NCBI GenBank assembly: GCA_029941865.1
Contig: JAPYTO010000047.1
Span: 1 to 34,057 of the forward strand
Reading direction: 5' to 3'
Origin: Fuerstiella sp.
GTDB taxonomy: Bacteria > Planctomycetota > Planctomycetia > Planctomycetales > Planctomycetaceae
DNA: 34,057 bases
Shown here: positions 1 to 34,057 of the stretch, piece after piece
How positions within the stretch are numbered: position 1 is the first letter of the stretch
How the letters are laid out: each line of letters starts with the position of its first letter
Program-made: the position numbers and the translations under genes
Notes under the pieces: model-generated
What the model saw: only the letters and a program-made list of their open reading frames with translations
Databases searched by the model: none
What the model was told of the DNA's origin: nothing

Positions 1-146
1 TCGCTCGGCTGTGCGAGGAAGAAATGCGATTCTCCTACTCGTCTTCTCCTACTCGGATTCCGGGCGATGAAAACAAAGGAACAAAATCGAGGACGAAGTA
101 CGAGGACGACAGGACTGCTTCGGGGCGGGAGTCTTTCGGGCCGCAT
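1..146. other. Intergenic sequence at window edge
   Basis: This lies downstream of the minus-strand deiodinase-like gene. A 12-nt unit (TTCTCCTACTCG) occurs twice in quick succession near positions 32-55. I see no convincing gene or strong terminator hairpin. The open frames here are antisense shadows of the neighbouring gene. Confidence 0.5.
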
Positions 147-1373
147 TCAACGTGAGGTGCGACGGCTGCGTTGCTGCTGCATGTTTCGCTGCCTTCTTAG
201 CTGCATTTCCCGCGACATTTCCTGCATCCGAGCTCCCGGACCACCGCCGAATGAACCTCCGCCCGGCGGGCGAGGACCGCGGCGGCCGGACGTTCGACGG
301 GATCCACCATCACGATCGCGTTCCAGAGTAATCCGATAGGTCTGAGACACGGGCTTGCAGAACGTTTCTGCGTCATCGCACGCGAAGTACCTGACCTTGA
401 TCACAATTTCGTGCGGTGCACGGCTGTCGCCAGCGACATCGTCGCACAGATCCAGCAGGAACTCGCGGGGATCTGCGTCTGCATCGACTTCAACGTCAGG
501 GCCTTCGACCGAATCGTCGGCCACAATAATTCCCGTAGTGCTTTCCACCTCAAAGACGACCGGCATTGCTCTGTTGTTCCAGTGGACCTTATACAACGGG
601 TCCAGAAAAAATCCGATGTAAAGCTGGCCGTGTCCGGTGCGGAAGAAATCAGCATCAACTTCGGCACGTAGCTTCACGTAGAAGGGTTCACTTGATGCTT
701 CCATCATCGGTTCGGTCAGCACTGGCGTCATCTGTCCCGGCAATTTCACACGGTCAACAATTCCCGTCGCGGCTGTCTTTGGTGGCGCGAGCGGTCTCAT
801 GTTCAAATCAGCGATCGTTGTCTCACGTCGCACGGCACCCACAAGACCCTCAAGGTCCGCTCGCAGGTCACTCGGACTGCTCCATTGACGCGACACGACA
901 AGATTGCCGTCGGGGTCAAAAACGAACTCTGAATTCGGACGGTCGCCAAGGGCGTGCTTCAGCACGTTGTCCATGGAATCGCAGATCCAGTTGATGCGAG
1001 TTCCCAGCTTTTCCTTCGCCTCAGCCACATGCATGAGTCGCTCATCCAAGGTCACCGGGGCGACGTAGCGATTGGTTTCCGGATGAGCAAGTGTCTTGTA
1101 GACGTAGTAAAACCTGACGCCCTTATCCGAGTAATCGCGTTCAACCGTCTCCAGACCGGAGACGTTTCTGAGAAACGGTGGTCAGGTCAGACAACCAAAG
1201 ACAAGCACAGAATATTCACCACGCAGTTCGTTCAGCGAAAATTCGTGGCCGTCTTCGTCGTAGACCACTACGTCCGGCAGTTCGGATCCCAGCTGAGGAA
1301 GTCCGCCTGGGGGCTGTGCGAAGGCAACACGACCGCACAGCACGGTGATGGCGAAAAGAGTTGCTGTCCGCAT
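147..1373 (-). CDS. Iodothyronine deiodinase-like selenoprotein, secreted, with DsbD-alpha-like C-terminal domain
   Basis: Read through one in-frame TGA at 1182-1184, this encodes 408 residues. Residues 1-19 form a signal peptide (cleavage near AFA-Q). A thioredoxin-fold domain follows: LPDVVVYDEDGHEFSLNEL (32-50), then VFGCLT-U-PPF with U at residue 64. Deiodinases carry SCTUPPF at this place, and the frame stays open across it with matching sequence after it (FYYVYKTLAHPE; WICDSMDN; FVFDPDGNLVVS near 150-160). Cys61 and U64 form a CxxU pair. Residues about 226-348 resemble the N-terminal DsbD alpha domain, with Cys332 and Cys339 spaced like its redox pair, followed by a Gly/Arg/Gln-rich tail. 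A gene caller would report two pieces (147-1055 and 1182-1373). The redox substrate is unknown; an iodinated compound is only a guess. A frameshift or pseudogene is unlikely because the frame never changes. Confidence 0.88.
1143..1166 (-). promoter_or_regulatory. Bacterial-type SECIS hairpin of the deiodinase-like gene
   Basis: In the mRNA, a perfect 7-bp stem (CGUCUCC with GGAGACG; 1164-1158 and 1152-1146) is capped by the loop GGUCU (1157-1153). Below it, a bulged G (1145) is followed by two A-U pairs. The loop begins 24 nt after the UGA and starts with G, which fits the known bacterial SECIS geometry. E. coli fdhF has the same GGUCU loop contacted by SelB. A second short hairpin (1177-1163, loop UCA) overlaps the base and could compete with or remodel the lower stem. 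Confidence 0.8.
1182..1184 (-). other. In-frame UGA read as selenocysteine (residue 64)
   Basis: The minus-strand codon TGA sits between Thr63 and Pro65, at the catalytic Sec position of deiodinase-family proteins. Coding similarity continues on both sides in one frame, so recoding explains it better than termination. Confidence 0.87.
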
Positions 1374-1894
1374 GTGTTCGACTCCTGAATGACGCGTTTA
1401 ACAAGGGTTCAACCCCCGTGATGGAGTCAAGTGTCGCGAGGATGTCCGGTTTCTTTCTTTGTTCTCGATTCGCCACACGCCCATGCATTGCCTGGCGTGT
1501 CCCTGAAGTCGCGTACAGTGCAACTGGGGCGGCTACGCCGGACTTGAACAGGACCATTACAGCTGAGAGTGCCAGGTCAGATTGGCATCCCTGTCGCCTG
1601 CTCATCCATGCCCAAACGGCCCACTCTGCGACTTCGCCAGTCACTGAGAACAGCCCCATACTCTCTGCGAGCATGGATCAGGACTGTTACGCTCATGGCA
1701 ATCTGCTGGTGTTCATGACGTCAACACCCGCACAACCGGACTGAACATGAAGTCAACCGCTCAAAAAATGTGTTCCTCTGAGAGTGTTCGGCAGACCGTG
1801 ACCAACCCTTGTGCATGGCAGAACAGCAATGCCCGGAAGTGTTCGGTAAACGCTGCGGGCAGACGAAACCAACCAGAAACAGGAAAGCCTCGTC
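1374..1894. other. Intergenic region, no recognisable gene
   Basis: About 520 nt separate the divergent deiodinase-like gene and the HAMP-like gene, so both promoters should lie here. I see a 7-bp hairpin (1475-1481 with 1494-1500, 12-nt loop) and the AGGAAAG ribosome binding site of the next gene at its right end. Open frames here show no family motifs. Confidence 0.5.
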
Positions 1895-2392
1895 ATGCCA
1901 AACCTGAAAAGCCTGCGAAAAAAAGCAGTCGCAAACCCTAAAGTCCAGTGGACTCTGGCACTGCGTGTCCTGTTGCACTCCTTCGTCTTTGTCTGCGCAG
2001 GTGCATTCTTTGGCCTGATCAATCAATTCTTCAAAGATCCGTTTGGAGGCCTTTCCGCCAACGCGAAGTTATTCTGGCAACAAAGTGGCCCTATGCTGCT
2101 GGCACTGGCGTGCCTGATGCCTATTTTCATTCGGGACACGCTCACGCTCAGCAACAGAATTGTCGGACCAATCTGTCGACTCCGCGAAACCATCAAGCGG
2201 ATCGGCGACGGTGAAGACGTACCTCCGCTGAAGTTTCGCAAGAAAGACATGTGGGACGACCTGCCTGAACTCTTTAACAAAATGACCGAACGTCTGCAGA
2301 CCGGAGCGCCGCTGAAACCAGTCGACGTCGATGTGACTCATGCGACGGAGCCTGTTGCTGCTGCCCCCGAACCTGAACTAGTCGAAGCCTGA
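1895..2392 (+). CDS. HAMP-like two-helix membrane protein
   Basis: This 165-residue protein has two hydrophobic segments (about 20-46 and 63-85). A HAMP-like segment follows (IVGPICRLRETIKRIGDGE, then a second helix DDLPELFNKMTERL) that would lie in the cytoplasm. The C-terminus is Ala/Pro/Glu-rich and ends without an output domain such as a kinase or methyl-accepting region. The ATG is preceded by AGGAAAG seven bases upstream. It stands directly before a run of TadE-like genes, which suggests a membrane adaptor role in that cluster, but its function is not known. The HAMP assignment rests on the Pro in the first helix and the Gly-Asp-Gly-Glu connector. Confidence 0.65.
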   Translation: MPNLKSLRKKAVANPKVQWTLALRVLLHSFVFVCAGAFFGLINQFFKDPFGGLSANAKLFWQQSGPMLLALACLMPIFIRDTLTLSNRIVGPICRLRETIKRIGDGEDVPPLKFRKKDMWDDLPELFNKMTERLQTGAPLKPVDVDVTHATEPVAAAPEPELVEA

Positions 2393-2435
2393 AACGGCAG
2401 CACGCTCAAACCCGCACCTCAGGAAGCCTGGCGAC

Positions 2436-2852
2436 ATGCCGATCCATGTGCCAAACATCAGATCCCGCCGCGCTCGACGCGGCACAGCCGCAACGGAACT
2501 TGCGGTGTGCCTGCCTATTGTTCTGGTGCTGATCGTTGGGACCATTGAAGCGTGTTCGATGGTCTACCTGAAACAATCACTCAGCGTCGCTGCATACGAA
2601 GGTGTTCGCGTATCTGTCTCGCCAAATGGTGACGCGACCGCTGTTACCACAGCGGCGAATCGAATTCTCACAGCTCGCAACGTCATATCACCAACTATCA
2701 CCGTCTCCCCAGCCAATTTTGCGAATCAACCGGCAGGAACATGGGTTTCTGTCCACGTCACGGCCCCGGCCAATGCAAATTCCATAATCTCTGGTTTCTT
2801 CTACGACGCGATTGTCGTTGATGGCCAGGCCACCATGATGAAGGAATTCTGA
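2436..2852 (+). CDS. TadE-like pseudopilin/pilus assembly protein
   Basis: This 138-residue protein has the TadE pattern: a short basic N-terminus (SRRARRG), then TAATELAVCLPIVLVLIVGT with the conserved Glu at the start of the single hydrophobic helix, then an extracytoplasmic region with YEGVRVSV. TadE-family proteins are minor pseudopilins of tight-adherence (Flp) pili, although in planctomycetes many stand apart from full tad loci. AGGAAG lies nine bases before the ATG. Its stop is only four bases from the next start, so the two are very probably co-transcribed. Confidence 0.8.
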   Translation: MPIHVPNIRSRRARRGTAATELAVCLPIVLVLIVGTIEACSMVYLKQSLSVAAYEGVRVSVSPNGDATAVTTAANRILTARNVISPTITVSPANFANQPAGTWVSVHVTAPANANSIISGFFYDAIVVDGQATMMKEF

Positions 2853-2856
2853 GACC

Positions 2857-3918
2857 ATGATTCAACGACACGCAAAAGCAGACATCCGGAATCGGCGGGG
2901 TGGAATGCTGCCGCTCATCGCCATATGCCTGCCAGTGATTCTTGCTTTCTCGGCATTCGCGATCAACATCGCCTGGATGCAATTAACTCGTACCGAGCTG
3001 CGCACGGCGACGGACGCGGCGGCCCGCGCCGGCAGTCGCATGTTAAGCCGCACTCAGGATACTGATGTCGCCCAAGCAACCGCCATGGAAGCCGCGGCGC
3101 GGAACACCGTCGCCGGAGACTCCCTGGTGCTGGCCAACAGCGACATGATTTTTGGTATGTCGGCGCCCGATGAAGCAGGATCGTGGCTGTTCACCGAACA
3201 GCCTGAAGACACCAACGGCCTGAACGGAGTCCACGTTACGGGCCGCCGAACGAATGGATCTGCGTCCGGGGCGGTTCCCATGTTGTTCACGGGGATCTTT
3301 GACATGGGTCACTTCGAACCAGTCAAGACTGCCGTGGCGTCTCACATGGACCGCGATGTCGTTCTGGTGCTGGACAGATCGGGATCAATGAGAAGATGGA
3401 CGCCTGGCGGAAATCGTTGGTTGGATCTGAAGGCAGCAGTGGCAGCATTTCTGAATGCTCTGTCAACGACGCCCCAGGATGAACTTGTCGGTGTCGTGAC
3501 ATATTCCACCACATCCACACTCGACGAAGACATGACGCTCAACTATGACCACCTGATGACCTCCATCGACAGTCTGTCGGTCAGCGGCATGACCGCCATT
3601 GGACGGGGACTCCAGGACGGCATTGATGGAGTCACGGCTCCTGCCTTCGCTCGGGCCAACGCAGCAAAGACGATCGTTGTGATGACCGACGGCCAGCACA
3701 ACAGGGGAATCATGCCGGAAGCCGTGGCACGGACGGCGCATGACATCTACGGAATCACCGTCCACACAATCACGTTCAGTAGTGGTGCCAATCAATCGCA
3801 CATGCGACTTGTCGCCAGGAACGGCGGCGGTCGCCATTGGCACGCCGACAACCAGGCGGGACTGATCGCCGTCTTTGAAGAAATCGCCAACAACCTGCCC
3901 ACACTGCTGACCCAATAA
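2857..3918 (+). CDS. TadG-like protein with von Willebrand factor A domain
   Basis: This 353-residue protein begins with a TadG-like basic segment and a hydrophobic helix (NRRGGMLPLIAICLPVILAF, residues 12-31). Next comes the ATDAAARAGSRML stretch typical of TadE/TadG exported regions. A von Willebrand A domain follows from about residue 165: VVLVLDRSGSM carries the MIDAS DxSxS motif, a threonine region lies near MTAIGRGLQDG, and IVVMTDGQHN gives the second metal-side Asp. TadG-type proteins with vWA domains are surface or pilus-associated adhesion factors. It lies between two TadE-like genes, which supports one secretion or surface-assembly unit. No cpaF, tadB or tadC gene is in the window. 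Confidence 0.8.
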   Translation: MIQRHAKADIRNRRGGMLPLIAICLPVILAFSAFAINIAWMQLTRTELRTATDAAARAGSRMLSRTQDTDVAQATAMEAAARNTVAGDSLVLANSDMIFGMSAPDEAGSWLFTEQPEDTNGLNGVHVTGRRTNGSASGAVPMLFTGIFDMGHFEPVKTAVASHMDRDVVLVLDRSGSMRRWTPGGNRWLDLKAAVAAFLNALSTTPQDELVGVVTYSTTSTLDEDMTLNYDHLMTSIDSLSVSGMTAIGRGLQDGIDGVTAPAFARANAAKTIVVMTDGQHNRGIMPEAVARTAHDIYGITVHTITFSSGANQSHMRLVARNGGGRHWHADNQAGLIAVFEEIANNLPTLLTQ

Positions 3919-3976
3919 ACCGAAGGTTTTCAGGGCGGTGACTGCGACATTGATCGGTCGGAATAAGGGAATTGTC

Positions 3977-4426
3977 ATGAAACTCGGGTGCAAAAAACGA
4001 ACGAAGCGTCGCTTGGGAACAATGCCGTCCCGCCACGGAGCAACGATCGTTGAATTTGCATTGGTCGCACCCATTTTCTTCATTCTACTGTTCGGGGGAA
4101 TTGAGTTCGCAACGCTCAGCACGATTCGAGCGACATCACACAATGCGGCCTACGAAGGTGCTCGCAAACTGGTGATTCCTGGGGCCGATGTCACCGTCGG
4201 AATAGCCGAAGCCGAACGGATCATGAGTATCATTGGAGTCGACACCCTGGCTGTGACCGTCACGCCGAACGTGATTACGAACAACACTCGCGAAGTCACC
4301 GTCAGCATCTCGATTCCCTACAAAGACAACGCCGTCTTTGTCCCGATGTTTACCGGTGGGCTCACCATTGTCTCCAGCACAACGCTCGCCACCGAACGTT
4401 ACGATGGCATCGTGGCTGGTCCCTGA
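3977..4426 (+). CDS. TadE-like pseudopilin, second copy
   Basis: I chose the ATG at 3977 because AAGGGA lies six bases upstream; a GTG at 3938 would add 13 unconvincing residues. The 149-residue protein has a strongly basic start (KKRTKRR), then RHGATIVEFALVAPIFFILL with the TadE-type Glu at the start of the helix, and the same extracytoplasmic YEGAR motif as the copy at 2436. It ends the HAMP-TadE-vWA-TadE run. The two TadE proteins are diverged, so they probably have distinct roles in one structure. Confidence 0.8.
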   Translation: MKLGCKKRTKRRLGTMPSRHGATIVEFALVAPIFFILLFGGIEFATLSTIRATSHNAAYEGARKLVIPGADVTVGIAEAERIMSIIGVDTLAVTVTPNVITNNTREVTVSISIPYKDNAVFVPMFTGGLTIVSSTTLATERYDGIVAGP

Positions 4427-4888
4427 GTGGCCAGTTCAAAGCCGGTGCCACCAGGCAGGGTTCCCAATACAAGCTCGACACGCAAGCGAGTGAATCTCGT
4501 GCGATTTTGTAACACACTTGCTTGCACTGTGTGCTCGTCGCAACAACAGCAATGCCTCACGAGTGCACACCAGCGGAGCTGATGCCTTCCAATCGAGAAC
4601 GAGCGTACCACGCTCACAGCAGCAGCATCCCCAGGCGTCCTCATCGCCGGCAGTTCTGCCTCTTGCAATTGGTCAGCTATGCCGCCCGAAGCAGAGTCCT
4701 CCGCCACAGCAGCTACCAGACAGCATCGTTGGATCGGGAAAAACGTCACGTTGCTCCATGCACCATCTTGAACGCCGTCGGCCAGCTCGGTATGACCCAA
4801 CCCGGCAGGTTTCCCTGAGTCTCACCGACTCGTGAACGCAGCCACTCCATCCGTATCGGCCAGAATCATCAAACCGGAAGTCCGCCTC
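4427..4888. other. Intergenic region, no recognisable gene
   Basis: This gap follows the TadE-like cluster. Several short open frames overlap in all phases, but none shows family motifs or a good ribosome binding site. I see no strong terminator. The in-frame GTG at 4832 is an unlikely start for the next gene. Confidence 0.45.
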
Positions 4889-5290
4889 ATGAAGCCCCCC
4901 ATCGTCCGTTATCCGCAGAAAAGTGACACGCCGACATCGCATCTGCCCTTCAGCCCGTGCGTCGTCGTCGGCAATCTGGTGTTCGTGTCCGGTCAGGCAT
5001 CCGTGGACGCGTCCGGCAGGATCGTTTCCGATTCCTTTGCAGGCGAGTTCCGTCGGTCCATGGAAAACATGAAATCCGTGTTGGTCGCCGCCGGATGTGA
5101 CCTGTCCCACGTCGTTCAGACGCGAAACTATGTTCGAGACGACGAAGATCTGGCGGCATTCAACGAACTGTACAAAGACTGTTTTTCGGCCCCCTTTCCG
5201 GCCCGAACCACGATTACTCGCTGCCTGCCGGATTCATTACGATTTGAAATCGAATGTGTCGCCGTGATTCCGGCGACCGCTGAAGAGTAA
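4889..5290 (+). CDS. RidA family enamine/imine deaminase
   Basis: This 133-residue protein matches the usual 125-135 residue length of the YjgF/YER057c/UK114 (RidA) family when started at the ATG at 4889; a GTG at 4832 would add 19 atypical residues. Family features are LVFVSGQASVDASG, the central VVQTRNYVRD, the catalytic-site FPART with the conserved Arg that binds the substrate carboxylate, and EIECVAV near the end. RidA hydrolyses reactive enamine/imine intermediates such as 2-aminoacrylate from pyridoxal-phosphate enzymes in the cytoplasm. The GNLVFVSGQ start of the fold is slightly divergent from E. coli RidA, so it may be a RidA subfamily member with a different substrate. Confidence 0.88.
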   Translation: MKPPIVRYPQKSDTPTSHLPFSPCVVVGNLVFVSGQASVDASGRIVSDSFAGEFRRSMENMKSVLVAAGCDLSHVVQTRNYVRDDEDLAAFNELYKDCFSAPFPARTTITRCLPDSLRFEIECVAVIPATAEE

Positions 5291-5517
5291 ATCGGGACGA
5301 ATGACGGTGTGATTGCCCGCACTTCGAAGAACGATCTCAACAACAGTTTGAGCTCTCAGGGTCTACCTGATAAAAGTCCGTTCTTTACATGCGCTGGAAC
5401 AGTTTACGTATTGTCGTGGACGATACTGGCTCGTGGGAGTAACGAAACTGCTATTAAAAAGCGTCTTCACGGCCACAAATCAGCGTAAAACGCTGTCACC
5501 TCAACGCAACACCCAAA

Positions 5518-6084
5518 ATGCCAAATATCGCTGCTGATAAACCTCGCTGGAGATCCACCACCGTTCTGGCCGTGCGTCATCAGGGCCGGATTGTCCTGGG
5601 GGCCGACGGACAGGTCACGTACGGCAACACAATCATGAAGTCGGACACGAAGAAGCTTCGACGAATGCTGGATGGCAAGGTACTGGTCGGCTTTGCCGGA
5701 TCCACGGCCGATGCCTTTGCTCTGATGGAGCGGTTTGAAGAGAAGGTGAAGGACTATCCCGGTAACATCGCTCGCGCGGCCACCGAACTGGCTCGTGACT
5801 GGCGTACGGACAGGGCACTTCGAAAACTGGAAGCCATGATGATCGTCGCCGATGCAGAGCTTTCATTGCTGCTGACGGGGCAGGGCGACGTGGTTCAGCC
5901 AACCGATGGAGTCGTCGGCATCGGATCCGGCGGTCCTTACGCGACGTCTGCCGCCAAAGCGTTGGTGAAGCATTCCGATCTTTCCGCAGAACAGATCGTT
6001 CGTGAGTCACTGGCGGTGGCTGCAGAAATCGACATCTACACCAACAACAACGTCATCGTCGAGGAATTGGAATCGTCGACGTGA
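5518..6084 (+). CDS. hslV: HslV, peptidase subunit of the HslUV ATP-dependent protease
   Basis: This is a 188-residue Ntn-hydrolase with the threonine N-terminus TTVLAVRHQGRIVLGADGQ. Thr14 is the expected nucleophile, so a 13-residue leader has to be removed, unlike E. coli HslV where only Met is lost. The conserved DTKKLRRM supplies the active-site Lys, and GSGGPYATSAAKAL is typical of the family. It forms the dodecameric proteolytic core in the cytoplasm and is activated by HslU, encoded 206 bases downstream. The ATG has no clear Shine-Dalgarno sequence. Confidence 0.95.
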   Translation: MPNIAADKPRWRSTTVLAVRHQGRIVLGADGQVTYGNTIMKSDTKKLRRMLDGKVLVGFAGSTADAFALMERFEEKVKDYPGNIARAATELARDWRTDRALRKLEAMMIVADAELSLLLTGQGDVVQPTDGVVGIGSGGPYATSAAKALVKHSDLSAEQIVRESLAVAAEIDIYTNNNVIVEELESST

Positions 6085-6290
6085 GTCTAGAGTAAGCCGC
6101 TGAATCTGTCGTCCGAAATGCGGCCACGTTGCTGTTTCAGGGACGCCCTCAAATCCACTGCGGGGATCACACAACCAGATTCAAGTGACGCTCTGAATCG
6201 ATTGCCCGGCTCTGGTTGGGCAATACAAAAAATGCGTGCCAAACCAACATTGTACTTTCAATAAACGACAACTCCACACCAACCGAAAAC

Positions 6291-7667
6291 ATGTCAGAAA
6301 ACACAACCCCGTTGACACCTCATCAGGTCGTCGAAAAACTCAGCGAACACATCGTTGGACAGGACAGCGCCAAACGAGCGGTCGCCGTAGCCCTCAGGAA
6401 TCGCTGGCGCTGGCAGAATCTTTCTGACGAGATGCGCAAGGAAGTCACCCCGCGCAACATCCTGATGATTGGTCCCACGGGAGTCGGTAAGACCGAAATT
6501 ACACGGCGACTGGCCAAGCTGACAAGTGCTCCGTTCGTCAAGGTCGAAGCGACCAAGTACACAGAAGTCGGCTATTACGGTCGCGACGTGGAAAGTGTGA
6601 TCCGAGACCTTGTCGAAGCCGCCATCGGACTCGTCCGTACGGCCAAGCGAGCTGACATTGAAGAGGAAGCCAAACGTGGCGTCGAAGATCGTCTGCTGGA
6701 ACTTCTGGTTCCCTTCGAACCGTCATCATCGCTTTCGTCGACTGACGAAAATGATAAAGACGCGGAATCGCAGCAGTCCAAACACCTACGGACCGTCGAA
6801 AAGTTTCGAGACATGCTGCGAGACGGCAAGCTGGAAGACCGCATGGTCGAACTGTCCACGGAACAACGAAACTCGCCCGTGCAGGTCCTCACAAACATGG
6901 GCGGCATGGAGCAGATGGATATGGATCTGCAGGGCATGCTGGACAAAATGATGCCCAAACAGAATACGTCACGAAGACTTACCGTGGCCAATGCTCGGCG
7001 AGTCCTGCATGAGCAGGAAGTGGAATCCTTACTCGACAAGGACAGCATTCAGGAAGAAGCCATCCATCGCGCCGAAGAAACCGGCATCGTCTTCATCGAC
7101 GAGATCGACAAAGTCTGCAGCAGCGGCGAAGGCAGCAAGTCTGCGGACGTCAGTCGCCAGGGAGTCCAGCGCGATCTGCTGCCCATTGTCGAAGGAACAA
7201 CCGTTCAGACACGGTACGGATCGGTTTCCACCGAGAAAATCATGTTCATCGCTGCCGGCGCGTTTCATCGGTCCAGACCGTCGGACCTGATGCCCGAACT
7301 GCAGGGACGTTTTCCCATTCGTGTGGAACTGAGCGATCTGACCAAAGAAGATTTCGTTCGTATTCTGACCGAACCCTCCGGTTCCATCACTCGGCAGTAC
7401 GTCGAATTACTGGCCGTTGATGGAATCACGGTTGAGTACACGGACGACGGACTGCATGCGATAGCCGAAATCGCCTTCTTTGTGAATCAAACGACTCAGA
7501 ACATTGGAGCTCGGCGTCTGCAGACGATCATGGAACGCCTGCTGGAAGACGTCAGCTACGAAGCTCCCGAATGCGGACACAAGACGGTCGTTGTTGACGA
7601 AGCCTACGTGAATGGCAAGCTGGACGACATCCGCAAAGACGAAGACCTCAGCCGCTTTGTGCTTTGA
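6291..7667 (+). CDS. hslU: HslU, ATPase subunit of the HslUV protease
   Basis: This 458-residue AAA+ unfoldase starts best at the ATG at 6291 (MSENTTPLTP); the longer frame opens at a TTG at 6216 with unrelated sequence. It has Walker A GPTGVGKT (61-68), the pore-loop region KYTEVGYYGRDV with its GYVG-like motif, a variable I-domain (about 110-235), Walker B IVFIDEIDKV (about 266-275), and the sensor region RFPIRVEL. The C-terminus ends RFVL, the tail that docks into HslV and opens its active site. It converges with the next gene, with only 30 bases between the stops. Confidence 0.96.
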   Translation: MSENTTPLTPHQVVEKLSEHIVGQDSAKRAVAVALRNRWRWQNLSDEMRKEVTPRNILMIGPTGVGKTEITRRLAKLTSAPFVKVEATKYTEVGYYGRDVESVIRDLVEAAIGLVRTAKRADIEEEAKRGVEDRLLELLVPFEPSSSLSSTDENDKDAESQQSKHLRTVEKFRDMLRDGKLEDRMVELSTEQRNSPVQVLTNMGGMEQMDMDLQGMLDKMMPKQNTSRRLTVANARRVLHEQEVESLLDKDSIQEEAIHRAEETGIVFIDEIDKVCSSGEGSKSADVSRQGVQRDLLPIVEGTTVQTRYGSVSTEKIMFIAAGAFHRSRPSDLMPELQGRFPIRVELSDLTKEDFVRILTEPSGSITRQYVELLAVDGITVEYTDDGLHAIAEIAFFVNQTTQNIGARRLQTIMERLLEDVSYEAPECGHKTVVVDEAYVNGKLDDIRKDEDLSRFVL

Positions 7668-7697
7668 AAAGACTGCGGCATGTGACGAGCTCAGAAT

Positions 7698-9086
<1,389 letters not shown>

Positions 9087-9279
9087 TCATTGCGATGGAA
9101 TCGAAAAACGAAGGCTGCTGCCCGTCGTCGGTGGAACAAACGGCTGCATTACGCATCGTACAGGGACGACAGCAGGATGAGAAACCTTAACACGACCCGC
9201 CGAGCAAAGGACAGGGTCAAGTCCGTCGACACTGCTGATACTGCGCAACACGTGCCACTCAGGACTCGCAAGGCGAGCG

Positions 9280-9295
9280 GGGGACGTAAGTCCCC
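9280..9295. repeat. Short GC-rich hairpin
   Basis: GGGGAC and GTCCCC flank a GTAA loop, followed by a TGATCTTTT tract. A further small inverted repeat (CTCG-CAAGG-CGAG) lies just left at about 9265-9276. It resembles planctomycete intergenic repeats. Rho-independent termination on the plus strand is possible, but no plus-strand gene ends nearby. Confidence 0.5.
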
Positions 9296-9493
9296 TGATC
9301 TTTTCGCAGGGTCGACACGGAAGTCACCGGGGATCCATTCACGACGCAGGCCTTCGTGACGCAAGGAAAACGTCCGAATAAACTAAGGCAGCCCATGATC
9401 AGGGCACTGACGTACCCCGCTCGCCATCATCAACGCAGAAAAAGACTTGCCCCTCTGCTGATACACAATCTATTCGCCACGAATCAACCTGCA

Positions 9494-9528
9494 AAGAGAC
9501 CCGGTCTTTTGAAAAGACCGGGTCTCTT
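9494..9528. repeat. Perfect 35-nt palindrome (17-nt arms, one-base centre)
   Basis: The arms AAGAGACCCGGTCTTTT and its exact complement flank a single G at 9511. As RNA the inner bases would form the loop of a long hairpin on either strand. It could be a bidirectional terminator, a cruciform, or one unit of a dispersed palindromic repeat family. Confidence 0.85.
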
Positions 9529-9562
9529 GAAAACCAGTTTGCTGGCCCTCGGCATCGCGTTG

Positions 9563-9657
9563 CTTTTTTGTGTCTCTTCGCGTTTTTTGTGGCCATCCTT
9601 GTTTGCCCCGCCAGCCACGGACACAGCATCAATGCCACAAAAAACACAAAAAAGACC
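9563..9657. repeat. REP-like palindromic element, copy 1
   Basis: The left arm contains GTGTCTCTTCG, GTTTTTTGTGGCCATCC; the right arm contains GCCACAAAAAACACAAAAAAG. The arms are near-complementary and flank about 40 nt of central sequence that includes GACACAG. The same arrangement recurs at 13803-13883, so this is a dispersed element rather than a one-off terminator. Confidence 0.75.
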
Positions 9658-9879
9658 TGTCGCGCTATCTCAGCTTGCCGACAGCCGCTGTGCGCGGGTC
9701 CGTCGGACTCCGCACACACTGTCACAGAGTCGCGGACACGGCCCCTTGTGCGGACATTTCGGCCGGTACGTGGCAAGGCGAATGTCGTGAGGCTATGCTG
9801 CTGGCATACCAAGGACAGAAGTCTGCAGTGCGGGCCGTGTCCAGGCGTTTAGGTGATCACCAGAAGCAGGAGAGCATTC

Positions 9880-11178
9880 ATGTCGAATCAGGCCACACAA
9901 CTTCCTCGACGTCGATTTTTACAGAGCACTGTTTCGGCAGTCGGAGCAGCGGCGATGGCGCCGATGTTTATTCCCAGCTCGGCCCTTGGCCGTGACGGCG
10001 CCGTTGCTCCCAGTGAGCGAGTGGTCGTCGCGGGTATCGGTATCGGACGCCGAGGAGGCTACGACCTGGGCTGTTTTCTGCAACAACCGGACGTCCAGTT
10101 CGTCGCAGTCGCCGACATTAAGAAAAAACGCCAGGGCGAAGTCAAGAAAATCATCGACGACAATTACGGCAACGGTGACTGCGTTACGTACCGCGACTTT
10201 CGTGACGTGCTGGGTCGCAGTGACATCGATGCCGTGCTGATTGCCACCGGACCGAATTGGCATGCGACCGCCGCGATGACTGCCGCCAAAGCCGGCAAGG
10301 ACATGTACTGCGAGAAGCCCGTCACGAAAAACATTTCTCAAAGTCTGATTCTTGCGGAAACAATGCGACGCACGGGTCGAGTGTTTCAGGCCGGAACTCA
10401 ACGACGAAACCTGCCGCATTTCGCGTTCGCCTGTGAACTGGCACGCACAGGAAAACTCGGCAAGTTGAAGAAAGTCTATGCTCACCCGGCAGGAATGCAG
10501 GCCATGATGAGCGGCTGGCTGGTACCTGAAACCGAACCCGCAAAAGACGACGTCGACTGGGACATGTATCTGGGACCAGCCGCGTGGCGGCCATACAACA
10601 AGAAGCTGCTGGACGGTTTCAACTTCGAGAAGGGTGGCGGCTTCGTCGGCGCTTTCAACGGTGGCGGCGTTCTGGAATGGGGTTCCCATTGCGTGGACCT
10701 GTGCCAATGGGCGGTCGACGATTGTCTGCCTCCTGTCGAGTACAACGCACCGAAGGACGGTGAGTTAGTCGCGCGATACGAGAATGGCACCGAGTTAATC
10801 TTCCGCGAGAAGGGTTGGATCCCATTGGGTTCGTGCCCGGTGAGATTCGAAGGCGAGGACGGCTGGGTCGAAGCGGGCGACAGCGGCAAGATGGTGTTGA
10901 GTTCACCGGAGTTGCTGGCTGGCCGAACGGTTGACGAAATTGGCGGCTATCCCGCAACGTTCCACGTGCGAGACTTCCTGGACTGCGTGAAAACTCGCCG
11001 CCAGCCAAAGGGCAATGCCGACGCGGCGTGCAACGCGCACATCGCCTGCCATGCCGCCAACATCGCCCTGTATCTGGACCGACAGGTGAAATACGACAAT
11101 ACCACACACAGGTTTATTAACGACGAGCAGGCCAATCGTCTGCGATCCGAGGCACTGCGGGAACCGTGGAGATTATAA
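9880..11178 (+). CDS. Tat-exported Gfo/Idh/MocA family oxidoreductase, second copy
   Basis: The ATG at 9880 is chosen because AGGAGA sits about six bases upstream and the Tat signal RRRFLQ (10-15) is then correctly near the N-terminus; a GTG at 9853 would add nine residues. The 432-residue protein has a Rossmann motif AGIGIGRRGG (51-60), TGPNWHA, and YCEKP (143-147) in the cofactor/catalytic region. EWGSHCVDLCQW corresponds to DWGAHHVD of the copy at 7698. It probably oxidises or reduces a sugar-like substrate in the periplasm; which one cannot be said. A HEAT-repeat gene follows 81 bases later on the same strand. Confidence 0.9.
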   Translation: MSNQATQLPRRRFLQSTVSAVGAAAMAPMFIPSSALGRDGAVAPSERVVVAGIGIGRRGGYDLGCFLQQPDVQFVAVADIKKKRQGEVKKIIDDNYGNGDCVTYRDFRDVLGRSDIDAVLIATGPNWHATAAMTAAKAGKDMYCEKPVTKNISQSLILAETMRRTGRVFQAGTQRRNLPHFAFACELARTGKLGKLKKVYAHPAGMQAMMSGWLVPETEPAKDDVDWDMYLGPAAWRPYNKKLLDGFNFEKGGGFVGAFNGGGVLEWGSHCVDLCQWAVDDCLPPVEYNAPKDGELVARYENGTELIFREKGWIPLGSCPVRFEGEDGWVEAGDSGKMVLSSPELLAGRTVDEIGGYPATFHVRDFLDCVKTRRQPKGNADAACNAHIACHAANIALYLDRQVKYDNTTHRFINDEQANRLRSEALREPWRL

Positions 11179-11259
11179 GACTGCGAGCACGTCACTGACA
11201 TACTCGACCTGCGGTTAAAAACTTCATTCACATCGTCCTCTAAGATCGGGACTCATAAC

Positions 11260-13404
11260 ATGTATACAACTCGACAGTTCACTCGCTCGGCCGTTCTTCT
11301 GGTCACACTGATTGCCGTGGCCACCACTTCGGCTCGGGCCTTCGACGGACCAGACACATCACCCGCCAAAGAAAAAGAGCTACTGGCAATACTTCGGTCA
11401 GATGCCCCGGCGGCAGAAAAAGCCCTCGCCTGCAAACACCTGGCCGTCCACGGGTCGCCCGCAGCAGTCCCCGATCTGGCAAAGCTGCTGCCCAACCCTC
11501 AGTTGTCGTCGTGGGCCAGAACCTCGCTGGAAGTAATTCCCGGCGAAGCCGCGGACCAGGCGTTGCTGACGGCATCCGAATCACTGGAAGGCAGACTCCT
11601 GGTCGGCATGATCAATTCGATCGGTTTCCGTCGTAACGCTAACGCTGTCGAATCCCTGACCGCGAAACTGCAGAACTCCGATGCCGACGTTGCGTCAGCT
11701 GCAGCTGTCGCGTTGGGTCACATCGGCAACGCTGCCGCCACCAAATCACTGACAGCAGCACTGGCGACTGCTCCTGCCAACGTTCGTTCGGCAGTGGCAG
11801 AAGGCTGCGTGCTGTGTGCCGAACGCTTGCACAGCGAAGGCAATGCTGTCGCCGCCACCAAAATCTATGACCAGGTCCGTGCCGCTGACGTGCCCATGCA
11901 GAGAATCATCGAAGCGACTCGAGGAGCGATTCTTGCTCGAAACCAGGACGGCATCCCGCTGTTGCAGGAAATACTCCAATCAACGGACAAGAAACTGTTT
12001 CAGCTGGCGTTGGGCACGGCTCGCGAATTCCCCGGCTCTGAGATCGACAAGGCACTGGCAGCCGAACTGGATAACGCCACACCCGCACGAGCCGCGTTGA
12101 TCGTCCAGGCCATGGCCGACCGACCGGACACTGTTGTCCTGGCCGCCGTGGTGAAAGCCGCGGGACAGGGTCCCACACAAGTGCGAATTTCGGCCATCGA
12201 CGCACTGCAACGTGTAGGCGATGATTCGTGCCTGTCGGCTCTGCTGAAGATTGCAGTCAGCGATGATGCGGACCTGGCCACGGCCGCTCAACAGACACTG
12301 GCAGTCCTGCCAGGTCAACGCGTCGACGCAGAAATCGGAGTGCTGCTGCCGACAGCCACAGGAGATACGTACAAGTTGCTGCTTCAACTGGTGGGCCAGC
12401 GACGAATCGACGTTGTGGAAGACGTCCTGAAAGCACTGGACCATGCTGACCAATCAGTCCGCAGCGCTGCCCTGGTTGCTCTGGGCGAAACGGTTTCACT
12501 CGGAAAGCTGTCCGTACTGGTTTCACAAGTCATTGCTCCGAAACACGCCGAAGATGCGGCGATCGCTCAGAAGGCACTAAAGGCCGCCAGTGTCCGCATG
12601 CCGGATCGTGAGGCCTGTGCCGCGGAACTGGCGGCGGCCCTGGAACGTTCCCCATCCGCAGCAAAAAGTACCCTGTTGGAGATTCTTAGCGACGTTGGTG
12701 GCACTAAAGCCCTGCAGACTCTGGCAACAGCCGCCAAGAGCAGCGACGATCAACTGCAGGACACCAGCAGCCGTCTGCTCGGCAAATGGAACAGTGTGGA
12801 CGCAGCCCCGGTTCTGCTGGACCTGGCAAAGACGGCCCCGGCAGAAAAGTACCAAGTCCGCGCACTGCGAGGTTATATCGGTGTCGCACGGAAGTTCGCC
12901 ATGCCGGACAAACAGCGTGCCGAAATGTGCCGCAATGCCATCAACGCCACGCGTCGTCCCACCGAACGCAAACTGGCACTGGACGTGCTGACGCTGCATC
13001 CGAGCGTCGACGGACTGAAGCTGGCAGTCAACGCCATGAAGGTTCCCACGTTGAAAGACGATGCGACCGCGGCGGCGCTTGTCATCGCTCAGAAAGTTGG
13101 TGGCAAAGGTGTTGACGTCAGTGCACTGATGGCGGCAGCAGGCCTGGACGAGGTAAAACTGGAGATCGTCAAAGCGCAATACGGTGCGGGTTCGACGCAG
13201 AAGGACGTCACCGCTGTGCTTCGAAAACAGGCCCGGAACACACCGGTGATCACGCTGGTGTCCGGCAGTTACAATACCAGTTTCGGTGGCGACCCGTCAC
13301 CGGGAGTCGTGAAGCAACTGAGCGTTGAATATCGCATCAATGGCAAGGATGGAAAAGTATCATTCCCGGAGAATGCCCTCATCATTCTGCCGATGCCCAA
13401 GTAG
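11260..13404 (+). CDS. Exported HEAT-repeat protein with planctomycete-type C-terminal domain
   Basis: This 714-residue protein starts with a signal peptide (cleavage near ARA-F, residue 27). It continues as an Ala/Leu-rich alpha solenoid: HEAT-like units recur, for example DVASAAAVALGHIGNAAATKSL and QSVRSAALVALGE. The last 77 residues form a separate domain (QYGAG...KDVTAVL...FGGDPSPGVVKQLSVEY) of a type often seen at the ends of planctomycete exported proteins, sometimes compared to DUF3395. The protein probably acts as a periplasmic scaffold for protein-protein contacts. It may be co-expressed with the oxidoreductase just upstream. No catalytic motif was seen. Confidence 0.85.
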   Translation: MYTTRQFTRSAVLLVTLIAVATTSARAFDGPDTSPAKEKELLAILRSDAPAAEKALACKHLAVHGSPAAVPDLAKLLPNPQLSSWARTSLEVIPGEAADQALLTASESLEGRLLVGMINSIGFRRNANAVESLTAKLQNSDADVASAAAVALGHIGNAAATKSLTAALATAPANVRSAVAEGCVLCAERLHSEGNAVAATKIYDQVRAADVPMQRIIEATRGAILARNQDGIPLLQEILQSTDKKLFQLALGTAREFPGSEIDKALAAELDNATPARAALIVQAMADRPDTVVLAAVVKAAGQGPTQVRISAIDALQRVGDDSCLSALLKIAVSDDADLATAAQQTLAVLPGQRVDAEIGVLLPTATGDTYKLLLQLVGQRRIDVVEDVLKALDHADQSVRSAALVALGETVSLGKLSVLVSQVIAPKHAEDAAIAQKALKAASVRMPDREACAAELAAALERSPSAAKSTLLEILSDVGGTKALQTLATAAKSSDDQLQDTSSRLLGKWNSVDAAPVLLDLAKTAPAEKYQVRALRGYIGVARKFAMPDKQRAEMCRNAINATRRPTERKLALDVLTLHPSVDGLKLAVNAMKVPTLKDDATAAALVIAQKVGGKGVDVSALMAAAGLDEVKLEIVKAQYGAGSTQKDVTAVLRKQARNTPVITLVSGSYNTSFGGDPSPGVVKQLSVEYRINGKDGKVSFPENALIILPMPK

Positions 13405-13437
13405 TCACGGCCCTTTAAAACGATGTCGATAGTTCGT

Positions 13438-13465
13438 CTCACGGCTTACCGTTGGGAGCCGTGAG
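13438..13465. repeat. Perfect 9-bp inverted repeat after the HEAT-repeat gene
   Basis: CTCACGGCT (13438-13446) pairs exactly with AGCCGTGAG (13457-13465) around a 10-nt loop. It lies 34 bases after the stop, so it may end transcription, but there is no T-tract. It also resembles dispersed planctomycete repeats. Confidence 0.65.
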
Positions 13466-13802
13466 TTCATACGCGCTGACGGTTTCAGGCGATTGAGATC
13501 CGTCGTGATTCTCACTCTGATGACAGCCGCGAATCGTTTCAGTCGCCGGGACTCATGCTTCGGTTTGTCTGGTCTGGTTTTCAACGTGTCAGATAGTGGA
13601 CGGGTGATTGAGACAGAATCGTGCCCTGCGGGCCCTAGACTCCGGCGGCGCGACGTGATCGACTTCAACTGAACAGCTGGTGCCTGACGTGCTGTCAAAC
13701 TGCCTGGCACGGGCTTCATCACGGAATCCTGCATGCTGCCAGCCTACACTAACTACGGCCTGTTTACATGTGGTCGCTCAGCCGGCTGTATCCAGCGCAT
13801 TA

Positions 13803-13883
13803 CTTTTTGTGTCTCTTCGTGTTTCTTGTGGCCATCCTCGCCGGTCACTGACACAGAAGCATCGCCACAAAAAACACAACAAG
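13803..13883. repeat. REP-like palindromic element, copy 2
   Basis: This repeats the layout and much of the sequence of 9563-9657: a TTTTTGTGTCTCTTCG / TTGTGGCCATCC arm, a centre with GACACAGAAGC, and a GCCACAAAAAACACAA arm. The centre is shorter. It lies in the 565-nt gap between two convergent genes, where I see no other gene. Confidence 0.75.
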
Positions 13884-13969
13884 GCCGTGTCGCCCTTTTC
13901 AAGCAGCGCCCATAGTCGCTCCAACCTCACAACCATGCGTTATTGCGCCCAGGTGTGACATACGCCGGA

Positions 13970-15886
13970 TCACGGCGTTGTATCAAGAACGAAACAGAAC
14001 ACATCCTGCCTGCGATGGAACGGGCTTTCGTCGGGCGGTGCAGCATTGCCAGTGATGAATCCGCCCCAGTCGACTGCCGCGTTGCCCCAATGGGCGGTCC
14101 TGACGCGTCTTAACGCTACGTCCCGCGGATCGCGGATGACTGTGTCCTGAACTGTCAGCACGGGACTTCCCAGACTCATGCCGTCGTCCGGATCGGCGAA
14201 ACGAAACCTCAGCACATTCGCTTTACGAAGACTCGCTGCCGGGATCATGAACGAATAGTCCCTGCGAGCATCCGGATCGAGCGTTCCAACGACCATTCCA
14301 TTAAATACAACGTCAACTTTGCTGTCTGGCGCCTTGTGAGTCGTCCAGCCACTTTCTGCCCCAACCGAAAAGCTCAACAATGCTTCTGCCTGAATGGGTG
14401 ATCGATCGCGATCGTTGGCAACGAAAAATTCCCGAGTGCGTATTTCGCCGCTGCTGCTTCTGACACGGAATATCAACAGGCCGTCCGGCAGCGAGGTGGA
14501 ATCCACCGTCGCCTGATACGCAGTTCGATAAAACGGTTGGTCAACCTGGGTCATCGGCATCCAGTCAGTACCATTGAGCGAGTAGTCCAGCGTTTCGTTC
14601 GGCCGGGGCTGAACCAGATGAGCCTTCAGGTCCACTCGCCCGGTAAGCGGAGCTCCGACACGATGTGATACAATCGCAACGCGTTGTCCCAGCCCTTTGT
14701 AGAACTGTTCCAGTTTCTCTCCCTTCACGCGGTAAATCAGATATCCCTGTGGCGACAGATCCGGACACAGCTGTTCTGCTTTGGGATTCCACCAGCAACC
14801 TGCCAGAGCTCCGCCGGTACGGTACGGAACCGATCGCGTCTTGTGAGACACGACGTGGATGTCGCCAGTCAGTTGAAGTCGGATGTCGCCCTGTGCGGCG
14901 ATCTGTGCGAAGTCAGGACAGTGTTCACCAAGATCCGCTTCGGACGTCGTCACAACAAACGTGCCTGCAGACCGGTGTCCCATATCCTGTCTCATCCACT
15001 CGGCATGCATCGGTTGAACCTGATTGGTCGGGTATTCAAGTTGCTTTCCGTTGACTGGAAGCTGTCGCTGGCCGAGGTGGTATCCGAAGTCGACGGACAC
15101 AAAATGAATCCTGCCGTATTCGAACGAATGGAAATGAGGGCCCAGGTGTTCCCAATACAGGGGTTTGCCACAACGATGATCTCCCCGAGGAAACTGGTCC
15201 AGTCGATACGACGAATCCGTATGGTCTCCCGAGACGTTGTAGTGCGGCATCGCCAGGTGATTCATGATGCCCACATAGTTGCGGAAGTCCGCCTGCCCGG
15301 CAGCCGGTGTGCTCAGCAAGGCCTTGTGCAGATTCAGCAGATCGCCACTGTTGACGACAAAACGCGGCTGCGGCGTCAAATCATTCACCTCGCGCACAAA
15401 ACGGCTTAGCCCCACAAGAGATCGGCTGTTCTGTGAAACATGTGTGTCCGTCACGTGCACGAAGATGTATTCATCTTCGTCCGCAAGGGCAGGCTTCAGT
15501 TCAAAATCAACGCTGGCCGCCAGCGGTTTGTACCAGGATCCCTGCACATCATACCCGGCAGGACGAGTGATATAGATGAACACGGCGTGCCGGTTGGGTT
15601 TAAGCGTGTAAGCGCCCTCAGCGTCTGTCGCAACAACTGAGTACCCGTCCGTGACCGATATGCCTTCCGCCCCCGAAATTTCAGCTGGTGTATGTAACAG
15701 CACTCGTCCGGAAATCCGGGTAGGCACAGCAGCATCGTAGTCAGGCTGGGGTGTTTCCGTCAGCAGCAGATCGAGGATCTCAGTGCCGGACTGCGGAGAC
15801 GCCGCGTCCTGACCGATGGACACGTTGATCGTCGAATGAAGCAGCAGTCCAATGATCAGACAACAGAAAACAAGAATCGATCGCAT
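13970..15886 (-). CDS. Exported calcineurin-like metallophosphoesterase with N- and C-terminal beta domains
   Basis: This 638-residue protein has a signal peptide (1-25), then a beta-sandwich/carboxypeptidase-regulatory-like region (about 55-135). The metallophosphoesterase core runs from HVTDTHVS (D147, H149) through NSGD (D182) and SGDH (220-222) to GDIH (341-344), and a C-terminal beta-rich domain follows. This matches the three-part MetallophosN-Metallophos-MetallophosC layout. Several metal ligands differ from the canonical pattern: GNH(D/E) reads GDHT, GHxH reads GDIH, and the expected middle His is absent near VVTTSEADLGEH. It may therefore bind metals differently or lack phosphatase activity. 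The gene stands alone, between two repeat-bearing gaps. Confidence 0.85.
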   Translation of the reverse strand: MRSILVFCCLIIGLLLHSTINVSIGQDAASPQSGTEILDLLLTETPQPDYDAAVPTRISGRVLLHTPAEISGAEGISVTDGYSVVATDAEGAYTLKPNRHAVFIYITRPAGYDVQGSWYKPLAASVDFELKPALADEDEYIFVHVTDTHVSQNSRSLVGLSRFVREVNDLTPQPRFVVNSGDLLNLHKALLSTPAAGQADFRNYVGIMNHLAMPHYNVSGDHTDSSYRLDQFPRGDHRCGKPLYWEHLGPHFHSFEYGRIHFVSVDFGYHLGQRQLPVNGKQLEYPTNQVQPMHAEWMRQDMGHRSAGTFVVTTSEADLGEHCPDFAQIAAQGDIRLQLTGDIHVVSHKTRSVPYRTGGALAGCWWNPKAEQLCPDLSPQGYLIYRVKGEKLEQFYKGLGQRVAIVSHRVGAPLTGRVDLKAHLVQPRPNETLDYSLNGTDWMPMTQVDQPFYRTAYQATVDSTSLPDGLLIFRVRSSSGEIRTREFFVANDRDRSPIQAEALLSFSVGAESGWTTHKAPDSKVDVVFNGMVVGTLDPDARRDYSFMIPAASLRKANVLRFRFADPDDGMSLGSPVLTVQDTVIRDPRDVALRRVRTAHWGNAAVDWGGFITGNAAPPDESPFHRRQDVFCFVLDTTP

Positions 15887-16383
15887 TATATAAACTCAGG
15901 AAATCAGGAATTGTCGCGCCCGCAACGATGCAACGAGCGAATATGAATTAAGAAAAACTATCAGGCAGCCGCTTCCTGTGAAAAGCAGTCTACTGTGCCT
16001 GTCCCATCAGACCGTCACAACTTCAGCGCATGTTCGTTGGCGGCGTGCAGAGCAGGATTCGAATACCTACAGCAGTTTTCAAAATCACGCGGTCGTTCTG
16101 TAGCGGAATTCGCCAGGAATTTGGGCAGTGACAGGTCGAAAGCCTTGGCGGTTTCCGCTACGAAAAAAGTAAAATGCTCTAACACGTCGTGTTTTAGTTT
16201 ATCGCCCTGCATGAACAAAGGACACCGGCTGCCCCCATGACTTTGATCACGGTAACCTGCCCAACTTCGAGCGGCGGCAAGAACAGGTTCTGTCTGCGGA
16301 CCGATGACTGCCAAATAACAGCGTCTTACGCTGACTGTGGCCGCGACAGGCGCGTTTCAGCCTGAGAAAACAGCCAGATTACG
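15887..16383. other. Intergenic region with palindromic repeat
   Basis: About 500 bases separate the phosphoesterase gene from the large membrane-protein gene, both on the minus strand. A repeat lies at 16100-16161 and a 13-nt palindrome at 16181-16193 (AACACG-T-CGTGTT). A 99-codon minus-strand frame at 16015-16314 overlaps the palindromes and shows no family motif, so I do not call it a gene. Confidence 0.5.
16100..16161. repeat. Imperfect inverted repeat (18-19 nt arms)
   Basis: GTAGCGGAATTCGCCAGG (16100-16117) is nearly complementary to the arm at 16143-16161. They differ by two substitutions and one extra base, and enclose 25 nt. It looks like an intergenic REP-type element. Confidence 0.65.
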
Positions 16384-19300
16384 TTAATCGTCCAATTGTT
16401 CGTACAGCGGCAAGTGTCTGTAATAGATTTCAAGCAACAGCAGTTTCATGGAGGTGGAATACAAACGGCCACCTCGTTTTTCCCAGTTGTCGACCGGGTC
16501 CCATGTGCCCGCCATGTGGCCGTTCTTGATCTGAGTGTCCACAACCATGTCGCGCAGAGCTGCGTTCCATTCCTGCCAATAGCTGCCCTGCATGTGATAC
16601 ATCACCTGAGTCCCGTAGTACCAATAATACGACGTTCGTGCCTGTTTGACTTCGGGCAGTTGAGTCAGAAGATAGTCGGCGCCTGCTCGCATGGCCGGGT
16701 CGTTGCGACCGGTTCCAAGAAACTGCAGGCACAGCAGACCTTCGGCTGACATCGCGGGCGACACCCTGCGGTTGGTGTAACCGAATTGTCCACCGACGGG
16801 TTGGTTGCCTTCAACGGATTTCAACCAGCGTCGAATGCCCTCATGTGTCTCGATCGGGACATCAAGGCCGGCCATTTCACCGCTTTTCAACGCCATCATC
16901 TGCCAGCCCACGACGGACGTATCGCCCGCTTCACCCGGGTTGTAGCGCCAACCGCCGGTCTTTTTATTCTGCGCGTTGACGATGTATTGCAGGGATCGTT
17001 GAGCGGGTTCACGGAAGTCCGGGTGCTGCGTCATGCCGAACGCTTCACACATCGCGATGGCCGCGATGCCCTGGCTGTACATTTTCTGTTTATCACCGGG
17101 GCCCAGCAGCTCGCCGTCAGGCTTCTGGTGATCGATCAGCCATTGCAGACCGGTCGCCACGACCTTCGCATATGCGCCATCAACGTGAGTGTTTCCTGCG
17201 GCGAGCAACGGTAACAGCGCAAGTCCGGTTGCTGCTGTGTTCGACGCTTCGGCCCCTTGCCCATTGCATGTCGGGTGCTTCCCGTTGCAGTTCTCCTGAA
17301 ATCGATTCAGGCTCCAGCTTCCATCGGTGTTCTGATGTTGCACCAGCCACAGCAGGCCGCGATTGACGGCCTTTTCAGATGCTTCTGTGCCACCAAAAAG
17401 TTCAATGTACTGCTTGCGAGTGTCTCCCTGACGCAGCGTAAACATTGATCTTAGACCGACACTGTCCGCAGCCAGCGACACTGCACTGGCCTTTGCGAAG
17501 GGACGATTAAGCTGACTAGCCAGTTTGTGGAAAGCAGGCGGAGCGTTGTTGCGCTCCAGACTGAGCGTGCCTACCACGATTCGCTCCTTGATGCGACTGG
17601 ACGGGCCGGTCATCTTCTGTGGCGTAAGTGGTACCGGCGCTGACAGTTCAGATCGTTCAATCACCAGCATCACGGTGTCGTCGGACAAATCCTTTGATTC
17701 TGCAGCGTCAGGAGCGTCGCTTCCGGGCAGCGTGTATTTTTCTGTCTCAAGCTGTGCAATATCGGCGTGATCATGCGGGACCGGCGACGGAGCTATTTCT
17801 CGCGGCGGAACGGCAGGCATCTTCGCTGGATCTGCCGGGCGATTTTCAATATTCGAGATCGGAGCATTCTGGTCCACAAATGGCTGTGGCTCCCGGCGCT
17901 GGCTCCGCTGTCCTGAGGTCGCAAACGGGACGGGCGACGGCACCCTCGCAGCGACCCTCGCGATCTCAATCAGCGGAATTGGCTCATCCGCCACACGCTC
18001 GGTCGTTTCCACGGGCGCTGCTGGCAGGACAACAGACTCCGCCAACTTCGCGGCATCCGGATTATCCGGTATCGGAGCAACCCGCATCTCCAACGGATTC
18101 AGCGGCAACGCAGCTGCCTCTTGTTCTACCCCAATCCGTATGGCCGGCGGAGCCACACTTATTGACGCCTTGGGACGCACCGTTACCGCCGTGGGGTTCT
18201 CGACGTCGAAACGGACAGGCTGTACCAGCAGTATCGTTCGAGGCATGTCGATCTGTGTGGCCACCGGTCGGTCTGCCGGCCTCCTGACGGGCTCCAGAAC
18301 GACGGACGTGTTCTGCAGTTCCGGAACATCGAACGCATTCACAGGAGTCGGTCGCGACAGAGACGGCATTGGCGCCGATTTTGTTGCCGGCCGCTGAGGT
18401 TGTGCGCGATTCGAAGGAACGAAAAGCAATTGCCGCGGAGACAACGTTCGGGCAACATCCAGCGAAATCGTCGGCAGCGGACTGTCAGTACGTTCGGGCA
18501 CGCTGAACGTTTCGGTCTCCTGCCGAGTAACCTCCGGCTGCGGCAGGTCCTCGAGCGACTGCAGGTCGGCCAGCTTTTCGTACGCAGCGCGACCGTCTTC
18601 ATGTGACTGGTGCTGATTGTCGTCAAACAGTTGAGTTGACGCCTCAGCATCGAACGTCTTTGACGTAATGACGTCAATGACCTTCGGCAGGTTCCACACC
18701 GCCAGCACAAACAGAAGCAGCACGTGAATCATCACACTTCCCGCGAAGAATCGGGTGGCCCCGGCCGCCTGCACAAATCTCCTGCGCGTGGAAAACAGAA
18801 TTGCCGCCAGCATTAGAACCAGCAGCGTAATCGCCACGCCGTACGGCCAGATTGCAGAAACTGCACGCAGATTCGACGTGTCCCACCCGGACTCGATCCT
18901 TACTTCGTCGGCGCGACTCAGCAGCAATCGTTCACTTCCGTTTCGATGCGCTGAAAAGACCAGCGTAAAGCCTTCCGGTGAGAGGGCGGGCTCTGATTCA
19001 TGAGCGGGCGTGTTGATTCCCGGTCCGAGGTTTTCTGGTGGCGTCGGCGTCGCCCCGGCAATGTTGCTGCGAAACAGATCGAGGTTCGGGTTTTCGCCGC
19101 CACGCACAGGACGGTCGGACGCAAAATACAGAAACGATCCGCTGGACGAAACAAACGGAGCACCTTCGTTGCTGTCCGGTCGGTTGATGGCGTCAATTGC
19201 ATTGACGGATTCCCAGGTTGAGGCTCCGTTATTTCGCACGGCGGCGTACATGTCAAACGTGTTCGATTTCCGAAGACGCAGCGTGCCACTCCATTCGTCC

Positions 19301-19971
19301 TGCGGACTCTCATTCGAGTTCCGGGAATTGTTAATTTCTTTGATGCGATTTGATGCAAAGTAGAGCGTCTGCCCATCCGGTGAAATCGCCGGATCGTATT
19401 CGTCTGCGGATGAATTGACGGGACGACCCGCGTTAACGGGCGTGGTCCATGCTCCTTCGTGCCATTCCGATACATAGATGTCGAAGCCACCTGTACCGCC
19501 CGCTCGATCGGAATACAAGAACAGCTGCCGGCCGTCAGCTGAGGGGATCGCACCGACGTCATCGGCTGAAGAGTTAAGTGCGGCAACCGGTTCGCCCGGC
19601 TGCCATTTGCCGTGAATCAGTCGACTGCGATAGATATCGGACTGACTTCTGCGGGATCGAAGGGCGAAGTACAGAGTCGTCCCACCATCAGCAAAGCGGG
19701 GAGAAATCAGCGAGGCGTCGGTGATGTCTGTTGGTACGACGGATGACAGTTCGTCTGCCGGGCGCCAAACGATTCGTCGCTGCTGCATCGTGCTCAGATC
19801 GGCCCAATGTCCAGCTCCGCCAACGGAGACCACACCGTTGCGAGGTTTCGGGACGATCCAGACCGTGAAGGCCAACAGGATAACGACCACAGCAAACTTC
19901 GGAGAACGCAGCCATGCGTATCCGGATTGAGCGGCTGTTTCAGTCGTTGAGATTGAAGTGTTTTTTTTCAA
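16384..19971 (-). CDS. TolB-like propeller / TonB-like helix / Pro-rich linker / terpenoid-cyclase-like toroid fusion protein
   Basis: This is a 1195-residue membrane protein. TM1 (about 26-41) is followed by a periplasmic PD40 beta-propeller (about 85-350, with repeats such as SPDGQTLYFASNR at 197-209 and SPEGFTLVFSAHR at 331-343). TM2 (374-395) leads to the cytoplasmic turn STRRRF. TM3 (408-427) carries S412 and H416, the SxxxH pattern of TonB and TolA. A Pro-rich linker (about 475-790) then leads to an alpha/alpha toroid (about 868-1195) with QW-type repeats (QNTDGSW, QNKKTGGW) but no DxDD cyclase motif. ExbD and ExbB are encoded just upstream, suggesting force transduction across the envelope. 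The start is a TTG within TTGAAAAAAAA; the next in-frame ATG lies after TM1. Function beyond this is inference. Confidence 0.85.
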   Translation of the reverse strand: MKKNTSISTTETAAQSGYAWLRSPKFAVVVILLAFTVWIVPKPRNGVVSVGGAGHWADLSTMQQRRIVWRPADELSSVVPTDITDASLISPRFADGGTTLYFALRSRRSQSDIYRSRLIHGKWQPGEPVAALNSSADDVGAIPSADGRQLFLYSDRAGGTGGFDIYVSEWHEGAWTTPVNAGRPVNSSADEYDPAISPDGQTLYFASNRIKEINNSRNSNESPQDEWSGTLRLRKSNTFDMYAAVRNNGASTWESVNAIDAINRPDSNEGAPFVSSSGSFLYFASDRPVRGGENPNLDLFRSNIAGATPTPPENLGPGINTPAHESEPALSPEGFTLVFSAHRNGSERLLLSRADEVRIESGWDTSNLRAVSAIWPYGVAITLLVLMLAAILFSTRRRFVQAAGATRFFAGSVMIHVLLLFVLAVWNLPKVIDVITSKTFDAEASTQLFDDNQHQSHEDGRAAYEKLADLQSLEDLPQPEVTRQETETFSVPERTDSPLPTISLDVARTLSPRQLLFVPSNRAQPQRPATKSAPMPSLSRPTPVNAFDVPELQNTSVVLEPVRRPADRPVATQIDMPRTILLVQPVRFDVENPTAVTVRPKASISVAPPAIRIGVEQEAAALPLNPLEMRVAPIPDNPDAAKLAESVVLPAAPVETTERVADEPIPLIEIARVAARVPSPVPFATSGQRSQRREPQPFVDQNAPISNIENRPADPAKMPAVPPREIAPSPVPHDHADIAQLETEKYTLPGSDAPDAAESKDLSDDTVMLVIERSELSAPVPLTPQKMTGPSSRIKERIVVGTLSLERNNAPPAFHKLASQLNRPFAKASAVSLAADSVGLRSMFTLRQGDTRKQYIELFGGTEASEKAVNRGLLWLVQHQNTDGSWSLNRFQENCNGKHPTCNGQGAEASNTAATGLALLPLLAAGNTHVDGAYAKVVATGLQWLIDHQKPDGELLGPGDKQKMYSQGIAAIAMCEAFGMTQHPDFREPAQRSLQYIVNAQNKKTGGWRYNPGEAGDTSVVGWQMMALKSGEMAGLDVPIETHEGIRRWLKSVEGNQPVGGQFGYTNRRVSPAMSAEGLLCLQFLGTGRNDPAMRAGADYLLTQLPEVKQARTSYYWYYGTQVMYHMQGSYWQEWNAALRDMVVDTQIKNGHMAGTWDPVDNWEKRGGRLYSTSMKLLLLEIYYRHLPLYEQLDD

Positions 19972-20054
19972 CGGACGAGTTCATCCTGATTCGACATCGT
20001 CACGGACCTGCGAATTTCGGCCCTGAAATTCCATGGTCACGAAGCTGACTCTCA

Positions 20055-20459
20055 CTAACGTTCCTGCAGGGCCGCGATGCGATAATCCATCCCGACTTCA
20101 TTGCACAGTCCCATGACACGGACGGCGTGCTTCAACGCGACCTCACCGTCGCCACGAATGAGTGCCGACTGATGTGGATTGTTTCTGTAAGTTTCCCGAA
20201 TGATCTGGCCGAGTTGCTGTTCGTCTATTTCCTGCTGCACAATTTTATAGGTTCCGCTGCGCAATACGTTGATAACGAGTTCCGGAGTCATGGACAGGGG
20301 CTGGGCCTGTGTCACTTCCGGCAACACGACGTCCAGTTCACGTTCCTCCTGATCGTAACGCGTGGCGACCAGAAAAAAGATCAGCAGCAGAAAGACGACG
20401 TCAATGACAGGTGTCAAATTGGGACCTTCAAAGTCGTTCGTTTCGATCGGCAGTTTCAT
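20055..20459 (-). CDS. ExbD/TolR family biopolymer transport protein
   Basis: This 134-residue protein starts at the ATG at 20459 (MKLPIETNDFEG), in line with the family; an upstream ATG at 20510 would add 17 unlikely residues. The single N-terminal helix is LTPVIDVVFLLLIFFLV, with Asp20 as the proton-carrying residue that ExbD/TolR share. The periplasmic part has the usual LDVVLPEV and the C-terminal ALIRGDGEVALKHAVRVM pattern. With ExbB it forms a proton-driven motor in the inner membrane. It sits between exbB and the TonB-like fusion gene, all on the minus strand. Confidence 0.9.
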   Translation of the reverse strand: MKLPIETNDFEGPNLTPVIDVVFLLLIFFLVATRYDQEERELDVVLPEVTQAQPLSMTPELVINVLRSGTYKIVQQEIDEQQLGQIIRETYRNNPHQSALIRGDGEVALKHAVRVMGLCNEVGMDYRIAALQER

Positions 20460-20587
20460 GGCGTGTTTCGTTTCGTGATGGCTTATTCCAGGTTGACTCT
20501 GACTCCCCATCTTCTGATTGAGATGACAGAGCCACGAATCTCCGTTTCACACGACCAACGTAGTTTTTTTTTATCAACAGCAGATCA

Positions 20588-21448
20588 TCAGCTGACGTCT
20601 ACGAGGCTGTCCTGTGTCCGAGCACTGGCCTTGTCGTCCTCTTCCGGAGCTTGAGACGCACTCACAACACGTTTTTCCACACGTGCAAAGCACGGAAATG
20701 TCGACATCAATGCCACATCGATTTCCCGAAAAAACTGTTCAATCTTTCCGTTGAAAAAGGCGGCGCACAGTAACGACGGAATGGCGATTGACAGGCCAGC
20801 AGCAGTTGTAACCAGAGCCATGTAAATACCCTGAGCCAGCATTTCCCCTTTGCCAAGTCCCGCCTGACTGGCCGTCTTGAATGCAATGATCATGCCGACG
20901 ACCGTACCGAGCAGTCCGATCAGTGGCGCCACACTACCAGCCACCGTCAATGGCCGAACGCGACTCCGCAACGCCCCCATTTCCCGCACCGCGGCGTCTT
21001 CCATGGCCTTCTCCACTTCAGGGAGAGGACGGCCGGCCCGTTGCAGGCCTGCGTTAAGTATGGTCGCGATGGGGACCTCGTGACGATCACAAACCGTCTG
21101 CAGATCCGCCGGTGTGGATCGATCGCTGTCCACCACACGTTTCAATTCGCTGACCAGGTCCGCCGGCACGATGCAGACACGGCGAGTATTGACGAGTCGT
21201 TCAATCGCCACGGTCACACTGACCAGCGAAAACAGACCGAGCGCGCCCATGAACAGAAGCCCGGTGAGTCCCGTGGCCAGCATTAGTGACAGAATGGAAT
21301 CATCCGCTGGAGGAGATTCTTCTGCGACTTCGGCTACTGGTGGAGCAGGTGCCGCATCAGCCACCTCATCAGCCGACAGTAACGGCAGCAATCCAGCCAG
21401 CAGCAAAAACGTCGATGCCGTGAGAACGCGACTATTCCAGGATGACAT
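20588..21448 (-). CDS. MotA/TolQ/ExbB family proton channel protein
   Basis: This 286-residue protein has a signal-like N-terminus (1-26), an Ala/Pro/Glu-rich spacer, and a first channel helix (about 53-88, ending in AIERLV). A cytoplasmic domain follows, then the two diagnostic helices RPLTVAGSVAPLIGLLGTVVGMIIAF and GIYMALVTTAAGLSIAIPSLL. Small residues and the conserved Thr in these helices line the ion path in ExbB/TolQ. The extra N-terminal periplasmic segment is common in planctomycete and other ExbB proteins. It partners ExbD at 20055 and is preceded by the TPR gene, with a 64-base gap. Confidence 0.9.
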   Translation of the reverse strand: MSSWNSRVLTASTFLLLAGLLPLLSADEVADAAPAPPVAEVAEESPPADDSILSLMLATGLTGLLFMGALGLFSLVSVTVAIERLVNTRRVCIVPADLVSELKRVVDSDRSTPADLQTVCDRHEVPIATILNAGLQRAGRPLPEVEKAMEDAAVREMGALRSRVRPLTVAGSVAPLIGLLGTVVGMIIAFKTASQAGLGKGEMLAQGIYMALVTTAAGLSIAIPSLLCAAFFNGKIEQFFREIDVALMSTFPCFARVEKRVVSASQAPEEDDKASARTQDSLVDVS

Positions 21449-21512
21449 TCCTCGCCCCTTGAATTTTCGATTAATGGAACGTTCTTTAGATTCGTCTCAG
21501 CTTTCCTGAAGT

Positions 21513-24500
21513 TCAGCTCCCGGCCTTCAGTCCGGCCAGAAGTTTTGCCGCATCCTTTGCTCGAACGTGCTCCGGGAACCGATCCACAACGATCTGTAAC
21601 GATTCCCGAGCCTTGTCAGGCATCTTCAACTCAATGAAGCAACGACCCGCTTCGAAATGACCAAGAGCCTGCCACTCCGGATACGGATAACCAAGTGCCG
21701 CTTCCAGAAAGTGCTCCCACGCAACATCATATTTTTTTTGTGCAAAGGCACACTCGCCCATCATGAATCGTGCCTTGGCGGCGGATTCCGTGTTCGTTTC
21801 TTTCGTGACCCGATCGTACATCTGCATCGCCTGATCGAGATGGTTCTGATTCTGCAGAGCAAACCCAAGTCCGTACCATGCTTCGCTGACCTGTTCGAAT
21901 TCCGGAAACTGTTTCGTCAGAGCTTCGAAGTGTTTCTGGCTGACAGGCCACTGCTTGAGTTCGTTCGCACAGGTGCCGGTTCGATAAATTGCTCGCGAAT
22001 GATATTTCTCAGACTTCACATCAATCGTCTTTTGATACCAAGGCAGTGAATCCTGGTATTTTTTCTGACGAAACATGCTTTCGGCCACCAGCCACGTGGC
22101 GTCGATCAGCAGATCACCATCAGGATGCTCAGTAATCTGAGCCTGCAGAGTTGCGGCTGCCTGGACGAACCCTTCCGTCGCGAACTGCGAACTTCCTTTC
22201 CTAAATTGAAGTCGTTCACGCAACTTCTGGTTTGTTGTCTTTGCCAGGCCCTTGTCACTCGCCGCAACGGCTTCGGCAAACTGCTTTTCATCGGCATGAA
22301 ACCCCGCAACACGCAGCCAGCATTCGCCGGCCAGTACGCTGTCGGGGAACATGGTCGCCAGTTGACGAAACGCGTCGATGGATTCCTTCTGTCGTTTGGT
22401 TTCTGAATATGCAAACGCAAGTTCGTACCAAACCTTATCCGCGGCGGTGTAGTCGGGTTTCGCCTTCAGCAGATCCAGGGCAATCTGAATCGTCTGGTCA
22501 TGCTGCTTCAGTCCCGCGTGGCAAAGGGCGAGCGAATAGCGGGCATCCAGCGCTGCGTTTTCCTCTGCCGGATCTCGTTTCAGAAACTCCGTCAAATCAC
22601 TAACGGCCGCGGCGTACTTATTCTGCCGGTGCTGACTCAGACCACGCAGGTAGTACGCGTTTGTGGCAATATCTGACTTCGGATACTTTGTCAGCAGAGC
22701 ATTCAAATGACTGACAGATCCATTGTAATCAGCTTTGTCAAACAGTGCCGATCCGGAACCGTAGGCCGCCAGCGGGGCGAATTCACTGTCGGGAAATTTC
22801 GTGACAACCTGCTGGAACGCCGCAACAGCGGGATCAAGCCGATTCTGCTGAGCCTGAATCTCCCCCAGCCGAAACCATGCGCGATCGCCGAATTCGCTTT
22901 TCGGATACTTCTGATTCAGCTGATTCAGTTCTGCGATCGCGGCGTCCGCCTGATTCGTGTCGACAAGCCCCGTCGCGAGCGCCAGCAGCACCTCATCACC
23001 ACGTCCCCAGTCACCCATCGTCTGTCGCGAAGCTCGCAGTGCGGTGACACCTTCCGTCGGACGTTTCAGACTGAGATGACTGATGCCTATCAGGAACTGT
23101 GCTTCAGCCAGCAGTTCCGGCTCTTTCAGTTTTGGCAGCGCCGCCTTAAGAAATGCGATTCCAGGATCGTGCTGTTCGAGAGAATACAGGCAGAACCCCA
23201 CGCGAACAAGCGATCGTGGCGTGTAAACATGTTCCTTAAACTCGCCGACCAGTCGACGATAGAGTTCGTCGGCTTTCGCGAAGTCAGCGGTGTCACCCAC
23301 GATTCGACTTTCCGCCGCGACGAACAGCGCGTCAGGCAGTAAGGGATGTTTCGAAAATGCGGCGTTGTTCAGAAACGCATCGCTCTGCTGCTGTGCATCC
23401 GTCAGTTCATTAAGCTGCAGTCCGGTCAATGCCGCTCGATAGCGTGCGTCTGCGGCAAGTTTGTCTGCGGCGAATTCGTCCGCAAACTGAGCGTACAATT
23501 TGACGGTTTCCGGCTTCCGCTTTTCGTCTTCGTAGATTGCCTCAATCCGAGTGAACTTCAGCTCGGGAATGAATTCGGTCTGCGGCCAGTCCGCGATGGC
23601 CTTGTCCAGAATCCCGATCGCAGCAGGCGCCTGCTTCAGTTGAATCAGCGTCCGCCCGAGCCACCACGCTGCCTCAGCCGCTTCGTTCTGCTTTGCATCA
23701 ACGACCGCCTTGAACGCATTCTGCGCCTGCGGAAACTGATTCGAAAGAAACCGGCATTTGCCGCCTTCCAGCAACGCCACATTGACGTATTCACTCTGTT
23801 TGAACTTCTGCGGCAGAGATTCGAACAATTCCGCCGCTTGTGGCAACTGCTTCTGTTCATGCTTCGACCGCGCGTGATGAAACAGTGCGAGGTCGGCCAT
23901 GGCGAATTCTTTCACGGCAGCAGCCGTCGCAAATTCCTTTTCCGCTTCAGCGTGCTTTGTCAGTGCAGTCAGGGCGAGCCCCAGTCGCAGGCGGCATTCG
24001 GCCACCTTGTTATCCTGTGGGAATTTCTGCAAAAACGAGCGATACGTCTGAACAGCCTCGGCGGTCTTTTCCAATTCCTGCTGAGTCGTCGCCAACGCAA
24101 ACATTGCGGTAGGCAGCAGCGGACTGTTTCCGTGCTGATCGATTAATGTCTGGTACACCACGATCGCCCCGGCGTGATCGCCGGCCTGAAACACGCACTC
24201 CGCCTGATAGTACAATGCAGAGGGAATGTGCTTGCTCTTTGCATACTGAGACGACACGTTGGCGAATTCCGCTGCAGCCACGCGAAAGGCGTCCGGCGTC
24301 TTCGCTGCCAGAGCTGTGCTGTACAGTGCCAGACCCAGATTGAACTGCACCGCGTCGCGCTGCTCGAATTCCGTGAACTGCTTCAGAACCTTCCGAAACG
24401 TCCCAACAGCCTCGGCGTTTCCCGTTTGAAGCTGACAGACTCCCAGATGATAGTGAGCATTAGCGATTCGCTCGCCCTTGGCGAAGTTCGCAATGAACTG

Positions 24501-24689
24501 GGTCCAGCGAACTGCCGCCTGCTTAAAGAGTTTCTTCCTTTGAAACCCAAGAGCGACTGCGTATTCACGCGTCGCGACGGGATCGACGGATTTTTCCTGC
24601 GCAAACACCGGACCGAACGTGACCGCAATGGGAACAATCACGACACAAGTGAGAACACCGATCATACGACGACGTGGGCCGTCAGACAT
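21513..24689 (-). CDS. Large exported tetratricopeptide-repeat protein (YbgF/CpoB- or BamD-like repeats)
   Basis: I chose the ATG at 24689: GAGGAGG lies five bases upstream and the protein then begins with a good signal peptide (MSDGPRRRMIGVLTCVVIV..., cleavage near VFA-Q). The open frame extends to 24950, but that part runs through a repeat. The mature part (about 1020 of 1058 residues) is tandem TPR units. Many have the pattern of YbgF/CpoB and BamD, for example LNQKYPKSEFGDRAWFRLGE, TKFPDSEFAPLAAYGSG and LTKYPKSDIATNAYYLRGL. Such proteins scaffold envelope complexes in the periplasm. As the first gene of the ExbB-ExbD operon it occupies the role that CpoB has beside Tol. It is much longer than CpoB (about 260 residues). 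Confidence 0.88.
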   Translation of the reverse strand: MSDGPRRRMIGVLTCVVIVPIAVTFGPVFAQEKSVDPVATREYAVALGFQRKKLFKQAAVRWTQFIANFAKGERIANAHYHLGVCQLQTGNAEAVGTFRKVLKQFTEFEQRDAVQFNLGLALYSTALAAKTPDAFRVAAAEFANVSSQYAKSKHIPSALYYQAECVFQAGDHAGAIVVYQTLIDQHGNSPLLPTAMFALATTQQELEKTAEAVQTYRSFLQKFPQDNKVAECRLRLGLALTALTKHAEAEKEFATAAAVKEFAMADLALFHHARSKHEQKQLPQAAELFESLPQKFKQSEYVNVALLEGGKCRFLSNQFPQAQNAFKAVVDAKQNEAAEAAWWLGRTLIQLKQAPAAIGILDKAIADWPQTEFIPELKFTRIEAIYEDEKRKPETVKLYAQFADEFAADKLAADARYRAALTGLQLNELTDAQQQSDAFLNNAAFSKHPLLPDALFVAAESRIVGDTADFAKADELYRRLVGEFKEHVYTPRSLVRVGFCLYSLEQHDPGIAFLKAALPKLKEPELLAEAQFLIGISHLSLKRPTEGVTALRASRQTMGDWGRGDEVLLALATGLVDTNQADAAIAELNQLNQKYPKSEFGDRAWFRLGEIQAQQNRLDPAVAAFQQVVTKFPDSEFAPLAAYGSGSALFDKADYNGSVSHLNALLTKYPKSDIATNAYYLRGLSQHRQNKYAAAVSDLTEFLKRDPAEENAALDARYSLALCHAGLKQHDQTIQIALDLLKAKPDYTAADKVWYELAFAYSETKRQKESIDAFRQLATMFPDSVLAGECWLRVAGFHADEKQFAEAVAASDKGLAKTTNQKLRERLQFRKGSSQFATEGFVQAAATLQAQITEHPDGDLLIDATWLVAESMFRQKKYQDSLPWYQKTIDVKSEKYHSRAIYRTGTCANELKQWPVSQKHFEALTKQFPEFEQVSEAWYGLGFALQNQNHLDQAMQMYDRVTKETNTESAAKARFMMGECAFAQKKYDVAWEHFLEAALGYPYPEWQALGHFEAGRCFIELKMPDKARESLQIVVDRFPEHVRAKDAAKLLAGLKAGS

Positions 24690-24870
24690 CTCCGCCTCCT
24701 CTGCGATGAGCTGCGAAGCAGCACTGCACAAACCGGACTGATCAGTTAATTGGCTGATGGTAGTGAGGAATCGGGACGGCATCAATCGACTCGGCCCGAT
24801 ACGGTACGTGGCGTCGAGTCCTGAAGTGGCTTTTTCCTCTTTGGCGCAGACGTCCCTCGTGCAAGGGCAG

Positions 24871-24883
24871 GCGGGACGCCCGC
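24871..24883. repeat. Small palindrome in a likely dispersed repeat
   Basis: GCGGG-ACG-CCCGC lies within a GC-rich stretch (about 24857-24897) between the divergent TPR and esterase genes. The 474-nt gap 24690-25163 should hold both promoters; I see no other gene in it. The stretch would be translated if the TPR gene started at 24950, which argues against that start. Confidence 0.5.
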
Positions 24884-25163
24884 ACCACAACATGTTGCAA
24901 AATGGTCCCGCGAACTCCGAACAGGATGGTTCTTCGGCCGGTTGACTCATTAGAATTCAGGCATTGACAGTACCGCCCTCCCTCACGTGTCGAGCCCGAC
25001 ACCAAACTCGGATCGCCCGATTCCGAGTCAAAATCTCTCCTCCACACAAAGCCTGCACACGCGCAGAACTCATTCGCAGCCGTGTTTTCAGCCGGTGCTG
25101 TTTAGTTGCCCCTCGTACATGCCACGAACTGATGTCAGCGAGACAACAGGAAAGAAACTGAAC

Positions 25164-26066
25164 ATGCTCTGCCCGCGAACCACAATGGCTGTGACGACAC
25201 TTATCGTGTCATTGGCGATGTTTCATTTTCAACCTGTGTCTGCCGAAGAAACAATTCCCGAGGGCGTCGTCTTTGAAAAGAACATCGAATACTCGAATCC
25301 CGATGACCAGCACCTGCAACTGAACATGGCAAGACCGACAGTGGGACAAGGTCCGTTTCCGGCTGTCGTCTGCATTCACGGTGGAGGGTTTCGAGCAGGA
25401 ACACGAGAAGGCTTCAACCGACTGTGCCTGAACCTTGCAGCACATGGATATGTGGCCGTGACAGTTTCTTATCGTCTGGCCCCGAAGTATCAGTTCCCGG
25501 CCGCGGTGCATGACGTCAAAGCAGCCGTGCGCTGGGTGCGAGCCAACGCTGAAAGATACAATATCGATCCGAATCGGATCGGGACCACAGGCGGCTCAGC
25601 TGGCGGTCACCTGGCTCAGTTTCTGGGTGTCACCAGCGGTGTCAAACACTTTGAGGGCGATGGCGGGAACGCCAACTATTCCAGCAGTGTGGATTGCGTC
25701 GTCAATTTCTACGGGCCCAGCGACTTCACAAAGTCATACGATGCCAGTGTTGATGCCGCTGAGGTTTTGCCGCTATTCCTTGGAGGCAACCTGCAGCAAC
25801 AGCGGCGACGGCACATCCAGGCCAGCCCGCTGTATTGGGTGACTCCCGATGCAGTTGCGACGCTGTGCATTCACGGTACGGAAGACAGCTACGTCGCCCA
25901 TGAACAGGCGGTCTGGTTGATCGATCGTCTGAAGGCCTCGCATGTGGAAGCCACGTTAATGAGCATTGAAGGAGCGGACCACGGATTTCGTGGGGCGACG
26001 AAGGAAGTTAAAGCAGGGATTGAGACCGCACGCATCAAATTCTTCGACAAACATCTCAAGCCGTAG
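25164..26066 (+). CDS. Exported alpha/beta-hydrolase, BD-FAE / hormone-sensitive-lipase-like esterase
   Basis: The ATG at 25164 (AGGAAAG about eight bases upstream) gives 300 residues with a signal peptide ending near VSA-E (27); the longer frame back to 24987 adds 59 residues without family character. The oxyanion motif HGGG (72-75), nucleophile motif GGSAGG with Ser145, Asp241 (GTEDSYV) and His273 (GADHGF) give a complete catalytic triad. Proteins of this type deacetylate or de-esterify plant or algal polysaccharides and small acyl esters. No carbohydrate-degradation cluster surrounds it, so the substrate is open. Confidence 0.9.
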   Translation: MLCPRTTMAVTTLIVSLAMFHFQPVSAEETIPEGVVFEKNIEYSNPDDQHLQLNMARPTVGQGPFPAVVCIHGGGFRAGTREGFNRLCLNLAAHGYVAVTVSYRLAPKYQFPAAVHDVKAAVRWVRANAERYNIDPNRIGTTGGSAGGHLAQFLGVTSGVKHFEGDGGNANYSSSVDCVVNFYGPSDFTKSYDASVDAAEVLPLFLGGNLQQQRRRHIQASPLYWVTPDAVATLCIHGTEDSYVAHEQAVWLIDRLKASHVEATLMSIEGADHGFRGATKEVKAGIETARIKFFDKHLKP

Positions 26067-26195
26067 TACGATTTAGCTGGCCATGGAACGTACACAGGAA
26101 GTTTGGAAGGTATCCTTCAGGACAATGGTTGAGTCTGAACTTCGGCAGCAGACATACGCGACAACAGTGATTTTTCAGAGGACGCCTCTTGACGT

Positions 26196-26261
26196 GTAGC
26201 CGGATTCGTAAGAATTCGGAGCGTTTTGAGCATCCGTCCGAATTCTCACGACATCGGCTAC
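26196..26261. repeat. REP-like palindrome upstream of the PSCyt1 gene
   Basis: Two 25-nt arms (26196-26220 and 26237-26261) are complementary at 21 of 25 positions around a 16-nt loop. The outer GTAGCCG/CGGCTAC and inner GAATTCGGA/TCCGAATTC match perfectly. It lies in the 303-nt gap before the next gene; no other gene is seen there. Confidence 0.8.
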
Positions 26262-26369
26262 GACTTTGGCCGCACGTGTCGCAGCAGTCTCTGAACAAAG
26301 ACGCCTGAAACTGTGGCACAACCGAAACGGACTTTTCAGCGCTTTTATGTACGCACTCTGAGTATTTGC

Positions 26370-29300
26370 ATGATGATTCGAAAAACAACTTTGGCACTGC
26401 CGTTGGTGATGTGTTTCACGCCATGCGCTTTTGCTCAGGACAGTGACGTCAATTTCAGTCGCGACATTCTGCCGTTGCTGTCCAACAGCTGCTTCACGTG
26501 TCACGGTCCTGATGAAGCCAATCGGCAATCCGACCTGCGGCTGGACAAGCACGAATCGGCACTGATGGAACTGGAGTCCGGACACGCGGCCATTGTGCCG
26601 GGCCACAGCGACCAAAGTGAACTGTTTCGCCGAATTGCGTCCAGCGATGCCGACATAAAAATGCCTCCACCGGATTCAGACAGAAAATTGACCGCTGCAC
26701 AGATTGCTTTGATCAAAAAGTGGATCGACGGCGGAGCCGAATGGTCCGGTCACTGGGCGTTTCAACCGCCGCAGCAACCGGATATTCCTGCGGCCGTGGA
26801 AGGATGGCAGACGAATGGCACGATCGACAAATTCATCCACGCGAAACTGAAGACAGTGAATCTGAGGCCGGAAGATCACGCGGCGAAGGAAACGGTAATC
26901 CGCCGCGTGACTCTGGACCTGACGGGCCTGCCCGCAACCATTCAGGATGTCGATCAGTTCCTTGCTGACGAATCCGGCCAGGCGTACGAACGGGTTGTGG
27001 ATCGCCTGCTGAGTTCTCAGAAGTATGGTGAGAACATGGCCAGAATCTGGCTGGACGCAGCTCGCTATGGAGACACACACGGTCTGCATCTGGACAACGA
27101 ACGATCGATCTGGCCGTATCGCGACTGGGTGATCAAATCGTTCAACGGTAATCAACCATTTGATCAGTTTACGGTCGAACAGATTGCGGGAGACCTGCTG
27201 CCCGATCCCACTCTCAGCCAGCGCGTCGCCACGGGATTCAATCGCTGCAACGTGACTACCAGCGAAGGCGGCTCGATCGACGACGAGTATTACATGCGAT
27301 ACGCCGTCGATCGGGTGGAAACCACGTCCACCGTCTGGCTGGGCCTGACCGCGGGCTGTGCGGCCTGCCATGATCACAAGTTCGATCCGCTGACACAAAA
27401 GGAGTTCTACCAGCTGTTTTCGTACTACTTCAGCCTGACGGAACGGGCCATGGACGGCAATGCTCTGTTGCCACCGCCTGTCGTAAAGGTTCCATCGACC
27501 ACTCAAGTGCAACAGAAGAGTCAATACACTCAGCAACTGACAGCGATCGATACGACAATCGCAAAGCTGCTGTCCGAATTCAAATACACCGATCCCAAAC
27601 CGACGGAAGTCCTGGGCGAATTGAGCGAAGAACAGCTCGTCTGGATCGATGACGTAATCCCACCCGGCGCAAAGCCCGAAGGCAATAGCCCGTGGCAATT
27701 TGTGGAAGCACCTGATCACCCTGTACACAGCGGCAAAAAATCCACAGTCCGCACGGGCTCAGGAGACGCGATCACTCAGCATTTCTTTACAGGAGCCACC
27801 GACAAACTGAAGATCGGCGAAAACACGCGGCTGTTCGCTTACGCATACCTGGATCCAAAGAATCCGCCGCAGACGCTGCAGCTGCAGTTCAACGATGGCA
27901 AGTGGGATCATCGAGCAACCTGGGGAGCGGACAAGGCCTTTCTGGCCGGCCGCAACGACGCCTTAAACCGACAGATGGGAAAACTGCCGGAAACCGGCGC
28001 GTGGGTTCGATTGGAAGTCGACGCGAGTGCCGTCGGACTGCCGCCGGGATCCGAACTGAATGGTTGGGCATTTACGCAGGTCGGAGGCACGGTTCACTGG
28101 GACACAGCGGGGATCGTTTCTCAATCACTTTCAGAAGAACAAAAACGGTCGTTGTTTGCGTGGGAACAGTTTCGAACGAAGGTAAAACAACCCGCACTCC
28201 CGCCGGAAATTCAAAAACTGCTGGACGTTGAGAAATCCAAACGCACGCCCGAACAGACGGCTCAGCTGACTCGCTACTACAAGCAGCATGTGCATCCGGA
28301 TTCGCGAACAAAGCTGGCCGAGCCCCTGGCCGAACAGACTGACCTGAAGAGGAAAATAGGCGACGTAAACAATGCCATTCCCTCAACGCTGGTAATGGAG
28401 GACCGCCCCGAACCGCGCCAGGCTCATGTTCTGGAACGCGGCCAGTACACGGAAAAACGCGAGGCAGTTTCGTCGGCCGTTCCCGAATGGCTTGCTCCGC
28501 CGGTGGAAAATGCGCCTGCCAACCGTCTGGGACTGGCCGAGTGGCTGGTGCAACGGAACCATCCGCTCACGTCACGAGTGACGGTCAATCGTTTCTGGCA
28601 GCAGTTCTTCGGCACCGGTCTGGTGAAGACATCAGAGGATTTTGGCGTACAGGGTGAACAGCCGTCGCATCCGGAACTGCTGGACTGGCTGGCCGTCGAC
28701 TTTGTCGAATCCGACTGGGACGTCAAACGTTTCGTGAAACAGATTGTCATGTCGTCTACCTATCAGCAATCATCACGAGTGACACCTGAAAGGCTGGCGG
28801 CAGATTCGGAAAACCGACTGCTGGCACGTGGGCCCCGTTTTCGACTGGATGCCGAAGTCATTCGCGATCAGGCACTCGCACTGAGCGGCCTGCTGATTGA
28901 TACAATCGGTGGCAAGAGCGTCAAACCGTACCAGCCGGCAGGTTTGTGGAAGCCGGTGGGATTCGGCGGCAGCAACACATCGGTATTCGTGCAGGACAAA
29001 GGCGACAAACTGTTTCGCCGCAGCATGTACACATTCTGGAAACGCACCGTACCGCCTCCGTCGATGGTGACATTTGATGCCCCCAACCGTGAGACGTGCC
29101 AGGTGCGTCGAGCTCGCACCAACACACCGCTGCAGGCGCTGGTGTTGATGAATGATGTGCAATACGTCGAAGCAGCCCGAAAGTTTGCCGAGCGTGTGAT
29201 CACCGAGGGCGGAACAAGCGTCGACGATCGTGTTATCTTCGCATTCCGGTCGGTTCTGAATCGGCGACCAAATACCACAGAACTGCAGTCACTGACAAAT

Positions 29301-29471
29301 CTGTATGAAGAATACCTGAGCTTGTTCAGGGGCGATCCTGAGTCGGCGGCGAAGTTTCTGTCCGCCGGCGAATCGCCCCTCAGCGATCTGCTTGATCCCA
29401 AAGAACTGGCCGCATGGTCAATGGTGACGCATCTGCTGCTGAACTTAAGCGAAACTGTAACCAGGGGATAG
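26370..29471 (+). CDS. PSCyt1/DUF1549/DUF1553 exported cytochrome-like protein
   Basis: Begun at the ATG at 26370, this is a 1033-residue protein with a signal peptide (1-22, cleavage near AFA-Q); the GTG at 26313 is less likely. A PSCyt1 c-type-haem-like domain follows with CFTCH (41-45) and [14 protein letters not shown]1549 (about 140-400) contains a second CxxCH, CAACH (330-334). A beta-sandwich insert occupies about 441-590. DUF1553 (about 717-1000) has [20 protein letters not shown]. These proteins, found mainly in planctomycetes and relatives, are usually encoded directly before a DUF1501 protein, as here. Their biochemical role is unknown; electron transfer or polysaccharide processing have been suggested. 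The next gene starts 79 bases downstream. Confidence 0.92.
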
Positions 29472-29550
29472 TTGAACTGTCGGCGAACTGACGCTCGTCG
29501 CACTTGCAACTTGAAAACAACCCGACTGAAGTACCCACGGGGAATCAACA

Positions 29551-31017
29551 ATGAACCCACTCCGAGAATCACAACTGATCGAAACCCGCCGCCACTTTTT
29601 TGGCCGGATGTCGACCGGGATCGGCTCGGCCGCCCTGGCATCACTCGTCAACCCATCGTTGTTTGCGGACAGCCCCCCTGCTGCGACGAATTCCCCTGGT
29701 GGAATCCCTGGATTGCCTCACTTTGCCGCCAGGGCCAAACGAGTCATCTACCTGTTCATGTCGGGTGCTCCGTCGCAACTGGACATGTGGGATTACAAGC
29801 CGAAAATGAACGATTGGTTCGATAAGGACCTGCCGGATTCTGTTCGCAACGGCCAGCGCATTACAACGATGACATCGGGACAGAAGCGTTTCCCGATTGC
29901 TCCTTCCATCTTTAAGTTCGGACAACACGGCTCCAACGGGACCCGAGTCAGCGAATTGCTGCCGTACACTGCAAAGATGGTCGACGACCTGGCAGTCATC
30001 AAGACGGTTCATACCGAAGCCATCAACCACGACCCGGCAATAACATACATTCAGACCGGCAGCCAGCTGCCAGGCCGCCCAAGCACCGGCGCGTGGTTTT
30101 CGTATGGTCTGGGCAGCATGAACGAAAACCTGCCTTCGTTCATCGTGCTGCATTCGACAGTCAACGGTGGCTTTGGTGGGCAGGCTTTGTATTCGCGGCT
30201 GTGGGGATCCGGTTTCCTGTCGACTCGACACCAGGGAGTCAGCCTGCGTGCAACGGGCGATCCGGTGCTGTATCTGTCCAACCCCGATGGCATGTCAGTT
30301 GCCATGCGTCGACGCATGCTGGATGAATTGAGTCGACTAAATGAGGAGCGTTTCAATGCAGTCGGCGACCCGGAAATCCAGTCTCGGATTGCTCAGTATG
30401 AAATGGCGTATCGCATGCAGACGTCGGTCCCCGAATTGACGGACGTTTCCGATGAGTCAAAAGAAACTCTGGAAATGTATGGTCCCGACGTTTCCAAGCC
30501 TGGGACCTTCGCGGCAAATTGCCTGCTGGCCCGCCGCATGGCCGAACGCGGCGTGCGATTCACTCAGGTGTTTATCCGCCAGTGGGATCAGCACGGCAAC
30601 CTTCCCAACGACATTCGTCGCCAGTGCGGCATCATCGACCAACCGTGTTACGCACTGGTGCAGGATCTGAAACAGCGCGGCATGCTGGACGACACGCTGG
30701 TGATCTGGGGCGGAGAATTTGGACGGACCATTTACTGTCAGGGCGGTTTGACCAAAACAAATTACGGTCGCGACCACCATCCAAGATGTTACACCAAATG
30801 GATGGCCGGTGCCGGAATCAAAGGCGGCACTGATTACGGAAAAACCGACGACTTCAGCTACAACATCACCGAAAACCCGGTGCACATCCATGACCTGAAC
30901 GCAACGATTCTGCAGCAACTGGGAGTCGATCACGAGCGTCTGACCTACCGACATCAGGGACGTGATTTCCGTCTGACCGACGTGCATGGAAAAGTTGTGA
31001 CGGATATCCTTTCATGA
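29551..31017 (+). CDS. DUF1501 family protein (sulfatase/alkaline-phosphatase-like fold)
   Basis: This 488-residue protein has GGGGAA six bases before its ATG and a twin-arginine-like export signal ([21 protein letters not shown] region, about 13-33). [20 protein letters not shown] is the DUF1501 hallmark, and [10 protein letters not shown] and GRDHHP near the C-terminus hold the metal-ligand-like residues shared with the alkaline-phosphatase superfamily. It is the standard partner of the upstream PSCyt1 protein. Its TGA stop overlaps the ATG of the next gene in ATGA, which argues for translational coupling with the FrnE-like selenoprotein. Confidence 0.92.
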
Positions 31018-31628
31018 ACCGCATCGTTCTGGAAGTGTACTCCGACTACATCTGACCATGGTGCTATCTCAGTACCGTGCGTATTGAAAAACTGCGAACG
31101 GCGTGGGACATCGACGTGCGCTTTGTCCATTTCCCCCTGCACCCGGAAACGCCTCCCGAAGGCCTGACTCTGGAACAACTGTTTACCGGTCGAGGCATCG
31201 ACATTACGGCGTCACAGGCCCGCATGAAACAGCTGATGGATAACGAAGGGCTGCCGTACGGCGAACGGACGATCACGTATAACAGCCGCCTGGCTCAGGA
31301 ACTTGCCAGCTATGCGGTCACGCAACCTGGCGGAGAGAAAATCCACGACCAGCTGTTTCAAGCCTATTTTGTTGACGGAACGAACATCGCGTCCGTCGAC
31401 AATCTCATCGATATTGCAATCAGCATTGGCCTGTCCGAAGAAGAATCCCGGGATATCCTGCTGTCCCGCCGGCATCAAGCAACCGTGGACACCGACTGGA
31501 ATCGCACGCGAGACCTTGGACTGACAGGCGTGCCAGCGTTCGTGGTCGGCCAGCACGGCGTCACGGGAGCTCAACCGTACGAGGTACTGGAACGACTGCT
31601 CGAACAGTCCGGTGCGAAACGCGGGTGA
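31014..31628 (+). CDS. DsbA/FrnE-like thioredoxin-fold selenoprotein (UPWC active site)
   Basis: Read through an in-frame TGA at 31053-31055, this gives 204 residues beginning [19 protein letters not shown]. FrnE-type DsbA proteins have SDYVCPWCYLG here, so Sec14 replaces the first Cys of CPWC and Cys17 remains. The rest matches the family: a helical insertion (about 65-150) and the cis-Pro-containing strand [23 protein letters not shown] near the end. There is no signal peptide, so it should act in the cytoplasm, where FrnE proteins are linked to thiol redox and oxidative stress. A gene caller would begin at a later codon (about 31077) and lose the active site. Its start overlaps the DUF1501 stop, so the genes share an mRNA. 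Sequencing error is the main alternative. Confidence 0.88.
31053..31055 (+). other. In-frame UGA read as selenocysteine (residue 14)
   Basis: The TGA stands at the first position of the C-P-W-C motif and is flanked in frame by YSDYI and PWCYL. The nucleophilic Cys of this family is the residue replaced. Confidence 0.86.
31057..31101 (+). promoter_or_regulatory. Candidate SECIS hairpins of the FrnE-like gene
   Basis: Two competing stems are seen. The first pairs 31057-31065 with 31071-31079 (nine pairs, two of them G-U, loop AUCUC) but begins only two bases after the UGA. The second pairs CCGU (31075-31078) with ACGG (31098-31101) and CGUA (31080-31083) with UGCG (31093-31096) across a G-A mismatch. 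Its loop UUGAAAAAC starts 28 nt after the UGA, within the usual spacing, but the G is third in the loop, not first or second. The evidence is weaker than for the deiodinase-like gene. Confidence 0.5.
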
Positions 31629-31816
31629 TCACCGAAGGCATCTGAGGATTTGAACGTTTGAGAAAGCGCTGTCGGTCACCGCGTGAAAACCGTGCCAACG
31701 GCGTTACCGCAAGACCGAACAGTTCGGGGCATCGTCGCATGACTACTATTCTGTTGAGGGTCAAAGGAGAAAACGGCTGCTCTTGTATCGGGAGTTTCGC
31801 TGAAAATACAAACTGC

Positions 31817-33349
31817 TCATTCGACGGCTGGCTCTTCCTTAGACGTGTGGTCGTGAACAATCAGCCAGTGGCCGTCGATGAGGCGAAAGGTCAGTGAAAA
31901 ATTGCCGCCGATCGGCTCAGAGTCACGTTTCAGATGCCAGCGCCCCAGAACCAGCGCAGCGGTGTCACCGAGCGGTGTGACTTCGAGTTCCGAAAACGTC
32001 AGTAAGCCCATCAGGTCCCGAGTCGGGTAACGCTGGTGATAGCCGTCTTTGGTCGCCTGCCAGCCGCGCGTTGTCTTGCCTCCGGAACTGAACGTCAGTT
32101 CCTCCGACTTCCAGTAGTGCTGCATAAACCCGTCGATGTCACCTCGGTTCCATGCATCGGCCTGCACTGCGATGATCGACTTGATCTGTGTCCTCATGTC
32201 CGTCATCCAGATCTTCGAATCCTGCCGTACGTGAAGTTGCCGGGGTTGGTCTCCCTGTCGCACTTCGATTTTGGCTTTAAATCCTGCGGCAGTCATTTCC
32301 ATCGCCACACGATTTGAGACGTTTTTCAGTCCCAGCTCGTCCAGACTGACCGCCCAGCGGTTGTGTTTCTGATGAAACGCCATCTGGTGATGATACACGG
32401 TCATCAGTGTCTCCCGGGCGTTCCATGTGATGACCGGTTTGAAATGAACCGTTCCCGCGGCGGCTTCGGAAAACTGAACGAAGCCCCAGCGTTCCGGACG
32501 ATGCATGTCGATGATGCCCTGCGGCGACCAGACCCAATTATTCTCCGACGTCTTCGGAATCCTGCGATACTTACCGGCTTCAAGTTCGTGTTGCCACTCA
32601 ACTCGCGAGAAATTGACCCGCCAGTAATCTCCATCGCGGGGCGGTGTGGCCTGATGAGAAAACTCGCGGAACGAATTCCAGGGGATCGCAATTTCAACGG
32701 ACCAGTGCCGGTCCCGGTCGGCAGGATCATTCAGAGTACCGTCAACGTGTACTGCCGTTTTCACACCGGGAATCTCCCAGCCGTTGTCAGCCTTGCCGCC
32801 ATTCTTGTAGGGACGTGGCAGGAACAGATCCCATCCCGTGTTAAGGGCGTTCATCTCAAACTCATAGTATTCGTGATTGTCGCCGTTGGGGTCGATAAAC
32901 ACTTCAAAGTCGTTGTCGTGAAAAATGACGGAATCATGCTTTGTCAACGTACCCCACACATGCGGCTCTTCCAGCAACGCCGCGATGTAGAAGTACTGAT
33001 CGTCCCACAGCATTTTCGCCCGCGTACAAAACCGAGGCCGCGGCTTCGCATCGCCTTCGATATCGACAAAGTCATCCGTCCACGGTGCCGACTGCCAGAC
33101 GTCGTCGTCCAGCCTGCCATCGACATTGACCGACTGTCGCGCGCGGTAGCAGACATATCCCTTCGGCTGGATCGTCCGCATTCGCGCCCAATCCTCTGCT
33201 GAATCCGCGTACGCCTCACTGTCCATCAGCGGCCACAGAAGGAAACCGAGGGCAACAACAGACATGGTGCTGCGCAGCACCATCAGAACCAACATCCTTC
33301 GATAAAGGGAACCCTCCGCATCACGCTCATGCCGCGGAGCAGGGGACAT
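31817..33349 (-). CDS. Exported CBM9/DOMON-like protein with SnoaL-like C-terminal domain
   Basis: The start is uncertain: ATG 33349 has GAAGG four bases upstream and leads into a hydrophobic signal (LVLMVLRSTMSVVALGFLLW, then EAYA-DS). ATGs at 33295 and 33445, and the frame's first codon at 33550, are alternatives. With this start it has 510 residues. A family-9 carbohydrate-binding-like domain comes first (VDGRLDDDVWQSAPW; AKMLWDDQYFYIAALLEEPHV; DNDFEVFIDPNGDNHEYYEFEMNA, cut here for length), with ordinary sequence up to RWGFVQFSE. The last 130 residues (TQIKSIIAVQADAWNRGDIDGF...WLIVHDHTS) form a SnoaL/ketosteroid-isomerase-like domain. It converges with the selenoprotein gene at 31628, leaving 188 bases in which I see nothing. 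Confidence 0.8.
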   Translation of the reverse strand: MSPAPRHERDAEGSLYRRMLVLMVLRSTMSVVALGFLLWPLMDSEAYADSAEDWARMRTIQPKGYVCYRARQSVNVDGRLDDDVWQSAPWTDDFVDIEGDAKPRPRFCTRAKMLWDDQYFYIAALLEEPHVWGTLTKHDSVIFHDNDFEVFIDPNGDNHEYYEFEMNALNTGWDLFLPRPYKNGGKADNGWEIPGVKTAVHVDGTLNDPADRDRHWSVEIAIPWNSFREFSHQATPPRDGDYWRVNFSRVEWQHELEAGKYRRIPKTSENNWVWSPQGIIDMHRPERWGFVQFSEAAAGTVHFKPVITWNARETLMTVYHHQMAFHQKHNRWAVSLDELGLKNVSNRVAMEMTAAGFKAKIEVRQGDQPRQLHVRQDSKIWMTDMRTQIKSIIAVQADAWNRGDIDGFMQHYWKSEELTFSSGGKTTRGWQATKDGYHQRYPTRDLMGLLTFSELEVTPLGDTAALVLGRWHLKRDSEPIGGNFSLTFRLIDGHWLIVHDHTSKEEPAVE

Positions 33350-33977
33350 TCGACCTTCGCTCCGCGGGGCTCCCCAATTAACAGCTGACTGAAACAGTGT
33401 TTGATACCTGGACCAGATCTCCTGGTGATGATTGTTCAACGTCATTGGTGCCTGTCGGAAACAAAACGAAAACACGACCTCGTCATGAGACTGGTCAACA
33501 GCCTGATCGGGCCGTCGGACACCGATTCTAAGAATTGGCCGTATTGTCAACCAACCTTAACGCGATCGCTGATTGGTGGTCCCGGCCAATTGGCGACCGA
33601 AGTCAGGGCCATCGCCAAACTATGGACATTCTAGTCAAAAGCGATTGTTTTTGTGAGTGATATCGCAGGCCTTCATGGTCTGGTCGCCTGTCCACGACGT
33701 CCCCAGACGCCAGGCCCGTCATCGACAGAGTCGTTTCCCGGGATATCGAAACGTTTCGCCGACTGACACGTGTAAACCATACCTGTTCAGATGCCCCTCG
33801 TTCTGTCGCCCCAAACGGCAACATATGCATTCACTGAAACGACAACTGAGTCCCATGCTCCTCAGCCGACCGATACACGGCACGAACGTCGTGCCAGGGG
33901 TAAGCGTACACGAGTGCCAGTCTTGACGGGGTGTGTATTTTTCTGGTTTTCCGCGTTACCTATCGGGAGACCAAAGC
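33350..33977. other. Region upstream of the CBM9-like gene, no recognisable gene
   Basis: This contains the upstream part of the CBM9-like open frame (to 33550) that I do not think is translated, then about 430 bases with only short overlapping frames and no family motif. The promoter of the minus-strand gene should be here. GGGAGA at its right end is the likely ribosome binding site of the next ORF. Confidence 0.45.
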
Positions 33978-34057
33978 ATGGGGCGTTCGGTTGATTCGAC
34001 TCTTTGGGACCGTTGGCGTGATCGCCTCGGTCGTTTTGAAAGTTCTGACCTGACGGT
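33978..34057 (+). CDS. Partial transposase-like ORF, cut by the window end
   Basis: ATG at 33978 follows GGGAGA and opens a frame of 26 codons that runs off the window: MGRSVDSTLW, DRWRDRLGRFESSDLTV. The pattern of a Trp-Arg helix followed by (F/D)xSxLTV resembles the N-terminus of transposase-associated proteins whose next residues are usually AxFCxxEG (IS66-type and similar). Only the N-terminal stub is visible, so family and completeness are unknown. Confidence 0.5.
   Translation, partial: MGRSVDSTLWDRWRDRLGRFESSDLT

Follow-up and report, generated by a model that had tools for sequence, protein, structure and literature searches.

Deiodinase-like selenoproteins of bacteria were reported in 2005 in a survey of the Sargasso Sea (PMC1088965), and a 2026 review covering 119 families and subfamilies gives, in the part available to us, UxxC as the motif of the bacterial deiodinase-like group (PF00837; PMC13188914). 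These two sources, as far as their consulted sections go, bear out the remark of an earlier note on this DNA that such proteins have been noted in surveys. Selenoproteins are also reported in the accessible part of a planctomycete genome paper, and no paper treating deiodinase together with Rhodopirellula was found in the library searched. Among the vertebrate enzymes, deiodinase 1 with Cys replacing Sec126 was directly shown to form a bond linking residue 126 to the proximal Cys124 (PMC9141512), and the proton relay of deiodinase 2 (Dio2) comprises Ser127, Thr129, Tyr157, Glu160, His162 and His182 (PMC11592359). Here we describe a gene in a 34,057-nucleotide stretch of Fuerstiella sp. DNA (the window) whose product probably combines a deiodinase-like selenocysteine (Sec) domain with a second, distantly DsbD-alpha-like domain.

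An in-frame TGA at codon 64

The gene occupies positions 147..1373 of the minus strand, as delimited by its frame and its relatives. This frame, 1373..147, comprises 408 residues and contains a sole internal TGA at 1184..1182, corresponding to residue 64, and it reads MRTATLFAITVLCGRVAFAQ...VLVFGCLT-TGA-PPFLRNV...RRTSR-TGA. Re-reading of the frame showed that the coordinates and motif given in the earlier note, which had described a single minus-strand frame interrupted by TGA, are correct. Under the standard code the same stretch yields two ORFs, 1373..1182 (63 aa) and the GTG-started 1055..147 (302 aa), just as that note had expected of standard annotation; gene callers that take TGA as a stop would split such genes. 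The terminal stop varies among the nearest relatives (TGA, TAA or TAG), as expected for a true terminator.

The codon for residue 64 is TGA in all 38 relatives fetched from a scan of public genomes, and the frame is kept on both sides of it at whole-protein identities of 41–82%, indicating that a frame spanning this TGA with a conserved downstream part does not arise by chance. The same TGA is found in two near relatives (L024 and L025, 80–82% identical) and in a same-genus genome (L068), which excludes the misread TGC or TGT that had been raised as an objection. In a sample of 348 same-class genomes, matches were present in 44, most of them with TGA. By comparison, seven relatives lack the stop (G242, G349, G355, G452, the second copy of G464, G339 and the divergent G334) and carry TGC or TGT at this codon, so that homologues with either Sec or Cys at residue 64, which the earlier note had proposed to look for, both exist. 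Genome searches found no selA in G242, G349, G452 or G339, all with Cys forms, while G355, G464 and G334 have the Cys form despite the presence of selA; selA was present in every searched genome holding the fused TGA form. In the tree, one set of three Cys forms nests inside a Sec clade on well-supported branches, indicating a change from Sec to Cys in that group. G061, a genome 90% complete in which selA was not found, holds a distant TGA form (L063) that lacks the second-domain motif.

The machinery for Sec incorporation is encoded in the window's genome, where contig 9 carries selA, selD and tRNA-Sec (anticodon TCA) and contig 120 carries selB, giving a positive answer for each of the four genes, selA to selD, for which a check had been suggested. 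The selD frame on contig 9 (L022) is 770 residues long and has, as judged by eye, a pyridine-nucleotide-oxidoreductase-like N-terminal part, and is thus a fused selD.

Downstream of the UGA, a candidate bacterial SECIS apical hairpin (1147..1163, minus strand) of the form GUCUCC-GGUCU-GGAGAC begins after 18 bases, with a small GGUCU apical loop whose G is invariant. Pairing holds in 90% of cells over 36 distinct sequences, both-side changes occur at three pairs, and none of 500 shuffles matched the observed paired share or covariation score; controls slid along the alignment reached at most 57.5% of cells paired, with slides of –1 and –2 giving a similar covariation score. Furthermore, synonymous codon diversity falls to its minimum among 236 five-codon windows exactly at +7..+11 (0.254, versus a mean of 0.845 and an sd of 0.087), on codons of the hairpin. 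Pairing is partly lost in the Cys relatives: 5–7 of the 7 pairs are kept in 63 of 65 Sec sequences, versus 1–5 in the seven Cys sequences. Minimum-energy folding of 66 bases from the UGA region failed to pick out the hairpin (z –0.05; mixed folds), so energy alone is no evidence for it, and covariation and the codon freeze are; Rfam gave no match within the window. On this comparative sequence evidence, the TGA at residue 64 (1182..1184) is almost certainly decoded as selenocysteine and the gene is a single selenoprotein.

Domain architecture of the predicted protein

The N-terminus carries a probable signal peptide (residues 1–20; 1314..1373, minus strand), read as a hydrophobic stretch ending in AFAQ. 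Hydrophobic N-termini ending in AQ are also seen in many aligned relatives, and the protein is probably secreted.

Residues 26–181 (831..1298, minus strand) are predicted to form a thioredoxin-fold domain of the deiodinase/ResA/peroxiredoxin type, as indicated by Pfam, a profile search of the PDB, the predicted structure and Foldseek. Pfam places the domain in the AhpC-TSA/Redoxin superfamily; the window protein marginally passes PF00578 AhpC-TSA (26.3 bits, cut-off 26; 7.9e-6) and scores 16.2 bits with PF00837 T4_deiodinase, below the cut-off of 27; at E up to 1, T4_deiodinase matches 31/31 members, the best at 5.2e-8. The 'deiodinase family protein' model NF038285 likewise matches 31/31 members (best 1.3e-21) and covers the redox domain of the window protein, whose 46.3 bits fall short of the 250-bit cut-off and leave it outside that family; L104, a relative that lacks the second domain, clears this cut-off at 363 bits. 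Among solved structures, the domain profile retrieved deiodinase 3 first (2.2e-7), ResA second (9.7e-7) and also deiodinase 2 (4.7e-5), in keeping with the likeness to the SCTUPPF motif, with the Cys shifted to give CxxU, that had been claimed from the sequence. In the profile alignment, GCLT-U-PPF is matched with GSCT-C-PPF of deiodinase 3, and Sec64 with both the Sec position of deiodinases and the first Cys of the ResA CxxC. Structure prediction gave a confident model, with a mean pLDDT of 83.4, that places Sec64 at the start of the first helix of the domain; its Foldseek matches include the C-terminal part of DipZ, ResA and deiodinases, with target TM-scores of 0.72 to deiodinase 3 and 0.76 to deiodinase 2.

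Around the active site, the putative partner of Sec64 is Cys61 (1191..1193, minus strand), invariant in the relatives' alignment and located at –3 to give CxxU, with Phe67 at +3. Of the Dio2 relay, Thr63, Tyr92 and His97 are kept, Ser127 and Glu160 are replaced by Cys61 and Leu95, respectively, and no conserved His was found at the place of His182, a region that is poorly aligned; Pro98 also matches the deiodinase active site. The N-terminal domain is deiodinase-like but, by the scores tested, not a member of the deiodinase family. Since it lies about as near to ResA/TlpA and retains the proton relay only in part, 'deiodinase-like' is a label for fold and motif, not for substrate.

The deiodinase-type sequence noted after the TGA belongs to this domain; the C-terminal half proved to be a separate domain and not deiodinase sequence. 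Residues 205–352 (318..761, minus strand) are predicted, when folded alone, to form a beta domain (pLDDT 90.7) of the immunoglobulin-like type. PF11412 DsbD_N matches 20/25 members (best 3.2e-7), and the window protein alone is unmatched. Foldseek gave weak matches that include DsbD-alpha structures amid other beta sandwiches scoring alike, none passing 0.001 and all with low TM-scores, and a profile of the C-terminal domain searched against PDB sequences returned only a chance-level lectin match. Taken from sequence and model, the second domain appears to be distantly DsbD-alpha-like, which goes beyond the first account of the locus. It contains a cysteine pair, Cys332 and Cys339 (CDDAETFC; 357..380, minus strand), that recurs in this or a variant form at the same place in 67/68 full-length members; the exception (L050) goes out of frame close to where its contig ends. 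The six residues between the two cysteines make a wider spacing than that of E. coli DsbD-alpha. The remaining Arg/Gly-rich tail (residues 360–408; 150..296, minus strand) is of low confidence, with a pLDDT of 42–65 over most of its length. EF-hand families match up to 25/31 members, at the tail position in many relatives, and do not match the window protein.

The relatives recovered from public genomes belong nearly all to Planctomycetota, the few labelled Acidobacteria, Verrucomicrobia or Gammaproteobacteria being metagenome bins, and the nearest relatives of the window gene, by both the genome scan and the tree, are Fuerstiella bins. Two copies of the fused gene are found in G318 and in G325, and one in the window's genome. 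In G457 and G251, the fused gene has a second deiodinase-like gene no more than about 1 kb away in the same orientation, with TGA in the former (L112; GSFT-U-GPF) and Cys in the latter (L096). Single-domain planctomycete genes in G243 and G319 (L107 and L109) encode GSCT-TGA-PPF, the exact vertebrate motif, followed by YI(A/R)EAHP; L109 scores 126 bits with PF00837 (1.4e-36), and neither has a window-like hairpin at the same place (1–2 of 7 pairs). Elsewhere in the window, a DsbA-like thioredoxin-domain protein (31080–31625, plus strand; PF01323, 3e-23) adds a thiol-redox gene to the contig, and a proteasome-family subunit and the AAA ATPase (AAA_2) that comes after it make up an HslVU-like pair (5521–7664, plus strand).

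A proposed redox relay and its alternatives

We consider it reasonably likely, as an explanation of the whole locus, that this is a secreted selenoprotein carrying its own reductase relay. SelB and tRNA-Sec would decode the UGA at codon 64, directed by the downstream hairpin, a step strongly supported by comparison. As the nucleophile, Sec64 would reduce the substrate, for which peroxides and oxidised thiols are the likeliest candidates; Cys61 would then attack the oxidised Sec to give a Cys61–Sec64 selenenyl-sulfide, by analogy with deiodinase 1, and the Cys332/Cys339 pair of the DsbD-alpha-like domain would regenerate the selenol with electrons from DsbD. The relay through the fused domain to DsbD is, in our judgement, about evenly poised; its grounds are the DsbD_N matches in members, the cysteine pair in 67/68 and the single DsbD with a membrane domain encoded in the window's genome, while the distance of the DsbD-alpha match and the wide cysteine spacing weigh against it. 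The gene neighbourhoods of the relatives showed no conserved neighbours linking the gene to a pathway. The most likely function is thus that of a secreted peroxidase or thiol reductase that may be recharged via Cys61, the fused domain and DsbD; a thyroid-hormone substrate is unlikely.

The ranking of ResA as second-best profile match (9.7e-7) and near the top by fold, together with the resemblance to the C-terminal part of DipZ, would also suit a ResA/TlpA-like thiol-disulfide reductase, acting, for instance, in the maturation of cytochrome c or the repair of disulfides and using Sec for speed. However, the second Cys of CxxC is here Phe67, the partner sits at –3, unlike in ResA, and cytochrome maturation genes do not recur as neighbours, so that we regard this role as unlikely. 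Less likely again is that the same selenoprotein catalyses reductive dehalogenation and so works in the manner of a deiodinase, with phenols carrying iodine or bromine in sea water as possible substrates. Such an activity would fit the top profile match to deiodinase 3, the TM-scores to deiodinase 3 (0.72) and deiodinase 2 (0.76), and the correspondence of Thr63, Tyr92, His97 and Pro98 to deiodinase active-site residues, but the replacement of Glu160 by Leu95 and of Ser127 by Cys61 and the absence of a conserved His at His182 argue against it, ResA structures are equal or better by fold, and no recurrent neighbours point to dehalogenation. By comparison, a non-selenoprotein locus has next to no probability: the two ORFs obtained under the standard code are what it would predict, but the TGA in 38/38 relatives together with the conserved downstream frame ruled out a sequencing error, a pseudogene or two separate genes, and the Sec/Cys exchange, the Sec machinery and the hairpin count against it as well.

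Returning to the secreted selenoprotein with its own relay, we put forward a broader proposal more tentatively. The fused proteins could represent a class of planctomycete cell-envelope seleno-enzymes in which a CxxU deiodinase-type domain is joined to a DsbD-alpha-type electron acceptor, the periplasmic selenol being powered from cytoplasmic thiols via DsbD, often with EF-hand calcium control and possibly with halogenated substrates. Because the proposed electron donor is on the same chain, the catalytic cycle could be tested in a single protein.

Comparison with known systems

The window protein shares with the deiodinases Dio1–3 the G-x-x-T-U-P-P-F motif, the thioredoxin fold, a Tyr and a His-Pro after the second strand, and a Cys near Sec. 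The differences are that Dio1–3 have this Cys at –2 and a membrane anchor, whereas the window protein has it at –3 and a probable signal peptide, retains the proton relay only in part and contains the extra DsbD-alpha-like domain. The single-domain planctomycete genes with the vertebrate motif SCTUPPF bear on the origin of the animal deiodinases. ResA, TlpA and DipZ are alike in fold and in the position of the nucleophile, but use CxxC in place of U-P-P-F with an upstream partner Cys. Like the predicted second domain, the DsbD N-terminal domain (PF11412) combines an immunoglobulin-like beta fold and two paired cysteines; in DsbD it is joined to a membrane part, while the distant domain of the window protein is fused to a Sec domain.

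The bacterial deiodinase-like selenoproteins are close in kind, with an in-frame UGA, a bacterial SECIS, a deiodinase-type thioredoxin domain and both Sec and Cys forms in the parts of the sources available. Compared by description, their UxxC (PMC13188914) differs from the CxxU of the window protein, which has Phe at +3, and the consulted sections of PMC1088965 and PMC13188914 do not mention a second domain. The fused form, with CxxU and a DsbD-alpha-like domain, is absent by description from the list in the portion of PMC13188914 consulted and appears to be new relative to those sources, although members may have been included in earlier surveys with the second domain unnamed. The bacterial deiodinase-like selenoproteins, known since 2005, thereby gain a fused CxxU variant.

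Follow-up and report, generated by a model that had tools for sequence, protein, structure and literature searches.

A conserved hairpin, very probably a SECIS element, downstream of an in-frame UGA in a planctomycete deiodinase-like gene

The window, the whole 34,057-nt stretch of DNA analysed, carries on its minus strand a gene for a two-domain protein whose reading frame is interrupted by a UGA codon and followed, within the coding region, by a small hairpin (Table 1). The source genome is 8.04 Mb in size and 90.5% complete, and the nearest orthologues of the gene lie in MAGs named Fuerstiella. TadE/TadG-like pseudopilin genes, one of them VWA-fused, are arranged divergently from the selenoprotein gene at 2436-4426. 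At 5518-7667, a Clp/HslU-like AAA ATPase comes after a proteasome-fold subunit, the two probably constituting an HslVU protease, and at 26313-31017 a PSCyt1/PSCyt2/PSD1 protein precedes one with DUF1501, a pairing typical of planctomycetes. A comparison of the neighbourhoods of nine orthologues by ORF size found no shared neighbour.

Table 1. Features of the selenoprotein gene and its mRNA, in window coordinates
Feature	Position	Strand	Basis
Selenoprotein gene, 408 residues; ATG at 1373, predicted Sec residue 64 in CLTU followed by PPF, stop TGA 149-147	147..1373	-	Translation with TGA = U
Putative Shine-Dalgarno AGGAG, 8 nt 5' of ATG 1373	1382..1386	-	Sequence
Probable signal peptide, residues 1-19, MRTATLFAITVLCGRVAFA	1317..1373	-	Sequence; modelled helix at 4-13
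Thioredoxin-fold deiodinase-like domain, residues about 29-180	834..1289	-	Fold match, AhpC-TSA, T4_deiodinase
In-frame UGA, very probably read as Sec, residue 64	1182..1184	-	Same codon UGA in 65 orthologues, TGC/TGT in five
Probable SECIS upper hairpin, CGUCUCC-GGUCU-GGAGACG	1146..1164	-	Covariation, RNAalifold, loss in Cys orthologues
Apical loop GGUCU; invariant core G1156-U1155, presumed SelB contact	1153..1157	-	N-G-U-N-N in 65/65
Alternative predicted fold, CCGUUUCU paired with the 3' arm; judged non-functional	1144..1179	-	MFE of the 45- and 65-nt stretch
Second domain, Ig-like and probably DsbD-alpha-like, Cys pair C332/C339	309..761	-	Pfam DsbD_N in orthologues
Terminal TGA, true stop of the same gene; no SECIS-like hairpin of >=7 bp downstream	147..149	-	Translation, hairpin scan

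Orthologues of the protein align end to end across the UGA, at 44-82% identity, and the codon stands in the context GCLT-UGA-PPFLRN. The solved structures closest to the first domain (VIA-align) are those of deiodinase 2 and 3, with 9h48 at Z 20.2 (rmsd 1.9 over 157) and 4tr3 at Z 18.9, and ResA reaches 17.1. The AhpC-TSA profile scores above its cut-off in the window protein; T4_deiodinase (PF00837) stays below its own there (16.2 bits vs a gathering threshold of 27), as does NCBIfam NF038285 (46.3 bits vs a cut-off of 250). Across the family, 26/26 members match PF00837 at E<=0.5, the best at 3.1e-8; the search of the genome with this profile returned no match anywhere, controls included, and is hence uninformative. 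For the second domain, DsbD_N (PF11412) is recognized in 21/49 orthologue domains at E<=0.01 (best 2.5e-7), the window's own copy being without a match, and both C332 and C339 are invariant in the 49 orthologues. A fold search with this domain retrieved nothing beyond generic Ig-like folds (Z 7-9), one of them DsbD-alpha, whose Z of about 7 is not distinctive, and a search against the sequences of solved structures gave no match. Our best guess is that the protein is an exported thiol/selenol oxidoreductase in which Sec would act together with C61 of CLTU and the second domain would hand electrons on.

The hairpin is a perfect 7-bp stem closed by a 5-nt loop, 19 nt in all, read from the sequence with its 5' arm at 1164-1158, its loop at 1157-1153 and its 3' arm at 1152-1146. 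An earlier, sequence-only reading of this DNA had described just such a stem with a GGUCU loop, and the stem and loop are confirmed. The span given there, 1143-1166, takes in some unpaired flanking bases on both sides of the hairpin, and the stated distance of 24 nt fits the loop, whereas the stem starts 17 nt after the codon. The predicted energy is -10.6 kcal/mol for the 19 nt and -12.2 kcal/mol for a 25-nt stretch. A published model of bacterial SECIS elements (PMC13188914) comprises a loop of 3-9 nt with the pattern N1-G-[G/U]-N-N2, a stem of 4-16 bp, a UGA-loop distance of 16-37 nt and an energy of -7.5 kcal/mol or lower, with a G at loop position one or two, as a rule before a G or U. 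The hairpin lies within all of these bounds (loop 5 nt, stem 7 bp, spacing 24 nt, -10.6 kcal/mol); the loop G is present in the window's GGUCU and as N-G-U in 65/65 orthologues, and the hairpin stands just 3' of an in-frame UGA, inside the coding region. None of its features falls outside this model; in the family the loop G-U does not vary, and the two outer letters of the loop can form A-U, G-U or G-C. At gathering thresholds, Rfam returned no match in the window, a result that does not weigh on the reading as a SECIS.

Considered alone, the hairpin exceeds chance only weakly. A perfect hairpin of >=7 bp with a SECIS-like loop 16-37 nt downstream accompanies 15 of the 1255 TGAs of the window (1.2%). 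When an N-G-U-N-N loop is required, the hairpin at 1146-1164 is the sole survivor of the 15, counted twice in that tally through a second TGA 5 nt upstream in another frame. Folding of the sequence after the UGA, which had been proposed as a check, brought nothing in its favour, the MFE of 65 nt showing no excess strength over shuffles (z -0.24). The lone hairpin, put forward in the sequence-only reading as independent support for recoding, is therefore weak evidence, since an equally good one accompanies 1.2% of the TGAs in the window; it is conservation that supplies the support.

Orthologues were gathered from 170 genomes of the order, from a species-genome collection and by place. In 65 distinct sequences of the resulting set (E below 1e-50), the codon matching residue 64 is TGA, and five further orthologues have TGC or TGT there. 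One carrier of the UGA form is Planctomycetes bacterium K23_9 (L064), which has a complete genome. The hairpin is kept, at the same spacing, in all 65 UGA orthologues. Over the alignment, 89.7% of cells are paired and two-sided changes occur in 5/8 pairs; the covariation score of 0.244 compares with a shuffled mean of 0.165 and was reached in 0/500 shuffles, and all slid registers were worse in both percentage paired and score. RNAalifold, with no structure supplied, returned the identical stem with the mismatch position left open. In a numbering that counts positions after the UGA, the stem extends from pair 18/36 to pair 24/30. Pairs 19/35 (G-C) and 23/31 (C-G) are the same in 65/65, and pair 20/34 is U-A, U-G or C-G in 65/65. 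Pair 21/33 is C-G in 57, U-A in 4, U-G in 3 and broken in 1, and pair 24/30 is C-G in 63, U-A in 1 and broken in 1. The outermost pair, 18/36, varies among C-G (29), U-A (12), G-C (6), U-G (3) and A-U (1), the remainder being unpaired. Pair 22/32, third from the loop (A1 columns 25/35, window positions 1160/1150), is U-A in 29, G-A in 1 and a C-A mismatch in 35/65 hairpins; the mismatch tracks a Ser-to-Pro difference in the protein (TCC vs CCC) and, judging from these sequences, seems to be tolerated in the SECIS stem.

The loop takes the forms AGUUU (27), GGUCU (24), AGUCU (11) and, once each, CGUGU, GGUAC and AGUUG. Its second and third letters, G-U, are invariant in 65/65, and the outer letters are able to pair as A-U, G-U or G-C. 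As the alignment reads, the conserved loop is N-G-U-N-N and not GGUCU, AGUUU being the commoner form. UGA orthologues with a SECIS also occur on MAG contigs labelled Acidobacteria, Verrucomicrobiales, Gammaproteobacteria and Thermoanaerobaculia (L067, L070, L073, L083), with diverged loops in L070 (CGUGU) and L083 (AGUUG); these may reflect either horizontal transfer or mis-binned contigs. Taken with the comparative evidence, the hairpin at 1146-1164 is far more than a product of chance. The sequence-only reading had hinged on compensatory conservation of the stem in orthologues that keep the UGA; compensation is present across the 65, and the reading as a SECIS stands, joined by the loss of the stem in 5/5 Cys orthologues and by a full Sec machinery.

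A different structure is favoured when the window RNA is folded in isolation. The longer hairpin at 1144-1179 is the MFE structure of the window sequence, and in the ensemble of an isolated 45-nt stretch the canonical pairs amount to about 3%, CCGUUUCU, just 3' of the UGA, taking the 3' arm instead; the 25-nt stretch alone folds into the canonical hairpin. The longer hairpin might then be the functional RNA in place of the 19-nt one; on the orthologue alignment its pairs lie within the range of shuffles, with no excess either in percentage paired (177/500) or in covariation (94/500). The 5' arm of the alternative fold occupies nucleotides about 2-9 past the UGA and would be covered by a ribosome paused with that codon in its A site, so that the small hairpin would be expected to form at the moment of decoding. 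The 1144-1179 fold was rejected as a functional structure on its covariation, no better than that of shuffles, and we consider it very improbable as the signal.

Covariation reveals the importance of a structure and not the decoding factor, and the UGA could in principle be recoded in another way, by general readthrough or as Trp or Cys, with the hairpin acting as a readthrough stimulator or another mRNA structure. General reassignment of UGA is excluded, because TGA also terminates the selenoprotein gene itself. At codon 64 the sole alternatives to UGA are the Cys codons TGC and TGT, in a CxxC motif. The genome, moreover, holds a complete Sec machinery: SelA (510 bits), SelD (260 bits) and a tRNA-Sec with anticodon TCA (74 bits) on contig C9, and SelB (314 bits), with a winged-helix SelB-wing_3 domain, on contig C120. 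Across 170 genomes of the order, SelA is above cut-off in 28/28 genomes with the UGA form vs 70/170 overall (hypergeometric 3e-13, kinship ignored), and the UGA forms are confined to SelA-positive genomes. Against this evidence, recoding by another route is very unlikely. When the genome was scanned with R1, a covariance model built on this SECIS family, no further match was convincing, the next matches lying in short frames or being without a suitable UGA or without the loop; the model is specific to the SECIS of the CLTU family, and other selenoproteins of the genome could escape it.

The hairpin region is also partly conserved as protein (N-V-[PS]-[GS]-L-E), and conservation of this peptide, in part seen in Cys forms as well (NIAGLEA), might be thought to maintain the hairpin by itself. 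Codon choice argues strongly otherwise. Measured by how far synonymous codon use deviates from the background of the gene, constraint is concentrated in codons 71-75, from which most of the hairpin is built: among 317 codons, codon 73 ranks 1, 72 ranks 2, 71 ranks 4, 74 ranks 6 and 75 ranks 11. Residue 73 may be Gly, Ser or Arg, and its codon is always GGT, AGT or CGT; synonymous choice in the peptide is fixed far past the gene background (nothing but GGT/AGT, nothing but GTC/GTT, and almost exclusively TCC/CCC). Covariation links the third bases of Val71 and Glu75, with 57 C-G, 4 U-A, 3 U-G and 1 C-A (alignment columns 24/36; Fisher p 2.5e-4, kinship ignored). On a family tree computed with the hairpin codons left out, the independent pairs run 3 to 0 in the expected direction for columns 24/36 and, scored C/G, 4-6 to 0 of 8 for columns 21/39; the independent changes are thus nearly all concordant, and too few for per-pair significance.

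The Cys orthologues use other codons here, and the hairpin is lost in 5/5: the same 19-nt stem has a mean energy of +2.5 kcal/mol in them vs -9.0 kcal/mol in the UGA forms. Four of the five lie in one clade together with UGA forms, and the fewest Sec/Cys changes on the tree number three, so that at least three Sec-Cys switches have occurred, with the SECIS lost in each Cys form. Set beside the fixed synonymous codons, the covarying third bases and the loss of the stem in Cys forms, conservation through the encoded peptide alone is scarcely credible. That the UGA is a true stop, a mutation or an assembly error (a pseudogene or two ORFs) and the hairpin a chance inverted repeat would suit the 15/1255 tally and the unremarkable single-sequence fold energy, and is refuted by the orthologue comparison, with the same UGA in 65 distinct orthologues of many species, protein conserved on both sides of it, and a hairpin under covariation and synonymous constraint, leaving it next to no probability. 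In the mixed Cys/Sec clade, the selenoprotein gene has another member of the deiodinase family as a neighbour at a distance of no more than a few kb: L043 (927), L044 (367), and also G104:C213:10070-10516 and G089:C1:2715446-2716021.

We therefore regard it as very likely, with little room for doubt, that a planctomycete selenoprotein mRNA has its SECIS in this hairpin, the counterpoints being the preference of the isolated window RNA for another fold, the C-A mismatch in 35/65 and the conserved peptide. In the mechanism that we propose, SelB-GTP carrying Sec-tRNA-Sec would bind the apical G-U of the hairpin loop when a ribosome reaches the UGA at 1184-1182, and the SelB complex would decode the codon as selenocysteine. 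The product would be an exported thioredoxin-fold protein, deiodinase-related, with a C-x-x-U active site and presumably a redox role.

SelB-SECIS structures have SelB contacting the G and U of the fdhF SECIS loop. The sequence-only reading had likened the hairpin to that of E. coli fdhF, and the loop letters GGUCU, with G-U on top, are indeed the same; they occur in this form in only 24/65 orthologues. In fdhF (MG1655), GGUCU lies 18 nt after UGA140, whereas here it lies 24 nt after; the fdhF stem is interrupted by unpaired bases, whereas the stem here is a perfect 7 bp; and the last U of GGUCU pairs with a preceding A in fdhF, whereas here it is able to face only the first G. By strict fdhF-type criteria, the hairpin falls outside on both spacing and interrupted stem. 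Since stem and spacing differ, the likeness is limited to the contact letters.

The SECIS itself is of an ordinary bacterial type; more of the novelty lies in the protein subfamily. Records of deiodinase-like selenoproteins in marine bacteria go back to the Sargasso Sea survey, whose authors suggested a redox role (PMC1088965). With these bacterial proteins (PMC1088965; PF00837) the window protein shares a thioredoxin-like fold, the TU-PPF context, a bacterial SECIS and Cys homologues, and to them it adds a probable DsbD-alpha-like domain with a conserved Cys pair. The deiodinase-like entry of a 2026 catalogue is of the UxxC type (PMC13188914), whereas the window protein is CxxU, and no entry pairing a deiodinase-like with a DsbD-alpha-like domain was found in that catalogue. 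Planctomycetes from Porphyra likewise possess a Sec machinery and several selenoproteins, identified by UGA and SECIS (PMC4807772); the main text of that study names fdhA and fmdB as examples, and its supplementary list might include the CLTU protein. Literature searches for the motif GCLTU, or for Fuerstiella with selenocysteine, found nothing. We lean, by a narrow margin, towards an uncatalogued selenoprotein subfamily, widespread in Sec-using planctomycetes, that combines an exported CxxU deiodinase-like domain with a DsbD-alpha-like Cys-pair domain with which the Sec may exchange electrons.

Standard gene callers split the gene at the UGA, so that a redox protein of many planctomycetes is likely annotated as two fragments. 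The family also constitutes a natural experiment, in which close relatives with Sec and a SECIS can be set against those with Cys and none, and it reveals which SECIS bases do not vary (the loop G-U), which are free to change as long as they pair, and the tolerance of a C-A mismatch. Distant deiodinase-family paralogues in other planctomycete genomes carry a UGA in SYTU-PPF, namely L093 (about 618), L094 (about 612) and L095 (about 618), each with its own hairpin whose loop, AGUCU or AGGUU, lies 16 nt after the UGA; their relatives L096-L099 have TGC in place of the UGA.

Follow-up and report, generated by a model that had tools for sequence, protein, structure and literature searches.

A membrane-anchored propeller–toroid protein encoded with ExbB and ExbD in Fuerstiella, a candidate force transducer of the TonB/TolA kind

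Closest described systems

The closest precedent for the protein analyzed here is a set of vWA transducers described in 2025 from PVC and other bacteria, which combine an SHLS transmembrane helix with a vWA effector and whose genes, in PVC bacteria, follow genes of the TPR, tolQ-like and tolR-like types (Williams-Jones et al., 2025; PMC12204202). More systems of this type are said to await discovery (PMC12204202). Our subject is a protein encoded in a 34,057-nucleotide stretch of Fuerstiella sp. DNA, referred to below as the window. It resembles the vWA transducers in having an SHLS transmembrane helix, a disordered or Pro-rich linker, an effector that is not homologous to the C-terminal domain of TonB or TolA, and a locus with TPR, tolQ-like and tolR-like genes, but its effector is an alpha/alpha toroid, it carries an additional TM1–propeller–TM2 module, and its locus contains one ExbD gene rather than a pair. 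Compared to TonB and TolA themselves, it shares a predicted N-in transmembrane helix with the pattern S-x3-H-x6-L, a Pro-rich linker predicted to be periplasmic, and ExbB/ExbD (TolQ/TolR) partners, whereas it has neither TonB_C nor TolA domain III and differs further in its three transmembrane helices, inserted propeller, toroid effector, and Asn at the fourth SHLS position. The first-pass annotation of this DNA knew of no described system with such an architecture. We likewise found no description of a propeller or toroid form of transducer in open-licence literature, but the statement needs qualifying, since SHLS transducers ending in vWA had already been described in 2025 (PMC12204202).

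Architecture of the fusion protein and its operon

The transducer open reading frame begins with TTG and contains no internal stops (Table 1). Pfam matches to PD40 (1.7e-25) and SQHop_cyclase_C (9.1e-10) both exceed the gathering scores, and an AF2 model of residues 1–500, of moderate confidence (pLDDT 70.7, pTM 0.59), contains helices at 24–39, 366–394 and 406–426, the first two of which flank a beta domain at 64–364. The intact reading frame, hydropathy, AF2 helices and profile matches, together with a copy in a congener, bear out both the domain calls and the order proposed on first pass, namely TM1, propeller, TM2, a short turn, TM3 with SxxxH, Pro-rich linker and toroid in one protein. 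The congener copy (Fuerstiella sp., locus L045, same record as L124) has the identical architecture at 84% identity, and the full-length fusion is also found in other genera at about 44–47% identity. Relative to the congener, dN/dS was 0.10 for the propeller, 0.16 for TM2–TM3, 0.04 for the segment after TM3, 0.17 for the linker, and 0.05 for the neck and toroid, with a value of 0.64 for the short TM1 segment. Recurrence at these identities and dN/dS values of 0.04–0.17 from the propeller onwards rule out an assembly or frame artefact.

Table 1. Features of the transducer and its operon, in window coordinates.
Feature	Position	Strand	Length or basis
Transducer, TM1–propeller–TM2–loop–TM3(SxxxH)–linker–toroid	16384..19971	(-)	1195 aa
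TM1 (aa 23-41)	19849..19905	(-)	hydropathy; AF2 helix 24-39
PD40 beta-propeller (aa 64-364), predicted periplasmic	18880..19782	(-)	Pfam, NCBIfam, AF2, fold search
TM2 (aa 366-394)	18790..18876	(-)	AF2 helix, hydropathy
TM3 (aa 406-426), proposed ExbB-docking helix	18694..18756	(-)	AF2 helix; kept in orthologues
S412-VMI-H416 (SxxxH), inside TM3	18724..18738	(-)	sequence; family conservation; background rate
HQSHEDG (aa 454-460), a little C-terminal of TM3	18592..18612	(-)	alignments
Pro-rich linker (aa 430-843), predicted periplasmic, ~13% Pro	17443..18684	(-)	composition; weaker constraint
Alpha/alpha toroid (aa 844-1195)	16387..17442	(-)	Pfam, PDB sequence search, AF2, VIA, motif scan
ExbD/TolR	20055..20510	(-)	Pfam ExbD 3.4e-22
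ExbB/TolQ	20588..21448	(-)	Pfam 9.9e-28; solved TolQ structures 9.3e-10; key residues
Large TPR protein, signal-peptide-like stretch, YbgF/CpoB- and BamD-like repeats	21513..24950	(-)	TIGR02795 5.7e-89, 14 stretches

The net positive N-terminus predicts that the protein begins in the cytoplasm, ahead of TM1, and the loop between TM2 and TM3 is net positive in 27 of 27 propeller-type proteins, which fits a cytoplasmic turn. Beyond TM3, the HQSHEDG segment is near-invariant in alignments of the propeller clade of family f1. The linker that follows is ~415 aa long in the window protein and 382–683 aa long in toroid-bearing propeller-type proteins, and sequence and topology signals agree with the earlier placement of the toroid at its far end.

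TM3 has the TonB-type SxxxH motif noted on first pass and retains three of the four SHLS residues (S412, H416 and L423), the fourth position being N427 instead of Ser. It was compared to the E. coli helices of TolA (...IISAVLHVILFAALIWSSF) and TonB (...LLSVCIHGAVVAGLLYTS...) as printed in PMC12215075, and the last two SHLS residues are less conserved in Ton (PMC12215075). Among 62 toroid proteins drawn from across the class, 51 have strict SxxxH in an anchoring helix, compared to 12 of 522 transmembrane helices in other ORFs of the same loci (2.3%). The frequency in toroid proteins is far above chance, although these proteins are related and do not represent 62 independent events. The motif occurs in 32 of 38 toroid proteins that adjoin ExbB/ExbD and in 19 of 24 without such neighbors, and it persists in proteins with one, two or three transmembrane helices whose sequences have otherwise diverged widely. 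Natural variants rule out strict SxxxH as an absolute rule: the last motif position in propeller-type proteins is His in 23 of 27 and Asn in 4 of 27, with Asn replacing His416 in L048–L051, and Ser412 is replaced by Ala in one propeller subclade and by Gly in L048.

The first-pass annotation regarded the propeller as TolB merged into the transducer. The domain does match the PD40 family, and Foldseek with the N-terminal model returned TolB as the best PDB match (E = 1.6e-12), yet NCBIfam ranked PorE (5e-24) and CHU_0125 far above TolB (6.6e-6), and the AF2 strand pattern, in a model of moderate confidence, suggests five blades where TolB has six. Re-ranking of the same model by VIA favored GH43/GH62/GH130-type propellers. 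PorE has been described with a five-bladed propeller and TPRs (PMC7463736); the window protein scored 84.5 bits against its model, which has a cut-off of 600, and the match was confined to the propeller region. Pfam detected no TolB_N (PF04052), OmpA domain, TonB_C or TolA C-terminal domain, or vWA domain in the transducer. The window protein thus resembles TolB and PorE as a PD40 propeller protein of the cell envelope, but has neither the TolB N-domain nor an OmpA domain, and its propeller lies between inner-membrane helices of a protein that is apparently motor-coupled; TolB is secreted, whereas the window propeller would be held at the inner membrane between two helices. The missing N-domain rules out a true TolB, and the proposed merger is not supported in the form in which it was put.

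The AF2 model of the toroid was confident (pLDDT 89.6, pTM 0.90). Among solved structures, squalene-hopene cyclases come closest, with a VIA Z score of 26.3 and an rmsd of 3.2 over 287 aligned residues for 2sqc and an E value of 1.6e-12 for 1gsz in a PDB sequence search. The earlier label of a terpenoid-cyclase-like domain is therefore apt for the fold alone, as a motif scan found the catalytic DxDD motif in 0 of 68 toroid homologues, which rules out an active squalene cyclase. Like squalene-hopene cyclases, the window protein has an alpha/alpha toroid with QW-like repeats (Q880, G884 and W886 are conserved in 64–65 of the 68), but it contains a single toroid and is tethered, with a predicted periplasmic location. 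Y965, R1009, D1017, Y1115/Y1118/Y1119, W1135, R1169 and E1181 are also highly conserved among these homologues, and the fold suggests that the near-invariant aromatic and polar residues line a cavity.

The operon runs TPR–ExbB–ExbD–transducer on one strand, with the transducer last, ExbB and ExbD as the two genes directly upstream of it, and gaps of ≤83 bp when listed ORF starts are used; the true start of ExbD is probably the internal Met of MKLP, as in relatives. The TPR gene is the conserved first gene, and TPR–ExbB–ExbD precede the propeller-type transducer in relatives whose contigs extend far enough upstream. At one locus (L222), an ExbB ORF with a long N-terminal extension occupies the usual place of the TPR gene. 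An inner-membrane TM3 with SxxxH that is co-encoded with ExbB and ExbD, as first proposed, is thus supported by the sequence itself, by topology signals and by synteny. In an alignment with what we take to be the E. coli ExbB and TolQ reference sequences, the ExbB equivalents of Ser34, Thr148, Thr181 and Pro190 are kept. The equivalent of Trp38, the residue that contacts TonB His20, is instead Val, Met, Ala or Leu, which counts against the docking reading and suggests that the docking surface may differ in detail from that of Ton. Ser34 and Pro190 of ExbB belong to its TonB-contact network (PMC12215075).

Distribution and co-inheritance with ExbB

Searches for the toroid family and for the propeller form covered Planctomycetota. 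Toroid proteins were present in all 98 genomes of an initial sample drawn from the same family or class, and in 218 of 246 sampled Planctomycetota genomes. Within family f1, 13 of 170 genomes have the propeller form. That count suggested restriction of the propeller form to one family, an idea overturned by more divergent propeller-type loci in other families of Planctomycetota, with ExbB/ExbD adjoining where upstream sequence suffices. The search for this architecture in other PVC genomes that was suggested on first pass, run here within Planctomycetota, thus shows that it recurs in f1 and beyond. The window genome itself contains several toroid paralogues, including one without a propeller in the same operon type (L009) and two without a predicted membrane helix (L013 and L014).

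In a toroid tree that covers the sampled class, toroids of the propeller type fall together in one clade, which includes a single apparent propeller loss (L046), and the sister group consists of three-helix forms without a propeller. The propeller is therefore not an indispensable part, as L046 does without it and the sister three-helix clade never shows one. Domain exchange extends to the distal end: L214–L216 are propeller-type transducers in which a carboxypeptidase-regulatory-like C-terminus replaces the toroid, and in L213 the toroid is lodged within the propeller. When the ExbB tree was compared to the toroid tree, ExbB clades tracked the transducer types, with all three groups accounted for by two changes, indicating that the operons were inherited as units.

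Conventional Ton and Tol parts are sparse in these genomes. TonB_C, TolB_N and receptor plugs were not detected in the window genome, which is about 90.5% complete so that these absences are provisional, and neither TonB_C nor TolB_N was detected in a complete congener genome. Among 39 genomes, TonB_C was present in 9, TolB_N in 0, and a TonB-receptor plug in 16, and genomes with TonB-dependent receptors often also carry ordinary TonB_C.

Proposed mechanism, alternatives and implications

The best-supported reading is that the transducer works like TonB or TolA but falls outside that family by its C-terminal domain. We assign a probability of roughly 0.8 to a PMF-driven periplasmic force transducer that is of the TonB/TolA kind but bears effector domains not homologous to theirs. 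The domains and their order, the topology signals, gene order, sequence conservation and co-inheritance with ExbB are observed, whereas motor docking, force transduction and a location of the toroid in the distal envelope are what we infer. ExbB and ExbD would constitute the motor, of the proton-driven kind that in other bacteria energizes the uptake of nutrients and maintenance of the outer membrane, and TM3 would dock on the outer side of ExbB through S412 and H416, as TonB does. TM1 and TM2 would keep the propeller close to the motor, on the periplasmic side of the inner membrane, and its probable binding partner there is either peptidoglycan or the exported TPR protein. Spanning the periplasm, the Pro-rich linker would carry the toroid. 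With its conserved cavity the toroid most likely takes hold of a ligand or partner located at the cell wall or outer membrane, allowing the motor to pull on the bound partner. Against this reading stand the replaced Trp38 of ExbB, the variants at Ser412 and His416, and the 24 sampled toroid proteins that have no ExbB/ExbD beside them, of which 19 nevertheless keep SxxxH.

The SxxxH motif could instead be incidental, the protein being a membrane-anchored toroid that happens to lie beside an unrelated ExbB/ExbD pair. Many toroid proteins do lie away from ExbB/ExbD, and both Ser and His vary, but the contrast between 51 of 62 and a 2.3% background, the matching ExbB and toroid phylogenies, and retention of the motif in one-, two- and three-helix versions of diverged sequence make coincidence very improbable. 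A further reading is a TonB-like device for active uptake, in which the toroid would make the contact with outer-membrane transporters. Its motor and its type of helix are those of Ton, and some relatives (16 of 39) do have plugs of TonB-dependent receptors. We regard this function as highly doubtful, however, as the window genome and 22 further relatives yielded no plug, and receptor-bearing genomes often have ordinary TonB_C as well.

Of the two main alternatives, replacement of Tol-Pal is one that we rate as somewhat unlikely. Here, one protein would do the jobs of TolA and TolB and, where the cell buds or divides, mobilize a protein that belongs to the outer membrane or binds peptidoglycan, in line with the absence of TolB_N from 39 of 39 and TonB_C from 30 of 39 relatives, the presence of the toroid family in 98 of 98 genomes, the CpoB/YbgF-like TPR gene in the operon, and a propeller nearest to PorE/TolB. 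This propeller nonetheless has no TolB N-domain and lies between inner-membrane helices, and its patchy occurrence (13 of 170 in the family) indicates that the propeller form is not essential housekeeping, although the whole toroid family might be. The other main alternative, also unlikely in our view, makes the toroid an enzyme active in the periplasm, a lyase, hydrolase or epimerase acting on glycans or lipids, which the SxxxH tether would only position or motor-gate, without any need for force on a partner. The highly conserved polar and aromatic positions of the toroid, a fold shared with epimerases, GH76 and other enzymes that act on glycans, weak pectate-lyase profile matches in relatives, and the two toroids in the same genome without a predicted membrane helix would all suit an enzyme; against it, no catalytic motif was identified (DxDD in 0 of 68), and L214–L216 have swapped the effector while keeping TM3 and the motor genes.

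The force-transducer reading has a broader form, which we advance tentatively and at somewhat less than even odds. PMF-driven transducers built from an SxxxH helix and interchangeable periplasmic modules (propeller, toroid, carboxypeptidase-regulatory-like and, as described by others, vWA) would be phylum-wide, would largely replace Ton and Tol-Pal, and would be the chief energetic connection of the outer envelope to the inner membrane, the propeller and toroid protein being one elaborate member. Either form builds on the proposal, made in 2025, that motors have modular outputs able to bear unrelated effector domains, and the natural His-to-Asn clade offers a test of the role of the motif histidine.

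The planctomycete envelope is unusual, and because many genomes are without detectable TonB, TolB and TonB-receptor domains, it is unclear how the outer envelope is energized. SxxxH-anchored toroid proteins, which occur phylum-wide, some with a propeller and many beside their own ExbB/ExbD, are a concrete candidate for this role. As toroid-type arms are found throughout the phylum and the usual arms are rare, they may deliver energy to the planctomycete outer envelope.

Missing, rearranged and replaced modules

At one sampled locus (L046), a near relative of the window transducer lacks the propeller and retains TM1–TM2–TM3(SVIVH)–toroid; this absence reflects either natural loss or an assembly error. 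Locus L213 encodes a 797-aa protein in which an inserted toroid interrupts the propeller and from which the SxxxH helix is absent; it lies in a tandem arrangement with ExbB/ExbD and a second protein, of the form propeller–TM3(SVMAH)–toroid. In the propeller–TM2–TM3(SLxxH) proteins adjoining ExbB/ExbD at L214, L215, and L216, a carboxypeptidase-regulatory-like domain forms the C-terminus, replacing the toroid. We also found a protein with 67% identity to the N-terminal half of the window transducer on a contig (L125) titled Candidatus Kuenenia stuttgartiensis, a record that is probably mislabelled.

ExbB with an N-terminal extension

At L222, ExbB is the C-terminal part (964–1164) of a single 1180-aa ORF, with ExbD and a propeller transducer downstream. 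The long N-terminal region of this ORF occupies the usual position of the TPR gene; because it gave no Pfam TPR match at E 0.01, its identification as TPR is a guess.

Other genes of the window genome

The window also encodes Tad-like proteins, one with a vWA domain, and an HslV/HslU-like pair. For two shorter toroids encoded elsewhere in this genome, no membrane helix was predicted; their conserved residues are much the same set, and both proteins are apparently exported.

Coordinates of the features discussed
Locus	Position	Strand	Feature
Window	2436-4426	+	three small genes, TadE/Tad-like domains
Window	5518-7667	+	proteasome-type peptidase, then AAA ATPase
L013	7326-8441	+	shorter toroid
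L014	5863-7035	-	shorter toroid
L046	5029-7623	+	propeller-less relative
L213	3782-6175	-	interrupted propeller
L214	5502-8285	+	toroid replaced
L222	6560-10102	-	extended ExbB
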